Origin: Desulfoplanes formicivorans
GTDB taxonomy: Bacteria; Desulfobacterota; Desulfovibrionia; Desulfovibrionales; Desulfomicrobiaceae
NCBI RefSeq assembly: GCF_001748225.1
Contig: NZ_BDFE01000015.1
Coordinates: 549,437 to 613,436, forward strand
Reading direction: 5' to 3'
DNA length: 64,000 nucleotides
In this document: positions 1 through 64,000 of the stretch, piece by piece
Numbering within the stretch: position 1 is the first letter of the stretch
Layout: each line of letters begins with the position of its first letter
The notes under the pieces: generated by a model
Told to the model about the DNA's origin: nothing
Databases searched by the model: none
Seen by the model: the letters and a program-made list of their open reading frames with translations, nothing else
Program-made: the position numbers and the translations under genes

Positions 1-259
1 CCTGAGGTGTTGCCTTGGCAGCCAGGAATCGTTCCACTGCCTCGGGATCGAATGCGTCCGCTGGCCGTTCCACAATGCTCAGGGCTCCCCGGGGGCAATG
101 TCCCAGACAGGCTCCCAGGCCGTCACACAGGTTGTCGGCAACCACTTTGGCCTTGCCGTTTATGATTTGAATGGAACCTTCGGCGCAGTTGGGTACGCAT
201 TGTCCGCAACCATCGCACAGTTCTTCATCGATTTCTATGATTTTTCGGATTGTTTGCAT
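1..259 (-). CDS. 4Fe-4S ferredoxin-domain protein (partial, C-terminus beyond window)
   Basis: My own reverse-strand translation from the ATG at 259 begins MQTIRKIIEIDEELCDGCGQ and carries two ferredoxin cysteine groups: CDGCGQCVPNC near residues 15-25, and CDGLGACLGHC near residues 45-55. The second departs slightly from CxxCxxC, having C-x4-C-x3-C. A GGGAG ribosome site precedes the ATG. The frame stays open to base 1, so the protein continues outside the window. Short N-terminal diclusters like this are common on electron-transfer or ATPase-type proteins of anaerobes; the downstream domain cannot be seen, so no specific function is assigned. Confidence 0.8.
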   Translation of the reverse strand, partial: MQTIRKIIEIDEELCDGCGQCVPNCAEGSIQIINGKAKVVADNLCDGLGACLGHCPRGALSIVERPADAFDPEAVERFLAAKATPQ

Positions 260-363
260 GAGGCACTCCCTGGAATCGGTGTTGATGTTGTGATGCCGGT
301 ATAGGGTGTTTGCCGGGAGGAAGCCTTGATGCAAGTCAAAAACAGCAGATGTAAACCGGTTTT

Positions 364-1083
364 TCAAGGGGTGTGTTGTGCCTGCATCCTTTGATGCAAT
401 TCCCGGACAATGGCCACCCCGCTGCTCGTACCCAGTCGAACGGCCCCTGCCTGCAGCATGGACAAGGCGTCATCAAGGATTCTGATCCCGCCGGACGCCT
501 TGACCCCCAGACCGTTTGGAGCAACCAGCTCATGGAGCAATCGGACATCTTCAATTGTTGCGCCAAACGCGCCAAATCCCGTGGAGGTCTTGACCATGTC
601 CGCCCCTCCGGCCACGCACAGGTCACAGGCAATCCGTTTTTCCTCGTCCGTGAGCAGACAGGTTTCAATGATCACTTTGAGCAGGGCCTGCTCCTGGTGG
701 CAGAATCCGGCAATGGTTGCAATATCCTCTTGAACCACCTTGTATTCTCTGCTTTTGAGGGCCCCGAGGTGGATGACCATGTCGATTTCTCGTGCGCCGT
801 TTTCAAGGGCCTTTTGGGTCTCCATAGCCTTGCCGTACGGAGTCTGCGCCCCCAGAGGGAATCCGATCACCGAGATCACCCGGACAGACGAGCCCTGCAA
901 TGCCCGGGATGCCAGGGTGACATAACACGGGTTTATGCACAAGCCAATGAACCGGTAGGCCATGGACTGTTCACACGCATGAAGGATGTCCGCATGGGTG
1001 GCATCCGGTCGCAACAGGGTGTGGTCCATGTGCTGCGCAAGCTCCAAGGGCGTTGGTTCGAAAACCTTGTCGTGTACATGCAT
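364..1083 (-). CDS. deoC: deoxyribose-phosphate aldolase
   Basis: A 239-residue TIM-barrel class I aldolase that cleaves 2-deoxyribose-5-phosphate to glyceraldehyde-3-phosphate and acetaldehyde in deoxynucleoside catabolism. The catalytic set is visible: Asp101 in NGAREIDMVI, Schiff-base Lys165 in ADMVKTSTGF and Lys195 in GVKASGGI. Length matches the bacterial family, and AGGAG sits just before the start. It is transcribed away from the secreted-protein gene at 1336 across a roughly 250 bp gap and towards the ferredoxin gene. No other nucleoside-catabolism gene is adjacent. Assignment is secure from the motifs. Confidence 0.95.
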   Translation of the reverse strand: MHVHDKVFEPTPLELAQHMDHTLLRPDATHADILHACEQSMAYRFIGLCINPCYVTLASRALQGSSVRVISVIGFPLGAQTPYGKAMETQKALENGAREIDMVIHLGALKSREYKVVQEDIATIAGFCHQEQALLKVIIETCLLTDEEKRIACDLCVAGGADMVKTSTGFGAFGATIEDVRLLHELVAPNGLGVKASGGIRILDDALSMLQAGAVRLGTSSGVAIVRELHQRMQAQHTP

Positions 1084-1335
1084 TGTTCTGTCTCCTGGTC
1101 GATTGGAAGGCCCGGAACGGGTGATTGCCGACCGTCCATATGATGCAGCGTCTTTGTGGATGGTTTGGGGGGTCCCGGAAAAGTCAGCAAGCAGTGTTCA
1201 GGTGTCTGGAAGAGCCGGAAAAAATATATTCTGGTGAAAAAAGATCAAGAAAGACAAGGCCTTTTTTTTGGCATACTTTTTCTATGGGGAGGATGGTGAA
1301 AGCATTTTCCATCTCAAACCCGAAAGGAGGATTGT

Positions 1336-1977
1336 ATGCAAAAATGTCTGTTGCAATTGGTGGTGGCAAGTTGCGTGTTGTTTTTGTGTTCGACGGTTCA
1401 TGCGTCCATTGTTGTTCCTTATGATTCCTATTGGACACTTGATGATTCCGGTGAGGCAACCTTTTGCCTGAAGGCGGAATACGCCAGCTATGCGCCGATC
1501 AATACCTTTGGAATCTATCAGTTGGGAACTTCGGAAGGTCATCCTCTGTTTTATGAAATTTTTTCGGGAGAGCAAGGACCGGGAGCCAAGGCAACCTTGA
1601 CAGGGGACATGCTGGCAAGTGCAGGGTTCTCATTAACAAATGCGTTTGGTTTTTATCTGGATTCCAGTGCAGGAGAAAATGGCGGCATTTTCCTGAGCGA
1701 TCCCATGGCAGGCCATGACAACAACGGCATGGATTACATGAAGACTTCCTGGAAACATGGCAAGTACTATCTCTATTGGGAAGACATGATGATGGGAGAC
1801 CCGCAGCATAACTACGGGCCTCAGGAAAGGGGAAAGCATGGCAAGAAGATGGAGCCCGATTACAATGATATGATCGTCAAGGTGTCGGGGATGAGCCCCA
1901 CTCCGGTGCCGGGTGCCCTTTTCCTTTTGGCAGGCGGACTTCCTTTTGTGCTGTTCCGGAAAGGCAAAAAGTCCTGA
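1336..1977 (+). CDS. secreted DUF4114-like protein with PEP-CTERM-like sorting tail
   Basis: A 213-residue protein with a signal peptide (about residues 1-23, ending VHA) and a C-terminal tail of the PEP-CTERM variant type: PTPVPGALFLLAGG, a hydrophobic stretch, then RKGKK. The segment just before the tail, PDYNDMIVKV, resembles the conserved end of DUF4114 domains. Such tails are substrates of exosortase/archaeosortase-type enzymes that anchor or release surface proteins, often with exopolysaccharide. No exosortase lies in the window, so the sorting enzyme would be elsewhere. GGAGG precedes the ATG and a terminator follows at 2031. The functional call is inference from the tail and the short motif. 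Confidence 0.75.
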   Translation: MQKCLLQLVVASCVLFLCSTVHASIVVPYDSYWTLDDSGEATFCLKAEYASYAPINTFGIYQLGTSEGHPLFYEIFSGEQGPGAKATLTGDMLASAGFSLTNAFGFYLDSSAGENGGIFLSDPMAGHDNNGMDYMKTSWKHGKYYLYWEDMMMGDPQHNYGPQERGKHGKKMEPDYNDMIVKVSGMSPTPVPGALFLLAGGLPFVLFRKGKKS

Positions 1978-2030
1978 TGTTGTTGTCCCGGTAATGATTC
2001 CGGACTGAATGCAGACAAAAGTGGGATGAA

Positions 2031-2067
2031 AAGGGTTGCATGATATGAACTCATGTAACCCTTTTTT
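2031..2067 (+). terminator. rho-independent terminator
   Basis: The stem AAGGGTTGCATGA pairs with TCATGTAACCCTT (one G-U pair) and runs into a T tract, 50 bases after the secreted-protein stop. The A-rich 5' flank makes it potentially bidirectional. Confidence 0.8.
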
Positions 2068-2132
2068 GTATGATTGCTGGAGGTCTGGGGCGGGCAGGAG
2101 CTGTTGGGAAGCGTATGAGGATGTTTGGTGTT

Positions 2133-3506
2133 TCATATCCTGGCCACGCCGAGGAAAAGGGTGTGCAGGGTGGTCACCACGATCATGAAGAGTTGTCTGG
2201 CCCTTGCCGGTCTCATGAGGGGGGCTGAAAAAGTCAGCGCCCCGTGTGGGCATGCGCTCGCACAGTCCCCGCACAGGGTGCAGGTGGTGTGCGGTTTGCC
2301 CTGGCTGAGGGCGCTCAGGTCCAGGGCATTGTACCTACATGCTCGAAAACATGTTGTGCAGCGTGTGCAGGAGCTGGCAATGCGCATTCTCCAGGGTGCC
2401 AGTTTGCCCAGATAATTGCCAAGAATGCCAATGGGACAAAAGGTGGTGCAGTGGACCATGGTCCCCATCCTGCGGGAAACAAGGATCATGATCCCGATGC
2501 CGATCAGGCCGAACATGCCGGCTAGCATGGCGGCGTCAGGAGCGGGAACCTGCATGAAGCGGAGCAACAGGGCGGTCAGGACAACCAGCACCAGGATGGA
2601 CCAGCGCAGGATTCGCGTCCACCCGGGCAGAGGGTGGGGTCGGTTGTGTTGGGCCATGCAATGGTCCCAGGCCCCGATGTAGCACAAGTGACTGCACCAG
2701 GCAGGACCCACCATGAGCAGGGTTGATCCGAACAGGATGGGCATGAACCATCCCTCGCCCCGAAACAGGGGCCCTGCAAGGATGAGGGCCGGAACCGGCA
2801 GGTGGAGTTTGCCCGTCATCAGAAAACTTTCCATGCCGAGAAGACCAAGGAAAAGCTGGGCAAAAAATATCACGGAAAAGAGCAGCCAGACAACTCGTCG
2901 GGTTGAGGCCTGGGTTTTGGGTTCGAGCAGCCGACCGCAAACCCAGACGGCGTACAGGGCCAGAGCGAAAATTTCCAGGGGACCGAGTCCCGGGATGAAC
3001 CTGTCGGCCAGCAGCAAGGGGATGGCCGACAGATGCCGGATGCCGAGCAAAAGACCGGCCGTTAGGATGAAAACAGCGGCCCGGGCCGTGTCGTGGGGGG
3101 GCTGCCGGACAAAGAAGCGGCGGCCCGGTCCCATGGCCAGGCCGAGCAACCCCAGCAGGGTAACACTCATGACCGCAGTCATGATGACTGCCAGACGTAC
3201 CCAGGGAAGATCCGCTGCCATGCGGAAATGCAGCAGAAAGATACCTGTCCGGGACCAGATGAACAGTCCCCAGACCAGTACCGGCAGGGCTGCCAGACGA
3301 ACCCATTGTCGTCTGGTCCCCATGAGGGTGGCGAAAAGGACAAGGGAGACGGCCATGCCGGCTTCCCCCCAACGGAGGGTATGGGCGGCCAGAAGAACGA
3401 TGCTTGTGATTGTCAGAAGGATGGTCGGCATGACGGCACGGGGATACAGGATGGATGAAGCAAAAACTTTCTGGTGTGACAGACTGTTTCTACGCGCTGG
3501 TATCAT
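2133..3506 (-). CDS. 4Fe-4S polytopic membrane protein, NapH/NosR/CcoG-like
   Basis: A 457-residue integral membrane protein with about ten hydrophobic segments. It has two cysteine motifs typical of NapH/NosR-type membrane electron-transfer proteins (CSHLCYIGAWDHC and CTTFCPIG) and a C-terminal soluble ferredoxin-like dicluster (CTRCTTCFRAC, CTLCGDCASACP). These proteins pass quinol-derived electrons through iron-sulfur clusters to a periplasmic or cytoplasmic partner; the partner is not visible here. The start is uncertain: 3506 has AAGGG upstream but overlaps the palindrome at 3515, whereas an ATG at 3431 starts closer to the first transmembrane segment but lacks a ribosome site. It is divergent from the Crp/Fnr regulator, suggesting control by it. 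Confidence 0.85.
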   Translation of the reverse strand: MIPARRNSLSHQKVFASSILYPRAVMPTILLTITSIVLLAAHTLRWGEAGMAVSLVLFATLMGTRRQWVRLAALPVLVWGLFIWSRTGIFLLHFRMAADLPWVRLAVIMTAVMSVTLLGLLGLAMGPGRRFFVRQPPHDTARAAVFILTAGLLLGIRHLSAIPLLLADRFIPGLGPLEIFALALYAVWVCGRLLEPKTQASTRRVVWLLFSVIFFAQLFLGLLGMESFLMTGKLHLPVPALILAGPLFRGEGWFMPILFGSTLLMVGPAWCSHLCYIGAWDHCMAQHNRPHPLPGWTRILRWSILVLVVLTALLLRFMQVPAPDAAMLAGMFGLIGIGIMILVSRRMGTMVHCTTFCPIGILGNYLGKLAPWRMRIASSCTRCTTCFRACRYNALDLSALSQGKPHTTCTLCGDCASACPHGALTFSAPLMRPARARQLFMIVVTTLHTLFLGVARI

Positions 3507-3514
3507 GCGAACCC

Positions 3515-3528
3515 TTGACCTGAGTCAA
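3515..3528. promoter_or_regulatory. Fnr/HcpR-type palindrome between divergent genes
   Basis: TTGACCTGAGTCAA is a perfect inverted repeat of TTGAC around four bases, the half-site architecture bound by Crp/Fnr proteins (Fnr TTGAT-N4-ATCAA; TTGAC half-sites as proposed for HcpR/Dnr-type regulators). It lies between the Crp/Fnr gene and the iron-sulfur membrane protein gene, so control of both is the simplest reading. Confidence 0.5.
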
Positions 3529-3548
3529 TCCCTGCGGTGAAAGGGGGC

Positions 3549-4238
3549 ATGCATACTGAAACTATCATTGATTTTCTCACGCGAGTGGATCTTTTTGGCG
3601 GGTTGCAGGAAGAGTATCTGGCCTTTCTGGCCGAGATTGCCAGGGAGATGCACGTGACCAAGGGACAGTCCATCTTCTGGGCCGGTGATGCGGGTACCGG
3701 GTTTTATCTGGTCAAGACGGGCAGGGTGAAAATTTTCAGGACATCCTTTTCAGGCAAAGAACACATCCTGCACGTGTTTGGATCCGGAGAGGCCTTTGGC
3801 GAAGTGGCGGTGTTTGCCGGGGACAGGTTTCCCGCTTCGGCCGTGACGTTGGAACCTTCCCGGTTGCTTTTTTTCCCAAGGGATGCGTTCCGCAAGCTTC
3901 TGGCCAGGGAACCGGATCTCGCCTTGCAGATGCTGGCCCTGCTTTCCAGACGATTGCGATCCTTTGTGAACAAGGTCGAAGAGCTGAGTCTCAAGGAGGT
4001 TCCTGCGCGATTGGCCAGTCATTTTCTCTTGCTGGCAGCTGCGGGCCAAACCGATACCTTTACCCTTGATCTGTCCAAAACCGAGCTCTCCAAATATTTG
4101 GGAACCATTCCCGAAACCCTTTCACGAACACTCAGGAAGATGGAGTCCCAGGGGCTTGTAAGGGGCAATGGCGCCTGCATACGCATTCTTGATCGTCCGG
4201 GCCTTGAGGAGGTGGCCGAAGGATTGGTCCGGCTGTAG
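3549..4238 (+). CDS. Crp/Fnr-family transcriptional regulator
   Basis: About 229 residues from ATG 3549 (a GTG at 3537 would add four). There is an N-terminal cyclic-nucleotide-type beta-barrel sensor (roughly residues 15-115, with GTGFYLVKTGRVKIF and GSGEAFGEVAVF), a dimer helix, and a C-terminal winged helix with recognition helix PETLSRTLRKMESQGLV. No N-terminal cysteine cluster of the Fnr iron-sulfur type is seen, so a heme- or redox-sensing HcpR/Dnr-like mode is possible but unproven. It is divergent from the 4Fe-4S membrane protein with a TTGAC palindrome between them, suggesting autoregulation plus control of that gene. Confidence 0.9.
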   Translation: MHTETIIDFLTRVDLFGGLQEEYLAFLAEIAREMHVTKGQSIFWAGDAGTGFYLVKTGRVKIFRTSFSGKEHILHVFGSGEAFGEVAVFAGDRFPASAVTLEPSRLLFFPRDAFRKLLAREPDLALQMLALLSRRLRSFVNKVEELSLKEVPARLASHFLLLAAAGQTDTFTLDLSKTELSKYLGTIPETLSRTLRKMESQGLVRGNGACIRILDRPGLEEVAEGLVRL

Positions 4239-4348
4239 GGCAAACCAAAAAGGGAGAATCAAAACCAGACACTGTCTGTGTCCATTTTGATCCTCCCGAT
4301 GGCTGAAGAAGAGAGAGTTACTGTCGGAGGGGATTGCAAGAAAGCGGG

Positions 4349-4543
4349 TTACCGCTTGGATCCATGGGGAAGGTGTCGGAGGAATGCGAGGACAGAGCGG
4401 ACGTTTGGTCCATGGGCGTGCTTGCTGGCATGCCGGGCATTGTTGATGCTCCACGTTCCTGCGCTGCAGGTGTTGCAGCCGTAAGTTGCGAGGTGGTTAT
4501 AGTGACGTTCCATTGCCTGGGCGATGGCGCTGACAAAAAGCAC
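4349..4543 (-). CDS. small orphan CNTC-domain protein (64 aa)
   Basis: Starts at GTG 4543 behind a strong GGGAGG. The protein contains MERHYNHLATYGCNTCSAG followed by TWSIN, which matches the N-terminus of the stress protein at 7625-8242 (MERHYRNLAKTNCNTCDMG then TWTIN). The shared pattern is MERHY-x2-LA-x4-CNTC-x2-GTW-x-IN. Here the domain stands alone and ends with a basic tail after about 60 residues. The good ribosome site and motif conservation argue for a real gene rather than a shadow, but a truncated paralogue is also possible. I do not recognise the domain; the CxxC suggests metal binding or a redox thiol pair. Confidence 0.6.
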   Translation of the reverse strand: MLFVSAIAQAMERHYNHLATYGCNTCSAGTWSINNARHASKHAHGPNVRSVLAFLRHLPHGSKR

Positions 4544-4579
4544 AAGACCTCCCTTGTGATAAGTGGTTGAGATGGAAAG

Positions 4580-4600
4580 CCCAAGACGTGGCGTCTTGGG
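4580..4600. other. perfect short hairpin upstream of the CNTC gene
   Basis: CCCAAGACG and CGTCTTGGG form a 9 bp perfect stem around a 3-base loop, about 40 bases upstream of the GTG start of the small CNTC gene. No U tract follows in either direction, so it could be an operator or a leader RNA hairpin rather than a terminator. Confidence 0.45.
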
Positions 4601-4765
4601 GACAGAACACTCTTATACGTCTTCTTTGGGGGAATGCAATGATTGTGAAAAAAAAAGCTTAAGCATGTTTTTCGGGTGTCTGGAAGGTCCTGTTGGCAAT
4701 CAGGAGGACAGTGCTCCTTCCTGAAGGGCCACAACCCGTCTTTCATTTAACAATCGGGGGAAAGT

Positions 4766-5521
4766 ATGAACAAGCTCGTCATGGCTGTTCTGGCCGGTAT
4801 GCTCTGCCTGGGCGTGTCTGCGCCCATCCTGGCGGGATGGACCGATACGGTTGGCAATGTTGCAGATTCTCTCAAGGGATCGGTCTCGGCTGCTCCGCGA
4901 GGAGCCTCTGCCACGGACGACGAGGTCGTCATGGGGCTCAAGGAAGCCTTGACCTCGGCGGCCCAGCGATCCGTGGATGCCCTGGGACGCCAGAATGGTT
5001 TTCTTGAAAACCCCAAGGTGTTCATCCCTGTTCCCGGCTATCTGTCCATGGTGGCCAAGGGGCTTGAAAGCACGGGACAGGATCAGCTGGTCAAGGATTT
5101 TGTGGTCAGCATGAACCGGGCTGCTGAAAAGGCTGTTCCCAAGGCCACTCCTCTTTTTGTGGATGCGGTCAAGGCCATGAGTCTGGAGGATGCCCGGAAG
5201 ATCCTCAATGGCAAGGACGATGCCGCCACCATGTATTTCAAGGAACATACCGGGGAACAGTTGACCAAGGAATTTTCGCCTCTGGTCAAGGAGGCCACGG
5301 ACAGTGTCAACGTGACCAAGTATCTCAAGACCATGCAGGACAAGGCCAAGGGAATGGCCGGTCTGGGCGGGATGAGCATGGGCAATATCGACGACTATGT
5401 CACGGAAAAGGCCCTGGACGGGTTGTTCGCCGTCATGGCCGAAAACGAGGCTGCCTTGCGCCAGGATCCCATGGGTCAGGGATCAAAACTGCTGCAAAAG
5501 GTGTTTGCTTCGGTGAAATGA
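4766..5521 (+). CDS. DUF4197 family exported protein
   Basis: A 251-residue protein with a signal peptide (about residues 1-23, cleaved after ILA) and the DUF4197 core: GLKEALTSAAQRSVDALG, GFLENPKVFIPVPGYL, SMNRAAEKAVPKATPLF and AMSLEDARKILNGKDDAAT. These helical periplasmic proteins are widespread in proteobacteria and their function is unknown. It is monocistronic, flanked by its own upstream gap and a strong terminator at 5544. The start follows a GGGGAAA ribosome site. Confidence 0.9.
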   Translation: MNKLVMAVLAGMLCLGVSAPILAGWTDTVGNVADSLKGSVSAAPRGASATDDEVVMGLKEALTSAAQRSVDALGRQNGFLENPKVFIPVPGYLSMVAKGLESTGQDQLVKDFVVSMNRAAEKAVPKATPLFVDAVKAMSLEDARKILNGKDDAATMYFKEHTGEQLTKEFSPLVKEATDSVNVTKYLKTMQDKAKGMAGLGGMSMGNIDDYVTEKALDGLFAVMAENEAALRQDPMGQGSKLLQKVFASVK

Positions 5522-5543
5522 AACTGACTGGATGCAAAAAGAA

Positions 5544-5584
5544 CAGGAACGGGCGGTCACTGGTGGACCGCCCGTTCCTGTTTT
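5544..5584 (+). terminator. strong rho-independent terminator
   Basis: A 15 bp perfect stem (CAGGAACGGGCGGTC / GACCGCCCGTTCCTG) with a 7-base loop, directly followed by TTTT, about 20 bases after the DUF4197 stop. Confidence 0.92.
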
Positions 5585-5736
5585 GCTTTGGCCGTGTCCC
5601 TTGGGTGTGGCGACGGTGCAGAGGAATGCGGAGGTTGTGAGGTCGATGTGTGCGGGACGTGGCTCCGAAGCGATGCAGGCCGGCCGAGGCATCAAACCGG
5701 CGAACCATAGGGAGGATGTTGTTCCCTCTACTAGGG

Positions 5737-7545
5737 TTAGAGTCCGTAAAAAAAGGCCAGGGCTCCGAGCATGACCACCAGATACAGGGCGGTCATGCCT
5801 GTTCCGGCCCGAACATAGTCGATGGTCCTGAACCCTCCGGGACGCATGACCAGGGCGTTGACCTGGTGGGTGGGCAGCACAAAGGTATTGGATGCGGCTA
5901 CAGCCACGGTCAGGGCGGCAATGCGGGGGTCGGCTCCGGCCCGCAGGGCCATGTTCATGGCCAGGGGCACCAGGAGCACGGTTGCGCCCACATTGGAGGC
6001 CACCAGGGTGAAGAACGAGGTCAACAGGGCGATCACCAGCATAAGGAGCATGGGGGTGGGGGTGCCCAGGGCGCCCATGATGGAATCGGCGATAAATTTG
6101 GCAGCCCCCGTGTTTTCAAAGGCCATGCCCAGGGGGATGAGTCCGCCAAGAAGGAACACCGTCATCCAGTCCACGGATTGGTAGGCCTCGTCAATGGTCA
6201 TGACCTTGGTCAGAACCATGCCCAGGGCTCCGGTCAAAAGGGCAATGGAAAGCTGGACATGGAATCCCAGGATCATGACCAGGGAGATGACCAGCCAGGC
6301 AACAGCCATTTTGGCCTTTTCCGTACGCAGGATTTCCCCCTTGACGTCTTCGGTAAAGACCATGTCGGGTTTTTCCTTGAGCAGATGGAACATTTTCCAC
6401 TGTCCGTGCAGAAGCAGGGCGTCTCCGGCCTGGAGAACAATGTCCGTGAGGCCGCTGACAAAGATTTTTTTCCCGCGAAAGATGGCCAGGGGAGAGACCT
6501 GGTAATTGCGACGGAATCCATATTCGCCCATGGTGTGCCCCACCAGTTCCGACCGGGGAGTCAGGATTCCCTCCATGATTCCGGCATTGTTCCCGGAGAG
6601 GTCTTCTCCAAAGGTGGTCAGATCCGGAAGAAGGTCCCACCCGAGATCCCTGGCCATTGATGCCACGTATTCGCGGGGTCCCACAACGGCGATGTGATCG
6701 CCGGCGCGTATTTCTTCCTGCGGGGAGGGCGCGAAGAGTTTCTGTTTGCCCTGGTCCCTGGCAATGGCCACCACCGTGGTGAAATACAGGGGGCGAAGAT
6801 CCATGTTTTTCAACGATTCCTGGCGGGTAAAATCTTCGGGGATATGGAGTTCAAAAAGGGTTCCGACCCCTTGATAGGTCGCAGCAAGGAGGCCGGACAT
6901 GGGGCCGTCGGCATCTTCATCCGCCTTGCGGACCGGAAGGATAAACCGGCCAAAGAACATGAAGTAGACAATGGCGGCCACCACCAGACAGATGCCCACC
7001 GGGGTTACGCCAAAGAGGCCAAAAGGTTCGTAATGCTTGCCCCCAACGATCATGAGGTCGTTGAGCAGGATAAGGGGGCTGGAACCCACCAGGGTCAGAC
7101 AGCCTCCGATAATGGCGCAAAAGGCCATGGGCAGCAGAATCCGTCCTACGGGAATGCGGGTCTGGGTGGCGATGCGCTTGGCTGCAGGAAGAAACAGGGC
7201 TGCGGCACCAATGTTCTGCATGAAGCCGGAGATGAAAGCCACGGTCCCGGAAATAAGGGCCATGATCCTGTTTTCACTCTTTCCCGAAAATTTGAGGATG
7301 ACCCGGGCCACGCCATTCATGACCCCGGTTTTGTCCAGTCCGGCACCAATAATGATCACGGCGATGATGGACACCACCGCATTACTGCTCAGGCCGCTGA
7401 TGGCCTGCTTGGGTGTGACCAGCCCCAAAAGGGGAAGCAGGACCATCATGATGATGCCCACGATGTCCACCCGGACCCATTCAAAAATAAACATCAAAAT
7501 GGCCAGTACGAGAACGGCCATGACGAGCATGATTTCTGGAGTCAT
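5737..7545 (-). CDS. SLC13/DASS-family permease with two TrkA-C domains
   Basis: 602 residues. Two transmembrane halves (about residues 1-190 and 390-602) flank a cytosolic insert holding two TrkA-C/RCK-C regulatory domains (about 205-290 and 300-375). Family-typical re-entrant motifs are GSSPLILLNDL in the first half and ASNVGATVLLVPLAMN in the second. Members carry divalent or oxyanions such as sulfate, or carboxylates, with Na+ or H+. In a sulfate reducer, sulfate is an attractive substrate but is inference. It is monocistronic, and the next gene on this strand is the stress protein 80 bp upstream. Confidence 0.88.
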   Translation of the reverse strand: MTPEIMLVMAVLVLAILMFIFEWVRVDIVGIIMMVLLPLLGLVTPKQAISGLSSNAVVSIIAVIIIGAGLDKTGVMNGVARVILKFSGKSENRIMALISGTVAFISGFMQNIGAAALFLPAAKRIATQTRIPVGRILLPMAFCAIIGGCLTLVGSSPLILLNDLMIVGGKHYEPFGLFGVTPVGICLVVAAIVYFMFFGRFILPVRKADEDADGPMSGLLAATYQGVGTLFELHIPEDFTRQESLKNMDLRPLYFTTVVAIARDQGKQKLFAPSPQEEIRAGDHIAVVGPREYVASMARDLGWDLLPDLTTFGEDLSGNNAGIMEGILTPRSELVGHTMGEYGFRRNYQVSPLAIFRGKKIFVSGLTDIVLQAGDALLLHGQWKMFHLLKEKPDMVFTEDVKGEILRTEKAKMAVAWLVISLVMILGFHVQLSIALLTGALGMVLTKVMTIDEAYQSVDWMTVFLLGGLIPLGMAFENTGAAKFIADSIMGALGTPTPMLLMLVIALLTSFFTLVASNVGATVLLVPLAMNMALRAGADPRIAALTVAVAASNTFVLPTHQVNALVMRPGGFRTIDYVRAGTGMTALYLVVMLGALAFFYGL

Positions 7546-7624
7546 GTGTTACTTTCCTTAAACGCCATAAAGCATCTGTATGATCTGATTGTGTCTGGTT
7601 GTGTGATCTGGAAAAATTTCTGCT

Positions 7625-8242
7625 TCAGCCCACCCGCAGGGACACCCTGCTGTACACGGGGATGGAATGGGCTTTGCCGGTCAGGGCGGGCACATCGTCC
7701 ATGACGTATCGATACCCGGGATCCTTGGCGTACAGGGAATCCAGGACGCTTTCTTCCTGGCCGTGCAGGACAAGATGGGAAAATCTGAGACCCAGTTCCT
7801 GGGCCTTGCGGGCAAAGTCGGCGGCATTGGCCGAGGCCTGTTTGCAAAACTGATCAAAATCACTGCCCTTTTCATCGAGACTCAAGGCCACGATATCGCT
7901 TTGGGTCCTTGATGCCATACTGGCGGCATAGTGCATCATTTCTTCTGAAAAGGTCGTGCTTTTGCACACGACAAGGATTTTTGAACCTGTGCGGGCTGTG
8001 TTGTTTTCGGACGCGGTGCGGGTGGCAGTGGGGGCGGTGTTTGCTGAACGGGCCGCATACTCACCCGTGTCTTTTTTGAATTTGGCAAAAAATACTTTCA
8101 TCTGTTCTCCCCAGGTGTTGTGTGCTTGGGCAATGGATTTGTTGATCGTCCACGTGCCCATGTCGCACGTGTTGCAATTGGTTTTGGCCAGATTGCGGTA
8201 ATGTCGTTCCATACCTTGTCTGATCCCTGTCATGAGTGCCAT
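7625..8242 (-). CDS. universal-stress-like protein with N-terminal CNTC domain
   Basis: 205 residues. Residues 1-55 carry the CNTC domain (MERHYRNLAKTNCNTCDMG, then TWTIN), shared with the orphan at 4349. A low-complexity Ala/Thr/Ser linker (about 65-85) leads to a Usp-like Rossmann domain (KILVVCKSTTFSEEMMHYAA, then DIVALSLDEKG and RFSHLVLHGQEE). The classical Usp ATP motif G-2x-G-9x-G(S/T) is not evident, so ATP binding is doubtful. The start at 8242 follows AGGAGG. The partner of the CNTC domain is unknown. Confidence 0.75.
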   Translation of the reverse strand: MALMTGIRQGMERHYRNLAKTNCNTCDMGTWTINKSIAQAHNTWGEQMKVFFAKFKKDTGEYAARSANTAPTATRTASENNTARTGSKILVVCKSTTFSEEMMHYAASMASRTQSDIVALSLDEKGSDFDQFCKQASANAADFARKAQELGLRFSHLVLHGQEESVLDSLYAKDPGYRYVMDDVPALTGKAHSIPVYSRVSLRVG

Positions 8243-8677
8243 GAGCCCTCCTGGTTTGGGTGTGGGAGGTTGGATGGGGCGTGCACCAACGGCTCCCTCC
8301 TGCTTGTTCTTTTTTGAACATACCCGGGTAAACCAAGGATTGTGCCAAATTCTTTTTCTCTTTAACCATTTGAAAATAAAAGATAATTTTTATTGTGCAA
8401 TCAGGGAACACAAGGGCTGTTGCGACATGCAACGGTTTTTGCGTTGAGAAGGCATGGCTAAGCTGTCGAAAAACAAGAGAATATAAAAAAGTCTGGGATC
8501 GGAGGAACATGTTGCGTTTTGCATCGGTGCAACAGTGGGCAGAAGAAAAAAAGCATGCAAGACCATGCAAAAAACGGTAGGTGGTTACGGGTTTTTTGTG
8601 AAATCGACCACGCGGGGAGCTGCTGTTTCCTGATGGGTTGCAACACCACCAACCTCTTTGCCAACGGCAGGTGCTTC
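8243..8677. promoter_or_regulatory. intergenic control region of the Lon-receiver gene with GTTGC/GCAAC palindromes
   Basis: This divergent 435 bp gap has an AT-rich stretch at 8350-8400 suited to a promoter. It also has three inverted GTTGC/GCAAC pairs: 8419-8433 (GTTGCGACATGCAAC), 8511-8533 (arms 13 bases apart) and 8637-8644 (GTTGCAAC). I found no convincing sigma-54 GG-N10-GC element. The palindromes may be sites for the NtrC-type regulator encoded at 10832. Confidence 0.35.
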
Positions 8678-10741
8678 ATGTTTTTCAAGAAAAAGACACC
8701 GTCCACTGAACAATCCGAGGCTTGTGAATCTGCGTCTGCGGAACAGCCGGCTCCCGAGATGCCCGGGTATCTGCAGGAATTGCGGGATCGCATCACAGCC
8801 CAGGATCTTCCGGCCATGGTCAGGGAAACCGCCCAGCTGGAATGGGAGCGTTTAACCGGTATGGACCGGTCTGCACCGGAGTCCGGCATAAGCATCAATT
8901 ACCTCGAGTTCCTGCTTTCGCTGCCCTGGAAGGCGGTCACCCGGGACAACCTGGATCTCAACCGTGCGGCAACCATTCTCAAATCCCGACATCTTGGCCT
9001 GGATGCCATCCATGAACGGATTCTGGAATTTCTGGCCGTGAAAACATTGATCGGCAGGCAGCGTCCAACCATCCTTGTGGTGGATGATGAAGAGATCGCC
9101 CGGACCAATCTGGCCTATGTGCTTGAAAAGGACGGATATGACGTTTCCATGGCACAAAACGGACTTGAGGCCGTATATTATATGGATAAGCAGCCTGCGG
9201 ACATCGTGATCACGGATCTGAAGATGGAGCGCATGGACGGCATTCAGTTGCTGGGAACGATCCGGAAACAATGGCCGGATACCAGTGTGATCATGATTAC
9301 CGGGTATGCCACGGTGGATACGGCGGTTACGGCCCTGCAAAAGGGCGCGGATCATTACTTGAGCAAGCCGGTCAATCTGACCAAGCTCCGGGAACAGGTG
9401 CGCACCTTGATGGAGGCCAGGGAACGGGCCTCGCATCTGCATGGTCCGGTACTCTGTTTTACCGGCCCTCCGGGTACGGGCAAGACATCCATCGGACGGG
9501 CCATTGCCGAGGCGCTGGAACGCAAATTTGTCCGCTTTTCCCTGGCCGGTCTCAAGGATGAAGCCGAACTGCGAGGTCATCGCAGGACCTATGTGGGGGC
9601 CATGGCCGGGCGGATTCTTCTGGAAATCCAGAAGGTCGGAGTGCGCAATCCCGTGATCATGCTCGATGAAATGGACAAGACCATCCAGGATTTCAGGGGA
9701 GATGCCGTCTCTGTTTTTCTGGAAGTTCTGGACCCGGAACAGAATGCATCCTTTGTTGACCATTATCTGGATATCCCCTTTGATCTTTCCCAGGTGATGT
9801 TCATTGCCACGGCCAACATGGCGGAAAATCTGCCCGCACCTCTGCTTGACCGCATGGAGGTGATCGAATTTTCCAGCTATACGTACAGGGAAAAAGAGGC
9901 CATTGCCCGCCAGTTTCTTGTCCCTGCCCAGCTCAAGCGTCACGGCTTGACCACGCAGGATGTCCGGCTGACCGATGAAGGGGTGCGTTCCCTGATCAGG
10001 GGATATACCCGTGAAGCCGGACTTCGCGGGCTGGAACGCAAGATCGCGGATGTGTGTCGCAAGATCGCCCGACAGCGTGTGGACCGTCAGGAAGCCGATT
10101 CAAACGTTCCGGTTGTGCTTGATGAAGAGCGTATCATTGCCTTGCTGGGGGCGCCTTTGTTCACCCAGACCCGCGCTCTTTCGGCCCCCCGCGTCGGCAT
10201 GGCCACGGGCCTTGTATGGACCGCCACCGGTGGAGAAATCATTTTTGTGGAAGTGGCCAGGATGAAGGGAAGCAAACAGCTTTTGCTGACAGGTTCCCTG
10301 GGAGATGTGCTCAGGGAATCAGCCCAGGCGGCCCTCAGCTATCTTCGCAGCAACGCGGCCATGTACCATATTGATCCGGGATTTTTCGATGTTTCGGATA
10401 TCCATATCCATCTGCCGTCCGGAGGGGTGAGCAAGGATGGGCCGTCGGCAGGAGTAACCATTTTCGTGGCCCTGCTTTCCCTGTTGACGGGCCGGGCCGT
10501 GCGCCAGGATGTGGCCGTGAGCGGTGAATTGACACTCCTTGGGGATGTCCTGCCCGTGGGAGGTATCCGGGAAAAGGTGCTGGCTGCGTCCCAGGCCGGG
10601 ATCAGACAGCTTGTTTTTCCGCGGAAAAACAAGGCGGAAATCGAGGCCCTGGATGCCGATGTGGTGCAGGATCTGGAGATTGTGCTGGCTGACGAGGTGG
10701 GCGAGTTTGCCAAGGTGGCTCTGGTGCAGGAGGGGAGCTAG
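8678..10741 (+). CDS. Lon-type ATP-dependent protease with internal receiver domain
   Basis: 687 residues from ATG 8678 (CAGGTG upstream; a longer ORF from 8519 lacks this support). Order: a short helical Lon-like segment (about 25-120), a complete response-regulator receiver (about 127-247; acidic DD136-137, phosphoacceptor Asp180 in ITDLKM, Lys230 in LSKP), the Lon AAA+ module (Walker A GPPGTGKT 263-270, Walker B MLDEMDK 328-334) and the S16 protease with Ser590 in KDGPSAG and Lys633 in GGIREK. The canonical N-terminal substrate-binding LAN domain is missing and the receiver sits before the ATPase. It converges on an NtrC regulator and kinase; phosphorylation-gated proteolysis is inferred. 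Confidence 0.93.
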   Translation: MFFKKKTPSTEQSEACESASAEQPAPEMPGYLQELRDRITAQDLPAMVRETAQLEWERLTGMDRSAPESGISINYLEFLLSLPWKAVTRDNLDLNRAATILKSRHLGLDAIHERILEFLAVKTLIGRQRPTILVVDDEEIARTNLAYVLEKDGYDVSMAQNGLEAVYYMDKQPADIVITDLKMERMDGIQLLGTIRKQWPDTSVIMITGYATVDTAVTALQKGADHYLSKPVNLTKLREQVRTLMEARERASHLHGPVLCFTGPPGTGKTSIGRAIAEALERKFVRFSLAGLKDEAELRGHRRTYVGAMAGRILLEIQKVGVRNPVIMLDEMDKTIQDFRGDAVSVFLEVLDPEQNASFVDHYLDIPFDLSQVMFIATANMAENLPAPLLDRMEVIEFSSYTYREKEAIARQFLVPAQLKRHGLTTQDVRLTDEGVRSLIRGYTREAGLRGLERKIADVCRKIARQRVDRQEADSNVPVVLDEERIIALLGAPLFTQTRALSAPRVGMATGLVWTATGGEIIFVEVARMKGSKQLLLTGSLGDVLRESAQAALSYLRSNAAMYHIDPGFFDVSDIHIHLPSGGVSKDGPSAGVTIFVALLSLLTGRAVRQDVAVSGELTLLGDVLPVGGIREKVLAASQAGIRQLVFPRKNKAEIEALDADVVQDLEIVLADEVGEFAKVALVQEGS

Positions 10742-10778
10742 CCGGGGAATTGCAGGGGGCGTGGGCCCCATGGATCTG

Positions 10779-10819
10779 ACGCCCGTTTTCACGTGCATGG
10801 CCATGGTGGAAACGGGCGT
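10779..10819. terminator. hairpin between convergent genes
   Basis: ACGCCCGTTTTCAC pairs with GTGGAAACGGGCGT (one G-U pair) between the Lon stop and the regulator stop. No clear U tract follows on either strand, so it may act as a bidirectional transcription barrier or as 3'-end protection. Confidence 0.6.
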
Positions 10820-10831
10820 TGTGCATGGTGG

Positions 10832-12193
10832 TTACACGCATTCCTTTTCAACGTGCAACCGTTTGAGCTTGCGCCACAAGGAAACCCGGTCGATGCCCAA
10901 AATGGCGGCAGCCCGGGTCTTGTTGCCCCCAACAGCGGCAAGAATGTCAGCAATATAGTGGCGCTCCATTTCCTCCAGGGTCATGAGGTGGGATGTTTTC
11001 GTGTCCTGGAGGGACGCTGACCGGGTGCGCACTTCCTCGGGCAGGAGGTCCGGAGTGAATGTTTCGCCCGCTCCCAGGGCCAGGGCCCTTTCCACTATAT
11101 TTTCCAATTCACGGACATTGCCTGGAAAACTGTAGTTTTCCAGGGCCTCCAGGGTGTCCTGGGCGATGCGAGTGATCCTGTGCTGTTTGGTGGCGTGTTT
11201 TTCCAGAAAATAATTGAGGAGCAAGGGGAGATCGGCCTTGCGTTCCCGCAGCGGGGGCACGGTCAGGGTGACCACATTGAGACGATAGAAAAGATCCCGG
11301 CGAAAGGCCCCCTTGTCCACCAGGGCGGCCAGGTTGCAATTGGTCGCTGCCACCACCTGGATATCCAGGGAAATTTCCCTGGTTCCTCCCACGCGGATGA
11401 AGGTCCGCTCCTGAAGGACCCTGAGGAGCTTGACCTGCAAGTGCAGGGGCAGTTCACCCACTTCATCGAAAAAAACCACTCCCTTGTTGGCAACCTCCAG
11501 CAGGCCGGGCTGTCCCTTGCCTGCCCCGGTGAAGGCCTCGCGTTCGTGCCCGAAAAGCTCCTTGTCCATGAGTTCTTCGGTAAAGGTTCCGCAATTGATG
11601 GCCATGAACCGTTCATCGCAGCGCGGGCTCAGTTTGTGGATGCCCTTGGCCACCAACTCCTTGCCCGTGCCGGTTTCTCCCTGGATGAGCACGTTGCAAC
11701 CCATCAGGGCCACCTGCCGGATTTTGGTTTTCAACGAGGCCATGGCCGGGCTTTGTCCGATGATGGGCAGGGGGTCCCGGGTGGCCTTCAGGGATTGGCG
11801 AAGAACAATGACCTCGGCCGACAAAGCCCTTTTTTCCAGGGCCCGCTCCACATGAACCCGGAGCTCGTCCAGATTGATGGGTTTCTCGATGTAGGTATAG
11901 GCTCCCTTGCGCATGGCTTCCACCGCCGTGCTCACGGAAGAATAGCCGGTAATGAGAATCATCTCGGTGGTGGGGCTCAGGGTGCGTACCTGCTCGAGCA
12001 GGGCTATGCCCGAGATGCCCGGCATCTTGAGATCCGAGATGACAAGATCATAGTCGTTGTTGCGCAGCAGCTTCAAAGCCTGTTCGCCTGAAGAGGCCAC
12101 ATCCGTGACATGGCCGTCCTTGCCAAGGGCATGGCAGAGATTTTCCCGGGCTATGGCTTCATCGTCAACGATGAGGATGCGTGTGCTGTTCAT
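10832..12193 (-). CDS. NtrC-family sigma-54-dependent response regulator
   Basis: 453 residues: a receiver (phospho-Asp54 in VISDLKMP, Lys in IEKP), an AAA+ central domain with Walker A GETGTGKE and Walker B VVFFDEVGE, then a Fis-type helix-turn-helix ending GNKTRAAAILGIDRVSLWRK. The sigma-54 contact loop reads EAFTGA instead of the usual GAFTGA (HEREAFTGAGKG). It overlaps the upstream kinase gene by 29 bases, making a classical kinase-regulator pair. The convergent Lon-receiver gene shares the same receiver class, so all three probably belong to one signalling unit. Confidence 0.95.
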   Translation of the reverse strand: MNSTRILIVDDEAIARENLCHALGKDGHVTDVASSGEQALKLLRNNDYDLVISDLKMPGISGIALLEQVRTLSPTTEMILITGYSSVSTAVEAMRKGAYTYIEKPINLDELRVHVERALEKRALSAEVIVLRQSLKATRDPLPIIGQSPAMASLKTKIRQVALMGCNVLIQGETGTGKELVAKGIHKLSPRCDERFMAINCGTFTEELMDKELFGHEREAFTGAGKGQPGLLEVANKGVVFFDEVGELPLHLQVKLLRVLQERTFIRVGGTREISLDIQVVAATNCNLAALVDKGAFRRDLFYRLNVVTLTVPPLRERKADLPLLLNYFLEKHATKQHRITRIAQDTLEALENYSFPGNVRELENIVERALALGAGETFTPDLLPEEVRTRSASLQDTKTSHLMTLEEMERHYIADILAAVGGNKTRAAAILGIDRVSLWRKLKRLHVEKECV

Positions 12194-13649
12194 GGGCGGT
12201 ATCTTTGGCAGCGCCGGTGCTGTCGGTTTGGGCCATGGGCAGGTTGATGAGAAAGCAGGTGCCCTGACCAGGCGTACTGGTGACGCTTATGGTGCCGTTG
12301 TGCTTCTTGATGATGCCGTAGGCAACAGAAAGGCCCAGGCCCGTGCCGTTGCCCACATCCTTGGTGGTATAAAAGGGATCAAAGATGCGGTCCAGATGTT
12401 CCGGTGAAACGCCCGAGCCTGTATCGCAGACAGTGATGAGGGCCCGATCGTTCCGGGCTTCGGCCTTGATGGTAATGGTGCCCGTGTCCGGTTCTATGGC
12501 CTGAATGGCGTTCATGATCATGTTCAGAAACACCTCGTGCATGCGCTGGCGGTCAAGGAGCAGACGCATGTCCCGGGGGATGTGGTGCACAAGGGAAATG
12601 TTTGAGGGGAGTTGACTGGAAATGAGTTTGATGGCCGTTTCCACGGTTTCGTGCAGTCTGGTGGGGGCGATGGAAAATTCCTGATGCCTGGAGAATTCCA
12701 GGAGTCCCTTGACAATGTCCCGGGCGCGGTTGGTTTCCTGCTCGATATTGTGGAGCAGTTTGCCTGCAAAGGGATCTGCGTCCTTGGAGTTGGATTCTTC
12801 CACAAGGATCTGGCACGATGTGGAGATGTTGTTCAGGGGGTTATTGAGCTGGTGGGCAATGCCCGAGGTCAATGTCCCCAGGGAGGAGAGCTTGCGAGCC
12901 TGAACAAGCTGATTCTGTCGGGTTTCCAGTTCCGTGACCATGGAATTGAAGGCCATGATGACCCGCTGGATTTCGTCATGGGTATTGGCAATCTGCAACG
13001 GCGTGAATTTTCCCTGCCCAATGGCCCGGGAAGCGTCTTCCACCAGCTTGAGGGGGGCAATGACCTGTTTGGTGACAAAAACAATGAGGACAATGACCAA
13101 CAGCAGGGCCACAAGGATGGATAAGAGGATGTTGTGCCTGATGGTGGTATTGATGCGCACGATGTCGTTACGTTCAAACCGGGTTATTTCCTTGGACTGG
13201 GCCACCAGGTTCTGCCCGCTTTCACGCAGTTGGGCGGCAAAGGCCTCAACCTGATCCTGGGGAATGGTCTGTTCACAGATGGCCTGAAGGAGCGCACCGT
13301 ATTTTTCCAGCTCGTGCTGCAAACCCGCAATGCGGGTCCCGATATCCCGCTGGGCGTGCAGAGAACCCGACAGGGAATTGAGCAGTTTGAGTCCCTTTTG
13401 AATGTAGGTCTGGCTCTCCTTGATGCATGAGGGGTTGCCGTACAGAAAATAGTTTTTTTCCAGCCGTCGGATTTCCAGGATCACGTTACTGAAATCATCC
13501 GCTTTTTCCACAAGCATGATCTTGTTTTCCACCTTGACGATATTGGCATAGGAAAGGGCGGCTATTCCTCCGAAGCAGAGGGAAAACAGGATCATGCCGA
13601 TGATGATTTTCTGGCGGATGTTGAGCTGGATACGGATGTTTTTGAACAT
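12165..13649 (-). CDS. membrane sensor histidine kinase (HAMP, HisKA, HATPase)
   Basis: 494 residues: transmembrane helix about 13-35, a helical periplasmic sensor domain about 36-170, a second membrane helix about 172-195, HAMP, then the dimerisation domain with His266 in SGIAHQLNNPLNN and an HATPase domain (N box NMIMNAIQA, G boxes CDTGSGVSP and GNGTGLGLS). The residue after the phospho-His is Gln rather than the common Glu (HQLNNP versus HELNNP). It translates into the NtrC-type regulator with a 29-base overlap. The ligand is unknown; the Lon link suggests envelope or protein stress, as inference only. Confidence 0.93.
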   Translation of the reverse strand: MFKNIRIQLNIRQKIIIGMILFSLCFGGIAALSYANIVKVENKIMLVEKADDFSNVILEIRRLEKNYFLYGNPSCIKESQTYIQKGLKLLNSLSGSLHAQRDIGTRIAGLQHELEKYGALLQAICEQTIPQDQVEAFAAQLRESGQNLVAQSKEITRFERNDIVRINTTIRHNILLSILVALLLVIVLIVFVTKQVIAPLKLVEDASRAIGQGKFTPLQIANTHDEIQRVIMAFNSMVTELETRQNQLVQARKLSSLGTLTSGIAHQLNNPLNNISTSCQILVEESNSKDADPFAGKLLHNIEQETNRARDIVKGLLEFSRHQEFSIAPTRLHETVETAIKLISSQLPSNISLVHHIPRDMRLLLDRQRMHEVFLNMIMNAIQAIEPDTGTITIKAEARNDRALITVCDTGSGVSPEHLDRIFDPFYTTKDVGNGTGLGLSVAYGIIKKHNGTISVTSTPGQGTCFLINLPMAQTDSTGAAKDTAHEQHTHPHR

Positions 13650-13815
13650 GGTCGTGTGGATGACGTGAGTGGGAATCTCGGTATCGGCCGGACTTCACAG
13701 GAGAGACAGGCGGGTACGCACGTACCCCAAAGCCGGCAAGGAATCAAACCAGCCTCTGGAATGAGCGGTAGGTGCCAACCCGTGTTTGCAAGGCCTGTGG
13801 CGGTGTGTCTGGCAA

Positions 13816-13854
13816 GCACAAAGGGGCGGTTCAGGGTGAACCGCCCCTTTGTGC
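13816..13854 (-). terminator. long hairpin downstream of ribB
   Basis: An almost uninterrupted stem of about 18 bp (GCACAAAGGGGCGGTTCA with its complement, loop GGG) lies 60 bases after the ribB stop. The U tract on the ribB strand is weak. It also insulates the kinase promoter region. Confidence 0.75.
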
Positions 13855-13912
13855 TGTTGAGTACAGGTGAGGAGCCCTGTTGGTTTGAAACGGAATATCG
13901 AAAGGCAGGCGC

Positions 13913-14566
13913 CTAGGCAGCCCCTTCCTGGACGGTTTGGCGGTATGTGACAATATCTTCCACCGTAAGGACCGGCAGGCCGTGGTTGTTGGCAATGGCC
14001 ACGATTTCCGGAAGCCGGGCCATGGTTCCGTCGGGGTTGGTCACTTCGCACAGGACACCATAGGGTTTGAGACCGGCCAGCCGCATGAGGTCAACCGTGG
14101 CCTCGGTGTGACCGCGACGTTCCAGAACACCGCCCGGGCAGGCCTTGAGGGGGAAGACATGGCCGGGGGAGTGGATGGATTCCCTGGTGGCGTCGTCGGC
14201 AATGGCCGCCTGGATGGTGGTGATCCGGTCGGCTGCGGACACGCCGGTGGTCACTCCCTGGGCCGCTTCAATGGATACGGTAAACGCGGTGTTGTAGGCG
14301 CTTTCGTTCTTGTCCACCATCATGGGCAGGTTCAACCGGCGGATTTTTTCTTCGGGCATGCACAGGCAGACAATGCCGCTGCATTCCCGGATGAGCATGG
14401 CCATCTGGGGCTGGGTCAGGGATTCGGCCGCAAAAATGAGATCGCCTTCGTTTTCGCGGTCCTCGTCGTCCGTGACAAGCACGCCTTGCCCGGACCGAAG
14501 GGCTTCAAGGGCCGCTTGCACACGTTGAATGGGGGAACCAAACTGGTCGAGAAGGGACTGATTCAT
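13913..14566 (-). CDS. ribB: 3,4-dihydroxy-2-butanone-4-phosphate synthase
   Basis: 217 residues, the standard length of stand-alone RibB. It converts ribulose-5-phosphate to formate plus the four-carbon precursor of the riboflavin xylene ring. Motifs include the acidic metal-binding loop [28 protein letters not shown] and ERRGHTEA. No GTP cyclohydrolase II domain is fused. It sits directly downstream of an FMN riboswitch, so expression is expected to fall when FMN is abundant. The other rib genes are not in the window, which makes this an isolated riboswitch-controlled gene. Confidence 0.96.
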
Positions 14567-14682
14567 GGTAGGTCTCCTTGGATGTATGGGGTACCAGAAT
14601 CAGGGCGAAAGAAAAGACAGGAGCCGCAAGGGCATCAAGAAGAGACGCCGCGAAAAACCGTGGCGCGTTGAAGCTGTCTCAT

Positions 14683-14820
14683 CCTCTTTCATCCGGACTG
14701 TCACCGTCGGCCCCGGCCTCTCACCGGGTCTGCTGACCTTCCTGCCGTCAGGAAGCGCTCGCGGGCTCCCCGGAAAAACCGGGATACCGCCGGTGGGGAA
14801 TTGCACCCCGCCCTGAGAAT
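14683..14820 (-). ncRNA. FMN riboswitch (RFN element)
   Basis: The reverse strand reads TTCTCAGGGCGGGGTGCAAT, then TTCCCCACCGGCGGT, a variable arm, AGACCCGGTGAGAGGCCGGG, GCCGACGGTGACAGTCCGGA and TGAAAGAGGATGA. These are the conserved RFN core segments in order. It lies about 115 bases upstream of the ribB start on the same strand. Confidence 0.95.
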
Positions 14821-15043
14821 AAGTGACATGGTGCTACGCCGGGTGGGAGACAGTTGTCAATGGGGAAAGGATTGTTGCCTGGTACAGGATAGACACGACA
14901 CACTACAGGATATGACGGTGTGTAAAGACGTGTCTTGGGGCAGCTTATGAACCGGTAAGCTGGTAGACAGACAATTTATTGATGGCTTTGAATCCGGCGG
15001 GTCTGTTTTCCAACAGGTAGGGCGGGCAGAGCCTGCTGCGCAA
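14821..15043. other. intergenic, nothing recognised
   Basis: The stretch contains the presumed promoter for the FMN-riboswitch transcript and short overlapping reading frames without ribosome sites. I see no gene or repeat. Confidence 0.5.
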
Positions 15044-15084
15044 AAGAATGCCGGGAACTGCACCATGCAGTTCCCGGCATTCTT
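15044..15084 (-). terminator. RND operon terminator
   Basis: A 19 bp perfect stem (AAGAATGCCGGGAACTGCA and complement, 3-base loop). On the reverse strand it is followed by TTTTG, about 45 bases after the RND transporter stop. Confidence 0.88.
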
Positions 15085-15127
15085 GGTATCATGTTTCCTT
15101 TCTTCCCAGGGGAAGCTCTCCTCTTTT

Positions 15128-18100
15128 TCAGAGTTCGTCAACGTCGTGGCTGGGCTTGTTGTGCTGCATGATCGGAACGTGTTTTCGTTTCCAGAATCGT
15201 TCACTCATGCCCTGGATGACCACGTAGAAGACCGGTACGAAAAAGATCATCAGGAATGTGGCCGAGATCATGCCGGCAAACACGGCCGTGCCCAATGCCT
15301 GGCGGCTGGCCGCTCCCGCGCCCGTGGCAATGACCAGGGGGAACACGCCCAGAATAAAGGCAAAGGCCGTCATGAGGATGGGACGAAAGCGCAGCCTGGC
15401 CGCTTCCAGGGCCGCCTCCACGATTCCCTGACCCGACTCGTGTCCTTCCTTGGCAAATTCCGAAATGAGAATGGCTGTTTTGCAGGCCAGGGCAATGAGC
15501 AGGACAATACCTATCTGGGTGTACACATTCACGTCCATGTTCCGGATGTACACGGCAATGACCGTTCCGATCAGGGCCAGGGGAACCGAGAGGATGATGG
15601 TCAGGGGAAGGGTCCAGCTCTCGTACTGGGCGCACAGGACCAGATAGACAAAGATGATGGCCAGGGCAAAGATAACCATGGTGGCCGATCCGGCCACCTT
15701 TTCCTGGTAGGACATGCCCGACCACGCATAGCCCATGGACGTGGGCAGTTTGGCCTGGGCGATGTTTTCCATCATGGTCATGGCCTGACCCGAACTCACA
15801 CCGGGAGCACCCTGGCCGTTCAGGGTGGCCGTTGGGTACATGTTGTACCGGGTGATCAGCTGGGGGCCGAGGGTTTTGTGCACCGAAACCACGGTGCCCA
15901 GGGGGATCATGTCCCCGTCCTTGTTCCGGACCTCGAGCTTCTTGATGTCTTCCACCTTGGTGCGAAACCGGGCATCAGCCTGGAGGCGAACCTGGTAGGA
16001 TCTTCCGAATATGTTGAAATCGTTAACATATTTTGATCCCAGATTGGCCTGCAAGGTGTTGAAAACATCGGACAGGGGAATGCCCAGGCTTTTGGTCTGG
16101 GTTCTGTCCACGTCGGTAAACAGCTGGGGCGTGTTGGCCCTGAAGGTGGAATAGACCTGGGAAAGGGTGGACTGCCCGTTGGCGGCCAGGGCGATGTCCT
16201 GGGTCATCTGCTGCAGTGCGGTCAGCCCCACATCTCCCTTGTCCTGGATCTTCATTTCAAATCCCCCGGCCTGACCAAGGCCCATGATTGCCGGAGGCGA
16301 GAAGGCAAATACGCTGGCTTCCTGGATGGTGCCTGCGATCTGCCAGAGCTGGCCGATCATGGCCTTGACGTCCAGTCCCTTGGGAAGGCGCTCGTCCCAG
16401 GAATCGAAAACCACCCAGATGGTGGCCGCATTGGAGGCCACAGCTCCGTCGAGGAGGGAATAGCCGGGCACGGAGATCCAGCTGCGTACCCCGGGAAGCT
16501 GGGCGATTTTCTTGTTCAGGGTTTCAATGACCCCAAGTGTCCGTTTCTGGGAGGCAGCGTCAGGAAGCTGGACACTGACCATGGCGTACCCCTGGTCTTC
16601 CGAGGGCACAAATCCCGTTGGCAGTTGGAGAAATCCCCAGGCTGCGGCTCCGGTCAGCCCGGCAAAGAGGATCATGACGAGGAAGCCTCGTCGGACCATG
16701 GTCGAAACCATGGCCCCGTAGCCTTTCTGGAATCTGTCAAAGGTCCAGTTGAACGCCCGGGCAAAGATGTTGTGGTGCGTTGAGGTGGGCCTGAGGATGA
16801 TGGCACACAGGGCCGGAGAAAGGGTGAGGGCGTTGAGGGCACTGAATACCGTGGCCGTGGCAATGGTCAACGCGAACTGGCGGTACAGGGCGCCGGTGAT
16901 GCCGCCCAGAAAGGCCGTGGGTACAAACACGGCCAAAAGGACCAATGTGGTTGCAATGATGGGCCCGGTGACCTCGTTCATGGCCCTGATGGTCGCCTCC
17001 TTGGGCGGGAGGCGGAGGTCGTCCATGTTGCGGGTGGCGTTTTCAACCACAACAATGGCGTCATCCACCACAATGCCGATGACCAGAACAATGCCGAACA
17101 GGGAAAGCATGTTGATGCTCACTCCCAATCCCGCCATGACGGCAAAGGTGCCGATGAGGGACACGGGAATGGTTGCCGCCGGGATCAGGGTGGCCCGCCA
17201 GTCCTGCAAAAAAACCAGGATGACAATGAACACGAGGACAATGGCAATGAAGATGGTCTCCACAACCTCGTCAATGGACGCGTTCACGAATTCCGTGGTG
17301 TCAAAGGGGATGGAGTACTCCAGATCATTGGGAAAACTCTGCTTGAGTTCCTCCAGTCGGGCCTTGACCTCCTTGGCCACGTCCAGGGCATTGGCGCCGG
17401 GCTGTTGATACACGGCAATGGCGGCCGTGGGGATGCCATTGGCCTGGCTGGCCAGGTCGTAGGTCTGGGCACCCAGTTCCACCCGGGCAATGTCCCGGAG
17501 GCGGACCATGGCTCCGCCGGGCAAGGTCTTGACGATGATGGATTCGAACTGTTTGACGTCGGTCAGCCTGCCCTTGACGGTTATGGAATACTGGAAATCC
17601 TGGTCCTGGGGCGCCGGGGGCTGGCCGATCTGCCCTGCGGCCACCTGGACGTTCTGCTCGTTAATGGCGTTGAGCACGTCGGTGGTGGTGAGGCCACGGG
17701 CCTTGAGCTTGTTGGGGTTGAGCCAGATGCGCATGCTGTAATCGCCCGCCCCGAAAACCGATACCGAACCCACCCCGTCGATCCTGGAAAGTTCGTCCTT
17801 GATGCGCAGGGTGGCATAGTTGCTCAGGTACAGGGGTTCAAAGGTGTTGTTGGGCGAGGTCAGGGTGGCAAAAAGCAGAATGTTGGTGGATTGTTTTTGG
17901 GTGGTCACGCCCATGCTTTGCACGGCTTCGGGAAGCAGGGCCGTGGCCTGACTGACCCGGTTCTGGACCAGGACCTGGGCCATGTCCAGATCCGTGCCGA
18001 TGTCAAAGGACACGGTCAGGGAATAGTCCCCGTTGTTGGCACAGGTGGAGGACATGTAGATCATGCCCTCTACCCCGTTGACCTGCTCTTCAATGGGCTG

Positions 18101-18289
18101 AGCCACGGTTTCCGACAGAACCTGGGCGTTGGCCCCGGGATAGTTGGTGGAGACCGAAATGGTCGGGGGGGCTATCTCCGGATACTGGGCCACGGGCAGC
18201 GAGCGCAGGGTCACCAGTCCGGCGATGATGATCACAATGGAGATCACGGCCGCAAAAATGGGGCGGTTGATGAAAAAACGGCTGAACAT
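15128..18289 (-). CDS. RND multidrug efflux inner-membrane transporter (HAE1/AcrB type)
   Basis: 1053 residues, typical of AcrB/MexB: N-terminal TM1 (SIVIIIAGLVTLRSLPVAQY), two periplasmic porter/docking loops and twelve membrane helices. Proton-relay residues are visible as the Asp pair in GIVVDDAIVVVENA (TM4) and the Lys in ALACKTAILISEFAKE (TM10). It works with the periplasmic adaptor encoded 9 bases upstream and the outer-membrane factor further upstream as a tripartite drug or solute exporter. No local TetR-type regulator is seen, so control is probably distant. Confidence 0.95.
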   Translation of the reverse strand: MFSRFFINRPIFAAVISIVIIIAGLVTLRSLPVAQYPEIAPPTISVSTNYPGANAQVLSETVAQPIEEQVNGVEGMIYMSSTCANNGDYSLTVSFDIGTDLDMAQVLVQNRVSQATALLPEAVQSMGVTTQKQSTNILLFATLTSPNNTFEPLYLSNYATLRIKDELSRIDGVGSVSVFGAGDYSMRIWLNPNKLKARGLTTTDVLNAINEQNVQVAAGQIGQPPAPQDQDFQYSITVKGRLTDVKQFESIIVKTLPGGAMVRLRDIARVELGAQTYDLASQANGIPTAAIAVYQQPGANALDVAKEVKARLEELKQSFPNDLEYSIPFDTTEFVNASIDEVVETIFIAIVLVFIVILVFLQDWRATLIPAATIPVSLIGTFAVMAGLGVSINMLSLFGIVLVIGIVVDDAIVVVENATRNMDDLRLPPKEATIRAMNEVTGPIIATTLVLLAVFVPTAFLGGITGALYRQFALTIATATVFSALNALTLSPALCAIILRPTSTHHNIFARAFNWTFDRFQKGYGAMVSTMVRRGFLVMILFAGLTGAAAWGFLQLPTGFVPSEDQGYAMVSVQLPDAASQKRTLGVIETLNKKIAQLPGVRSWISVPGYSLLDGAVASNAATIWVVFDSWDERLPKGLDVKAMIGQLWQIAGTIQEASVFAFSPPAIMGLGQAGGFEMKIQDKGDVGLTALQQMTQDIALAANGQSTLSQVYSTFRANTPQLFTDVDRTQTKSLGIPLSDVFNTLQANLGSKYVNDFNIFGRSYQVRLQADARFRTKVEDIKKLEVRNKDGDMIPLGTVVSVHKTLGPQLITRYNMYPTATLNGQGAPGVSSGQAMTMMENIAQAKLPTSMGYAWSGMSYQEKVAGSATMVIFALAIIFVYLVLCAQYESWTLPLTIILSVPLALIGTVIAVYIRNMDVNVYTQIGIVLLIALACKTAILISEFAKEGHESGQGIVEAALEAARLRFRPILMTAFAFILGVFPLVIATGAGAASRQALGTAVFAGMISATFLMIFFVPVFYVVIQGMSERFWKRKHVPIMQHNKPSHDVDEL

Positions 18290-18298
18290 GGGGGCTCC

Positions 18299-19480
18299 TT
18301 ATGCGGCTTCTGATGGGGCGGATGTCTTGACCAGCGTATCCGGCTTGACTTCCGTGGGATTGACCGTTGCCCCGGGGCGGGCCTTTTGCACTCCCTTGAC
18401 GATGACCCGGTCGTCCGGTCCGATGCCCTTGGTGATCACCCGCATGCCGTGGACCAGGGTTCCCGTGGTCACGGAACGGTATTCCACCTTGTTGTCCTTA
18501 TCCACAACCAGGACATACTCCCCCTGCTGATCCACTCCCAGAGCAAGATCAGGAATCAAAAGAGCGCCTTCCACCTGACCCAGGGGAACCCGGATGCGGG
18601 CGAACAGGCCGGGAAGAAGCCAGTGGTTGGCGTTGTCGAATACAGCCCTGACCTGCATGGTTCCCGAAGTGGATTGCAGGCGGTTGTCAATATAGTCGAT
18701 ATGTCCCTGGGTGGGATAGTCGGGTTGATTGGCGAGGCCGAGAAAGGCCTTTTGTTCGGTGTTCAGGGAAAAGGTTTCGGTCTTGCAGTGTTCCTGATAG
18801 TACAGCAGATCCCGCTCGCTGACCGTGAAGTAGGCGTACATGGGATCATCATCAACAATGGTGGCCAGCAGGGTGGGGGTGCCCGCGCCCACCAGGTTGC
18901 CCTTGTCCACCAGACTGCGGTCAATGCGTCCGCTGATGGGCGCCTTGATATGGGTGTAATTGAGGTTCAGCCTGGCGGTTTCCACACTGGCCTTGGCACT
19001 TTCCACCTGGGCCTGGGCCTGTTCCTTCTTGGCCCTGGCCTCGATCACGTCCACTTCACTGACCGCTCTGTCCTTGTAGGCATTTTCCTTGCGGATCAGG
19101 GTGGCCTTGGCCAGATCCAGTTCCGCCTTGCGCACCATCAGTTCTGCCTGGGCTTCCCTGAGCTTGGCTTCATAGGGACGAGGATCAATGACGAACAGGA
19201 GATCACCCTTGTTGACGTATGAGCTGGGGGTAAACAGGATTTTTTCCAGATACCCCTCCACCCGGGGCCGGATTTCAACGGATTGCTGGGCCTCGGTGGT
19301 TCCGGTGAATTCGGCGTAGTTGGTCACAGTCTGGACCAGGGGTTTGCTCACGGTAACGCTTGCCGGTGGCGGGGGCACATAGGTGTTTTCCTTTTTCTTG
19401 CAGCCGGCTGCAAGAAAAAGAGCGATGCCCAGCAGGGCTACAGCGAAACAGGTGCGGTGGTGGTTGTGGTCGTTATGCAT
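18299..19480 (-). CDS. RND efflux periplasmic adaptor lipoprotein (AcrA/MexA type)
   Basis: 393 residues. A lipobox LFLAAGC places the lipidated Cys at residue 27. Membrane-fusion-protein domains follow: barrel-sandwich/lipoyl halves (RPRVEGYLEKILF and THIKAPISGRIDRSLVDKG), an alpha-helical hairpin (about 95-160, rich in Ala/Glu/Lys), and a beta-barrel with the membrane-proximal domain. A strong AAGGAG precedes the start. It is the middle gene of the three-gene efflux operon, bridging the pump and the outer-membrane channel. Confidence 0.94.
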   Translation of the reverse strand: MHNDHNHHRTCFAVALLGIALFLAAGCKKKENTYVPPPPASVTVSKPLVQTVTNYAEFTGTTEAQQSVEIRPRVEGYLEKILFTPSSYVNKGDLLFVIDPRPYEAKLREAQAELMVRKAELDLAKATLIRKENAYKDRAVSEVDVIEARAKKEQAQAQVESAKASVETARLNLNYTHIKAPISGRIDRSLVDKGNLVGAGTPTLLATIVDDDPMYAYFTVSERDLLYYQEHCKTETFSLNTEQKAFLGLANQPDYPTQGHIDYIDNRLQSTSGTMQVRAVFDNANHWLLPGLFARIRVPLGQVEGALLIPDLALGVDQQGEYVLVVDKDNKVEYRSVTTGTLVHGMRVITKGIGPDDRVIVKGVQKARPGATVNPTEVKPDTLVKTSAPSEAA

Positions 19481-19572
19481 GGGGTACTCCTTGTTGTTGA
19501 AAACGTGCGCGGTGGTGGGTGGGAAGTGCGCTGTGCCCGGGAAAAGCGGGTGTCGTGTATCCTTTTTCCTGC

Positions 19573-21018
19573 CTACTCAAAGACGGTTTCCTTGAGGGTG
19601 GGCAAGAGGGCCTCGGGGTCGTCCGGGTTCCACCCGCCGCCCAGGGCCGCGTACAGGTTGACGAAATTGGCCGCGCTGCTGCCCCTGGCCGAGGCCAGTT
19701 CGTTTTCCAGGGAGAACTGGTCCCGCTGGGCATCCAGGACGTCCTGGAAATTGACCAGTCCCTGTTTGTACAACTGGGTGGACAGGGTTACCGACCTTCG
19801 GGCCGCGTCCACGGCCCGGGACAGGGCCTCCAGACGTACCCGGTCTTCGATATAGGCACGCAAGGCGTTTTCCACTTCGTTGAGGGCATTGAGCACCGTG
19901 CTTTCATAGCGGAGCATGTACTGCCGGGCCACGGCATCCTGGGCCTTGACCCGGTTGCGAATGCGGTTGGCGGAAAAAATGTTCCAGCGCAGGGATGGTC
20001 CAAAGGCGAACACATTGCTGGCCGGTTCGAACAGGTCGTTGGTGTTCACGGATTCATAGCCAAAGGATCCGGTCAGGGAGAGGCTCGGATAGAGATCTGC
20101 CTTGGCCACACCGATACGTGCGGTCTGGGCGGCCAGCTGCCGTTCGGCCCGGCGGATGTCGGGGCGTTGCCTGAGGAGATCCGCGGGCATGCCCAGAGTG
20201 GCCTTTTGGGGAGGCAGGGGGATGTCCTTGGGAATGCTCAGTGTATCATACAGCGCACCGGGCTGACGCCCCAAAAGTACGGCCATGGTGTTAATGCTTT
20301 TGGATAATTCAATACGCAGGGGCGGAATCGTGGCCTCGGAGCTGGCCAGGACCCGTTCGGCCTGGGCCACGTCCAGGCTTGTTGCCAGTCCGTATTTGAA
20401 TTTGGAACGGGTCAAACCCAGAACCTGTTTCTGGGATGCGATGTTTGCGTCGGCAGCGGCCAGCCGTGCCTGATAGGTACGAATATTCAGATAGGTCCGG
20501 GCCACCTGGGCGTACAGGGAGATCATCACATCGGTGCGATCTTCTCGGGTTGCCTGGAATTCGGCTCCTGCTGCTTCCACGGAACGGCGGATGCGCCCGA
20601 ACAGATCGACTTCCCAGCTGGCTGAGACTCCTGGTGCATACAGGGTATCGGTTTTGCCCAGCCCATAGTTGTTTTTGCTGGTCCTGTAACGGGTGATACC
20701 GGCATCGGCATCCAGGGACGGAACTTCCTCACCCAGGGCGATGCCGAGTTGAGCCCTGGCCTCATCCACCCGAGCCACAGCCTCCTTGAGGCCCAGATTG
20801 CCTGTGGCAGCTTCGGTGATCAATCTGGTCAGCAAGGGATCGTTATACAATTTCCACCATTCCAGAACCAGGTGTTCCCTGGTCTCCAGGGCCGGATCAA
20901 GAGGGGTATGCCAGGCGGACGGCATGTCCGTTTGGGGCGGTGTGTAGTCGGGGCCGACAGCGGCACAACCAGCAAGAAAAAAGACAAGGACTGGCAGGAG
21001 TACCGTGAGACGGGGCAT
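19573..21018 (-). CDS. outer-membrane efflux channel lipoprotein (OprM/NodT type)
   Basis: About 482 residues from ATG 21018, chosen because it gives a compact lipoprotein signal peptide (MPRLTVLLPVLVFFLAGC). Starts at 21063 or TTG 21093 are also open, and none has a clear ribosome site. It has the OprM-type AAVGPDYTPP motif after the lipid Cys and two duplicated TolC-like repeats: DEARAQLGIALGE in the first, and RRAERQLAAQTARIGVAKAD followed by LYPSLSLTGSFG in the second. As the first gene of the RND operon it supplies the outer-membrane duct. Confidence 0.92.
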   Translation of the reverse strand: MPRLTVLLPVLVFFLAGCAAVGPDYTPPQTDMPSAWHTPLDPALETREHLVLEWWKLYNDPLLTRLITEAATGNLGLKEAVARVDEARAQLGIALGEEVPSLDADAGITRYRTSKNNYGLGKTDTLYAPGVSASWEVDLFGRIRRSVEAAGAEFQATREDRTDVMISLYAQVARTYLNIRTYQARLAAADANIASQKQVLGLTRSKFKYGLATSLDVAQAERVLASSEATIPPLRIELSKSINTMAVLLGRQPGALYDTLSIPKDIPLPPQKATLGMPADLLRQRPDIRRAERQLAAQTARIGVAKADLYPSLSLTGSFGYESVNTNDLFEPASNVFAFGPSLRWNIFSANRIRNRVKAQDAVARQYMLRYESTVLNALNEVENALRAYIEDRVRLEALSRAVDAARRSVTLSTQLYKQGLVNFQDVLDAQRDQFSLENELASARGSSAANFVNLYAALGGGWNPDDPEALLPTLKETVFE

Positions 21019-21388
21019 GGTACGTGTCAGACAAATACGAAAGTGGCGTCTGGTTCGGTCCATAAGCAGGAGGTCCATGGTTGGGGTGAACAAGGGAGGG
21101 AAAGGTCGCCATCACGGTAATCTTCCCTTACCGCAAGGCTTGTGTCCTCTTAGAAAAGACCCCGGACCCGTAGCAAATAATGATGAGCTTGGATAGTGCC
21201 AAGTAGGTTGAAAATCCTTGAAGGGAGCGTGTAAGACAGGTTTGATTGCTCGTGAAAGTCATGAATATGACGTGGTTGCCCGGCCATGGGGCGGGGACGG
21301 AATATCTGGCTCTCATGACCCGAAAAGGGATATAAACAGGCCCTGGCTGGTGGTTTTGCAGGGGGGGCGGGCGTTGTGTGGTTGGCAG
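21019..21388. other. intergenic region upstream of the RND operon
   Basis: 370 bp between the end of the corrinoid ABC operon and the first RND gene, both on the reverse strand. It must hold the RND promoter, but I could not pick out a clear -35/-10 pair or operator. The open frames here lack ribosome sites. Confidence 0.4.
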
Positions 21389-22201
21389 CTATGGGGTTGA
21401 AGCCCGATGCCCCGGGATATTTCCCGGCATGGGCATGATGCGGGGTCTGCCTGTCTGGGGATGGGTATCCACGAACAGCCGGCATCCATAGGCCGGTTCA
21501 AGGATGGCTGATTGCAGAACCTGCTCGGGACTTCCCTGACAGGCCACCTTGCCCTGATGCAGCAGAAGAATGTGGTCCGCATACATGGACGAGAGGTTCA
21601 GGTCATGGGAAACTAGAACAATGGTCGTGCCTTTGGTTGCGCGCAGGTCGGCCAGCAGGTCCATGATCCTGATCTGGTGAGCATAGTCCAGGGCGGCGGT
21701 CGGTTCGTCCAAAAGCAGGATGTCCGGTTCCTGGCACAGGGCCCGGGCAATAAAGGCGCGCTGGCGTTCCCCGCCGCTGATCCTGTCCATGGATTTGTGG
21801 GCCAGATGGTCCACGCCGGTATAGCGCATGGCGTTCTGGGCCATGTCCAGATCGGTGCGGGTTTCAAAGCCCAAGAGGCCCTGGCGGGGCGCCCGGGCCA
21901 TGAGCACGGCCTGCTGTACGGTAAAGGGGAAGGACTGGGGCAGGGATTGGGGAACAATGGCCAGGGTGCGGGCCCGGAGTCTGCGTTTGAAGCGTTGCAG
22001 CTCCCGGCCATTCAAAAGAATATGTCCGGAGAGGGGACGACACAGACCGGCAAGCAGGCGAAGCAGCGTTGTCTTGCCTGATCCGTTGGGGCCGATGATG
22101 GTGAACAGACTGCCCCTGGGAATGTCCAGGGTGATGTTGTGGAGAACCCGGGTCCCGTTGTAGGAAAAGGCGAGATGTCGTGTGGCCAGGGCACTGGTCA
22201 T
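21389..22201 (-). CDS. btuD: corrinoid/siderophore ABC transporter ATPase
   Basis: 270 residues of the FecE/BtuD family: Walker A IGPNGSGKTT, Q-loop VPQSL, signature ISGGERQRAF, Walker B ILLLDEPTAALD and the switch His in LVSHDLN. Its start overlaps the permease stop by four bases (ATGA), showing translational coupling. Family sequence alone cannot separate iron-siderophore from B12 uptake; the cobalamin riboswitch at the head of the operon argues for corrinoid. It is the last gene of the four-gene uptake operon. Confidence 0.88.
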   Translation of the reverse strand: MTSALATRHLAFSYNGTRVLHNITLDIPRGSLFTIIGPNGSGKTTLLRLLAGLCRPLSGHILLNGRELQRFKRRLRARTLAIVPQSLPQSFPFTVQQAVLMARAPRQGLLGFETRTDLDMAQNAMRYTGVDHLAHKSMDRISGGERQRAFIARALCQEPDILLLDEPTAALDYAHQIRIMDLLADLRATKGTTIVLVSHDLNLSSMYADHILLLHQGKVACQGSPEQVLQSAILEPAYGCRLFVDTHPQTGRPRIMPMPGNIPGHRASTP

Positions 22202-23187
22202 GATCGTTTTCTCGTCAGCAGAAAGATGAACAGGGGAGCTCCTATCATGGCCGTGAGCACGCCCACGGGAAGTTCCCCACGGGAGGGCAGGCTCCGGGCC
22301 AGGGTATCACACAGGACCATGTAGGCGCCGCCGCCCAGGATACATGAGGGTACAAGAATCCGGTGGTCATGGCCATGAACAAGGCGCAAAAGATGGGGAA
22401 CCACCAGGCCCACAAAACCCAGCAGCCCGGTTTGGCAGACAACCGCGGCAACCATCAGGGTGATGGTTATGAGCAGGATGACGGCTGTTGTACGCACGTC
22501 AATGCCCAGGGATGCGGCTGTTTCGTGACCGAGCTGGAAGATGTTCATTCGTTGGGCCAGGGCGAAGATCAGTATTGATCCGGCCAGAACCACTCCCAGG
22601 GTCAGGATGATGGAGGAAGGATCAGCAGAGGGGATGGTGCCCATGAGCCAGTGCAGGACGCCTGCTGCCTTGTCGGCAGGGACCATGGAGATGAAAAACA
22701 GGATCAGGGCCGAGCAAAAGGCATTGATCATGACCCCGGAAAGGAGAATGGCTTCCGTGCCGGTGGAGGCCCGGCGTCCGGCAACGGTCAGAACCAGAAA
22801 GAGGCTGGCCAGTCCGCCTGCAAAGGAGATGGCCATGGTGGCCACGTGGGCCAGGGAAAGGATGATGGCGCCAATGGCCCCCACGGCCGCGCCACCGGAC
22901 ACCCCAAGGATGTAGGGCTCGGCCAGGGGATTCTTGAGCAGGGCCTGCATGACCAGACCGCCGGTGGAAAGGGTGGCTCCGGCAAGCACGGCCAGGCAGA
23001 CCCGGGGAAGACGAAGATCAAGAATGATGGCCGAGCGCACCGGATCCATTCCGCTATCCAGAAACAGTCTGGCCGGATCAAGCAGGGAAAAACCGCTGGA
23101 ACCCGCAGACAGGCCCAGCCAGCAGGCAAGGACGAGGAGCAGGGCCATGGGCAGGTTGGTTTTCAGAATGCGCCAGGGAGTGAGCAT
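22198..23187 (-). CDS. btuC: corrinoid/siderophore ABC transporter permease (FecCD/BtuC)
   Basis: About 329 residues from ATG 23187. An upstream GTG at 23229 would translate the low-complexity CAGT-type repeat and is rejected. There are around ten membrane helices with family motifs LRLPRVCLAVLAGATLSTGG, NPLAEPYILGVSGGAAVGA and GFVGLVVPHLLRLV, the last including the ATPase-contact region. It forms the homodimeric channel for substrate delivered by the binding protein encoded just upstream, and overlaps the ATPase gene by four bases. Confidence 0.88.
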   Translation of the reverse strand: MLTPWRILKTNLPMALLLVLACWLGLSAGSSGFSLLDPARLFLDSGMDPVRSAIILDLRLPRVCLAVLAGATLSTGGLVMQALLKNPLAEPYILGVSGGAAVGAIGAIILSLAHVATMAISFAGGLASLFLVLTVAGRRASTGTEAILLSGVMINAFCSALILFFISMVPADKAAGVLHWLMGTIPSADPSSIILTLGVVLAGSILIFALAQRMNIFQLGHETAASLGIDVRTTAVILLITITLMVAAVVCQTGLLGFVGLVVPHLLRLVHGHDHRILVPSCILGGGAYMVLCDTLARSLPSRGELPVGVLTAMIGAPLFIFLLTRKRS

Positions 23188-23202
23188 GGTATTTATTATC
23201 AA

Positions 23203-23270
23203 GTACGCAGAACACAGAGCGCAGTGCACTTAAGTACACAGTACACAGTGCGCAGTGCGCAGTATCTTTT
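23203..23270. repeat. low-complexity CAGT/GCAG-type repeat between uptake genes
   Basis: An imperfect array built on units such as GTACACAGT and GTGCGCAGT lies in the btuF-btuC gap. The unit GCAGTGCGCAGTAT recurs in the tandem repeat at 40203-40279. Function unknown. Confidence 0.7.
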
Positions 23271-23336
23271 TTGTGGGAGAAAAAACAAAAAAACTGGTAA
23301 CTCTTTCAGAATCCGGATGTTGTTGTGAGCCGGGTT

Positions 23337-24281
23337 TTATTTTTTGTTGCCTGTCATCTGGGTGCTGTCTGCTGATTTTTCAAAGCATTCCGGGTGCAGG
23401 ATGCGGGCAAGGATTTCCAGGCCGTCAACCATGCGCGGCGAGGGACGGTCAAAGAGGTCCGAGTTCACCTGTTGGATGCGATGCTGGCGAACCGCCGGGA
23501 TGTGTGTCCATTGTTGCCAGGTTGCGGCTGTTTCCTTCCAGGCTCCGGAGCGATCCATGGATGGGATGATAATGACTTCGGGCATGAGGGTCAGGGCCTG
23601 TTCCATGGAAAAACGGGGGTAGCCCGTAAAGGCCGCTGCCACGTTGCGTCCTCCGGCCAGGGTGATGAGTTCGTTGATATAGGTTCCCTGTCCGGCGGTA
23701 ATAATGGGATTGCTGTCAATTTGGTACAAGACTCCCGGACGCGTTGGGGCGCAGGCTATGCGTTCCTGAACCTTTTTGATACGATGGGTCAGGGACGCCA
23801 TTACCTCTGCGGCTTCCCTTGGTCGGTTGATCACCTGGCCCACAAGGCCAATGGCCTGGATCACCGAATCCAGACTGTCATTGTTCACGGCAAAGACCGG
23901 GATATGCAATCGGCGCAGGGTCTGTACGGTGACATAGGGAGTTCCGTCCTTGAGGGCAATGCACAGATCAGGACGAAGAGACGCGATTTTTTCCACATCC
24001 AATTGCACATAGCTGCCCACCACAGGGAGATCGACCGCCTCGGGTGGATGGTCGCTGAACCGTGTCCGTCCCACGAGCCTATCCCTACCGCCAAGGGCGC
24101 AGACAATTTCCATGGCGCTGGGAGCCAGGGCGATGATCCGTGACGGATGGGCGGGAACAGTGACCTTGCGTCCGGTCTGATCCGTGAGGATACGGGAGGG
24201 TTGGGCAGAGGCGGTCCCGGCGGCACACAGAAACAGGGTGGTGACAAGGGTAAAAAAGATTGTGTGACGCAACGGTTCCAT
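23337..24281 (-). CDS. btuF: corrinoid/siderophore ABC substrate-binding protein
   Basis: 314 residues with a cleavable signal peptide (about 1-26, ending TASA) and a BtuF/FepB-type periplasmic binding fold: VTVPAHPSRIIALAPSAMEI, then GSYVQLDVEKIASLRPDLCI and PRFSMEQALTLMPEVIIIP. It captures the ligand after passage through the TonB-dependent receptor. It follows that receptor gene, separated by a long intercistronic hairpin, and precedes the permease. Corrinoid specificity is inferred from the riboswitch. Confidence 0.87.
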   Translation of the reverse strand: MEPLRHTIFFTLVTTLFLCAAGTASAQPSRILTDQTGRKVTVPAHPSRIIALAPSAMEIVCALGGRDRLVGRTRFSDHPPEAVDLPVVGSYVQLDVEKIASLRPDLCIALKDGTPYVTVQTLRRLHIPVFAVNNDSLDSVIQAIGLVGQVINRPREAAEVMASLTHRIKKVQERIACAPTRPGVLYQIDSNPIITAGQGTYINELITLAGGRNVAAAFTGYPRFSMEQALTLMPEVIIIPSMDRSGAWKETAATWQQWTHIPAVRQHRIQQVNSDLFDRPSPRMVDGLEILARILHPECFEKSADSTQMTGNKK

Positions 24282-24300
24282 GCAGATTCCTGAAAAGGGG

Positions 24301-24343
24301 CAATATCCCTGGAGCCGAAATAGATCCGGATCCAGGGATATTG
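24301..24343 (-). other. intercistronic hairpin between receptor and binding-protein genes
   Basis: A perfect 13 bp stem (CAATATCCCTGGA / TCCAGGGATATTG) with a 17-base loop lies between the receptor stop and the binding-protein start. On the transcribed strand CCCCTTTTC follows, so it could partially terminate or protect the receptor mRNA. Confidence 0.65.
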
Positions 24344-24360
24344 TTTATTAGGTTATGGGG

Positions 24361-26298
24361 TTAGAATTTCCATTCCATTCCAGCATAGAAGTTTCGTTCG
24401 GGCATGACGTAGTAGGTTTCTCCGTACGCAGTTGTAGCGTACAGCTCGTCGAATATGTTGTTCACACAGGCATAGAGTCTGAGAGCTTGTGTGCATTCCC
24501 ACGTCAGTTTGGCGTCGACAACCGTGTATGCATCAATTTTTTCATAGGTATCGTTGTCGCTGTCATTGCCATCATATTTGGAACTCACATATTTTCCGTC
24601 CAGAGAGATGCAGGCCTGCTCGATAAAGCGCCAATCAACACCTGCATTGACTGAATGTTCAGGAACCAGCGGGACAACATTGTTGGAATCCTTGAACCGA
24701 GCGTGTATCCACGTGTAGTTGAATCGTAACGTAAAAGGTCGTATCGGGCAGTATTTTATGCTGGCCTCAATGCCATGACGAAGAATGGGTTCATCGCGAT
24801 TGTCCGTCACCCAGTCCCATACCGTGGGATCGGGTTGGATTGTGTATATTTCATGTTTGGATTCTTGGCGGAATACAGCAACATCAAAGGCGATACTCTC
24901 CCAAGGTTTTAGGTGGGTTCCCACTTCGTAATTTATCGTGGTTTGGGGTTCGATGTCTTCCACTGCGTAGTTCATGTCGTCTACGGAGGGGGTACGAAAT
25001 CCGGTGGCAACCGATCCATAGACGTTTCCAAGACTGCCCAGCGAGTATATCAGCCCGCTGTCATATGAAATGTGGTTCCAATTCTTGTTCTCAAAAGATT
25101 TGCGATCAAGATTGTAATGGGTATAGCGGCTGCCGATCGTTAGGGTAAGATCATCGGTCAGAGACCAGGCTGTTGCCACAAACAAACCGTTTTCCTTCGC
25201 ATAGGTCTGTATCTCTTCCCAGCTGTTGTAATCCGAATAAAGACCGTCCAGACCCAACTGTACGGTATGTTCGCGTCCATAAAGGAAGATTTTTTTGTCC
25301 CATCTCAATGCGTAGTTGTAGGTGTCTTCTTGTATCTTATATGTAGTTCCGTATCCCCATGTATAGGGATTATCCCTGAATAGAAGGCCGAGATCCAGGT
25401 CTAATGAACCATAGTCTTCCAGGTTGATAGTCGAGCTGGCCTGGATGCGCTGTTGCTCGATAGATCCATGTGCCTCATCAGAATTCCAAGGATTTTTTTC
25501 CCGGCGTTTGTCTCGATCATCGATATCATCGAGGTTCACTCCTCCGGGCATACCATACTCTTCCTCATGGACGGCCACACTGAAGTTCATGGAGAAAATG
25601 TCTGTAGGGTCAAGGCCGAACTTGAATTGTGCATCCTTTTTTTCCATCCCTCCGTTTTCTCGATAGCCGTCCGAATCAGAATATGAGCCAATGGCGTTCA
25701 TGCTGAAAATATCTTTTGATCCATGGATGGCCGCTTGATATTTTTTTGTATTATAGCTTCCGAACTCTGCGCCGATAGATCCACCGAAAGGGGTGCCCTC
25801 TCCGGATTTGGTGATGACGTTAATGACACCTCCAACTGCATTGTTGCCGTACAATGCCCCGCCCGGGCCTCGAAGGATTTCAATTCGTTCGATTTGGGAC
25901 AGAGGAATAGTTGTAAAATTGGCCCCGCTCATGTCCACGGAATTGATGCGGTGTCCGTCCACCAGAACCAGAACATTGGTTGCAGCATGTTCACCTTGAC
26001 CTCGGATATCTACCTTGCTGCGACCAGGCACCCCGGTGTCGTCAATAAGCTGTATCCCTGCCTCCCGGCCCAGCAGTTCAGGCAGGTTCTGGGCCGTGGA
26101 TTTTTCAATATCCTCGGCCGTGATTACGTTTACATTGCGGGGGATGTTTTTGATCTGATCCTTGGTGCTCGTTCCCGTGACCACATACTCGTCCATTTCA
26201 AAGACCTGGTCTGGGTTCGGGCTGCTACCATCATCTTCGGCCATGGCCGGAGATGCGCACAAACAACATAACAATGCGAAAAAAAGATAAAAACGCAT
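24361..26298 (-). CDS. btuB: TonB-dependent outer-membrane corrinoid receptor
   Basis: 645 residues from ATG 26298, behind AGGAGG. Signal peptide about 1-20 (ending AMA); TonB-box-like DEYVVTGT near the mature N-terminus; plug domain (NVNVITAEDIE through RGPGGALYGNNAVGGVINVI); then a 22-strand barrel ending in an aromatic residue (MEWKF). It imports large ligands through the outer membrane using TonB-ExbBD energy, which is not encoded here. The adjacent cobalamin riboswitch and BtuFCD-like genes support B12 or other corrinoid as substrate. Confidence 0.9.
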   Translation of the reverse strand: MRFYLFFALLCCLCASPAMAEDDGSSPNPDQVFEMDEYVVTGTSTKDQIKNIPRNVNVITAEDIEKSTAQNLPELLGREAGIQLIDDTGVPGRSKVDIRGQGEHAATNVLVLVDGHRINSVDMSGANFTTIPLSQIERIEILRGPGGALYGNNAVGGVINVITKSGEGTPFGGSIGAEFGSYNTKKYQAAIHGSKDIFSMNAIGSYSDSDGYRENGGMEKKDAQFKFGLDPTDIFSMNFSVAVHEEEYGMPGGVNLDDIDDRDKRREKNPWNSDEAHGSIEQQRIQASSTINLEDYGSLDLDLGLLFRDNPYTWGYGTTYKIQEDTYNYALRWDKKIFLYGREHTVQLGLDGLYSDYNSWEEIQTYAKENGLFVATAWSLTDDLTLTIGSRYTHYNLDRKSFENKNWNHISYDSGLIYSLGSLGNVYGSVATGFRTPSVDDMNYAVEDIEPQTTINYEVGTHLKPWESIAFDVAVFRQESKHEIYTIQPDPTVWDWVTDNRDEPILRHGIEASIKYCPIRPFTLRFNYTWIHARFKDSNNVVPLVPEHSVNAGVDWRFIEQACISLDGKYVSSKYDGNDSDNDTYEKIDAYTVVDAKLTWECTQALRLYACVNNIFDELYATTAYGETYYVMPERNFYAGMEWKF

Positions 26299-26302
26299 GA
26301 AA

Positions 26303-26413
26303 AAACCTCCTTCTTCATGCCAAAAGTGAAGAGGAGGCTTCGAGGAAAATAACGGACGTGAAAACGAGTGGAAAGGAGTTCGTCTGAGGATGTCCTGGCT
26401 CGGCCTCGAAGCC
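26303..26413 (-). promoter_or_regulatory. riboswitch expression platform with sequestered ribosome site
   Basis: The receptor's Shine-Dalgarno region (complement of 26306-26316) can pair with an anti-SD segment (26328-26337). A segment at 26336-26345 forms a perfect 10 bp stem with 26404-26413, overlapping the anti-SD by two bases. The two pairings compete, which fits translational control by the upstream cobalamin aptamer. Confidence 0.6.
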
Positions 26414-26430
26414 ATACAAAAAACCACATT

Positions 26431-26605
26431 CCACAGGCTGGTCTCCCGGCTCGAGGATCATCCTAGTTGCCGCGCCTTCCCATTGTCTGCCCCAATGCAG
26501 GCAACAGTGGCTTGTTGCGGTGTTCGTCCCCTCTCACGGTTGCGGGCCAGCGCCGGATTTGCACCGGACTTCCCAATTATCCCCTTGCATCAGGGGAACC
26601 TGTGG
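26431..26605 (-). ncRNA. cobalamin riboswitch
   Basis: The reverse strand holds P1 (CCACAGG / CCTGTGG closing 26605 and 26431), the core GGGAAGTCCGGTGCAAATCC, CCCGCAACCGTGA, an AAGCCACTG-type segment and the B12 box GAGCCGGGAGACCAGCC. The order and spacing match the Cbl aptamer. It heads the receptor-ABC operon. Confidence 0.93.
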
Positions 26606-26660
26606 ATTTGGCATGAGAACTGCCCTGCAGATTAAGATCTGTCAAGATAAAGGGGTGGGA

Positions 26661-26717
26661 GCAAGGTTTCCTGTTCGCCTTGCAGAAAGACGAGGGTACG
26701 AAAGCCTTGGTACCCTC
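26661..26717. promoter_or_regulatory. two hairpins upstream of the MNT-HEPN gene
   Basis: GCAAGG/CCTTGC (26661-26683) and the perfect GAGGGTAC/GTACCCTC (26692-26717) lie in the divergent gap between the riboswitch operon and the nucleotidyltransferase-HEPN gene. They are candidate operators or leader hairpins; there are no U tracts. Confidence 0.35.
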
Positions 26718-26832
26718 ATGAAGAAAGGCTGCTGGAAGACAGGGCACTTGCGTTGCATGGGTGCAAAGGATATCGTTTTTCACGTAACCCCACCGGACCA
26801 TGCATCTACCGGGCACAACGAGCGAGCTAGCC

Positions 26833-27669
26833 ATGATGACCGAACATGACTGCATTGTTTCTTCCATCCAACATGTCCTCAAGGACTTTCCGGAAATTCT
26901 TGTTGCCACCCTGTTCGGATCGGCGGCTCAGGAACGGATGTCCGAAACAAGTGACATTGACATCGCCATAGCATGCAGACATGCGCTGTCCTTTGAGGAA
27001 AAAATGTCCTTGGCTGCTGCCCTTGAAACGGCAGTACAGCGCAGCGTGGATCTTGTGGATCTGCAGCAGGTTTCAGGTCCCATCCTGCAGCAGGCCCTGG
27101 GTACCGGCCGGGTTATCCTGAAAAAATCTCCAGCGCTTCTGGCCGAACTGCTGAGGAAAATGTGGTACAATCAGGCGGATATGATGCCCCATACCACCAT
27201 GATCATGCGCAAACAGCTTCAAAGGTTTTCCCATGAAGATCAGGTTCTTCTCTCCAAACTGACTTCTCTCAAGCGGTGTGTGGATCGTATCCGGAGCAAA
27301 ACACCTGCAACCCCGGCAGAGCTGCAGGGTGACATGGATCTGCAGGACATCATCTCCCTGAATCTTCAGCGGGCCGTTCAGATATGTGTGGATATCGCCT
27401 CCCACATTGTGGCGGATCTTGATGTGCGTCCACCCATGACCATGGCTGAAAGTTTTGAAAGACTCCGGGAATGCGGCATCCTCTCGGACCATGTTTGTAC
27501 GCGAATGAAAAAAAGCGTGGGATTCCGGAATATCGCAGTACATGACTACTTTTCCATTGATTGGAATATTGTGCACACGGTGTGCACGAACCATCTTGAT
27601 GATTTCAGTACCTTTGCCCGGGAGATTATGCACTGGATGCAGGCAGGAACGCCAGATTCATGTGAATAA
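26833..27669 (+). CDS. single-chain MNT nucleotidyltransferase - HEPN (MntA-HepT-like) protein
   Basis: About 278 residues from ATG 26833 (ATG 26800 is also open; neither has a good ribosome site). The N-terminal half (to about 125) is a minimal nucleotidyltransferase with the GS-x10-DxD motif in FGSAAQERMSETSDIDIAIA. The C-terminal half is an all-helical HEPN/HepT domain with the RX4HXY motif in RNIAVHDYF. In MntA-HepT toxin-antitoxin pairs these are separate genes: HepT is an RNase and MntA neutralises it by AMPylating the Tyr of RX4HXY. Here both are one polypeptide, so cis-modification is possible, though not shown. It lies at the edge of an AT-rich accessory patch. Confidence 0.8.
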   Translation: MMTEHDCIVSSIQHVLKDFPEILVATLFGSAAQERMSETSDIDIAIACRHALSFEEKMSLAAALETAVQRSVDLVDLQQVSGPILQQALGTGRVILKKSPALLAELLRKMWYNQADMMPHTTMIMRKQLQRFSHEDQVLLSKLTSLKRCVDRIRSKTPATPAELQGDMDLQDIISLNLQRAVQICVDIASHIVADLDVRPPMTMAESFERLRECGILSDHVCTRMKKSVGFRNIAVHDYFSIDWNIVHTVCTNHLDDFSTFAREIMHWMQAGTPDSCE

Positions 27670-28087
27670 TGGCGACATGTCCGGCCAGAAGATGTAGCCG
27701 TCATTTTCGGCGAGATGAAATGAAACAGTTTCGACTTGATTTGATAGTTGGCCTTTCGATGGGTAACAATGTATCAGATTAGGTTGAAACTGTTTTTTTT
27801 GTTCAATCAACTCCTCCTCGCAATCCCCTCACCTCAAAGACAGACCAACAAAGATGAAATAAAGGGACATGTTAAAAGTCCGATCATACTGTCGCACGAA
27901 TGCTTCGAGGTTAGATAGCATCAAACAAGTGCTTAGGATGTATTAATTCGCAATAATGCATATGCGATAATGCAGCCGCACGGGGATTATTTGGTTTTTC
28001 GAATGATATTTCGGTGTAGTCGATTGTTAAAGTCTAACCATCAACAAAAACTTTTTATTTGATTGCTAATGATAAATGGTTTGCATA
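27670..28087. other. AT-rich intergenic region with mobile-element debris
   Basis: It contains repeated AAACAGTTTC/GAAACTGTTT inverted elements (27723-27732 and 27786-27795, the second running into a T tract) and the transposase scrap described separately. Base composition changes visibly to AT-rich from here to about 28.7 kb. No intact gene is seen. Confidence 0.5.
27829..27960 (-). pseudogene. decayed transposase C-terminus
   Basis: The reverse-strand frame ending at 27829 reads MLSNLEAFVRQYDRTFNMSL and then YFIFVGLSLR. I recognise this style of ending from DDE transposases of the IS5/IS4 group. Upstream, HPKHLFDAI appears in another frame and stops interrupt it, so the remainder is frameshifted or lost. 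The family is not certain. Confidence 0.4.
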
Positions 28088-28669
28088 TTATTCTCTCTCC
28101 CTTATTAAATCTATCACTGAATTAAACTTGCCTAGCTTTTCAGCTAATATTTTCATATTATTATGTAGATTTTTTAAATTAATATACATGATGCCATCTA
28201 GGTTATTGTGGCCATTTTTGTCTTTTGGGTATCGAAATGTAAATGATTCTTTGTCAATATTAGCAAAATCATGTATAATTTTTGATATGCAGTCTGTATC
28301 TTCTTTTGTTATGTATTCTTGAATTCCTTTGTCAATTTTATTTATGATTTTTTTCATTAATCCATTGGATACACACCATAGATTCCATATTTTGTGATGT
28401 TCAGGAAACCCGCATCCTTCACTCAAAATTATCCTTGATTCTTTAATTATATTTTTGAGATTTAGCTCAATGTATTGTCTGTATAGGAATACTATAGGAT
28501 AAACCAATATATCTTGATCTGATGAAGTTTCAATGACTTTATGGGTTAGCTCTTCTGCAGCTTTTAAGTATCCATTTATATATAAACGAATGGTATCGTG
28601 AGTCCAGTTGAGGCAAGCGTTGCTACCACAATCTTCTCCGAATGAAAAAAGTGAATTATTCATAAGCAT
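28088..28669 (-). CDS. uncharacterised AT-rich helical protein
   Basis: 193 residues, mostly predicted helix, with the pattern YPIVFLYRQYIELNLKNII near residues 57-75 and FRYPKDKNG near 145. These recall a family of uncharacterised accessory proteins with YRHxxELxLK helices; the similarity is from memory and weak. No catalytic RX4-6H motif of active HEPN RNases is found. Codon use is strikingly AT-rich beside its neighbours, indicating recent acquisition. The gene follows the TIKI/TraB-like gene by 47 bp on the same strand, so the two probably form an operon. Function unknown. Confidence 0.7.
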   Translation of the reverse strand: MLMNNSLFSFGEDCGSNACLNWTHDTIRLYINGYLKAAEELTHKVIETSSDQDILVYPIVFLYRQYIELNLKNIIKESRIILSEGCGFPEHHKIWNLWCVSNGLMKKIINKIDKGIQEYITKEDTDCISKIIHDFANIDKESFTFRYPKDKNGHNNLDGIMYINLKNLHNNMKILAEKLGKFNSVIDLIRERE

Positions 28670-28716
28670 TTAGTGCGTTGCGCATAGGGTTTAATGTAAC
28701 CAGCTCGGGGAGTCTG

Positions 28717-29268
28717 TTATTTGCTGGCGTGTTGCGAGTGTTGGGCTGCGCTCAGGTTCGGTTCCCATTTTTTATCTAATATTTGAACATGAAATCCATT
28801 TTCCTCAAGAAGTTTTGGGAATGTTGATAGGTGAGCTGCCCCGCAGACAAACAACATCGGATCGACATAGATCGGTAGAAGTTTCTCAACCCAATATAAT
28901 TCCCTTTTTCTAAAATGAATTAATTTTAATCCTTCCTTGTCATCATTTGGCAATTCGTCACGCCAAGTTTTGTATTCGATATCGCGCTCTCCAAGAATGC
29001 GTCTTTCTTTTCTTATGACTTCAGGTGGATCGCAATATTCATGTGGCAATCCAAGTTCGACAGCAATATCAAAAACTGTGCTTTGAACGATTCCAGCATC
29101 CTCAAGTGCATCGCTACTCATTTCTTCAGCGATAGACTTAATATTGTGCTGTATGCAGAAATTACGAATGTATTCAGAAAATTTTACACAATGTTCAATC
29201 TGAAAAATATGGTAAATTCCTAAGAGGTAAATTATCTTTTTTTGGTCTTTGTCGAAAATTTTGTTCAT
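28717..29268 (-). CDS. TIKI/TraB-superfamily-like protein
   Basis: About 183 residues from ATG 29268, behind GGGAGG. There are spaced metal-site-like motifs of the TIKI/TraB/PrgY/GumN superfamily: GxxH in LLGIYHIFQ near the N-terminus, a paired Glu in KSIAEEMSSD, and a second GxxH in FVCGAAHLSTFPKLLEENGF near the end. The family includes metal-dependent peptidases and pheromone-inactivating proteins. There is no signal peptide, so a cytosolic role is likely. It is co-oriented with the AT-rich gene downstream. The assignment rests on motif geometry only. Confidence 0.6.
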   Translation of the reverse strand: MNKIFDKDQKKIIYLLGIYHIFQIEHCVKFSEYIRNFCIQHNIKSIAEEMSSDALEDAGIVQSTVFDIAVELGLPHEYCDPPEVIRKERRILGERDIEYKTWRDELPNDDKEGLKLIHFRKRELYWVEKLLPIYVDPMLFVCGAAHLSTFPKLLEENGFHVQILDKKWEPNLSAAQHSQHASK

Positions 29269-29353
29269 GTGGTCCTCCCGGTTGATTGTCAAGATAGTGG
29301 CTTAACTCCGACTCCTCAAGTCTGTAGTAGGACCAGTCAGGGATTTGCTGATT

Positions 29354-30208
29354 TTATGGTGTTTTGACCTTCACGAATGAGGCGAACCTGGGCTTGCCGC
29401 TTTGGGAAAACCCGTAGTGCTTGAAGGTGACCACGGCTCCCTTGCGCGGTGGATGACGGCGTTCCTGCATGGAGAATCCCGTGCCCAGGTTGAAGACAAC
29501 CCCGTTGTCCAGCTGCAGGGTCAGGCTGCCCATGAGGCCTGCGTAGCTGCCTTTGCCCGGGGTATGCCCCATAACCACTCCGTCCATATAGTTGATGTGC
29601 TTGAGTTTCACCAGGTGTTGCTCGGATCCGTCCTGATAGGGGATGGTCGGGTCCTTGATGATCACGCCTTCGCCGCCTTGTTGGGCGATGTGTTTGAGAA
29701 AGCGCTGCACATGCTGGTGGCCGGTACAGATTGTCTGGGGGATGATGCGCACATGGTCGGCCTTGTGGTTGGCAAACCAGTTTTGTGCCTTGGCCAGGCG
29801 GGCGGGAAAGTCCCCTGAGGCATGGGGAACTTCGAAAATATTGTACGTGATGTTTTGCCATCCTGAAGACGGGGTTGTGTCCAGGACGGTTGACTGGACT
29901 ATTTCAAAGTTCCCGCGCCCGGCCCAGAGTTCTCCGTCCAGTTCAAACGGAGGCAGGTTGCTCGTAAACCATGAAGGCGCGTGGATGACGGTTCCTTCCC
30001 TGGTGAGCAGGTGGTGACCGTCCCAATAGCCCCGGATGCCGTCGAGTTTTTCGCTCATGTACCACCCGGTTATGTCTTCGTTGCCGCGGTAGGTTGTTGG
30101 GGCCTGAAGCTGGGGACGCGCGACACAGGGGGGGACAAACCCAGTCAGCAGGTATCCGAGCGTGATCACGGACAGGAAAATGCGGAGTACATGGTGGTCA
30201 TACTTCAT
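29354..30208 (-). CDS. exported ATP-dependent DNA ligase (Lig E-like)
   Basis: About 284 residues from ATG 30208, behind AAGGAGG. A signal peptide or membrane anchor (residues about 7-30) precedes a minimal two-domain nucleotidyltransferase. Motif I Lys lies in YMSEKLDGIRGYWDG, motif III is FELDGELWAGRG, motif IV is GGEGVIIKDP and motif V is VKLKHINYMDG, followed by an OB-fold. Lig E-type enzymes are periplasmic and have been linked to handling of extracellular DNA or to competence; that role is inference here. It is monocistronic, and a helicase or Ku partner is absent. Confidence 0.88.
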   Translation of the reverse strand: MKYDHHVLRIFLSVITLGYLLTGFVPPCVARPQLQAPTTYRGNEDITGWYMSEKLDGIRGYWDGHHLLTREGTVIHAPSWFTSNLPPFELDGELWAGRGNFEIVQSTVLDTTPSSGWQNITYNIFEVPHASGDFPARLAKAQNWFANHKADHVRIIPQTICTGHQHVQRFLKHIAQQGGEGVIIKDPTIPYQDGSEQHLVKLKHINYMDGVVMGHTPGKGSYAGLMGSLTLQLDNGVVFNLGTGFSMQERRHPPRKGAVVTFKHYGFSQSGKPRFASFVKVKTP

Positions 30209-30588
30209 GATGCCTCCTTGGTCGGTGGGAACAAAAGAGGATGGTGATTTCTGGCAACACTGTGGAATTGACGGGAGTGCTAGCACAAGGCCGCAGGTGT
30301 TGTCACTCGGGGCAGGCAGGGATGTTCACGACAACCGCGATCGCCTGGTTGATTGGTGATCACCTGACGTGGTGTTGATGGTTTTTTACACAATGCGCTG
30401 TGCTTGTGGAAAATGCCATGCTGCCCACCAGAAGTCCGGCGCTTTCCGTAAGGGGATGTTTTGTGAAAAAATGAACTTTGCCGTTGACGGGCATAAAAAA
30501 ACCGCATATTGGTTGGACCAATTAGAGGGGAACGTGGAGGGGCTCGTGCTCAAGGGGACGCTCTGGGAGGGGTCTCAAGGAGGTTCAC
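30209..30588. other. divergent intergenic region
   Basis: 380 bp between the ligase and symporter genes. Apart from the promoter/operator candidate at 30484-30522 I see no gene; the open frames across it are shadows. Confidence 0.45.
30484..30522 (+). promoter_or_regulatory. promoter with PdhR/FadR-type operator
   Basis: TTGACG (30484-30489), a 17-base spacer and TATTGG (30507-30512) suggest a promoter. ATTGGTTGGACCAAT (30508-30522) is a perfect inverted repeat matching the TGGT-N3-ACCA operator of FadR-subfamily GntR repressors, overlapping the -10. It is 66 bases upstream of the symporter ATG. Confidence 0.5.
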
Positions 30589-31581
30589 ATGAAGGCAATA
30601 TTTCAAAAGTATTGGTTTTTCATGGGTATAGCGGTTGTGGTCCTGGCGGCCTTTGCGTTTCCCGGTTGGGGGACGTTCGTCCGGGAATGGAAGATCCTCA
30701 AGATAGGGATTTTTTTGGCCTTCATGCTCACGGGGTTGAAGCTTGAAACCCGCAGCATCGGGGAGCAGTTCAAAAATGTCCGGGTTCTGGCGGCCTCTCT
30801 GGGATCATCCCTGGTTCTGTTTCCTCTTGTTACCGCGATTCTGGTTCGGGCATTGTTTGGTTCCGTACCTGATTTTGTCATTGGAGCGACCCTTATTGCA
30901 GTGGCTCCGGTCACCGTGGCTTCAGGTACTGTCATGACGGGCATTGCCTTGGGAAACGTTCCCCTGAGTCTGTTCATCTGCATTCTGGGGAATTGCCTGG
31001 CCATTTTCACCATCCCCTTTTCCCTGGAGTTCTTGCTGGGAACCTCCCAGGGTATTGATCTGCCGGTCATGCATATGCTGATCAATCTTGTGCTGACCGT
31101 GCTCCTGCCCACCCTGATCGGTCAGGGGTTGCGGATGAACCAGACCATCCGCAACCAGGTGGTTGTGTTCAAGAAGCAGTGTTCCATCTTTTCCCAGTGC
31201 ATCGTGCTTTTGATTATTTTCAATGCGGTCTCCAGTTCCACGGAAAAGCTGGTTGGGGTTGGGGGCATGCTTGTTTATGTCTTTTGTTTCATGATCGGAC
31301 TGCACGTGCTCATGCTGTGCCTAAATTACATGATTTCCCGGGCCCTGCATCTGGATCGTTCGTCCACGGCCGCCTTTACCATTCATACTTCTCAGAAGAC
31401 CCTGACCATCACCTATGTGGTCTGGGCCGGTTACTTCATGACCCTGGCTCCCATGGGGCTTATTCCTGCCATTGCCTACCATCTTACCCAGATGATCCTG
31501 GATACCTTGGTTGCCCACAAATTCAGGAACGCGGCGTTGCGTGCAACCAGGGTGGAGACCATGCGGGTTGCCACGTTATAA
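30589..31581 (+). CDS. bile acid:sodium symporter family (SBF-like) permease
   Basis: 330 residues with about nine to ten membrane helices. The family layout is GATLIAVAPVTVASGTVMTG (around the crossover helix) and a C-terminal half with AAFTIHTSQKTLTITYVVWA. AAGGAG precedes the ATG. Bacterial SBF relatives export or import organic anions (for example pantothenate or pyruvate-like acids) with Na+; the substrate here is unknown. The PdhR-type operator hints at a monocarboxylate link, which is speculative. A clean terminator follows at 31612, so it is monocistronic. Confidence 0.85.
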   Translation: MKAIFQKYWFFMGIAVVVLAAFAFPGWGTFVREWKILKIGIFLAFMLTGLKLETRSIGEQFKNVRVLAASLGSSLVLFPLVTAILVRALFGSVPDFVIGATLIAVAPVTVASGTVMTGIALGNVPLSLFICILGNCLAIFTIPFSLEFLLGTSQGIDLPVMHMLINLVLTVLLPTLIGQGLRMNQTIRNQVVVFKKQCSIFSQCIVLLIIFNAVSSSTEKLVGVGGMLVYVFCFMIGLHVLMLCLNYMISRALHLDRSSTAAFTIHTSQKTLTITYVVWAGYFMTLAPMGLIPAIAYHLTQMILDTLVAHKFRNAALRATRVETMRVATL

Positions 31582-31611
31582 CAAAACATCAGGGGCAACG
31601 GGGTAAAACAG

Positions 31612-31641
31612 GAAAAGGCTGTCAGAAACGACAGCCTTTTC
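31612..31641 (+). terminator. rho-independent terminator
   Basis: GAAAAGGCTGTC / GACAGCCTTTTC, a 12 bp perfect stem with a 6-base loop and T-rich 3' arm, between the convergent symporter and PTS-like genes. It can serve both. Confidence 0.9.
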
Positions 31642-31678
31642 TCCCTGGACAGCAAACAGTTGGTAGCAAAAAGCCGGG

Positions 31679-32713
31679 TTAGGGCAATCGCATGTCCCCG
31701 GGGGCGATCCATCCCCTGGTACGCATGTATTCTGCAATACCCAGGGAAATGATCGCCGGGAGCACAAAGTGCAACAGGATGATCCCGGTCCACCCCTGCA
31801 CGCCCATGACTTCCAGGGTGGCGAATTGTCCCACCAGGCCGCTGGTGCCCATGCCCGCGCCGATTTTATTGTTGGTCATGTGAAAGAGGGTGGTTGCCAG
31901 GGGGCCCAGGATGGCCGAGGTGATGATGGGGGGAATCCAGATGCGGGGATTTTTGATGATGTTGGGGATCTGGAGCATGGAGGTGCCCAGTCCCTGGGCA
32001 ATGAGCCCGCTTATTCGGTTTTCCCGAAAGCTGATCACGGCAAATCCGATCATCTGACAGGCGCATCCCACGGTGGCCGCGCCTGCGGCCAGGCCGTGCA
32101 GCCCCAGGGAAATGGCAATGGCCGCGCTGCTGATGGGCAGGGTCAGGAACATACCCATGAGAACAGCCACGGCAACACCCATGGGAAGGGGATGCATCTG
32201 GGTGGCCACGTTGATGAGCTCACCCAGCCAGGTCATGAGCTGGACCACAAAGGGACCAATGAGATGCCCCACCAATCCGCCGACCAGAATGGTTCCCGCC
32301 GGGACGAGCACAATGTCCAGACGGGTTTTGCCGCTGATGAGTCTGGCGCATTCGGCACCGGCCCATGCGGCCATCAGGGCTCCCACGGGTTCCCCGATGG
32401 CAATGCTCACGGATGGTCCGTGAAAGACAAGGGTCTTGGCGCCAATGGCCCCGGTGATCAGGGAGGCGTACAAACCAAGGGGTGATTTGTGGCCGGTCCC
32501 CAGGCTGGCGGCCACGCCCACGCCAATGGCCGGTCCCATGAGATACTGGGCCACCTGGCCGAACTGGACAACCAGGGGCAGGCCCAGCAGGTTGCCCACC
32601 TGTTTGAGGATCAGACCGATGATCAGGGAGGCAAACAGGCCGTGGGCCATGCCGTTGAGCATGCGGATGACATAGTCTCGGACAAGGACGGTATATCGGG
32701 AATGTGTAGACAT
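31679..32713 (-). CDS. PTS EIIC-like membrane protein
   Basis: About 344 residues from ATG 32713, chosen because it begins just before the first conserved segment; the open frame extends upstream to 32794. Around ten membrane helices with Gly/Ala-rich loops (GPAIGVGVAASLGTGHKSPL, PSVSIAIGEPVGAL, GMGTSGLVGQFATLE) resemble the stand-alone PTS_EIIC_2 family. No EIIA or EIIB domain, HPr or EI is nearby, so it may not be a phosphotransferase carrier. Its substrate is unknown. It diverges from the hybrid kinase gene. Confidence 0.75.
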   Translation of the reverse strand: MSTHSRYTVLVRDYVIRMLNGMAHGLFASLIIGLILKQVGNLLGLPLVVQFGQVAQYLMGPAIGVGVAASLGTGHKSPLGLYASLITGAIGAKTLVFHGPSVSIAIGEPVGALMAAWAGAECARLISGKTRLDIVLVPAGTILVGGLVGHLIGPFVVQLMTWLGELINVATQMHPLPMGVAVAVLMGMFLTLPISSAAIAISLGLHGLAAGAATVGCACQMIGFAVISFRENRISGLIAQGLGTSMLQIPNIIKNPRIWIPPIITSAILGPLATTLFHMTNNKIGAGMGTSGLVGQFATLEVMGVQGWTGIILLHFVLPAIISLGIAEYMRTRGWIAPGDMRLP

Positions 32714-33032
32714 GGCAGACAGACGCGGTGAATGTTGAGGGAAAGGTCTGGCCGAACAAAGGCGTCTTGTGCCGGTCAGGCGCAATGCGTCCATGGGATG
32801 TTATGGACGGACAGGGCCGTTCATGTACCGCAACACGCATGAGGAGACAAGATCACCTTTGGGGGTGGTACAGGGTTTGTGCAGGACTCCGTGGCGGTTT
32901 GCCCTGCACGGAGTCAGGTTTCCGCTTGTTGTGGGGGGAGGAAAATTCGGCTATGCAAGGCGCCTTGTACCTTTTTGCCTCTGTATGGGTCGTGTGCTTG
33001 GTCCAGGGGGTTCACTTTTACCGGGTATGTTC
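32714..33032. other. divergent intergenic region
   Basis: About 320 bp between the PTS-IIC-like gene and the kinase. The kinase frame is open through much of it but lacks a ribosome site or protein homology before 33027. No other structure is recognised. Confidence 0.4.
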
Positions 33033-35474
33033 ATGGAACAGAAACATATATTGATTGTGGACGATGAAGCGGCCATCCGGGACATGATCGTGGCCATGCT
33101 TGGCAAGTATTCCGCTCATGTCTGCGCTGAAGCCGAAAGCGCCGATCAGGCCAGAAATCTCCTTGCCGCCCGTCCTTTTGATTTGATGATTGTCGATATC
33201 AGACTGCCGGAAGAGTCCGGTTTGGATTTGGCCAGGGACTGTCATACTTTGCATCCGCATACGGCGATCATCACCATGACCGGATTCGGTAATCGAACGG
33301 TTGCCAAAGAAGCCCTGGAAATAGGAGTGTATGGACATCTCAACAAGCCTTTTGGCAGCGATCAGCTTCTCATTGCCGTGGACAACGCCCTCAAGCGGAT
33401 GGACCTGGAAAAACAGCGGCAGATGTATCTCAACGAACTGGAGCAACTGGTCGAGCGCAGGACCGCCCAATTGAGCAAGACGCTCCATCGCATGGAAATG
33501 ATGCAAAAGGGTTTGCGGGAAAGCGAATGGAAATACCGGTCGATTCTCGAAAACATCCAGGAGGCCTATTTCCGGGTGGATATGGACGGGCGCATCCTCA
33601 TGACCAATCCTTCGGGCATGGCTCTGCTCGGTTTTTCAGGCATTGGCGAGCTGTGCGGTTTGGATGTTGAGGACATGTGCGGCATGGATGCGAAGAATTT
33701 TGTCATTGAGCCCGAACAGATGAGGACTCTTCGTGCGGTGCTCAGGGAGCAGGGAAAAATTTCCAATTTTGAATTGTCCCTGTGCCGTCGGGACAAATCT
33801 CGATTTACCGGACTGGCCAACATGCAGGTTGTCACCGATGCCAATGGTGAGCAGGTGGCCGTGGAAGGAACCGTGATTGACATCACCCGGCGCAAGGAAA
33901 TGGAATCACGGGTCCGGGCGAGCGAGCGCAACTACCGGATCATTTTCGAGCGTTCCCCCCTGGGCATGCTGCGGCTGAACAGCGATGGCGTTATTGCCGA
34001 TTGCAATGAAACCTTTGTTGAGCTCATGGGGGCGTCCAAGGAGCAGTTGGTGGGGTTCAACCCGGCCAAAAACACGTCTTCCAAGATGCGCAAGATTATT
34101 GCCCGGGCACTTGGTGGTGAGGTGAGCGTCTATGAGGACGAATACACCTCGGTCACCGGGGGCAAAACCATTGAACTGCGGGCGATCATGAATCCGGTTA
34201 CTCCCGGAAAGACACCAACCGAAGTCATTGCCATCCTTGAAGACATTGGCGTGGCCAAAAAAGCCCAGCAGGAGCTTGTGCGTTCGCTTGAGGCCAACAA
34301 GCAGCTCGTGGACAAGATTCCCTCCCTGCTGATTCAGGTGGCCGAGGGCGGAACCGTGCTCCAGTGGAATCCTGTGGCAGAAAGTGTTTTGGGTATTCCT
34401 GCGGAAGAGGTCATAGGCAAGCCTTTGCAGGATATTGATCTTGATTGGGACCGGGAAGTTCTTGTTCGGACTATGAATCAATGTCTGGAGCAAGAGGAAC
34501 ACATTCGTTTGAAAAGCATGACCTTTCACCGGGCGGATGGGTACGAGGGGGTTTTGGGACTTACGGTCACCCCCTTGAGTTCGGGACCTGTTGCGCAGCG
34601 CAGCCTGCTCCTCATGGGGGCGGACATCACGGAACGGTTGAATCTGGAAACCCAGCTTTCCCACGCCCGCAAACTGGAATCCGTGGGCCAGCTGGCAGCC
34701 GGAATCGCCCACGAGATCAATACGCCCACCCAGTACATTTCCGACAATACGCATTTTTTCAAGGATTCCTTCGAGGATATCCGTGAGGTGGTGGGCGCGT
34801 ACAGACAACTTTTTGATGCCTGTGCAGAAAGGGATGTGGAACCCGCCCTGCGAGAGCATATCGAGGAGGCCCTGGAAGAGGCTGACTGGGAATTTCTGGA
34901 GGAAGAAATCCCCCAGGCCATTGATCAGTCTTTGGAGGGGTTGGAACGTGTGGCAGATATTGTCCGGTCCATGAAGGATTTTTCCCATCCCGGGACCAAG
35001 GAAAAGACCGTGACCGACATCAACAGGGCCCTGGCAAGCACCATCACGGTATCACGCAACGTGTGGAAATATGTTGCCGACCTTGAGGAGAACTTTGACG
35101 AGGCTCTTCCGCCCATCACCTGCCTGCCAGGGGAGATCAATCAGGTCTTTTTGAATCTGATCACCAATGCGGCCCATGCCATAGGCGACAAGGTCGGCGA
35201 CGGCAGTCAGGGCAAGGGACGCATCACCGTGACCACGCGACATGACGACGCCTGGGTGGATGTGCTGATTGCCGATACGGGTGCCGGCATCCCCGAACAT
35301 ATTGCCCACCGGGTTTTTGACCCCTTTTTCACCACCAAGGAGGTGGGCCGGGGAACAGGTCAGGGGCTTAATATCTGTCGGATGATCGTGGTGGAAAAGC
35401 ATGGCGGTGAGATCGATTTCACCACCAGACCGGGAGAAGGAACGACCTTTGTGGTGCGCTTGCCACGGAGATGA
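33033..35474 (+). CDS. histidine kinase with N-terminal receiver and three PAS domains
   Basis: About 813 residues from ATG 33033 (33027 is an equal alternative). Order: receiver (phospho-Asp55 in LMIVDIRLPEESG, Lys in NKPF), a coiled coil about 125-165, PAS1 about 165-290 (DGRILMTNPSGMALLGFS), PAS2 about 300-415 (DGVIADCNETFVELMGAS), PAS3 about 430-545 (NPVAESVLGIPAEEVIGKPL), then HisKA with GQLAAGIAHEINTPTQYISD and an HATPase (NLITNAAHA, ADTGAGIPE, GTGQGLNICR). No transmembrane helix, so it is cytosolic. The input receiver implies it is driven by another kinase. Its output regulator is not adjacent. Confidence 0.93.
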   Translation: MEQKHILIVDDEAAIRDMIVAMLGKYSAHVCAEAESADQARNLLAARPFDLMIVDIRLPEESGLDLARDCHTLHPHTAIITMTGFGNRTVAKEALEIGVYGHLNKPFGSDQLLIAVDNALKRMDLEKQRQMYLNELEQLVERRTAQLSKTLHRMEMMQKGLRESEWKYRSILENIQEAYFRVDMDGRILMTNPSGMALLGFSGIGELCGLDVEDMCGMDAKNFVIEPEQMRTLRAVLREQGKISNFELSLCRRDKSRFTGLANMQVVTDANGEQVAVEGTVIDITRRKEMESRVRASERNYRIIFERSPLGMLRLNSDGVIADCNETFVELMGASKEQLVGFNPAKNTSSKMRKIIARALGGEVSVYEDEYTSVTGGKTIELRAIMNPVTPGKTPTEVIAILEDIGVAKKAQQELVRSLEANKQLVDKIPSLLIQVAEGGTVLQWNPVAESVLGIPAEEVIGKPLQDIDLDWDREVLVRTMNQCLEQEEHIRLKSMTFHRADGYEGVLGLTVTPLSSGPVAQRSLLLMGADITERLNLETQLSHARKLESVGQLAAGIAHEINTPTQYISDNTHFFKDSFEDIREVVGAYRQLFDACAERDVEPALREHIEEALEEADWEFLEEEIPQAIDQSLEGLERVADIVRSMKDFSHPGTKEKTVTDINRALASTITVSRNVWKYVADLEENFDEALPPITCLPGEINQVFLNLITNAAHAIGDKVGDGSQGKGRITVTTRHDDAWVDVLIADTGAGIPEHIAHRVFDPFFTTKEVGRGTGQGLNICRMIVVEKHGGEIDFTTRPGEGTTFVVRLPRR

Positions 35475-35490
35475 ATTATTCAAGGCTGAA

Positions 35491-35530
35491 CCATATAAAA
35501 AGGGACGCATATGCGTCCCTTTTTATATGG
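35491..35530. terminator. bidirectional terminator, perfect 40-base palindrome
   Basis: Two 20-base arms, CCATATAAAAAGGGACGCAT and its exact complement, abut with no spacer. Each strand ends the GC core with a T-rich arm. It sits between the convergent kinase and DASS carrier stops and can terminate both. Confidence 0.92.
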
Positions 35531-35542
35531 CGAGCGTGGAGC

Positions 35543-37039
35543 TTATTGCACGGTCAGTGCCCAGTCGGGCAGCTGGGAGAGATCAACGCCCCAGATGAGG
35601 GGAACGCCGTAAATGATGGCTGCAGTGATGACCAATGAGCCGATGATGTTCAGCCAGATACCGGCCTTGGCCATCTGGGGTACACTCAGGCAGCCGCTGC
35701 CAAAGACAACGGCGTTGGGCGGAGTCGCCACCGGGAGCATGAAGGCAAAGGAAGCGGAAACACAACCGGCAATGATGGGGCCATAGGGGTGGATGCCCAG
35801 AGCCACGGCTGCACTGCCCATGATGGGGACGAGCAGGGTTGCTGTTGCCGTGTTGGAGGTGATTTCTGTCAGGAAAACGACCATCAGGACAACAATGCCG
35901 ATGAAGAGGGTCATGTTGGCTCCCTGAAGTCCGGTGAGCTGGGTGGCCAGCCATACGGCCAGGCCGGATTTGGAAAACCCGTTGGCCAGGGCCAGACCGC
36001 CACCAAAAAGCAGGATGATGTCCCAGGGAATTTTGACGGCTGTTTCCCAGTCCAGCAGAAACTGGCGTTTGGCAAAATTGGTCGGAGTGATGAACAGCAG
36101 ACCCGCTCCCAGAATACCGATGGTTGCGTCATGCACGTATTTGAGCGCATCCAGGTGGATGAATCCCCGGCAGATCCAGAAGGTGCACACAAAGGCTCCG
36201 ATGATCAGGATCTTTTTTTCTTCAGGAGTGGTTTTGCCCAGCCGGGCAAGTTCCGCCTGGATGTATTCCTTGCCGCCGGCCAGAACATCCCCCTTGAGGG
36301 AGAAAAGAACCTTGGTCAGCAACACCCAGGCAATGGTGATCATGATCACGGCCAGGGGGACGCCAAAGAGCATCCAGTCAAAAAAGGAGATGGTCTGACC
36401 ATACATTTTGTCCAGCATGCCCACCATGACCACGTTGGGCGGGGTGCCGATGATGGTGGCCACGCCGCCAATGGATGCGGAATAGGCAATGCCAAGCATC
36501 AGGGCGATGCCGAAGTTTTCCGACAGGGGCGCCCCGGTCTTCTGGCGTTGCGCGTCTGCGTCTTCATTGGCCTTCTTGATGACGGCCAGTCCAATGGGGA
36601 CCATCATCATAGCTGTGGCCGTATTGCTCACCCACATGGACAAAAAGGCCGTGGCAATCATGAAGCCGAGGATGAGTCTGCCGGGACTTGTGCCCACCAC
36701 ATTGACAATGTGCATGGCAATGCGCTTGTGTAGATTCCATTTTTCCATGGTCACGGCGATGAAGAAACCACCCATGAACAGGTAGATCAAATGGTTGGCA
36801 TAAGGGGCTGTTGCCGCTTTGGACTTCATGATGCCGAGGATGGGAAACAGGGCAATGGGTATGAGCGACGTTGCTGGAAGGGGGATGGCTTCGGTGATCC
36901 ACCAGACAGCCATGAGAACCGTGACCGCAGCGACTTTGAGGGCTTCGGGTTTCATGCCTTCGGGTACCGGCATAAGCAGAACCAGAAAAAACAAGATAGG
37001 GCCGAGAAAGAAACCGGTTTTCTCCCGCATGTGCTGCAT
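35543..37039 (-). CDS. DASS/SLC13-family anion:sodium symporter
   Basis: 498 residues, single-domain carrier with about eleven membrane helices. Both substrate/Na+ hairpin signatures are present: SNTATAMMMVPIGLAV in the first half and TSNTATATLLVPIMGSAAVA in the second. GTPPNVVMVG and ATPPNAVVFG complete the repeats. These are hallmarks of dicarboxylate/citrate/sulfate carriers (SdcS/CitT group). GGGAGG precedes the ATG. Dicarboxylate uptake is the likeliest role; unlike the carrier at 5737 it lacks TrkA-C domains. Confidence 0.92.
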   Translation of the reverse strand: MQHMREKTGFFLGPILFFLVLLMPVPEGMKPEALKVAAVTVLMAVWWITEAIPLPATSLIPIALFPILGIMKSKAATAPYANHLIYLFMGGFFIAVTMEKWNLHKRIAMHIVNVVGTSPGRLILGFMIATAFLSMWVSNTATAMMMVPIGLAVIKKANEDADAQRQKTGAPLSENFGIALMLGIAYSASIGGVATIIGTPPNVVMVGMLDKMYGQTISFFDWMLFGVPLAVIMITIAWVLLTKVLFSLKGDVLAGGKEYIQAELARLGKTTPEEKKILIIGAFVCTFWICRGFIHLDALKYVHDATIGILGAGLLFITPTNFAKRQFLLDWETAVKIPWDIILLFGGGLALANGFSKSGLAVWLATQLTGLQGANMTLFIGIVVLMVVFLTEITSNTATATLLVPIMGSAAVALGIHPYGPIIAGCVSASFAFMLPVATPPNAVVFGSGCLSVPQMAKAGIWLNIIGSLVITAAIIYGVPLIWGVDLSQLPDWALTVQ

Positions 37040-37719
37040 CGATATCCTCCCGTGATCAGGTTGATTGCCATCAAGACGTCACATTGCTTGCAGGATCCGT
37101 CCCATATTTTGGTGCGGATCAGACTAAAACAAGTTCATCGCTTGTGAACGACCAAAATCCGCATTGATTTTAGGTGAACGGCTGCTTGGCTGCGTAAGTG
37201 GAAAAGGTGAAAGATACACAGCCTGCAGGACATGGTATCAGGCTTTAAGCTCCAAGTTTTACTCGGTGTAGGCGATGGATTGGTACAACGTGCCTTTGCA
37301 CCATGACGGGCTGAAAAGGGGCGCGCTTGCCGGATACGTGCGGTTATCAAAGAAAAAAGCAGGCCACTGGTTTGCAACACACGTGCAGAAAGGGTATGTG
37401 AAGCCATGTCTCCCTGCCGTTCACCTGTTGCAAAGAACCGTTGACCGGAGTTGCAACATTGCCTGCAAGGGGGACAATGGCAGAAAATTCAATCAGAACA
37501 GGGAGATCCCTGGTGGAGATAGTACTGTTTCTGTGGGTGATGATTTCAGTTCTGTTGCATGCTGATTGGGCTTGGGATGTTGTGAATTAATTCATCATGT
37601 TGACTGAAAACTCCATTTGCGCCCACACGGTTGCCTGATAATGAGAAAACTGTCTGGTCGGTGACCAGCTGGACGCTGACGTCATTTGACGGTATTTCCC
37701 ACTCGCAAAGAGAGGGCTT
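37040..37719. promoter_or_regulatory. upstream region of the flx-type operon with Rex-like site
   Basis: 680 bp without a credible gene. At 37580-37597 TTGTGAATTAATTCATCA resembles the NADH-sensing Rex operator (TTGTGAA-N4-TTCACAA; left arm exact, right arm 5 of 7) and contains the 12-base palindrome TGAATTAATTCA. TTGACT at 37600 may be a -35. CTGGTCGGTGACCAG at 37655-37669 is another short palindrome. Confidence 0.4.
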
Positions 37720-38157
37720 ATGAGCGATCATACTTTTGAACCGCGCATTGCGGCTTTTTTGTGCAATTGGTGTTCGTACGGGGCCGCCGACCTGGCCGGG
37801 GTCGGTCGGATGGCCTATCCGGCCAATATCCGGATCATCCGCATTCCCTGCACCGGGAGCATGAAACCCGACTATATCCTGCAGGCCTTTCGTCGGGGTG
37901 TGGACGGGGTCTGGGTTTCGGGCTGACATCCGGGCGAGTGTCACTATATCAGTGGCAACCTCTACGCCAGGCGGCGGTTCGCCGTCTTCAAAAATCTTCT
38001 GGAATACATCGGACTTGAACCCGGGCGTGTGCACTTTTCCTGGATTTCCTCGGCAGAATCCAACAAATTTCAGCAAACCGCCCAGGAAGTTGTGGAGGCT
38101 GTTCGTGCGCTCGGGCCGAATACCCGGCTCATCAAGGATATCAGGACGGCGGGATGA
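37720..38157 (+). CDS. flxD: MvhD/FlxD-type iron-sulfur subunit, selenocysteine-containing
   Basis: 145 residues when the in-frame TGA at 37924-37926 is read as selenocysteine (residue 69). Before it: FLCNWCSYGAADLAGVGR and KPDYILQAFRRGVDGVWVSG. After it: HPGECHYISGNLYARRR, then LLEYIGLEPGRVHFSWISSA. The family consensus at this place is SG-C-HPGxCHY, so the UGA replaces exactly a conserved cluster Cys, and the whole family is conserved on both sides. MvhD/FlxD passes electrons between a hydrogenase or flavin module and HdrA through a 2Fe-2S cluster. An ordinary gene caller will truncate it at 67-68 residues. The stop overlaps the next gene by four bases. Confidence 0.9.
37939..37957 (+). ncRNA. 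candidate bacterial SECIS hairpin
   Basis: TGTCAC and GTGGCA (one G-U pair) close a 7-base loop TATATCA. The hairpin starts 15 bases after the first base of the UGA, inside the reading frame, where bacterial SECIS elements lie for SelB binding. Fit is by position and simple pairing only. Confidence 0.45.
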
Positions 38158-39107
38158 TGCGAGAAAGAGAATTGAAAATCCGTGAGACTGCCCGTGAATT
38201 GCTCACCAAGGGTACGGTGGATTGTGTTCTCGGTTACGAGGCCGGAACCATTCCCCTGCGCGCCCGACCCGTGTTCATCTCCCGCCCGGAAGACGTGGAC
38301 CGTCTTTGCTGGACGGGTTTTTGTACCGGGAATCTGGCCAAGTATCTCATGGGCAGAAAGGACAAGGTCGCCATTGTGGCCCAGGGGTGTGTCAGCCGGA
38401 ACATCGTGGGCTTGATTCAGGAGGGCCAGGTGGACCGGGAGCGCATCGTGGTCATTGGTGTTCCCTGCCTGGGTATGCTGGATTACCGGAAAATCCAGGC
38501 CAGGCTCCCGGGGAAAGTGATTGAGAGCGTGGACGAAGAGGGGGAAAATATTCTGGTCAAGGGACCGGGTTTTTCCCAGGAAATCCCCAGAAATTTTGTC
38601 AAGCGGGACAATTGCACCACCTGCATGCACAGAAACCCGGTCATTGCGGACATTCTGGCTGCCGACAAGGTGGAAGAGACCGCAGGAGGTAACCTGGACA
38701 AGGTGGCCACCCCCTGGGAATCCTTTGATGCGGCCAAAAAATGGGACATGTTTTCCCAAACCTTTGCTTCGTGCATCCGCTGTTATGCCTGCCGGGATGT
38801 CTGTCCCCTGTGTTATTGCAAGGTCTGTTTCGTGGATGAAGCCTCGCCCCAGTGGTGCGGCAAGACCCTGGAATCCGCGGATGTGGCCACCTTTCATCTT
38901 TTGCGGGCCTTTCACTGCGCAGGACGGTGCACGGATTGCGGGGCCTGCGAGTCGGTCTGTCCCATGCAGATCAAGATGCGCCGGTTGACCAGCAAGATTG
39001 AAAAGGACATCCGGGATCTCTATGGGTATGAGCCCGGCATGGATGTGGATGCCAAGCCGCCCATGACCGTTTTCCAGCCGGACGATCCCGAAGATTTCAT
39101 CAGCTGA
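38154..39107 (+). CDS. flx-operon iron-sulfur protein (FrhB-like / FlxC- or FlxB-type)
   Basis: 317 residues starting ATGATG over the flxD stop. The N-terminal part resembles F420-hydrogenase beta (FrhB)-like oxidoreductases (FISRPEDVDRLCWTGFCTGN, VAIVAQGCVSRNIVGLIQEG). The C-terminal half is cysteine-rich: CTTCMHRNP, CIRCYACRDVCPLCYCKVCF and CTDCGACESVCPM, enough for at least two 4Fe-4S clusters. It should relay electrons between the FAD/NAD subunit and the MvhD-like subunit. The letter B or C cannot be fixed from the sequence alone. Confidence 0.87.
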   Translation: MMRERELKIRETARELLTKGTVDCVLGYEAGTIPLRARPVFISRPEDVDRLCWTGFCTGNLAKYLMGRKDKVAIVAQGCVSRNIVGLIQEGQVDRERIVVIGVPCLGMLDYRKIQARLPGKVIESVDEEGENILVKGPGFSQEIPRNFVKRDNCTTCMHRNPVIADILAADKVEETAGGNLDKVATPWESFDAAKKWDMFSQTFASCIRCYACRDVCPLCYCKVCFVDEASPQWCGKTLESADVATFHLLRAFHCAGRCTDCGACESVCPMQIKMRRLTSKIEKDIRDLYGYEPGMDVDAKPPMTVFQPDDPEDFIS

Positions 39108-39137
39108 ACCCAGCCTTCTCCAAGGACGATAGCGCCC

Positions 39138-40199
39138 ATGACAGTCAAGATACTTCCCAAAACACAGATCCCGACCTTCCTGGAAACCCTGCAACAAGAC
39201 CGGGATGTGCATGCCCCGGTAATGCGGGATAACGCCCTGGTCTGGGCCCGGGTGGAAAATGCGGATGACCTGGTGTTTGATTTTCAGAACACGGATCTCT
39301 CGCCCAAATCCTTTTTTTTCCCCCAGGACGAATGCATGATGCGTTTTACCCCTGCAGGTGAAGAGGAAGGCCACGCAGCCCGGGGAAGGATGCTCAAGGA
39401 TGTGGACCGGATGGGCCGGGAGCAGGTTCTCTTCAACATCCGTCCCTGTGATGCCCGGGCCTTTGCCCTGCTTGACCGGATTTTTTGCCAGGATGCCATG
39501 ACCCATGACGTGTACTGGGCGGACAAGCGGGTCAAGACCATTCTCATCGGCCTGGCCTGCAATGATCCCTGTTCCACCTGTTTTTGTACCTCCATGCAGT
39601 GCGGACCCCACCACCAGGAAGGGCTTGATCTCCTCATGACTGATCTGGGTGATCGTCTGGTGGTCCACGTTGTGAGCGACAGGGGAGAACCCCTGGTCCG
39701 TGACCTGGACCCTGCCAATGAGGACGATGCGGCCCGGGCAGAGGAACTCAAGGGTACGGCCGAGGCGTCCCTGCAGCCACAATGGTCCACAGAACATCTG
39801 GCCACGGCCAATGTGCTCTCCCTGTTCAATGCGCCTTTTTGGGATGAGGTGGCTGCATCCTGCCTCAATTGCGGGGCATGCACCTTCTGCTGTCCCACCT
39901 GCCATTGTTTCGACATTCAGGACGAGGTTCAGGGCGACGAGGGACGCCGCATCCGCGTGTGGGACAGCTGCATGAGCTGGCTGTTTACCCAGCACGCCTC
40001 CGGTCATAATCCCAGGCCCACCAAAACGGACCGGGTCAGGCAACGGTTCATGCACAAATTTTCCTATATCCCGGTACGCCGTGACGGAGCCCTTGGCTGC
40101 GTGGGATGTGGCCGGTGCGTCCGCCTTTGCCCGGTGAATATCGATGTGCGCGAGGTTGTTCGGTTGATGGATGCGTGGGCCGCGTCAACAAAAGAATAA
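39138..40199 (+). CDS. flx-operon 4Fe-4S dicluster protein (sulfite-reductase-A-like / FlxB- or FlxC-type)
   Basis: 353 residues resembling anaerobic sulfite reductase subunit A/hydrogenase beta-type proteins: FNIRPCDARAFALLDRIF, CNDPCSTCFCTSMQCGP, then a ferredoxin-like dicluster CLNCGACTFCCPTCHC and CVGCGRCVRLCPV. It passes electrons from the flavoprotein encoded downstream. AAGGA lies 11 bases before the ATG. It is co-transcribed with the genes on both sides, 30 bp after the previous stop. Confidence 0.88.
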   Translation: MTVKILPKTQIPTFLETLQQDRDVHAPVMRDNALVWARVENADDLVFDFQNTDLSPKSFFFPQDECMMRFTPAGEEEGHAARGRMLKDVDRMGREQVLFNIRPCDARAFALLDRIFCQDAMTHDVYWADKRVKTILIGLACNDPCSTCFCTSMQCGPHHQEGLDLLMTDLGDRLVVHVVSDRGEPLVRDLDPANEDDAARAEELKGTAEASLQPQWSTEHLATANVLSLFNAPFWDEVAASCLNCGACTFCCPTCHCFDIQDEVQGDEGRRIRVWDSCMSWLFTQHASGHNPRPTKTDRVRQRFMHKFSYIPVRRDGALGCVGCGRCVRLCPVNIDVREVVRLMDAWAASTKE

Positions 40200-40202
40200 T
40201 AG

Positions 40203-40279
40203 AGTGCACAGTACGCAGTGCGCAGTATACAGGAGTGCACAGTACGCAGTGCGCAGAACGCAGGAGTGCGCACTGCGCA
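40203..40279. repeat. 31-base tandem repeat, 2.5 copies
   Basis: AGTGCACAGTACGCAGTGCG followed by CAG occurs at 40203-40225 and again, identically, at 40234-40256 (31-base period). A third degenerate partial copy starts at 40265. It lies between two genes of the flx operon and shares GCAGTGCGCAGTAT with the element at 23203. Confidence 0.85.
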
Positions 40280-40381
40280 AAATGTCCTTCATGTAGGACT
40301 TTGTATCAACATAATCATTATATTGTCTTGCGCACCATGACAATTTTCATGCTTGTAATCTAAAATCCTTTTCGGACTCTT

Positions 40382-41221
40382 ATGCACAATCCCTATCTTC
40401 CCTATCCCGTTCGTATCGACAAGGTCGTTGTAGAGACCGAGGACCGGCAATTGCGGTCCTACTGGTTCGAGTTCGTCCATGAGGAGCATGCTCAGGCCTT
40501 TCGTCATTTTCCCGGTCAGTTCGCTGAATTGAGCATTGCCGGATATGGCGAGATCCCCATTGGTATTGCTTCAAGCCCCACCGAAGGGAACAAGCTGCTG
40601 TTCACGGTGAACCGGGCGGGCAAGGTGACCACCCGGCTGCACAACATGGGCGAAGGCGAGATCATGGGCATTCGCGGTCCCCTGGGCAACAGCTATCCCC
40701 TTGAGGAAAACAGGGGCAAGAATATCGTCATTGTTGCCGGGGGGTTTGCCGTAACCACCCTGCGGGCCACCATGCACTGGCTTCTGCATCCCGACAATCG
40801 CAAGGATTACGGGACCATTGATTTTATCTACGGAGCCAGAACTCCGGGCATGCTCTTGTACCGGGACGAGCTCAAACAATGGCAGGAACGCGACGATGTT
40901 CGCTGTCACATCACCATCGACCGGGAGGCCGAGGGGTGGGACGGATTGGTGGGTTTTGTGCCCACCATTGCCGAGCAGGCCGAGCCCAGACCGGACAATG
41001 CCATCGCCCTTATTTGCGGCCCTCCCATCATGATCAAGTTCACCCAGCCGGTGTTCGACAAGATGGGCTGGAACGGGGACCAGATTTTCATGAGTCTGGA
41101 AAACCGCATGAAATGCGGCATCGGCATTTGCGGGCGGTGCAATGTGGGCCCTTATTACGTGTGCAAGGACGGACCGGTTTTTTCCAAGACCCAGCTGGAC
41201 GGGTTGCCCCAGGATTATTGA
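40382..41221 (+). CDS. flxA: FAD/NAD(P)-binding oxidoreductase subunit (FlxA-like)
   Basis: 279 residues of the ferredoxin-NADP reductase-like family, as in anaerobic sulfite reductase subunit B and dihydroorotate dehydrogenase electron-transfer subunit. FAD-binding half: FRHFPGQFAELSIAGYGEIP and MGEGEIMGIRGPLGNSYPL. NAD half: IVIVAGGFAVTTLRATMHWL and IALICGPPIMIKF. C-terminal 2Fe-2S ligands: RMKCGIGICGRCNVGPYYVC. It probably oxidises NADH and feeds electrons to the operon's iron-sulfur subunits for bifurcation with HdrABC, which is not encoded adjacent. Confidence 0.9.
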   Translation: MHNPYLPYPVRIDKVVVETEDRQLRSYWFEFVHEEHAQAFRHFPGQFAELSIAGYGEIPIGIASSPTEGNKLLFTVNRAGKVTTRLHNMGEGEIMGIRGPLGNSYPLEENRGKNIVIVAGGFAVTTLRATMHWLLHPDNRKDYGTIDFIYGARTPGMLLYRDELKQWQERDDVRCHITIDREAEGWDGLVGFVPTIAEQAEPRPDNAIALICGPPIMIKFTQPVFDKMGWNGDQIFMSLENRMKCGIGICGRCNVGPYYVCKDGPVFSKTQLDGLPQDY

Positions 41222-41296
41222 CGGGGTCGCACCGGATTGCGTCCGGAAGATCGTTTTTTCCCGTTACGCACAATAACCACGCTTAAGAGAATACTC

Positions 41297-41989
41297 ATGC
41301 ATGTACACTGGTTCCAGCACGTTCCTTTTGAAGGTTTGGGGAGCATTGGCCCATGGCTTGAGGCCCGGGATTGCAAGGTGAGCAGGACCCGTTTTTTTGC
41401 CAAAGAGACCCCGCCCCTTCCGGAGGAGATGGATGCCCTCATTGTCATGGGAGGGCCCATGAGCGTGAACGATGAGGATCGCTTCCCTTGGCTTGTGCAG
41501 GAAAAACAATGCGTGCGCGAGTTCATGAAAACGGGCAAGCCGGTCCTGGGCATCTGCCTGGGTGCCCAGCTCATTGCCTCGGCCCTGGGTGCCCGTGTCT
41601 ATCCCCATTCGTTCAAGGAGATAGGGTGGTTTCCCCTTCAGGGACAAAAGGATCCTGAGCCCGGCTGTTTTGCCTTTCCCCCTTCAACCACGGTGTTCCA
41701 TTGGCACGGTGAAACCTTTGATCTTCCCCCGGGGGCCAGGCGTCTTGCATCCAGTGAAGGCTGTCTCAACCAGGCCTTTCAGGTGGGAACCTCCATCATG
41801 GGTTTGCAATGTCACCTTGAAACCACGCCTGAGTCGGCCCGGGACCTTGTTGCCCATTGCCGGGATGAACTGGTTGCTGCCAGGTATGTGCAGATGGAGC
41901 AGGAAATCCTTCGGGCCGAGCCAGGGTGCTATAAAACCATCAATCGACTGATGGACGACGTGCTCGGGTTTCTGCTGAAAATCAGATGA
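41297..41989 (+). CDS. type 1 glutamine amidotransferase (GMP-synthase-like)
   Basis: About 230 residues from ATG 41297, with AAGAGA upstream. Class I glutaminase triad: Cys87 in LGICLGAQLIA, His173 and Glu175 in LQCHLETTPE. The oxyanion/substrate loop MGGPMSVNDEDRFPWL is also present. Stand-alone members act on unknown amide acceptors, or like gamma-glutamyl hydrolases; no synthetase partner is adjacent. It follows the flxA-like gene by 75 bp, so read-through is possible but a functional tie is not evident. Confidence 0.88.
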   Translation: MHVHWFQHVPFEGLGSIGPWLEARDCKVSRTRFFAKETPPLPEEMDALIVMGGPMSVNDEDRFPWLVQEKQCVREFMKTGKPVLGICLGAQLIASALGARVYPHSFKEIGWFPLQGQKDPEPGCFAFPPSTTVFHWHGETFDLPPGARRLASSEGCLNQAFQVGTSIMGLQCHLETTPESARDLVAHCRDELVAARYVQMEQEILRAEPGCYKTINRLMDDVLGFLLKIR

Positions 41990-42143
41990 GCACGGCTTGC
42001 ATTGGGAAGCCCGTGTCGTTTGTGCCGATTTTTCCGGTACCTTGTTGCTGATTGTTCTGTCCGGCAGGCATGTTGAACCGGAAACACAAGGGCCCACGTG
42101 GCCTGTTTTCCCCAAGGATGCAGGCAGGACGCCTTCATGATCA

Positions 42144-42180
42144 TGAACCCGGGACACCTGTCCATGGTGCCCCGGGTTCA
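42144..42180. terminator. strong hairpin, possible terminator
   Basis: TGAACCCGGG / CCCGGGTTCA with an inner CACC/GGTG pairing forms a long stem between the amidotransferase and the convergent flavodoxin gene. It lacks a long U tract. Confidence 0.6.
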
Positions 42181-42265
42181 AGGTTGCGAGTTGCAATCCC
42201 ATTGCGTGGTGTGCCCGTGGATGTTTTCAGCCTGAAAGGGGCATCCAGGAATCTTTATGGGTTGG

Positions 42266-42868
42266 TCATTCCGGGCAGGGCAGACTGTCCATGACCGGGG
42301 CCAGGGCCGAAGCCGTCCAGTGGATCATTTCACCGAGATTTTTCATGTTGGCCAGGCCTTCAGTATCGTTTTGCACGTCGCCCTTGTCCAGGCCATAGCC
42401 CATGTTCCAGTAGGTGGAACCGGGCACGATCATGCGCGACATCTGGTACATGTGATTGATGGTGTCAAAGACGTGGGTGGCTCCGCCCCGGCGAACAGCA
42501 ACAACCGCCGCTCCGATCTTTCCGGCGAACAGTCCGCCATTGACATGGGCCACCAGTCCGGCCCGGTCGATGAGGGACTTGATGTCCGAGGCAACGCCGG
42601 CAAAATAGGTGGGGGAACCCATGATGATGGCGTCGGCCCGTAGCATCTTCTGGATGCACTCATTGACCATGTCATCCTTGACCGCACAGCGCTTGTCCTT
42701 ATTCTTGACGCATTTGTAGCAGGCAATGCACCCGCCAAGGCGCTTGCCGCCCACCTGTACCACTTCTGTCTCCCATCCCCTGGCGTGCAGGGGGGCCAGA
42801 ACCCCGTCCAGCAGCTGCCGGGTATTTCCCTTTTTCCTCGGGCTTCCGTTAAAGGCTACTGCGTACAT
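42266..42868 (-). CDS. flavodoxin-family (NADPH-dependent FMN reductase-like) protein
   Basis: About 200 residues from ATG 42868, behind AAGGAG. Flavodoxin-like fold with FMN loop FNGSPRKKGNTRQLLDG, two extra Cys in GGCIACYKCVKNKDKRC, and GSPTYFAGVASDIKSLIDR near the flavin. The iron-sulfur-flavoprotein-like cysteine spacing C-x2-C-x2-C-x6-C is visible. It is divergent from the HxlR regulator, and a similar flavodoxin lies downstream of that regulator. It probably reduces quinones, nitro- or azo-compounds; the substrate is unknown. Confidence 0.87.
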   Translation of the reverse strand: MYAVAFNGSPRKKGNTRQLLDGVLAPLHARGWETEVVQVGGKRLGGCIACYKCVKNKDKRCAVKDDMVNECIQKMLRADAIIMGSPTYFAGVASDIKSLIDRAGLVAHVNGGLFAGKIGAAVVAVRRGGATHVFDTINHMYQMSRMIVPGSTYWNMGYGLDKGDVQNDTEGLANMKNLGEMIHWTASALAPVMDSLPCPE

Positions 42869-42965
42869 GGATCGCTCCTTGTGCTTAATGGTTTCATGGA
42901 TTCTCTTTCCATGCCACATGGCGCGTTTGGGAACAAGTACGGACATAAAGTATAGTGGATGAACC
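42869..42965. promoter_or_regulatory. divergent promoter region controlled by HxlR-type regulator
   Basis: 97 bp between the divergent flavodoxin and HxlR genes. TAC-N9-GTA in CAAGTACGGACATAAAGTAT is the only dyad I see near the HxlR start; the classical HxlR/YodB site TACT-N7-AGTA is not exact. Confidence 0.3.
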
Positions 42966-43394
42966 ATGACCTCTTCAAATGACAATCGCATTGCCCCATG
43001 CAAGGTCAAAACCTTGGGCAAGCGTTCGTATCGGTGCTATTTCGAGTTGACCCTGTCCATCATTGGCGGAAAATGGAAGCCGATCATCCTGTATCATCTG
43101 GGTATTCGGAAGGTCCTTCGTTTCGGTCAGCTCAGGCGGACCATGCCCGAGATCACCGAGAGAATGCTCACCCGTCAGCTGCGCGAGCTGGAGTCCGATG
43201 GCATGGTCCGGCGGACCGTGTACCCTACGTCACCGCCTCGTGTGGAATATTCTCTGACCGGGATGGGAACGACCATCCTTCCTCTTTTGCATGCCATGCG
43301 CGCCTGGGGCGTGGCCTGCGAGCGCCAGCTGGGCGGGGAAGGTCTTTTTCCTCCCGAGGATGGATATGAAGATCCCGACCAGCTCCCTTGCTGA
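42966..43394 (+). CDS. HxlR-family transcriptional regulator
   Basis: 142 residues: winged helix with family core LSIIGGKWKPIILYHL, FGQLRRTMPEITERMLTRQL and RELESDGMVRRTVYP. A conserved-type Cys in the N-terminal helix (KRSYRCYFELTL) is in the region that senses quinones/electrophiles in YodB and HypR, so thiol sensing is plausible. It sits between a divergent flavodoxin gene and a co-directional flavodoxin 42 bp downstream, consistent with local control of both. Confidence 0.92.
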   Translation: MTSSNDNRIAPCKVKTLGKRSYRCYFELTLSIIGGKWKPIILYHLGIRKVLRFGQLRRTMPEITERMLTRQLRELESDGMVRRTVYPTSPPRVEYSLTGMGTTILPLLHAMRAWGVACERQLGGEGLFPPEDGYEDPDQLPC

Positions 43395-43436
43395 TGCTCA
43401 ACGTGGGTGCATAGCCATGAAACCCTGGAGGTTATC

Positions 43437-44018
43437 ATGATTCTTGGTGTGGAAGGAAGCCCCCGGACAAAAGGCAATTCCGAAAAGATGCTTGCCGCCA
43501 TTCTGGCCGGAGCCCGGCAAGGGGGACAGACCTGTGTTGATGTGCATCTTCGCGATTGCCGGTACGAGCCCTGCGTGGGGTGCGAACGTTGTCGCAAGGA
43601 CAAGATCTGCACCCGGTTTCAGGACGCCATGACCTTGATCTATCTCCGGCTGCAGAAGGCCAGGGGGCTGGTTCTGGTTTCTCCGGTGAACAACTACAAT
43701 ATTACCGCCTGGATGAAGGCCTTTATTGATCGGTTGTACTGTTTTTACCAGTTCGAGGACACCCGTCCCCGTGGCTGGTCCAGCCGGTTGGCTGGCCAGG
43801 GAAGAAAGGCTGTGATCGCGGCCATTGGCGAGCAGGAACATCCGCAAGACCTGGGGATTGCCCTGGAGGCCATGCGTCTGCCCCTGGAAGCCCTGGGCTA
43901 TGAAATCGTGGCCGAGATGCCTGTGCTCGGACTTTTTGACCGGGGAGCCATTGGTGGTCACCAGGACATTCTGGACAGGGCCCATGAGGCCGGAGGTCAG
44001 TTGGCCAAAAGCCTGTAA
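43437..44018 (+). CDS. flavodoxin-family iron-sulfur flavoprotein-like reductase
   Basis: About 193 residues from ATG 43437, behind GGAGG. Flavodoxin fold with GVEGSPRTKGNSEKMLAA at the FMN loop, cysteines CRYEPCVGCERCRKDKIC, and VSPVNNYNITAWMKAFIDR at the flavin site. It is similar in build to the divergent partner at 42266. It likely acts with it downstream of the HxlR sensor as an electrophile- or nitro-detoxifying reductase. A hairpin with T-rich tail follows at 44043. Confidence 0.87.
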   Translation: MILGVEGSPRTKGNSEKMLAAILAGARQGGQTCVDVHLRDCRYEPCVGCERCRKDKICTRFQDAMTLIYLRLQKARGLVLVSPVNNYNITAWMKAFIDRLYCFYQFEDTRPRGWSSRLAGQGRKAVIAAIGEQEHPQDLGIALEAMRLPLEALGYEIVAEMPVLGLFDRGAIGGHQDILDRAHEAGGQLAKSL

Positions 44019-44042
44019 CAGGTTTCTTTTTTTCAGCAAATG

Positions 44043-44080
44043 ATCCCCTTGTCGTTGCGTGCGGCAAGGGGATTTTGTTT
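44043..44080 (+). terminator. rho-independent terminator
   Basis: CCCCTTG / CAAGGGG stem followed by ATTTTGTTT, 25 bases after the flavodoxin stop. Confidence 0.75.
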
Positions 44081-44152
44081 GGGATCAACCGTCAGTCAGG
44101 TTTGCTGTTGCCATGCGTGGTGTGGACCTGAAGTTTTTTGGGGCAGGGTCAT

Positions 44153-44203
44153 TTGACTCAGGCGATTTTTCGTATATAAACATTTTGCGTTCAAAATATT
44201 TGA
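44153..44203 (+). promoter_or_regulatory. sigma-70 promoter plus MarR-type operator
   Basis: TTGACT (44153-44158), a 16-base spacer and TATAAA (44175-44180) form a near-consensus promoter. TCAAAATATTTGA (44191-44203, arms TCAAA/TTTGA) lies just downstream of the expected start, a natural roadblock site for the MarR-family protein it precedes. Confidence 0.6.
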
Positions 44204-44253
44204 CGCCAATTATTTCACCCAAATTATCTTGGTCCAAGGAGCGAATCACCCCC

Positions 44254-44802
44254 ATGGCAAATCAATACGCAGCAAGTATTCTTCAGTCATTGCGCAGGAT
44301 CATCCGATCCATAGACCAGCATAACAAGCAGCTTGGCAAAAAATATCAGATGACCATCCCCCAGCTGGTCTGCCTGCGCCAGCTGGCCAGCCAGGATGGT
44401 CAGGTGACCACCGGGAATCTGGCCAAACAGGTGTATCTGAGTCAGGCAACGGTCACAGGTATTCTGGATCGCCTGGAGCGCAAGGGACTTATCATGCGGC
44501 AGCGAAGCACCCTTGATCGCCGGCAGGTTTTTGTTTCCCTGACCGAGGCCGGGATCAAACTCAATGAAGAGATGCCCTGGCCCCTGCAGGAACGGTTTGC
44601 CCAGAGCCTGGCCTCACTTTCCTCTGACAAGCAGGAACAGTTTGATACCATGCTGCAGCATCTGGTCGAAATGATGGAGGCCCCCCAGGGGGCCATGTGG
44701 CCTTACGGGGATCGGGAATCCATGCCCCGGGACGCCCATGCGGGCTGCTCGTCAGGAAAGGATTCTGACGGCATTGATACGGAGCGGGAGGAAGGCTTTT
44801 GA
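44254..44802 (+). CDS. MarR-family regulator of the osmoprotectant operon
   Basis: About 182 residues from ATG 44254, with AAGGAG upstream. Winged helix-turn-helix: QMTIPQLVCLRQLA, TGNLAKQVYLSQATVTGIL and the wing RLERKGLIMRQRSTLDRRQV. It lies 13 bases ahead of proV on the same strand. MarR-type proteins such as EctR, CosR and GbsR control compatible-solute genes in other bacteria, so a repressor of this uptake operon is the natural inference. The C-terminal 30 residues are polar and possibly disordered. Confidence 0.92.
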   Translation: MANQYAASILQSLRRIIRSIDQHNKQLGKKYQMTIPQLVCLRQLASQDGQVTTGNLAKQVYLSQATVTGILDRLERKGLIMRQRSTLDRRQVFVSLTEAGIKLNEEMPWPLQERFAQSLASLSSDKQEQFDTMLQHLVEMMEAPQGAMWPYGDRESMPRDAHAGCSSGKDSDGIDTEREEGF

Positions 44803-44815
44803 AAAGGAGAACAGG

Positions 44816-46045
44816 ATGGACAAAATACGTGTAGAAAATCTTTACAAGATATTCGGCCCCAATCCGGCCAAGGGCATGAAGCTTTTGTCCCAGGGATTGG
44901 ACAAGAACGCCGTGCTTGAAAAAACAGGAATGACCGTTGGAGTGGACAACGCCAGTTTTTCCATCAAGGCCGGAGAAATCTTTGTCATCATGGGGCTGTC
45001 CGGATCGGGCAAGTCCACATTGGTGCGCATGCTCAACCGGCTCATCGAACCAACCTCCGGCAAGGTTTTTGTGGACGACCAGGAGATCACGGCCATGAGC
45101 CCCAAGGAACTGGTTGCCTTCAGGCTTCGCAACATGAGCATGGTTTTTCAGTCCTTTGCCCTCATGCCCCATCAGACCGTACTGGAAAATACCGCTTTTG
45201 GTTTGGAACTTGCCGGAGTGGACAAGGCACATCGGCATGAACGGGCCATGCAGGCCCTGGAACAGGTTGGTCTGGCCGGGTGGGAAGATGCCTATCCCCC
45301 CCAGCTCAGCGGAGGAATGCAGCAGCGGGTCGGATTGGCCAGGGGGCTGGCCGTTGATCCGGAAATCCTGCTCATGGACGAGGCCTTTTCTGCCCTGGAT
45401 CCCCTGAACCGAACCGAGATGCAGGATGAACTGCTCAGTCTTCAGGAAGAACAGCAGCGCACCATTGTGTTCATCTCCCATGATCTGGACGAGGCCCTGC
45501 GCATTGGCGACCGCATCGCCATCATGGAAGGCGGGCAGATCATTCAGGTGGGCATTCCCGAAGAGATCCTCCAGAATCCGGCCGACGATTATGTCCGGGC
45601 CTTTTTCAGAGGGGTTGATCCCACCAATGTCCTTTCGGCCGGGGATATATACAGGGACAGTTATCCCACCATCATCCGGACCAAAAAGGGCAGTGTCCGG
45701 ACCGCCCATGAAATTTTGAGTGGCAGTGAACGGGATTATGGGTATATTCTGGATGCCAAACGGCGGTTTTTGGGCATTGTTTCCACGGACACCCTCAACG
45801 ATGCCCTGGAAGCAGGAGCAACGACCCTGGATCAGGCCTTTATTCCGGGTACCCGTTCCGTGGAGACCTCCATGTCCATGCAGGATATCCTGCCCATTGT
45901 GGCTTCAAACCTCTGGCCCGTCCCGGTGGTCGACGAGCAGGGACGGTACAAGGGCGTGGTTTCAAGAACCCGTTTTTTGCGCACCCTGCACCGTACGGAA
46001 AAGACCCGCAATGGCCACGACCAGAAACCGGAGGCATCCTCATGA
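44816..46045 (+). CDS. proV: glycine betaine/proline ABC transporter ATPase
   Basis: 409 residues from ATG 44816. Walker [11 protein letters not shown], signature [13 protein letters not shown], Walker [15 protein letters not shown] and switch His in FISHDLDEA, with the ProV/OpuAA N-terminal region [20 protein letters not shown]. The C-terminal 120 residues form tandem CBS-like modules ([36 protein letters not shown]), which in this family sense ionic strength. It drives osmoprotectant import with ProW and ProX. Confidence 0.95.
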
Positions 46046-46117
46046 GTTCCTGTGTCTCCATAGCCACTCTCAACAGAAAGCCAACCGGCAGGAACGCCAT
46101 GCAGGAGGAAATGATAT

Positions 46118-46945
46118 ATGTTTGAAGAAAGTGTAATTCCCTTGGATATGTGGGTGTCCCGTTTTGTGGACATGCTCGTGAACGACTATCGGGATATCTT
46201 CCAGGCCATGAAAGTACCCGTGGAGTATCTGCTCAACCATCTGGATGGTGGTCTCAATGCGCTGCATCCCCTGATCGTCATTGCGGTGCTCGCCCTGGCC
46301 GCATGGAAATTTTCCGGCATCAGGCTGGCCCTTTTTGCCGTGGTCTCCATGGTCTTTATCGGCCTGCTCGGATTGTGGGAAGATTCTATGACCACCCTGG
46401 CCATGGTTTTGGCCTCGGTGATTCTGTGTACCCTCTTGGGTATGCCTCTGGGGATCCTGGCCGGTCGCTCGGACAGGTTCGAGGCAGGTATTCGTCCCGT
46501 TCTGGACGCCATGCAGACCACCCCGGCCTTTGTGTATCTGGTGCCCATTGTCATGCTCTTTTCCGTGGGCAACGTGGCGGGTGTGCTGGCAACAATCATT
46601 TTTGCCCTGCCGCCCATCATCCGGCTGACCAGTCTGGGGATCCGCCAGGTCCATCCTGAACTGGTGGAGGCGTCCCAGGCTTTTGGCGCCACCAAGTGGC
46701 AGGTGCTGCGCAAGGTGCAGATTCCCCTGGCCATGCCCACCATTCTGGCAGGACTCAACCAGACCATCATGATGGCCCTTTCCATGGTGGTCATTGCCGC
46801 CCTTATCGGGGCTGGCGGACTGGGATCACCCGTGGTCCTCGGTCTCAACACCCTGGACATCGGGCGCGCTGTTGTGGGTGGTCTGGCCATTGTGCTTCTG
46901 GCCATTCTTCTCGACCGGATCACCCAGTCCATGGCCCAGCAATAA
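46118..46945 (+). CDS. proW: glycine betaine/proline ABC transporter permease
   Basis: 275 residues with about six membrane helices and the ABC permease coupling loop EASQAFGATKWQVLRKVQIP. Further ProW/OpuAB signatures are GRSDRFEAGIRPVLDAMQTT and GLGSPVVLGLNTLDIGRAVV. AGGAGG precedes the ATG. It pairs with the ATPase encoded upstream and the binding protein downstream. Confidence 0.95.
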   Translation: MFEESVIPLDMWVSRFVDMLVNDYRDIFQAMKVPVEYLLNHLDGGLNALHPLIVIAVLALAAWKFSGIRLALFAVVSMVFIGLLGLWEDSMTTLAMVLASVILCTLLGMPLGILAGRSDRFEAGIRPVLDAMQTTPAFVYLVPIVMLFSVGNVAGVLATIIFALPPIIRLTSLGIRQVHPELVEASQAFGATKWQVLRKVQIPLAMPTILAGLNQTIMMALSMVVIAALIGAGGLGSPVVLGLNTLDIGRAVVGGLAIVLLAILLDRITQSMAQQ

Positions 46946-46980
46946 GTTGACACGAACCATCAACCATAGAGGAGACGAAC

Positions 46981-48009
46981 ATGAATATGCGAAAGATATT
47001 TCTGTCTCTGGCGATTCTGCTGTTGGCGGCACCATCCGTCCATGCTTTGAACATGCAACCCGGCAAGGGAGTGACTGTCCAGCCAGCCCGGGCTACTTGG
47101 AATACCGGCTTCTTTCAGGAAGCCCTGGTCCGCAGGGGACTGGAAGAGCTTGGTTACAAGGTCAAGCGTCCCCGGGATTTGCAAAATCCCCTTTTCTACA
47201 AATCCGTCTACCTCGGGGATGTGGATTACTGGACCAACGGGTGGTTTCCCATCCATTACAGCCAGATGCCCAAGAATTTTTTTGAAAAGGCCGATCTGTA
47301 CGGCTATGTGGTCAAGTCGGGCGGGTTGCAGGGGTATCTTGTCTCCAAACGCGAGGCCGACAAGTTCGGCATTACCTCGCTTGCCGATTTCAAGCGGCCC
47401 GAGGTCAAAAAGGCCTTTGACAGGGACGGAGACGGCAAGGCGGAACTGACCGCCTGCCCTCCGGGTTGGGGATGTGAAAAGACCATTGATCACCATCTCA
47501 AGGTGTACGGGCTCAAAAACGACATCAAGCCCATCAAGGCCTCCTATGAAGCGGGCATGGCCTCGGCCCTTGGTCAGTACAAGAGTGGCGGCCCCGCTTT
47601 TTTCTATACATGGGCCCCCAACTGGACCGTGTTCAAGTTCAAACCCGGCAAGGACGTTGTCTGGATCAATGTGCCTGAAATCAACCCAACGGAAAATCAG
47701 AAGAATTCCGTGGAAAAGCTCACTGTCTCCGGTGTTGAGGGCGCGGTCACCGATCCCGTCAAACTGGGATTCATTGTGGCGGATATTCGCATTGTGGCCA
47801 ACAAGCGCTTTGTGGAGGCCAATCCGGCCATCAAGAAATTCTTCGAGGTGTTCACCCTGTCTTTGGCGGATATCAACGAACAGAATACCCGCATGAACGA
47901 GGGAGAAAAATCTGCCAGGGATATTGCCCGGCATGTGGACCAATGGATTGCCAAGAACAGAACCACCTGGAACAGCTGGCTTGATGAGGCAAGAAAGGCC
48001 GCTGAATAA
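46981..48009 (+). CDS. proX: glycine betaine/proline ABC substrate-binding protein
   Basis: 342 residues, signal peptide about 1-22 ending VHA. ProX-type binding fold with Trp/Tyr-rich ligand-cage segments GDVDYWTNGWFPIHY, TACPPGWGCEKTIDHHLKVY and FFYTWAPNWTVFKF; aromatic cages of this kind hold the trimethylammonium group. No lipobox, so it should be a free periplasmic protein. It is the last gene of the operon, followed by a strong terminator. Confidence 0.95.
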   Translation: MNMRKIFLSLAILLLAAPSVHALNMQPGKGVTVQPARATWNTGFFQEALVRRGLEELGYKVKRPRDLQNPLFYKSVYLGDVDYWTNGWFPIHYSQMPKNFFEKADLYGYVVKSGGLQGYLVSKREADKFGITSLADFKRPEVKKAFDRDGDGKAELTACPPGWGCEKTIDHHLKVYGLKNDIKPIKASYEAGMASALGQYKSGGPAFFYTWAPNWTVFKFKPGKDVVWINVPEINPTENQKNSVEKLTVSGVEGAVTDPVKLGFIVADIRIVANKRFVEANPAIKKFFEVFTLSLADINEQNTRMNEGEKSARDIARHVDQWIAKNRTTWNSWLDEARKAAE

Positions 48010-48028
48010 TATCTGTCTGCCACCCTGG

Positions 48029-48069
48029 CAACGCAAAAGGCCGGCCCTTGAGGTCGGCCTTTTGCGTTG
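48029..48069 (+). terminator. rho-independent terminator of proVWX
   Basis: CAACGCAAAAGGCCG / CGGCCTTTTGCGTTG, a perfect 15 bp stem with 11-base loop, 20 bases after the proX stop. Confidence 0.88.
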
Positions 48070-48243
48070 CGTCCGGGACATGGCAGGCCGTGCTGCTCAG
48101 GGAGGATATGCCGGTCTGCGACTTTCTGGATGAACAGGAATCGTTGACAAGAGGGGGCAGGGGATTCATAGCCTCCTCTTTTACATTAAGCTAGGATGAG
48201 GGTGCGTTTTTCCTCCTGGCGTATCCGCCACCCAAGGAGTTTC

Positions 48244-49158
48244 ATGTCCGGTTTTGCGTTTTCATCTTCCCGTGTCGTGTTGGGTTATGGTTTTGCCTTG
48301 GCCGCAACCGTGATCTGGTCCGGCAACTTCATTGTTGCCCGGGGACTGGCCGATGCCTTTCCTCCTGTTTCCATTGCTTTTTTCCGTTGGCTCATTGCCT
48401 CGGTGGTACTGCTTCCCTTTGGCCTGCCTGCGCTCATCAGGCAAAGGGCCGAGGTGTGGGCAAACATGCCTCACCTTGTGGGCAGCGCCTTTTTGGGCAT
48501 TACCCTGTTCAACACTCTGATCTACATTGCCGGCCAGCATACCACGGCCATGAATCTTTCCCTGATCGCGGTATTCTCACCGGTATTCATCATCATTCTG
48601 GCCCGGATATGGATGCATGATCCCATCACGCCCCAGCGGCTCCTGGGGGTGTTTCTGGCCGTGCTCGGGGTTGTCATCCTGACGACTTCGGGCCATCTCA
48701 GGGTTCTTGCCCGGTTGACCTTCAACCCCGGGGATGTGCTCATGCTTGCGGCCACTGCCGTGTTTGCGGTCTATTCCATCCTGCTCCGTCGAAAACCGCG
48801 CGATATCGAGCCCACTGTCTACCTGACGGCAACCTTCCTCCTCGGTCTGGTCATGCTGGTCCCCTGGGCTGCATGGGAGTGGATGCACCATCCACTGGCC
48901 ATGCCCGGTCCCGCGGTTCTCGGCTCCCTTTGTTTTGTGGGCATTGGGCCGGCCCTTGTGGCCTATGTCTGCTGGACAAAAGCGGTGGCTGCAGTCGGTC
49001 CGGTCAAGGCGGGGATCGTGTACTACGCGCTGCCCTTGTTCAGCGGGATCGAGGCCTGGATGATTCTGGGAGAATCCATGACCTGGATCCATGTCCTGGC
49101 CGGAGGGACGATCATCGCCGGGATCGTCACGGCCACCGTGGAAAGGGCGCAAAAATGA
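48244..49158 (+). CDS. EamA/DMT-family transporter
   Basis: 304 residues from ATG 48244, behind AAGGAG. Ten membrane helices arranged as two EamA repeats (ALAATVIWSGNFIVARGLAD and LMLAATAVFAVYSILLRRK). DMT proteins of this type usually export amino acids or other metabolites; no specific substrate can be named. It is transcribed alone; the following small gene has its own ribosome site. Confidence 0.9.
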   Translation: MSGFAFSSSRVVLGYGFALAATVIWSGNFIVARGLADAFPPVSIAFFRWLIASVVLLPFGLPALIRQRAEVWANMPHLVGSAFLGITLFNTLIYIAGQHTTAMNLSLIAVFSPVFIIILARIWMHDPITPQRLLGVFLAVLGVVILTTSGHLRVLARLTFNPGDVLMLAATAVFAVYSILLRRKPRDIEPTVYLTATFLLGLVMLVPWAAWEWMHHPLAMPGPAVLGSLCFVGIGPALVAYVCWTKAVAAVGPVKAGIVYYALPLFSGIEAWMILGESMTWIHVLAGGTIIAGIVTATVERAQK

Positions 49159-49316
49159 GAACGGGGTCGCCTTTATGGACCGGCGGGATGAGGTGGCGGG
49201 GCGGCCAGGCGCCGTGCAACGTGTTCATGCAGTGCGCACAGAACGATTGGGGCATGTGGGGAAACGAGGCTCGCTGATTCTTGGGCAATGCCCGTATTAT
49301 GGAGGGGTATACACGA

Positions 49317-49781
49317 ATGACGCACAGTCGATGGATTACAATGTGGGCCCTGGGACTGATTTTCGGGGCAACAACCACTGCGTTGGGACTCATGTCTCCC
49401 CAATATTATGTAAGCAGATCCGAGCAGGCACGGATCAAGGCGATCTGTACGGTCGAACACGTGCATGTTCTTGACGCGGGAGAGTTTTTTACCACCAAGC
49501 GGGTCACCTTCAGGCGGACATACGGTGTGACAAAAGAGACGCCGCCCGTGTTCACGGGAATATGTCGGTCCATTGAAACGGATTTCCAAAAACGTCACGG
49601 CATGGTCGGCCCGGATCTGTATTTTTATCCTCGCAAGGGCGACCTGATCTATGTAACCATTACCGAGCCGGACGGGGAGATCACGTCTATGACCCCCATC
49701 ACTCCGGGTCTTGAACATGCTCTGCGCACCGCACCTCAAACCATCCGGTACGGCATGAGCAGGGCCTTTGTCCGGAAATGA
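49317..49781 (+). CDS. hypothetical protein with N-terminal membrane segment
   Basis: 154 residues from ATG 49317, behind GGAGGGG. One N-terminal hydrophobic segment (about 9-25, WALGLIFGATTTALGL) could be a signal anchor. The remainder is a small beta-rich domain (VTFRRTYGVTKETPP, DLYFYPRKGDLIYVTITE) with two Cys that could form a disulfide. I do not recognise the family. Base composition matches the neighbours. Confidence 0.7.
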   Translation: MTHSRWITMWALGLIFGATTTALGLMSPQYYVSRSEQARIKAICTVEHVHVLDAGEFFTTKRVTFRRTYGVTKETPPVFTGICRSIETDFQKRHGMVGPDLYFYPRKGDLIYVTITEPDGEITSMTPITPGLEHALRTAPQTIRYGMSRAFVRK

Positions 49782-50093
49782 ATGTGTCCGTGGTCATTGT
49801 AAGGCATTATCATTTTTTCCCTGCTGGAATGATGTGCAAGCGCAATATGGTCGTTCTGGCTGATTGATGTGCCTGGATGGTATGTAAATCAGCCTATTGG
49901 TGGGCATGCTTGGTTTGACGTGATGAACAGGGAGGTGGTGGCTGGCGCCTGTGTCATACAAAAAAAAGAGTTTGAGAGGAAAAAACACAAAGGCGTTGCA
50001 GAAAACATGGTACAGTGATATGGGGTGTCTTTATGTAGTGTTCGACAATTGATGGTTTGATTTCCATTCAACACGACAACCCCATGAGCCGTC
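49782..50093. other. intergenic, nothing recognised
   Basis: About 310 bp, more AT-rich than average, with an A run near 49960-49985. I see no gene, repeat or clear operator; it should contain the promoter for the EAL-HDOD gene. Confidence 0.4.
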
Positions 50094-51389
50094 ATGCACC
50101 AACCCTCAGGAGATATGCAGGCCCCGGCCGCCTGTGAACCCATTTTTGTGGCCAGACAGCCCATTTTTACAAGCAACAGGGAACTGTGGGGATATGAGCT
50201 TCTTTTTCGGAATGGTCAGTCTCTTGATGTGGCTCGATGTCCGTCGTCGGAACTGGCCACCCATCAGGTCATTGCCGACGGCTATCAATTGGCTGTGCCG
50301 GGAATCGCCCCCGGGATCAAGGTGTGTATCAATTTTCCCCGGGATCTTCTTCTGGAAGAGCTGCCGTTGGCCCTGCCTCCGGAAACGTCGGTCATTGAAA
50401 TTCTCGAGGACACCCGCGTTGACGATGAGCTGATGGAGCGGGTTCGGATGTTCAGGGAAAACGGGTACATCATTTCCCTGGATGATTTTGTGGGTCAGCC
50501 GCATCTGCAGCCACTGGTCCGACTTTCTGACGTCATCAAGGTGGATGTTCTGGCCATTGACCGCGATTCCCTGGAGGATCTTGTCCAGCGACTCAAGGTG
50601 CTTCCCTGCACCTTGCTGGCAGAAAAGGTCGAGACCATGGACATGTTTTTTGCCACCCAGAAGATGGGATTTGAGCTCTTTCAGGGCTTTTTTTTCAGCA
50701 GACCCGTGGTCATCCCCGGGTTCAAGCTCGCTTCCAGTCAGCTTTCCCGGGTAAAACTTCTGGCGGCCTTGAGCCAGGACGACTGGGAAATGAATCAGCT
50801 GGCTGATATTATCAAGGGAGACGTGGGCTTGAGCTATCGGCTGCTCCAGTTCATCAATTCCGCTCATTTCTGCTTTCCCAATGTCATTTCCTCCATTCTG
50901 GGGGCACTCAATCTTCTGGGGCGCCGCAAGGCCCTGCTCTGGCTGCGGGTCACCATTTTTGCCGATCTCGGCAGTTCCTGCGCAGCCAAGGAACTGATCT
51001 GGCTGTCCGTGTACCGTGCCCGCTTTCTGGAACTTATGGCCGAGGTGCAGCCAACCATCCTGCCCCCGGACGCCATGTTCATCATGGGCCTTTTTTCCTT
51101 TCTGGATGTCATGCTCAGGCAGCCCATGCCCGAACTCCTTGAGCGGGTTACCCTGGAAGACAAACTCAAGCAGGCGATTCTTGATCCCTTTGGAAGCGGG
51201 TGTGTATGGGTGCATTTTCTGCACGCCCTGGAGCACGCCAGATGGGAGGAATGCGATCAGCTTTTGCAACAGGCCGGTGTGGACGCTGCAACCGTGGCCC
51301 GCATCAGTGCCCATGCCCTTGCCTGGACCGGGGCCATGCTCGGGCATGACGGGCCTTCAGGCCCTGATCCGGAGGCTGTCTCCGAGTGA
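50094..51389 (+). CDS. EAL-HDOD (YuxH-type) signalling protein
   Basis: 431 residues: an EAL-like domain about 17-215 followed by a HDOD domain about 220-420 (SYRLLQFINSAHFCFPNVIS). The EAL motif itself is degenerate (YELLFRNG replaces EALLR; the catalytic acidic ladder is largely lost apart from SLDDF), so cyclic-di-GMP hydrolysis is unlikely and a binding or scaffold role is more plausible. Such proteins are often linked to stress or motility control. An alternative start at 50115 has AGGAG too close to be efficient. Confidence 0.9.
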   Translation: MHQPSGDMQAPAACEPIFVARQPIFTSNRELWGYELLFRNGQSLDVARCPSSELATHQVIADGYQLAVPGIAPGIKVCINFPRDLLLEELPLALPPETSVIEILEDTRVDDELMERVRMFRENGYIISLDDFVGQPHLQPLVRLSDVIKVDVLAIDRDSLEDLVQRLKVLPCTLLAEKVETMDMFFATQKMGFELFQGFFFSRPVVIPGFKLASSQLSRVKLLAALSQDDWEMNQLADIIKGDVGLSYRLLQFINSAHFCFPNVISSILGALNLLGRRKALLWLRVTIFADLGSSCAAKELIWLSVYRARFLELMAEVQPTILPPDAMFIMGLFSFLDVMLRQPMPELLERVTLEDKLKQAILDPFGSGCVWVHFLHALEHARWEECDQLLQQAGVDAATVARISAHALAWTGAMLGHDGPSGPDPEAVSE

Positions 51390-51560
51390 TGCGTGGGCAA
51401 GGTTTGAAGGGATGGAGCATCTGAGGATGTGCCAGAGGGGATTCGGAACAGTCCGGGAGGTGGTGTCCTGTCGCGGGTGGTGTATCGGCAAGGTTGATCC
51501 CCGTGATGGCTCGGGGTACATGACGGCATGCACCAACCTCAACCATGGGAAATGCTCGTC

Positions 51561-52769
51561 ATGTTCACTAACGACCAATTGCGTAAATATGCCCAGGTAC
51601 TGACCTGGGGCCTTACCAAGGCCAGAATGGGGGCTTATGCCCAAGGGGACGTCATTCTGGTTCGCAGCGACATCAGCGGATTGCCCCTGACGCGGTATGT
51701 CATTGAAGAGGTTCTGGCCATGGGCTGCCATCCGGTGGTGCGCGTTAATGCCGATCCCGGATGCGAGCAGAGTTTCTTTGCCAATGCCGAGGACTTTCAG
51801 CTCACCTTCAAGACCCCGGGAGACAGGGAACTCTACGAAAGCCTAAACGGGTTGATCTCTATTATTTCGCCTGCCTCGCTCACGCATCTCAAGGATATCG
51901 ATCCAGGCAAGATCGCTAGGTCCGCCGTAACCAGAAAATATCTGCGCGATATCCTGGATGAACGTGAAGCCAGGGGCGCGTTTGGATGGACCCTTTGTCT
52001 TATGCCCACACCGGCACTGGCAGAACATGCCGGTCTTGATGCCCGGACCTATGCTGATCAGATTGTCAAGGCAGTATATCTGGATGATGCCCGTCCCGTT
52101 GATCAGTGGGAAAGCATTTTTACCAAGGCGGAAAAGGTCAAGCAGTGGCTGAACAGCATGGACGTGGAGTATTATCATGTGCTCTCCAGACATGTTGACC
52201 TGCGGGTAACGCCTGGCAAGGATCGTCAATGGATAGGGGTTTCCGGGCACAACATCCCCAGCTTTGAGCTCTTTCTTTCTCCTGACTGGCGGGGGACCAA
52301 CGGGATCTATTATGCGGATCAGCCCTCGTTTCGAAGCGGCAATCTGGTCAAGGGCGTTCAGTTGGAGTTCAAGGATGGTGAAGTCGTGGGGATCAGTGCC
52401 GAGCAAGGGGAGGATTTTGTCCGTAATCAGCTGCATATGGACGAAGGGGCCCGACGTCTCGGGGAATTTTCCCTCACGGACATCCGGTTTTCTCGTATCG
52501 ACCATTTCATGGCCAACACCCTGTTTGATGAGAATTTTGGCGGTGAGCACGGTAATTGCCACGTGGCCGTGGGCGCGTCCTATGCGGATACCTATGCTGG
52601 CGATGTTGCCAAGTTGGATAAGCGGTTGAAGCAGGACCTCGGGTTCAATGATTCGGCCCTGCACTGGGATCTGGTCAATACCGAAGACAAGAAGGTCATC
52701 GCCCATCTTGGCGATGGAAGTGAGGTCCTTGTGTATGCTGAGGGCCGGTTTCAACTGGAAGGAGTGTAA
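51561..52769 (+). CDS. M29-family metal aminopeptidase (AmpS/thermophilic type)
   Basis: About 402 residues from ATG 51561. M29 layout: N-terminal substrate domain and C-terminal metal site with acidic/His residues in GVQLEFKDGEVVGISAEQG, FDENFGGEHGNCHVAVGASY and DSALHWDLVNTEDKKV. These are dicobalt/dizinc exopeptidases that trim N-terminal residues. It is monocistronic, and a terminator shared with the convergent chemoreceptor gene follows. Confidence 0.9.
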   Translation: MFTNDQLRKYAQVLTWGLTKARMGAYAQGDVILVRSDISGLPLTRYVIEEVLAMGCHPVVRVNADPGCEQSFFANAEDFQLTFKTPGDRELYESLNGLISIISPASLTHLKDIDPGKIARSAVTRKYLRDILDEREARGAFGWTLCLMPTPALAEHAGLDARTYADQIVKAVYLDDARPVDQWESIFTKAEKVKQWLNSMDVEYYHVLSRHVDLRVTPGKDRQWIGVSGHNIPSFELFLSPDWRGTNGIYYADQPSFRSGNLVKGVQLEFKDGEVVGISAEQGEDFVRNQLHMDEGARRLGEFSLTDIRFSRIDHFMANTLFDENFGGEHGNCHVAVGASYADTYAGDVAKLDKRLKQDLGFNDSALHWDLVNTEDKKVIAHLGDGSEVLVYAEGRFQLEGV

Positions 52770-52828
52770 GGCCGAGAAGCAACAACGTGTAATTCGCTAG
52801 TTCGCTTGATCAACCGCTTGTTCATGAC

Positions 52829-52864
52829 AAAAAGGCTTGCTTCACCTCTGAAGCAAGCCTTTTT
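52829..52864. terminator. bidirectional rho-independent terminator
   Basis: AAAAAGGCTTGCTTC / GAAGCAAGCCTTTTT, a perfect 15 bp stem with 6-base loop, between the convergent aminopeptidase and chemoreceptor genes; T-rich arms on both strands. Confidence 0.93.
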
Positions 52865-52896
52865 GTTGTTGGAAGGATTATCAACTTCCTTGCGTC

Positions 52897-55317
52897 TTAG
52901 CTGGTTTTGAGCCGGGCAATGGTTGCTTCCAGGGTGGTCGCCATTTGGGCCAGTCCTGCAACGGCCTGGTCGGCTTCTTCCATGCTTCGGGCAGTTTCGT
53001 CAGCGATTTGGCTGATATCGTTGGTGCTTTGGGCGACTTCTTCACTTGCTGCAGACTGCTCTTCAGCTGCCGTGGCAATGCTATGGACCTGTTCGGATGT
53101 TTTTTCAATAATAGAGACTACTTCCTTAATTGAAAGGCCCGTGCGCTTGGCTGTGGCTACACTTTGTTCAATGGCGGCGACTGCTTGCTGGGTGGCATCA
53201 ACATTGGTTTGTACGCCGCCGCGGATGGCATTGATGGATGTGCCGACATCCTTGGTGGCCTGCATGGTTTTTTCTGCCAGTTTACGCACTTCATCGGCCA
53301 CCACGGCAAAGCCACGACCTGCTTCGCCCGCCCGTGCGGCCTCAATGGCCGCATTGAGGGCCAAAAGGTTGGTTTGGTCGGCAATATCGTTGATAACTTC
53401 GATAATCTGTCCGATGGCTCGGGCATCCTTTCCAAGAGATGTCATTGAGTTGTTGAGATGCAGGATCTGGTCGCGAATGGACTCCATTTGGGCCGCTGAT
53501 TCGAGAACGTCGCGCTCACCCTGGCGGGATTGCTCCATGCTTTTTTCTGCTGCTAAGGCGGCGTCAGATGCATTGCGAGCTACCTCCATGACCGAGGCGT
53601 TCATCTCTTCCATGGCCGTTGCCGTGCTGTCTGTCCTCTTTTGTTGGGTTTTCGCACCCTTGGTGACTTGGTCGATCTGGGCCGAGAGCTGGGTCACGGA
53701 ACTTGCAAGCTGTTCGGTCAAGGTGTGTGCTTCGTGGGCAACTTCGCTGATGGCGTTGTTCTGGGCCTCGATGATACTTTGCTGAGCCCTTATTTCCGTG
53801 AGGTCAAACCAGGTGGAGACCGCACCAATGAGCTGATCATCCAGATCTCTGATGGGAGCAGCCGTGATGGAGACGGTCAAGGGTTTGCCATCTTGTCGGG
53901 TATGGGATTTTTCTTGTTCCAGGGTTGTATTTTTTTGCAAGGCCTCTGAGGCAAGGGTTGCCTTGTGGCTGTCCCCGTGGACCAGTTCGCCGCTGGGGCG
54001 TCCCAGCAATTCCTGTGGTGATTCGGTAACACCCAAAAGATCGAGCATCTGTTGATTGACAAAGGTCAGCCGGTTGTCTTTGTCCACAACCGCGCAGGGA
54101 AAATGCAGGCCATGAAGAACTCCTTGGGCGAATCCGAGACGATTCTTGATCTGCCCAACCATGGATTTGACTCCTTCAATGGTCAGCCCGATGGCATCCT
54201 TGGCCCCGTAGGAAATGGATGCCTGGAAATTACCCGAAGCAACCTCCTGGGAGTACTTGGCCAACCGATCCAGGGGACGCAACATGACCTTGGTCACGAA
54301 CCATAAAATGAGCACCCCGCTTAAAACGGCCACAATGCCCGTAATCAAGGAGCTCGTGAAGATGTGCTGATCCATGCCCAAAAGCAGTGATTTTTCACTG
54401 GCAAAGGAGGCTATGTGCCAGTCCCATGGGGCAAAATAATCCAGGCTGGCCAGTTGGCGGATGCCGTTTCGGGTAAAGGTGACGGCTTTGGTGGAGGTTT
54501 TTTTGATGGCCTTGCCCAGGGCCAGGGAGTCCAGAGGCTTGCCCTGGAATTGGGGATCAGGATGATAAATAATGGTGTTTTGGGAATCAAAGGCCACCAA
54601 TTTGCCATCACCCACCTTGAGGTGGTTCAACGCGTTTCGCATGGTGGGAGAAAGGAGTTTTTTCCCCACAAAGAGGACCGCCACAATATTGTCTTCAAAA
54701 TCAAGGATGGGTTTGTAGGCGGTCAGATACCAGTCATCAACAACAAAGGCCTTGCCCAGAAAGGTTTTGCCCTGCATGACTGTTTGGTAAACCGGACTTG
54801 ATGAAGGAATATAGGTTCCGCTGGCCCGTTTTCCCTGGGCAGTCGTGACACTGGTGGAGACCCGCAGCAATTTTCCCGGCAGGACCTGAAAAATGGTGGC
54901 GACAGCACCGGTGGATTCTTTAATTTTGTCAACCAGCTCGGTGTCATAGTGCAAATTAATTACGGAAAGGCGCATGGGGGGGATGGTCACCTTTTCCTGT
55001 TCGTTGGTTAGCTGATTGGTGATGGTCATGGTTGAGGAGGCCTTTGCATCCACGGTAAGGTAGCCCATGTCACTGATGGCCTTCTCAAAAAAGGTCAGGT
55101 CGGACTTTAACGAATTGGTAATGATTTCGTGTTGCATGGTCAGGATATCCTTGACCGTGGCAGAATTGTTGGCCAGATCGGCCTGGGCCAAGGAGGTGAG
55201 GGACGTCTTGACCTGAATGAAGGTCACAAGGCCCATGACCATAACGATAACGGCGATCAGCAGGGCAAAGGCGGAAGAGAGCTTGGCCTGAAAGGAGAGA
55301 GGTTTGGACGTTAGCAT
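52897..55317 (-). CDS. methyl-accepting chemotaxis protein with Cache and PAS domains
   Basis: About 806 residues from ATG 55317, behind GAGGTG. TM1 about 14-36; a long periplasmic Cache-type sensor to about 300 ([37 protein letters not shown]); TM2; HAMP; a PAS domain about 390-500 ([20 protein letters not shown]); then the signalling hairpin with the conserved tip [20 protein letters not shown]. It should direct chemotaxis to a small-molecule ligand and have a redox or internal-state input through PAS. No cheW/cheA is nearby. Confidence 0.93.
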
Positions 55318-55450
55318 GCATGCACCTCGCTGGCTTGGAAGGGGTGTGGTGGGAGGATTCGGGGAAGCCTGTTTGCGATCAAGGTCCCGTAAGAAGGGGC
55401 GAATCCTCGTTGCGCAAAAAAAGCATGAAGTGAGGGGATCCAAAAAAGAT

Positions 55451-55480
55451 AAGGACTTAAACATGCAAGCTTAAGTCCTT
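55451..55480 (-). terminator. tRNA-Phe terminator
   Basis: AAGGACTTAA / TTAAGTCCTT stem; on the reverse strand ATCTTTTTTGG follows, 15 bases after the tRNA 3' end. Confidence 0.88.
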
Positions 55481-55494
55481 TATTTGTCATTAAC

Positions 55495-55570
55495 TGGTGC
55501 CGAGGGACAGAATCGAACTGCCGACACGGGGATTTTCAGTCCCCTGCTCTACCGACTGAGCTACCTCGGC
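55495..55570 (-). tRNA. tRNA-Phe (GAA)
   Basis: 76 nt on the reverse strand: acceptor GCCGAGG/CCTCGGC, discriminator A, encoded CCA, D-arm AGCTCAGTCGGTAGAGC, anticodon arm GGGGACTGAAAATCCCC with GAA, and T-arm GTCGGCAGTTCGATTCTG. All cloverleaf elements are present. Confidence 0.98.
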
Positions 55571-55592
55571 ACCGCGAACGACAGGAACGGTG

Positions 55593-55619
55593 TTTATAGA
55601 AACCCCGGGTGGTTGGCAA
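55593..55619 (-). promoter_or_regulatory. tRNA-Phe promoter
   Basis: The reverse strand has TTGCCA, a 15-base spacer and TATAAA, 22 bases upstream of the tRNA. Confidence 0.45.
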
Positions 55620-55657
55620 GCATTTTTTTGCGGATCATGGCAAATTTATTTTAAAGA

Positions 55658-55834
55658 TCATTGATCCCGGTCGAGAATGTTTTTGGTCCACAGGTACAAG
55701 CCTCCAGCCAGGGTCATGAACAGGAGGCTCATGAACCAGGAACTGTCACTGAACAAGAGGTTGTACAGACCCAGAATGGCCATGAGGCTGCAGGCTCCGG
55801 CCAAAACGTATTTGATGATTTGTTGTTCACTCAT
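55658..55834 (-). CDS. small two-helix membrane protein (58 aa)
   Basis: 58 residues from ATG 55834 with AAGGAG upstream. Two hydrophobic helices (about 7-27 and 33-51: IIKYVLAGACSLMAILGLYN and WFMSLLFMTLAGGLYLW). Its start overlaps the preceding small gene by eight bases, so the two are translationally coupled. Family not recognised. Confidence 0.7.
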   Translation of the reverse strand: MSEQQIIKYVLAGACSLMAILGLYNLLFSDSSWFMSLLFMTLAGGLYLWTKNILDRDQ

Positions 55835-56096
55835 TGTGGTGTGACTCCTTGTCGCTGGTCCTGGACGCGAGCACGGCTTCGATGGCGGCAAGCCGCGTCT
55901 GCGTCATTTCCAGGAGGTGTTTGGCATACACCATGGTGTTGTGGGTATTGCTGGCTGTTTGTCGGGCGTACCTCCAGATGAAAAACGGGGCGATAACCAG
56001 GCAAAGAACCACCAGGGTGCCCATGGCGCCAAGGAGAAACCAGAACAGGGCGAACCAGTTCCAGGTCCCGCCCGGAAAGAAAAACGTTTCCAGCAT
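55827..56096 (-). CDS. small membrane protein (89 aa)
   Basis: 89 residues from ATG 56096, with AAGG upstream (GTG 56102 is possible). One long hydrophobic region about 13-42 (WFALFWFLLGAMGTLVVLCL), then a basic turn and a helical cytosolic tail ending EAVLASRTSDKESHHNE. It is coupled to the 58-residue membrane protein by overlap. Function unknown; the slipin/NfeD operon lies just upstream on the same strand. Confidence 0.72.
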   Translation of the reverse strand: MLETFFFPGGTWNWFALFWFLLGAMGTLVVLCLVIAPFFIWRYARQTASNTHNTMVYAKHLLEMTQTRLAAIEAVLASRTSDKESHHNE

Positions 56097-56193
56097 ACTC
56101 ACCTTGCTGCTGCATGTTCAAAAAAGAACATAATCTATAACAGCGAGACGGGCAACAATCAATAGGCGGATGCAGCGGGCAGAGCACTTTGGA

Positions 56194-56976
56194 TTATTCC
56201 CGGGGTTCGTCCCTGGGGCCCCTAGGCCGGTCTTCTCGGATCAGTTCGGGCAGCATCTTGAGCAGATCAAGGGGGATGGGCAGAATGGTTGCTGCTTTGC
56301 TTTCAGCGGCCATCTCTCGCATGGTCTGCAGATATCTGAGCTGCAGGGCCTGGGGTTTGGCGCTGATGATCTCGGCTGCCTGGGCAAGCTTGTCCGCCGC
56401 CTGGAATTCGCCTTCGGCATTGATGACCTTGGCCCGCCGTTCGCGTTCGGCCTCGGCCTGTTTGGCCATGGCCCGTTGCATCTCCTGGGGCAGGTCTATG
56501 TGTTTGAGTTCAACCGTGGAAATCTTGACCCCCCAGGCATCGGTCTGTTCGTCCAGAATGACCTGGATCTTGGTGTTGATCTTGTCGCGATGGGCAAGAA
56601 TCTCGTCAAGTTCGACCGCACCGCACACGCTGCGCAGGGTTGTCTGAGCCAGCTGGGAGGTGGCGAAATGCACATCCTCCACCTCAAGGACCGCTTTTTG
56701 GGGGTCAACCACCCGATAATAGACCACCGCGTTGACCTTGATGCTCACGTTGTCCTTGGTGATCACGTCCTGGTGGGGAACATCCAGGGTGATGATGCGC
56801 AGACTCATGCGGATCATGCGGTCGATCACCGGAATGAGGATGATCAGGCCGGGGCCTTTGGTCTTGATGACCCGGCCGAGACGGAAGATCACGCCCCGTT
56901 CGTACTCGTTGAGTACCTTGAGGGCGGAAAACAGGAACAAGACAATGATGGCAATGATCGGAGCAAGGGTGAGCAT
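56194..56976 (-). CDS. slipin (stomatin/prohibitin SPFH family)
   Basis: 260 residues from ATG 56976, behind GGAGG. An N-terminal membrane hairpin (about 3-20) then the SPFH core: [40 protein letters not shown] and [22 protein letters not shown]-terminal coiled coil rich in Ala/Glu/Arg follows. Bacterial slipins are encoded with NfeD proteases that cut their C-termini; here the NfeD gene is directly upstream, the classic pair, organising membrane microdomains. Confidence 0.93.
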
Positions 56977-57028
56977 GGTGTGCCTCCGTTGGATGGATGT
57001 AAGCCGGAAATCGGGCCTTTTGTCATGG

Positions 57029-58357
57029 TTATACGGTTTGGGTGGGTGGTGATGCGGGATCAATGTCCAGAACGAGTCCGTCGGCCCGGGTGACCAGAAC
57101 CTTGTCGCCCGGGACAAGAGGATAGGGAACGCTGGTCCTGGCCGACCATCGTTCGCCCCGTACCTTGATCTGGCCGCGGTTTTTTTCCCAGATGAGCACC
57201 TCGCCTGATTGGCCCACAAGGGCTGCAAGACCCATGGCCTTGGGGCGTGTGTGGGCCTTGGCCACCAGCAGGAGAACGGCCACGAACAGGGCCCCGATAC
57301 CGGCAATGGATGCGATGATAATGCGAAGGGGCAATGCTGTCAGCCCGTATTCGAAATCAAAGAGGATCAGGGAGCCAATGGTCAGGGAGGCCATGCCGGC
57401 CAAGGTCAGCAGCCCGTAGCTGACCACCTTGAGCTCGATGACAAACAGGATCAACCCCAAAAGGATGAGCAGCACGCCGGCCGGGGTAGTGGGCAAAATG
57501 GACAGGGCGTACATGCCAAGGAGCAGACACAGGGTGCCGAAGACCCCGGGAAAGATGGCACCGGGATTGGACAGTTCAAAAAAGAGTCCGGCAATGCCCC
57601 CGAGAAACAGGAGATAGGCAATGCTCGGATTGAGCAGCCAGGCAAGGAGCTTGTACTTCAGGCCAGGTTCAAACGATGTCATCCGGACCTGGGTGTGGTC
57701 AAAAAGGAGCGTGTCCTCGCCCTGTTCGATTCCTCGGGAGCCCAGCTGATCCAGAAAATCTTCCACGGTCGGGGCCAGAAATTCCACGACCCGGTGTTGC
57801 ACGGCCTCGTGGGCCGTGATGCTTGCGCTCTCGGTGACCGCCTTCTCATACCAGGCCATGTTCCGGTTCCTGGCCGTGACCACGCCACGCAGCAGACTGA
57901 TGATGTCGTTTTGAATCTTTCTGGCCATGGTCTCGGGCATCTCCTTGCCGCTCATGCCCACGGGTGATGCCGCCCCGATGGAGGTTTGCGGTGCCATGGC
58001 GGCGTAGTCCGAAGCCGCCACCAGAAAGACTCCGGCCGATGCGGCCCTGGCTCCTGCGGGCCCGACCCATATGGCAACGGGAACGGGCGCGTTGAGGATG
58101 GATGTGACCATGGACCGCATGGACGTGCCCAGTCCTCCGGGGGTGTCCAGCCGGATCAGGACAAGATCCGCCGCCATGGTTTGGCTCTGGCTCAGGCAAT
58201 TTGCAAGCAGTTCTTCCTGGGCGGGACCAAGGGGCGTTTCAAGTTGGAGATAGAGGCAGGACACAGCAGGAAGGGGAGCGGCCGACAATGATCCGGGGCA
58301 CCAGAACGGTGCGAGCAGGTAGACAAGCAGCACCAGTTTGAAAGGCTGACAGACCAT
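57029..58357 (-). CDS. NfeD-family membrane serine protease
   Basis: 442 residues: signal sequence/TM1, an N-terminal ClpP-like protease domain (1510-N type; Ser in [11 protein letters not shown], candidate Lys in [10 protein letters not shown]), four to five transmembrane helices about 230-360, and a C-terminal NfeD OB-fold ([14 protein letters not shown] style segment GKAHTRPK-less; ending [17 protein letters not shown]). It should process the partner slipin encoded 52 bp downstream. AGGAGG precedes the ATG. Confidence 0.92.
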
Positions 58358-58474
58358 GGCAAAACCTCCTCAAAAGCGGATGCGAGGCCGGTGGGACAGA
58401 AGTGATCGTACTCGTATGAGGAACAAGTGTACCCTGCTCCGCAAAAGAGGGCAAGGACAAGGCGTGAAAAAAGA

Positions 58475-59197
58475 CTACATGGGCATGGGAGCATAGCCCT
58501 TGAGGATTTTCCAGGCAATGGTCTTGAGCTCGCGATTGTCCGGAAGCATGGCGTTCAGGCTGGGGAAACATTGTACCAGGGCCTGGGTGTATGGGGACGT
58601 GGAGCGCTGCAGGGTGGCCGGATCCTTGTCCGGCACCAGGACACGGCATGCCTGCTCGCCAAAGCAGAATACGTAAACCGGCGTGACGGCCTGGACGCCA
58701 AAGGTGAAAAGATCAAGATCCGCCACAACCGTATCCCCCTGCAGCCGGGACAGGGGCCAGAAAACCGATGACCGGGCCGGCCAGTGTAACGCATGCAGCA
58801 TGTTCTTGATCAAGGTCTGTCGGGCCTTGTTGGGGGTCGGGCCGAGGTCCACGGGCAGATCCCAATAGGTCCACAGGGAAAAGGCCGGAACGGGCAACCG
58901 GGAAAAATAGGCGCGCAACTCTGGGGGAAGCTGGGGAGTCCTGGATGAAGGGACCGGTCTGGACGACCCGGGCCTGGATGTGGAGGCCGAGCCGTGGGCG
59001 CTTTTGTTGGCGAGAGGGGCAGAGGTCTTCTTGCGGGGTGCGGTAGGTGTGGGCGTCACCGCCCCGGGCTGTGACTTCCGCGTGGGTTGGGGTGGATTGG
59101 CACGCGGCAGGGGCGCGGGGGATGACTCCATGGCCCGCTTGACCGTTTGGGGATCGGTCAGGATGGCGCGCAGGCCGCTTGCATGCCACAGATGCAT
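58475..59197 (-). CDS. uncharacterised protein encoded after coaBC
   Basis: About 240 residues if started at ATG 59197 (the frame is open to 59323 within coaBC, but no ribosome site is clear). Residues about 30-95 are a Pro/Ser/Thr-rich, low-complexity linker. The C-terminal globular part has LWTYWDLPVDLGPTPNKARQ, HALHWPARSSVFWPLSR and VYVFCFGEQACRVLVPDKDP. The pattern faintly recalls uracil-DNA-glycosylase-like folds but no catalytic motif was established. It is probably co-transcribed with coaBC. Function unknown. Confidence 0.7.
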   Translation of the reverse strand: MHLWHASGLRAILTDPQTVKRAMESSPAPLPRANPPQPTRKSQPGAVTPTPTAPRKKTSAPLANKSAHGSASTSRPGSSRPVPSSRTPQLPPELRAYFSRLPVPAFSLWTYWDLPVDLGPTPNKARQTLIKNMLHALHWPARSSVFWPLSRLQGDTVVADLDLFTFGVQAVTPVYVFCFGEQACRVLVPDKDPATLQRSTSPYTQALVQCFPSLNAMLPDNRELKTIAWKILKGYAPMPM

Positions 59198-59220
59198 GGT
59201 CAGGGACAGGTCGATCCCGC

Positions 59221-60426
59221 TTACATCCAATCCCAGATCCTCCAGGCAATGTCGATTTTGGGCCGGTTGAGCATGTGTTCGGATTGGCCCTGGCTGTCCA
59301 GCAAAAGCACGGAATTGTTCCACCGGGCAAATCCTGTTTCATCCGAGTCGATGCGGTTGGCAGCGATCAGATCCAGGTTTTTGGCCGTGAGCTTGGCTTT
59401 GGCCGTGGTCTGAAGGTCGACCTCGGCCTCGGCTGCAAATCCGATCAGCCGTTGGTCGGGTCGTTTGTGCTCGCCCATGGTTTTCAGAATATCCGGATTG
59501 CGGGTAAAGGTGACGCACAAGCCTTCCGGGCATTCGTCTTTTTTGAGTTTGCCCCGTCCATGGGGAACAGGGGAAAAATCCGCCACCGCCGCGGTGCAGC
59601 AGCCCATGTCCATATCCGGCCACAGGTCCATGCATGCGTCAAACATCTCCCTGGCCGTGTTCACCCCGATGGTGTCCACGCCCGGTGGAAAGGTCAGATT
59701 GACCGGGCCATGGACCACGGTAACCCGGGCATGGCGCAGCCATGCGGCCATGGCCAGGGACCAGCCCATCTTGCCGGAAGAGGGGTTGGACCAGAATCTG
59801 ACCTTGTCGAAATGTTCCCGTGTCGGCCCCAGGGTGATCAGGATTTTTTGTCCGGTCAGATCGTGGGGAGCCAGGGCCTTCAATGTTGCCAGATAGATAT
59901 CTGCGGTTTCGGCCAGTCGTCCCTGGCCCGAATCACCGCAGGCCACGTCTCCCGAGCAGGGAGGAACTCCGATGATGCCGCGGGACAGCAGGGTTTCCCA
60001 ATTGGCCCTTGTGGCCGGATTGCGCCACATCCTCGGGTTCATGCACGGGGCAATGATCAGGGGGCCGTCAAAGGCCAGAGCCTGGGTGGACAGCATGTCG
60101 TCGGCCAGGCCATGGGCCAGTTTGGCCAGCATGCTGGCCGTTGCCGGGGCGATGACCATGGCCTGGGCCACCTGGCCCGGTTCGAGGTGTCCGTAGGGGG
60201 CCAGCCGGTCCTGGAACAGGTCACCATAAACCGGATCGGCCCCCAGAGATGCAAAGGAAAGATCAGTTACAAATCTGGAGGCCGCATGGGTCAGGGTCGC
60301 CCCGGCCGTCAGGCCGGTTTTCACGAACAGCCGAAGCAGGTCCAGCCCCTTGTACGCGGCAATGCTGCCGGTCACGCCGAGGTGAACCCTTTTTCCGGCA
60401 AAAACAGGGAGACGCAGAGGGATCAT
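59221..60426 (-). CDS. coaBC: bifunctional phosphopantothenoylcysteine decarboxylase / synthetase
   Basis: 401 residues from ATG 60426, two bases after the lipoprotein stop. N-terminal CoaC flavoprotein half: VHLGVTGSIAAYKGLDLLRL, FMN-site APATASMLAKLAHGLADD and the MN motif PCMNPRMW. C-terminal CoaB half: KILITLGPTREHFDKVRFWS, NPSSGKMG and TAAVADFSP, binding CTP and Cys. It makes 4'-phosphopantetheine in CoA biosynthesis. The other CoA genes are elsewhere. Confidence 0.95.
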   Translation of the reverse strand: MIPLRLPVFAGKRVHLGVTGSIAAYKGLDLLRLFVKTGLTAGATLTHAASRFVTDLSFASLGADPVYGDLFQDRLAPYGHLEPGQVAQAMVIAPATASMLAKLAHGLADDMLSTQALAFDGPLIIAPCMNPRMWRNPATRANWETLLSRGIIGVPPCSGDVACGDSGQGRLAETADIYLATLKALAPHDLTGQKILITLGPTREHFDKVRFWSNPSSGKMGWSLAMAAWLRHARVTVVHGPVNLTFPPGVDTIGVNTAREMFDACMDLWPDMDMGCCTAAVADFSPVPHGRGKLKKDECPEGLCVTFTRNPDILKTMGEHKRPDQRLIGFAAEAEVDLQTTAKAKLTAKNLDLIAANRIDSDETGFARWNNSVLLLDSQGQSEHMLNRPKIDIAWRIWDWM

Positions 60427-60428
60427 GG

Positions 60429-60917
60429 TTATTCGCTCAGGTTGCGTTCCACGCTCGTTGAGGCACTGGAGGGTTTGCGTTCGTTGACCCAGATCTGCAG
60501 GCCGGTCTTGAAGGACCCGTCGGTGATGGAGATGATGCAATCCTTGTTGGGCTTTTCAAAACCGATGATATACCGCCCGTACTTGAAGGAACTGGTCGTT
60601 TGCCAGCCGTCCTTGGGCATGGAGTTGACAAAGAAATCGAACAGGGAAACCGCATCAACGCGTCCTTCAAAGGACATCATGCCAGCCTTGAGGTTGGGGC
60701 TTTCAAAGACCAGGGATTTTTTGCTGTCGATCTCCATTTCCCGGGGCACAAGAACATCATCAAAATCATAATAGGAATCGACATCCTCCGGGTTGACCTG
60801 CTGGGACTGGGTGGGGGTTGCAGGATTTTGCGTGGCGGTCTTGTCACTTCCCCCCATGCCGGCACATCCCATTCCAAACATTCCAAAAAGCATCAGGATC
60901 ACAAGAAGTCTTTTCAT
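60429..60917 (-). CDS. predicted lipoprotein
   Basis: 162 residues with a lipoprotein signal peptide (lipobox FGMGC, Cys18). A low-complexity Thr/Pro/Gln linker follows, then a compact domain with DDVLVPREMEIDSKKSLVFE, LFDFFVNSMPKDGWQ and GFEKPNKDCIISITDG. This resembles lipoproteins of unknown function from sulfate reducers; I cannot name the family. GAAGG precedes the ATG. It abuts coaBC, so they are likely co-transcribed. Confidence 0.8.
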   Translation of the reverse strand: MKRLLVILMLFGMFGMGCAGMGGSDKTATQNPATPTQSQQVNPEDVDSYYDFDDVLVPREMEIDSKKSLVFESPNLKAGMMSFEGRVDAVSLFDFFVNSMPKDGWQTTSSFKYGRYIIGFEKPNKDCIISITDGSFKTGLQIWVNERKPSSASTSVERNLSE

Positions 60918-61204
60918 GGCTTCACCTTCCTCCAGTGAAGAAATAAGAGGTTTTGCAGGCTATGCTGCCCATCGTGTCCTCTCGGGACAAACGGAATTGA
61001 GAAGAGAACCATTCTCGGCAGAGATGTCAAGAAAAACGGTTCGGGATTGATGGTTGCGGCCCTGGCAACATGGTTTCGCCCATTCTGTCCCAGGGCCCTG
61101 CATTGTGAGTGCTTGGGGGCGAGATGGGTGCCTGCTTCCGGCCGGTCACCCTTGTCCCGGAGTGTGCAAGAGATGGGTGGAAGGCAGGAATATGATGATT
61201 TTGT

Positions 61205-61567
61205 TCACCCCCGGAGGGACAAGGCCAGGGCCAGGGCGGTTGTCAATTTGATTTGTTCCCGGTTGCCCCGGCGCACATGCCGGGCCAGAAGACGGCCCAG
61301 ATTGCCCGTCAGGGTGGATATCAGCCCGATGCCCGAGAGCATGACCACGACACCCAGGAGCCTGCCCGCAGGGGAAAGGGGAACAATATCCCCGTAGCCG
61401 ACCGTGGTAATGGTCACCGCCGACCACCACAGGGCCTCGAACAGGTTCCGGTCCTGCTCCTGGAATTCAATGCCATAAAACAGGAGGGAACTCAGGATCA
61501 ACACAACACCCGTGGCCAGGAGCAGCTTGGCAAGGGGGGATTTAATCCAGTTCCTGCTCTTTTTCAT
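61205..61567 (-). CDS. two-helix potassium channel
   Basis: 120 residues with TM1 about 13-32, a pore helix with selectivity filter TITTVGYGDIVPLSP (about 52-66) and TM2 about 68-90, the minimal KcsA-type pore. No RCK/TrkA-N ligand domain is attached; a short basic tail follows. Its start overlaps the end of the citrate-synthase-like gene by 26 bases, so translation is coupled to that enzyme, an unusual pairing. Confidence 0.9.
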   Translation of the reverse strand: MKKSRNWIKSPLAKLLLATGVVLILSSLLFYGIEFQEQDRNLFEALWWSAVTITTVGYGDIVPLSPAGRLLGVVVMLSGIGLISTLTGNLGRLLARHVRRGNREQIKLTTALALALSLRG

Positions 61568-63380
61568 CGTTTTCGATGCTCTGCTGGATTTTGACCAGTT
61601 CCTCGAATCGGATGTCAGCCCCGAGAATGGCCCGGATTTCGTCTTCCTGGTCGCTTACGGGCGTGGACACGGTCAGACAGAGTTTGCCCGAGAGATAGGA
61701 ACGGTAGAAGTCCGTGACACAGAACTTGCCGCTGCTCATGGGCCCCTTGAACCAGTCCCGGCCGGAAAAGTCGTGATCCGGGCCAAGCTTGCTTCTGTAG
61801 AGCTCCTGGTCCTCGGGATGGGCGACCTGCCAGGTGATGGGGAATCCCTTGGTGTCGATGAGATAGAGGTACTGGATGAACGGATATTCTTCCAGAAAAG
61901 CGGTCATGTGCTGGGCCGCCACGTCCCGGTCCAGGGAGGTGATGGCCGGGCTCTGGGCGAGCTTGGTGACGATCTTGGTGGCAATGGATTGGGCCAGCTT
62001 CTTGAGATGGTCAAAACTCGAGGAGAACAGCTCGGGCATGAACCTGGCCACAATAGCGTGCATTTCGTCATAGGAGAACTTGGTTGTTCTCCCTCGGGCG
62101 TAGGATTCCATGATCCGCTTGTAGATTTTGCCCACGGCCGGATGGCGTTTGTCCACCTTGCGGGTGCCTTCCAGATTCAGGGCCGTGTTGATCCAGTAGG
62201 CGATTCCGGCCTTGCCCGATTTGTCGGTGATGGTGATGGGAACGGGTTTGTTGAGGATGTGCTTGGTGTCGAATATGTTGTAGATCTCTTCGTTCTTGAG
62301 CAAGCCGTCCACGTGGATGCCCGCGCTGGTGGTGTTGAAATCGCGGCCCACAAAGGGGTAGTTGTGGGGGATGGCGTAGTCGAGTTCGCGGGAAAAATAC
62401 GAGCCGATTTCGGAAATGGTCTGGGTGATGGCGGCATCGTCGTCACCGGTCAGGGAAATGTACTCGATGATCAGGGCCTCAATGGGGGCATTGCCGGTCC
62501 GTTCGCCAAAACCGAGCAGGGTGCCGTTGGCCCCGGAGCAGCCATAGATCCATGCGGTCGTGGTATTGATGAGGGCCTTGTGAAAATCGTTGTGTCCGTG
62601 CCATTCCAGCCATTCCCCGGGAACCGAGGCCTCGTCCGTAAACGCCCGGACGATCTTGCCCACGCTGCGGGGCAGGGCCGCACCCGGGTAGGGAACGCCG
62701 AAACCCATGGTGTCGCAGAGCCTGATTTTCACGGGGATGCCGCTTTGACGTGACAGGCTCATGAGCTGGCGGGCAAAGGGGATGCAGAATCCGTAGATAT
62801 CCGCCCGGGTGATATCCTCAAAATGGCACCGGGGGCGGATGCCATCGGCCAGGGCCTGTTCCACCACCGTGAGGTAGTCGCGCATGGCGGTTTTGCGGTC
62901 CTTGCCCAGCTTCATGTAGATGTGGTAGTCCGAGACCGAGGTGAGCATGCCCGTTTCCTTGATCCCCATGGACTTGACCAGTTTGAGATCCTCGGTGTTG
63001 GCCCGTATCCAGGCCGTCACTTCGGGAAAGCGGTAGTCCTTGGACTGGCAGAGCTCCACGGCACGCTTGTCCTTGTCCGAGTACAGGAAGAATTCACTTT
63101 GACGGATCAGCCCGCTGTGTCCTCCCAGTTTGTGGAGCAGATCAAAGATGTCCCCCATCTGTTTGACCGTGTACGGGGGCCGTGCCTGCTGGCCGTCCCT
63201 GAAGGTCGTGTCCGTGATGAACAGTTCCTTGGGAAAACGGGGAAGCACAAAATTGTCGTCAAAGGGCATCCGACCGATTTTTTTGTACGGATAGATGGAA
63301 CGGTACAATTCCGGCTTGTCGCGATTGATCAAGTCGTGGTCCAGACGGGCCGGGTTGAAGTGAAGGCCGTTTTTCAGCAT
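61542..63380 (-). CDS. Re-citrate synthase-like enzyme fused to a C-terminal Cache domain
   Basis: 612 residues from ATG 63380, behind GGGAG. Residues about 1-445 are a DRE-TIM (HMGL-like) condensing enzyme: TDTTFRDGQQARPPYTVKQM, EWHGHNDFHKALINTTTAWI and GFGERTGNAPIEALIIEYIS, the pattern of anaerobe Re-citrate synthases related to isopropylmalate/homocitrate synthases. Metal ligands are the N-terminal Asp and HGHND. A helical segment leads to a Cache/PDC-type domain about 490-605 (PFIQYLYLIDTKGFPITW, HDFSGRDWFKGPMSSGKFCV, DFYRSYLSGKLCLTVSTPVS) without membrane helices. Ligand-gated activity is inferred. It overlaps the K+ channel gene. Confidence 0.85.
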   Translation of the reverse strand: MLKNGLHFNPARLDHDLINRDKPELYRSIYPYKKIGRMPFDDNFVLPRFPKELFITDTTFRDGQQARPPYTVKQMGDIFDLLHKLGGHSGLIRQSEFFLYSDKDKRAVELCQSKDYRFPEVTAWIRANTEDLKLVKSMGIKETGMLTSVSDYHIYMKLGKDRKTAMRDYLTVVEQALADGIRPRCHFEDITRADIYGFCIPFARQLMSLSRQSGIPVKIRLCDTMGFGVPYPGAALPRSVGKIVRAFTDEASVPGEWLEWHGHNDFHKALINTTTAWIYGCSGANGTLLGFGERTGNAPIEALIIEYISLTGDDDAAITQTISEIGSYFSRELDYAIPHNYPFVGRDFNTTSAGIHVDGLLKNEEIYNIFDTKHILNKPVPITITDKSGKAGIAYWINTALNLEGTRKVDKRHPAVGKIYKRIMESYARGRTTKFSYDEMHAIVARFMPELFSSSFDHLKKLAQSIATKIVTKLAQSPAITSLDRDVAAQHMTAFLEEYPFIQYLYLIDTKGFPITWQVAHPEDQELYRSKLGPDHDFSGRDWFKGPMSSGKFCVTDFYRSYLSGKLCLTVSTPVSDQEDEIRAILGADIRFEELVKIQQSIENDEKEQELD

Positions 63381-63725
63381 GGTTGCTCCCAAACGTTGTG
63401 GTTGCGACAACTTTCTGGCTGCCCGGGTGGCAGGCGTTTTTAGGTAAACAAGACACGACGCCTTTGCTCGTATTGGATCAGAAACCAAGTGGTTTCTGGG
63501 ATACGGCTTGTGTGGAAACTGTTTCCGGAAGGGGCATGCATCATCATGATGACGAGTCTGTTTGGACCGGCAACAAGGGGTCGTGTATGTCCGAAATCAT
63601 GTCAAGCCGTCTTGAGGGTTCCGTGAAGACGGCTTGATATTCATTGTCAGACACTCGCTCTCTCCTGGCGACAGCATGTCCCTTTTTACCTCAAGTTCCT
63701 TAAGCAGACATGGTCACTTGAGGCC
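63381..63725. other. intergenic region upstream of the citrate-synthase-like gene
   Basis: It contains the presumed promoter and a hairpin CAAGCCGTCTT / AAGACGGCTTG (63603-63636, 11 bp stem). A forward reading frame across 63383-63637 has no ribosome site and unconvincing composition. Nothing else is recognised. Confidence 0.45.
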
Positions 63726-63771
63726 GCCCACAAAAAAACGCCCCGGCAAGCTGGGGCGTTTTTTTGTGGGC
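63726..63771. terminator. strong bidirectional terminator
   Basis: GCCCACAAAAAAACGCCCC with its complement, 19 bp perfect stem and 8-base loop; seven-base A/T runs inside both arms give U tracts in both directions. It follows the LysM gene stop by about 10 bases on the reverse strand. Confidence 0.9.
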
Positions 63772-63782
63772 GCATGCGGTTG

Positions 63783-64000
63783 TTAGAAGCCCCAGCCGAG
63801 CTCTGCCCGCAGGTTGGCAGGAAGGTTGGCATCCTGGGGGGCGATGTATGGCTTGGCTGCCCCGGCCTGCTTGCGGCTCTGGGTCAGTTCGGTCAGGCTG
63901 AAATCCCTGGGAATGGAGAAAATCTGGTTCGGGTAGATGAGATCGGGATTGTTGATCTTGTCGCGATTGGCCTTGTAGATCAGGGGCCACATAAACGGGT
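63783..64000 (-). CDS. LysM-domain protein (partial, N-terminus beyond window)
   Basis: The reverse-strand frame is open to the window edge. The visible 72 or so residues begin PFMWPLIYKANRDKINNPDL and then IYPNQIFSIP, the second half of a LysM peptidoglycan-binding repeat near the protein C-terminus. The remainder (KQAGAAKPYIAPQDANLPAN) is a polar tail ending ELGWGF. The position suggests an envelope protein with a longer N-terminal part outside the window. Confidence 0.8.
   Translation of the reverse strand, partial: PFMWPLIYKANRDKINNPDLIYPNQIFSIPRDFSLTELTQSRKQAGAAKPYIAPQDANLPANLRAELGWGF

Follow-up and report, generated by a model that had tools for sequence, protein, structure and literature searches.

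A Receiver Domain inside the AAA+ Module of a Lon Protease from Desulfoplanes formicivorans and Its Probable Control by a Neighbouring Kinase

Introduction

In D. vulgaris, Rajeev et al. (2011) described a 'three-component system' that consists of DVU3303, a response regulator containing Lon, the kinase DVU3304 and the sigma54-dependent regulator DVU3305 (PMC3333781). DVU3305 regulates its own operon together with DVU3302-3298, which encode membrane and UspA-type proteins (PMC3333781), and a sigma54 study gives the same targets (PMC4641369). In a 2023 mutant study the pairwise cofitness among DVU3303-3305 exceeded 0.9, all three were detrimental in chlorate, and a target of DVU3305, the anion transporter DVU3299, was needed in that condition (PMC10102598); the cofitness could be due in part to polar insertions if the genes form one operon, as that paper implies. 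Proteases of this kind, here called REC-Lon, have been noted beyond the Desulfobacterota in T. yellowstonii, Thioalkalivibrio and Dechloromonas (PMC3333781). In the open-access literature we found no phosphotransfer or protease assay and no structure for REC-Lon.

Parts of REC-Lon resemble better-known machines. In the NtrC-family regulators a directly attached receiver controls an AAA+ ring. REC-Lon also has a receiver joined directly to an AAA+ ATPase, but as an internal insert, and its output is proteolysis rather than sigma54 remodelling. CpdR and RssB are receivers that steer an ATP-dependent protease, as the receiver of REC-Lon is proposed to do, but they are stand-alone adaptor polypeptides acting on ClpXP, whereas REC-Lon carries its receiver within the protease chain. 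With LonA (E. coli, M. taiwanensis, T. thermophilus) REC-Lon shares the AAA+ and S16 core, all the catalytic motifs and part of the helical linker; it differs in having neither the LAN domain nor most of the coiled coil and in the presence of a receiver before the Walker-A strand. The M. taiwanensis Lon core, deprived of its N-terminal domain, degrades a disordered substrate but does not efficiently degrade an unfolded one (PMC8087443), behaviour that fits REC-Lon as an enzyme with narrow clients.

The locus described here lies in a 64,000-nucleotide stretch of D. formicivorans DNA (contig NZ_BDFE01000015.1, positions 549,437 to 613,436), referred to as the window. As in DVU3303-3305, a REC-Lon, a kinase and a sigma54 regulator occur together (8678-13649), and the sequence shows an adjacent UspA/anion-transporter operon with a predicted sigma54 promoter, the counterpart of the operon that DVU3305 targets. 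Unlike the D. vulgaris gene series, the Lon gene of the window is convergent with the NtrC-kinase pair, and the divergent operon is shorter, comprising a Usp-like gene and a permease gene. The window protein shares 56-59% identity with REC-Lon relatives from Desulfovibrio MAGs; DVU3303 itself was matched by description. The novelty that the original prediction implied for this arrangement is lost, since it was published in 2011 (PMC3333781). What is added here, as far as we found, is the detail of the insertion, a promoter architecture of two palindromes at fixed distances and, most importantly, a C-terminal tail on neighbouring proteins.

Results

Domain make-up of REC-Lon

The features of the locus are collected in Table 1. 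Pfam matches the product to Response_reg (residues 132-241, E 1.6e-31), AAA (259-398, E 2.8e-22), Lon_lid (420-472) and Lon_C (482-683, E 5.4e-73), and NCBIfam places it above cut-off as endopeptidase La. The residues expected of a response regulator are all present (the acidic pair Asp136/137, the phosphoacceptor Asp180, Thr208 and Lys230), as are Walker A (263-271), the Walker B Asp-Glu pair (330-331), the sensor and the arginine finger of the AAA+ module, and the Ser590-Lys633 dyad of the peptidase. The expectation that the catalytic elements of both modules would be intact, with 43 residues between the members of the dyad, is therefore borne out by Pfam and by alignment. The LAN domain is indeed gone: LON_substr_bdg (PF02190) found no Pfam match in the 687 residues, and the alignment with a canonical Lon begins at residue ~283 of the latter. 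To judge from its sequence, REC-Lon is an S16/Lon-core protease (MEROPS S16, endopeptidase La) and not a canonical LonA, for which the N-terminal LAN domain is typical. The genome encodes two canonical-length Lons in addition. Most REC-Lons start with M-x-FF-K/R-K (8678-8695 in the window), followed by a disordered linker; this start possibly makes contact with the membrane or with a partner.

Table 1. Features of the REC-Lon locus in window coordinates (strand. = palindrome)
Feature	Coordinates	Strand	Remarks
CitMHS/SLC13-type anion permease with TrkA_C domains	5737..7545	-	second gene of divergent operon; CitMHS E 9.3e-79
Usp-like protein, 205 aa	7625..8242	-	first gene of divergent operon; C-terminus IPVYSRVSLRVG, candidate weak tail
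Predicted sigma54 promoter TGGCACAATCCTTGG	8333..8347	-	toward Usp-like gene; one mismatch to TGGCA-n6-TTGC; position relative to palindromes conserved
Palindrome 1 GTTGCGACATGCAAC, predicted enhancer site	8419..8433	.	exact GTTGC-n5-GCAAC; conserved across loci
Palindrome 2 GTTGCGTTTTGCATC	8511..8525	.	one mismatch; 85-93 bp from palindrome 1, spacing conserved
REC-Lon protease, 687 aa	8678..10741	+	ATG start; Pfam, NCBIfam, canonical-Lon alignment, AF2 model
REC-Lon N-terminal tail; helical linker and first AAA+ helix			residues 1-28; residues 29-127
REC-Lon receiver insert	9059..9436	+	residues 128-253; Asp180 codon 9215-9217
REC-Lon AAA+ and lid			residues 254-472
REC-Lon S16 peptidase	10121..10726	+	residues 482-683; Ser590 10445-10447, Lys633 10574-10576
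NtrC-type sigma54 activator	10832..12193	-	Pfam: receiver, Sigma54_activat, Fis-type HTH; EAFTGA loop
Membrane sensor histidine kinase	12165..13649	-	Pfam: HAMP, HisKA, HATPase_c; 29-base overlap with NtrC gene

It had been proposed that the receiver stands in place of the substrate-binding domain. That a Lon carries a receiver and has no LAN domain is correct, but alignments with canonical Lon and with PDB entries show a different arrangement. In a canonical Lon of this genome the counterparts of residues 30-127 are 283-380, and that of residue 254 is 381; segments 251-344 and 351-776 of T. thermophilus Lon likewise flank the insert. On these alignments the receiver is additional to the canonical architecture, ~126 residues inserted into the AAA+ module after its first helix and before the Walker-A strand. 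In a separate deletion the N-terminus has lost ~280 residues, which comprise LAN and the greater part of the coiled coil. The length between fixed points on either side of the insert is 130 in 54 of 57 REC-Lons. An AF2 monomer model (pLDDT 79.9, pTM 0.68), to which the closest folds are Lon structures, contains a helix at 109-127 and a receiver from 131, the helix 5 of which (234-254) continues straight into strand 258-262 and on to the P-loop. In a monomer model with a pLDDT of ~80, this continuity suggests a route by which the receiver may be coupled to the ATPase.

Conservation and spread

With a query that spans the junction, full REC-Lon was found in 48 of the 395 genomes sampled from the phylum, a lower bound; two further genomes (L289 and L290) have copies that are split or run into a contig end. 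The aligned set of 57 sequences, nine of them from loci on GTDB contigs, represents at least 37 genera. Asp136, Asp180 and Lys230 are invariant in all 57, so that loss of the acidic pocket among homologues, which would have spoken against a working receiver, was not seen. Ser590 and Lys633 are kept in each of the 56 sequences in which the column is filled, and the pore-loop Tyr305, the sensor Asn380 and Arg392 are also invariant. REC-Lon is widespread, and in it a two-component signal is apparently wired directly into a proteolytic machine, with no separate adaptor. An apparent receiver-spanning match in lon2 of plasmid CP031588 was rejected, as this protein is of the canonical type, with a LAN domain but no receiver. 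In L290 (7479-9498) the REC-Lon reading frame is broken close to the junction of receiver and AAA, giving two frames that overlap; the cause is an assembly error, or the copy is a pseudogene.

Receiver kinship and the neighbouring kinase

The NtrC-type regulator and the kinase are encoded convergently to the Lon gene, as had been described. Both were seen within the fetched flank of 43 of the 57 REC-Lon loci; the pair was not seen in the fetched flank of the other 14, some of which are contig ends. The EAFTGA sigma54 loop of the window NtrC recurs in 21 of 43 orthologs scored. In the H-box of the kinase, HQLNNPL, the phospho-His is followed by Gln rather than by the usual acidic residue, and this is so in 32 of 40 orthologs scored.

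Among the 60 receivers of the genome those of Lon and NtrC are mutual best matches, with 47% identity; the next-best match of the Lon receiver is at 41% and that of the NtrC receiver at 40%. The alpha1 helix of a receiver contributes to kinase pairing. Eight of 14 alpha1 positions, with the signature IAR-x-NL, are common to the two receivers, compared with six of 14 for the best of the 58 others, and DDExIAR-x-NL is usual in both receivers across loci. Covariation between the two receivers from locus to locus is weak and phylogenetically confounded, and was dropped as proof of a shared kinase. The suggestion that a single kinase serves both a transcription factor and a protease fared better than the accompanying claims of LAN replacement and novelty: the mutual-best receivers, the resemblance in alpha1, the recurrence of the gene pair and the cofitness of DVU3303-3305 support it, but because covariation is weak these sequence comparisons do not prove it.

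The divergent operon and its promoter

A transporter gene of the SLC13 or TauE/SafE type is present in 47 of the 57 REC-Lon loci and is divergent and upstream in 45. The Usp-like protein of the window had no Pfam match; it is weakly similar to its Usp-like counterparts at other loci, and one of these falls just under the Usp cut-off. By itself, the TGGCA-n6-TTGC pattern occurs in the window at chance level. In 31 of the 57 loci, however, the elements follow one another in the same order: ~93 bp separate the sigma54 site from palindrome 1, and palindrome 2 comes after a further ~88 bp. This order arose 0 times in 30 rounds of first-order Markov shuffles. For the window and its nearest relative the corresponding spacings are 86 bp and 92-93 bp. 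A genome search for the palindrome pair with a loose pattern gave five matches, the REC-Lon locus being one of them. The position and conservation of the palindromes suggest that NtrC binds them, in which case its targets in the window would be the Usp-like protein and the CitMHS permease.

Other genes are met on the divergent side. In L010, L012 and L134 the gene beyond TauE encodes a ~268-residue protein (ITISRGSYSRGKEVAE...) which to the eye has the look of a cytidylate-kinase-like P-loop protein. A helical module, AxAFAEAGExxxA, recurs in the divergent operon (L139, L144, L282-L293 and others) as a ~56-residue protein, at the N-terminus of the Usp-like protein or fused to the small membrane protein; in its stand-alone form it matched no Pfam family.

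A proposed mechanism and its alternatives

We think it probable that REC-Lon is an ATP-dependent Lon and that phosphorylation of the receiver inserted in its AAA+ module most likely governs its activity. The kinase would phosphorylate two outputs, the NtrC-type regulator and Asp180 of Lon, and the regulator would activate the divergent sigma54 operon, with its Usp-like and anion permease genes, through the two palindromic enhancers. Because helix 5 of the receiver runs into the Walker-A strand, phosphorylation would most likely alter ring assembly or the rate of ATP hydrolysis through this junction. The clients of Lon would then be few, and plausibly encoded in the same operon. The proposal builds on domain make-up, insertion point, active-site conservation, receiver kinship and gene and promoter architecture, all established by sequence and computation, and on the regulator targets and cofitness published for D. 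vulgaris; that phosphate is passed to Lon, which way this shifts its activity and which proteins are its clients we infer. In D. vulgaris the Lon and kinase mutants have phenotypes of the same sign, which, with the caveat of polarity within the operon, argues against a simple negative feedback.

A different role for the receiver would be recruitment, in the manner of CpdR and RssB for ClpXP, with its phosphorylation state selecting the client or adaptor that docks at the ring entrance while the ATPase and peptidase are unchanged. The absence of the usual recognition domain, the location of the receiver, by homology, on the side of the AAA+ module where substrates enter, and the presence of the tail described below on operon proteins only beside REC-Lon all favor such a role. 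We nevertheless consider it unlikely, though a serious contender, since the rigid connection of helix 5 to the Walker-A strand and the fixed length of the insert suggest a tighter coupling than docking needs. Two further possibilities would assign proteolysis or signalling a lesser part. The Lon receiver might be a phosphate sink, or be driven by a small phosphodonor, and so tune the kinase-NtrC pathway with proteolysis as a secondary matter. The signature shared by the two receivers would permit competition for the kinase, but a sink has no need of a complete and invariant AAA+ and peptidase core, and this possibility seems to us quite improbable. Still less probable is a fused remnant with no signalling function, which the two canonical-length Lons available for housekeeping would allow; a remnant would decay, and Asp136, Asp180 and Lys230 have not changed in any of the 57 proteins.

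C-terminal tails on neighbouring proteins

The divergent operon of many lineages comprises genes for a helical protein of ~56 residues, a Usp-like protein, a small membrane protein and TauE. When the membrane protein is encoded beside REC-Lon it bears a basic C-terminal extension that ends in RPRPRLRLNA, RPRARLRMSA, RPRVRATLNA or RPRAYAYINPFHKI. Where the membrane protein and TauE occur without an adjacent REC-Lon, the protein stops 2-8 residues past its core in 10 loci and, in six loci of one genus, has another ending, of the APAPRLDTTAVVHG type. An extension of at least 20 residues with RP near its end is present in 33 of 33 proteins beside REC-Lon and in 1 of 16 otherwise (Fisher 1e-11, a value that overstates independence because the absence of REC-Lon represents only 2-3 evolutionary events). 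Scored by length alone, the extension is present in 33 of 33 and 6 of 16, respectively. It was in REC-Lon loci that the tail was first noticed; loci for comparison were added later, and the final scoring rule was set after both had been seen; L010 and L125 are probably one genome. On the TauE tree the absence of REC-Lon corresponds to three changes, two of which are forced by supported branches. When tail and Lon adjacency were compared on this tree by independent pairs, the 2-3 events available were too few to reach significance.

Similar endings (RPRPRVYKT, RPRPSLKA, NRPELRL) are found on an unrelated small protein. The tail of this protein separates the two groups less cleanly, in that locus L319, without REC-Lon, has QPELKRLVAREV. 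In three genomes the membrane protein is tail-less and REC-Lon is encoded at another locus, where its small-protein neighbours end in NRPELRL, NRPSIDL/NRPELRV or NRPNLRV. The lineage of the window has neither this small protein nor the membrane protein; its Usp-like protein ends in IPVYSRVSLRVG and those of relatives in IPVYTRATLRAK, while other Usp-like proteins end, for example, in IPVYAVSSVA. In the window itself the tail is weak.

On the basis of only 2-3 independent evolutionary events, the basic tail may be a degron or a docking tag. A degron is plausible because C-terminal degrons for Lon are established, among them the five-residue degron of a small Lon activator (PMC11986505, PMC10665427). 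LarA, a small stress protein whose last residues are bound by Lon, would be comparable to the candidate tail proteins (PMC10665427, PMC11986505), with the differences that such degrons act on canonical Lon, probably via the N-terminal domain that REC-Lon lacks, and that tails of the RPRPRLRLNA type are unlike them. Alternatively, the tail may be a docking site that holds Lon at the membrane or the transporter and is not degraded. A more specific proposal, which we put forward tentatively and with more doubt than confidence, is that REC-Lon has a dedicated client tag, the basic tail (RPRPRLRLNA, RPRPRVYKT, RPRAYAYINPFHKI and variants) on unrelated proteins of the kinase-controlled operon. The kinase would then order both the synthesis of these proteins and their phosphorylation-gated docking or destruction, with a private tag replacing LAN-based recognition. 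If the tag is real, REC-Lon would be a phospho-switchable, tag-specific protease.

The six loci with the APAPRLDTTAVVHG-type ending (L276-L281) belong to genus g3, in the family of the REC-Lon carriers g2 and g4. They retain the kinase, NtrC, TauE and the membrane protein with no adjacent REC-Lon, and their tail looks as if it had drifted after REC-Lon was lost.

Follow-up and report, generated by a model that had tools for sequence, protein, structure and literature searches.

The two adjacent genes considered here, gene 1 and gene 2, were probably acquired independently at a variable site, where gene 1 probably starts from a captured IS signal, and they probably do not constitute a module; we place the probability of this explanation, taken as a whole, at roughly 0.62. 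Both lie in a 64,000-nucleotide stretch of Desulfoplanes formicivorans DNA, which was analysed in full and is referred to below as the window. It is favoured by the lack of the pairing in the other genomes checked, by the different GC contents of the genes and the seam between them, by the fold and motifs of gene 1, by the IS end, by the variability of the site and by the presence of gene 2 on plasmids. The merely moderate fold matches, the weak promoter of the IS end, the HEPN-type genes near two gene 1 relatives and the shared neighbours of three others count against it.

Table 1. Positions of the features discussed, numbered from the first letter of the window.
Feature	Position	Strand	Description or basis
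MntA-HepT fusion ORF (P0003)	26800..27669	+	Neighbour, outside the two-gene unit; NCBIfam
Gene 2 (P0002) ORF	28088..28669	-	193 aa; intact
GC-rich junction	28660..28760	-	101 bp, 51.5% GC; gene 1 codons 170-183 and the 47-bp spacer
Gene 1 (P0001) ORF	28717..29268	-	183 aa from ATG; intact
IS3-family left end: terminus, leader, RBS and OrfA start	29257..29336	-	Own-genome repeats; L117
ATP-dependent DNA ligase-like gene	29354..30205	-	Pfam DNA_ligase_OB_2 and DNA_ligase_A_M above cut-off

An earlier note on this DNA had described two genes 47 bp apart on one strand, visibly more AT-rich than their surroundings, and this description is borne out (Table 1). The unit has a GC content of 34.1% against a window mean of 55.5% (sd 4.2, from 1181-bp windows spanning all 64 kb); nowhere is the window richer in AT, the lowest value outside 26.8-29.4 kb being 46.8% in windows of the same size. 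The two genes nevertheless differ from each other, with 37.3% GC in gene 1 and 29.7% in gene 2, and the GC-rich junction extends into gene 1 codons which lie beyond its conserved domain. Unequal composition and an intervening GC-rich junction suggest a seam rather than a single imported block, and the junction is likely to be a recombination seam. Its sequence is not repeated elsewhere in the organism's own genome, as judged by a genome search. An integron cassette was considered and rejected: the spacer is attC-like by eye, but folds no better than shuffled sequences (z -0.14) and has no repeats in the genome. As the closest relative of gene 2 aligns to M3, translation of this gene may begin at the ATG at 28663 instead of 28669. 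Rfam searches of 27.6-29.5 kb gave only sub-threshold matches of eukaryotic type.

The surroundings are mobile and defence-flavoured, in line with the earlier view of this DNA as acquired. The neighbour then read as an MNT-HEPN gene is a MntA-HepT fusion, with HepT at 146 bits and MntA at 84 bits, both above the NCBIfam cut-off. It contains a GSx10DxD nucleotidyltransferase motif (residues 40-54) as well as a full Rx4H RNase motif (RNIAVH, 243-248). Fused MNT-HEPN proteins are described, in the sections of the HEPN survey that concern them (PMC3710099), as typically devoid of the RNase residues; P0003, a single-chain type VII-like protein, is thus unusual in keeping the motif. A 29-nt inverted repeat, imperfect and with a T run at its end (27718-27800), directly follows this ORF and is perhaps its terminator. 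Between it and gene 2, a decayed transposase was sought on the left flank (27.66-28.10 kb) by six-frame reading and own-genome search, and nothing was found. On the other side of the two genes, the N-terminal stretch of the ligase-like protein resembles, by eye, a signal peptide (compare the exported minimal ligases).

Under the preferred explanation, to which the above probability applies as a whole, the ligase gene anchors a variable insertion site that has collected two independent genes. A sibling species (G395) retains the ligase gene (75% DNA identity) together with the next gene, and at the homologous site (L046, 2202-3495) an HTH gene and HipA-like pieces (HipA_C, E 2.2e-22) replace genes 1 and 2. 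The HipA-like gene is split into two overlapping ORFs, and by sequence the pair is a broken HipAB-like one. The site consequently varies within the genus and has held another conflict-type pair.

The decayed transposase reported earlier was correct in part: there is no readable transposase, while the decayed left end of an IS is present immediately upstream of gene 1 and runs into it, the OrfA start being the gene 1 start. This 80-bp end recurs at 12 other places in the organism's own genome at E <= 4.5e-5 and at one more at E 0.001, and nearly all of the copies have a GATCCTGC-type terminus as their common starting point. In three of them (C10, C16 and C4), the alignment extends past the start codon into a near form of gene 1 codons 1-4, and they diverge from gene 1 thereafter. 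In a relative from the same order (L117), the same leader precedes an intact element in which the first ORF matches HTH_Tnp_1 (E 2.5e-15) and the second the rve integrase core (E 2.3e-31), a layout which we take to be that of the IS3 family. The assignment to IS3 rests on this homologous intact element, given that a 32-aa OrfA remnant in another locus (L067) has no Pfam match. The window and L117 have in common a TGATCCTGC-type terminus, the leader and the OrfA start; unlike the intact element, however, the window keeps only the end, and the ORF starting there is gene 1 and not OrfA. Since homology to the IS continues through the RBS and start codon into codons 1-4, these parts of gene 1 are IS-derived, and comparison of the copies suggests that gene 1 probably owes its start to a signal captured from the transposase. 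Relatives of gene 1 begin at about its residue 12.

A promoter-like pair (TTGAGG-17 bp-TATCTT) can be read by eye within the IS end; it is weak, and a consensus scan did not list it at threshold. There is no support for a complete IS or a composite transposon enclosing the two genes, as a PSSM search located no IS end beyond gene 2. Nor did an HTH_Tnp_1 search recognise an intact IS copy in the genome, the only match (L112) having no such end within the 3 kb read. Related termini of a second class (GATCCTGCAACAGTTTAGTGGA...) are found in L067, L069, L073, L074 and L075, and L074 (1042-1202) has an element of about 160 bp with both termini facing inward; the elements with these termini are likely to be relatives of the IS, small and non-autonomous.

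Gene 1 probably encodes a minimal protein of the TIKI/TraB/ChaN fold, a small and probably cytosolic enzyme, much as the earlier note had suspected in likening it to TIKI/TraB hydrolases. Pfam TraB_PrgY_gumN (PF01963) matches over the C-terminal motif at E 1.6e-4 and 22.1 bits, under the cut-off of 26.8 bits. The AlphaFold model, built from 5 sequences (pLDDT 78.8, pTM 0.75), alternates strands and helices and, with moderate support, would contain a parallel beta-sheet core flanked by helices. Foldseek returned nothing for this model at E <= 0.001, its rows being mixed alpha/beta folds. The leading VIA-align rows are ChaN (2g5g; Z 9.0, 150 residues aligned, rmsd 4.2) and HopBA1 (5t09; Z 8.8, 141 aligned, rmsd 4.4), which are to be read as tied, as are any rows within 1 of each other in Z, and as values in a range (8.8-10.7) where the similarity may be no more than a frequently met arrangement, particularly among helical bundles. 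Other alpha/beta folds follow at Z 8.0 and below. Structures of EreB, Tiki and TraB are missing from the rows listed, which is no evidence against them. PADLOC and NCBIfam contained nothing for gene 1; for both genes, searches of PDB sequences with single proteins and profiles gave nothing credible and searches of PHROGs only weak matches.

The two GxxH motifs (G17/H20 and G143/H146) and the EE pair (48-49) singled out earlier are all present and conserved in the family: across 14 sequences (alignment A7, which is without L107, L106 and the degenerate L127; L126 is in A9 only), E48, E49, H76, D80, R122, E123, W126, G143 and H146 never vary, while at least 90% of the sequences have G17 and H20. 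The family thereby has the His and Glu residues and the nearby basic residue expected of TIKI proteins, described in the relevant parts of the literature as 2His/2Glu residues plus a conserved basic residue, with ChaN and HopBA1 named as relatives (PMC6254334). H20, E48/E49, R122 and H146 are the putative counterpart of the TIKI site, matched by order along the fold rather than by superposition, as is the correspondence with RRSP/Bcr135 residues. This conserved His/Glu/Arg/His set is the likeness of gene 1 to the TIKI superfamily (TraB/PrgY/GumN, ChaN, erythromycin esterase, HopBA1 and Tiki). Gene 1 differs from that superfamily in having only about 160 conserved residues with no appended domain seen, and in the family's own invariant H76, D80, E123 and W126; it differs from the 2His/2Glu enzymes in that its first motif is a GxxH with no preceding Glu. 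The chemistry predicted from fold and conservation together is the hydrolysis of either a peptide or an ester bond.

Gene 2, which the earlier note left as a helical protein of unknown type, can be placed by model and structure comparison among HEPN-fold proteins. Pfam and PADLOC list no family for it at E <= 1, and NCBIfam gives only matches far below cut-off. For the model (8 sequences; pLDDT 76.8, pTM 0.77), Foldseek ranks the HEPN structure 4nqf at probability 0.98 but E 0.18, with nothing at E <= 0.001. VIA-align places 4nqf first (Z 10.7, 134 aligned, rmsd 4.4) and 2hsb at Z 9.6; judged by their titles, 15 of the 20 leading rows belong to HEPN or HEPN/MNT toxins (Z 10.7-8.8), with the proviso that helical bundles with Z below about 13 may simply share a frequent arrangement. 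Under the same caution, the model appears to have the four- to five-helix arrangement of the HEPN fold. Independent support for the assignment comes from the sub-threshold Pfam HEPN matches of relatives (3 of 10, best E 0.013, none reaching cut-off) and from invariant residues that fit the HEPN survey.

Those residues were read from 17 sequences (alignment A8, without near-identical copies from viral contigs and without the plasmid relative L012, which is close to L010). Ten columns are invariant, including the start Met, and R64, E68, K72, H92, D139, F145 and R146 are among them. E68 and K72 form an Ex3K within the helix 57-81, in agreement with the helix-2 acidic residue within Ex3[KR] that the survey describes in the parts that treat the fold; the same parts count families without Rx4-6H as HEPN still (PMC3710099). 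The Rx4-6H RNase motif occurs nowhere in gene 2. H92 falls between the helices 57-81 and 94-112 and, with R146, corresponds to the alternative site of AbiV and AF0298, in which, according to the survey's account of these two, the motif histidine is lost and a conserved histidine from a helix 2/3 insert is present instead (PMC3710099). On its model and conserved residues, then, gene 2 is an HEPN-fold protein with a putative alternative site at E68/K72, H92 and R146. It shares with AbiV/AF0298 (PDB 2hsb) the HEPN-type fold, the Ex3K, the His in the helix-2/3 loop and the Arg of the loop preceding the last helix; what sets it apart from these, with AbiV compared by its published description, is its FRYP motif and the invariant R64. 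With Type VII MntA-HepT systems it shares the fold class, and one of them, P0003, is 0.4 kb away, but gene 2 has neither Rx4-6H nor a same-strand adjacent nucleotidyltransferase of its own.

Relatives of gene 2 are carried by conjugative plasmids and also occur in viral contigs. The nearest, on a Shewanella plasmid, is 56% identical, and the two differ at 39%, 21% and 63% of codon positions 1, 2 and 3, respectively (pN 0.29, pS saturated); this third-position excess of change indicates that gene 2 has been selected as a protein. In five plasmid examples that were opened, the genes upstream of the relatives differ. Over all the gene 2 loci read, the upstream genes include a DUF6035 protein, an AAA-like ATPase and several small unknown proteins, and there is no constant partner. 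In L009, L010 and L012, enterobacterial plasmids of different species, the relatives adjoin or are near a site-specific integrase gene. In one viral contig (L020, 1118-5564), the relative lies 42 bp after an HNH endonuclease-like gene and a long restriction-methylation-like gene, both named by eye.

It could be argued that both genes are debris, acquired and now drifting without function, with the IS end as a scar. The decay of the IS end and the splitting of the HipA-like gene in the sibling species fit such a history, as does the want of an evident Shine-Dalgarno sequence before gene 2 (a reading by eye). We nonetheless consider it unlikely, because both ORFs are intact and have all the invariant residues of their families, and because the changes separating gene 2 from its nearest relative fall mostly at codon position 3, with the pN and pS values given above.

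Another proposal builds on that of the earlier note, a toxin-antitoxin or phage-defence module of two genes. The HEPN protein would be its toxin or an effector RNase, and the hydrolase of the TIKI fold would be the regulator, either an antitoxin that cleaves or de-modifies the HEPN protein or a protease that activates it upon infection. The short spacing on one strand makes a single transcript likely, and HEPN folds are common among toxins and Abi proteins according to the passages of the survey on such systems (PMC3710099). The check suggested earlier, whether homologues of the two genes co-occur as neighbours, went against a conserved pair. Firstly, among 395 genomes of the phylum searched with each gene (E <= 0.001 for gene 1), gene 1 matched in seven, counting its own genome and one match left out as an XdhC-like protein by eye (L007), and gene 2 in nine, its own included; the own genome alone has both. 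None of seven genomes or records bearing gene 1 has gene 2. Secondly, the partner gene is absent from the fetched flanks of all 17 distinct gene 1 places and all 22 gene 2 places other than the organism's own, a count in which the flanks range from <0.1 to 5 kb, the 22 include near-identical viral contigs, and a gene 1 relative with an internal stop (L107) and a split one (L106) are kept. When both proteins were compared by tblastn with the collected loci, they were co-present only in six loci, all of them this same place, and two gene 1 loci added later (L126 and L127) show no gene 2 relative in their ORF lists by eye. Thirdly, of 72,556 plasmid records, 272 contain gene 2 and one contains gene 1, and that one is without gene 2. 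The 50,697 phage records gave no match to either gene at E <= 0.01; viral contigs supplied nine gene 2 loci and no confirmed gene 1. Narrow literature searches of partial coverage found no description of a TIKI-HEPN pair.

The neighbourhoods of gene 1 relatives were read in loci picked by hand as defence-like, with no statistic attached. A type III methyltransferase and a DarG-like protein accompany the relative in L126, a cytosine methyltransferase and Vsr that in L026, and a DUF4062 protein that in L024. In L002 and L023, an MntA-like gene (PADLOC) and a HepT-like ORF (by eye) lie about 0.5-1.2 kb from the relative. In L004 (1492-3360), the relative is 87 bp downstream of a protein with SEC-C and HEPN_Swt1 domains (Pfam) on the same strand, the only direct adjacency of TIKI and HEPN recognised besides that in the window. 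The latter two cases speak for a module; the missing conservation of the pair, the seam between genes of different GC and the varied genes upstream of the plasmid relatives of gene 2 speak against it. We therefore regard the new type of module as improbable, no toxin-antitoxin pairing having been found, and the sequences compared are best accommodated if genes 1 and 2 were probably brought together by chance, a conserved functional module being unsupported.

The same cases invite a looser variant, a mix-and-match conflict system in which a small TIKI-fold hydrolase would process or silence whichever HEPN protein adjoins it. Its instances would be the window, with one HEPN protein 47 bp downstream and MntA-HepT at about 1 kb, together with L004 and L002/L023, each with different HEPN partners. 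We think this very doubtful, both as a system and in its instances, while allowing that some loose functional link between TIKI and HEPN proteins may exist, given that two kinds of gene 1 locus (L004; L002/L023) lie near HEPN-type genes.

The wider distribution of gene 1 is uneven. In the phylum of a Spirochaetes-titled genome, 17 of 296 genomes matched (E <= 0.001) and 11 were accepted, after G443, G522, G531, G547, G570 and G589 (E 1.6e-4 to 9.3e-4) had been dropped as unrelated or too weak. Three relatives from that phylum (L098, L100 and L102) share two neighbouring genes on the chromosome, which suggests vertical inheritance there and not mobility. In the window's own order, the gene occurs in 3 of 297 genomes, one of them with a degenerate copy (L127), and is accordingly patchy. 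The suggestion that gene 1 is a housekeeping-type hydrolase for stress or small molecules, leaving gene 2 as the only mobile conflict gene, draws on those shared neighbours, as a stable chromosomal gene would have, and is scarcely credible in view of the patchiness and of four of the hand-picked loci with type III or cytosine methyltransferase, Vsr, DUF4062 and MNT neighbours.

Independent acquisition at a variable site can be spelled out as follows. An insertion site beside the conserved ligase gene would have collected two independently mobile genes. Gene 1, with its whole conserved domain retained, is probably transcribed and translated from the decayed IS3 left end, and its product would hydrolyse a peptide or ester bond through the predicted His20/Glu48-49/Arg122/His146 site. 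Gene 2 would probably be expressed by read-through of the IS-driven gene 1 transcript, and its product would most likely act as an RNase or RNA-binding protein, perhaps in single-gene abortive infection or in competition between plasmids.

A two-gene module, tempting as it was, is thus left unsupported, and three statements open to testing take its place: that there is a minimal TIKI-fold family with no Pfam model above cut-off; that there is a plasmid-borne HEPN family, likewise with no Pfam model above cut-off, with a putative alternative active site; and that the RBS and start codon of an IS3-family transposase, perhaps together with its promoter, have apparently been taken over by a foreign gene. 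Should the HEPN family of gene 2 prove active, it would allow RNA cleavage by the alternative His/Arg site to be tested cleanly.
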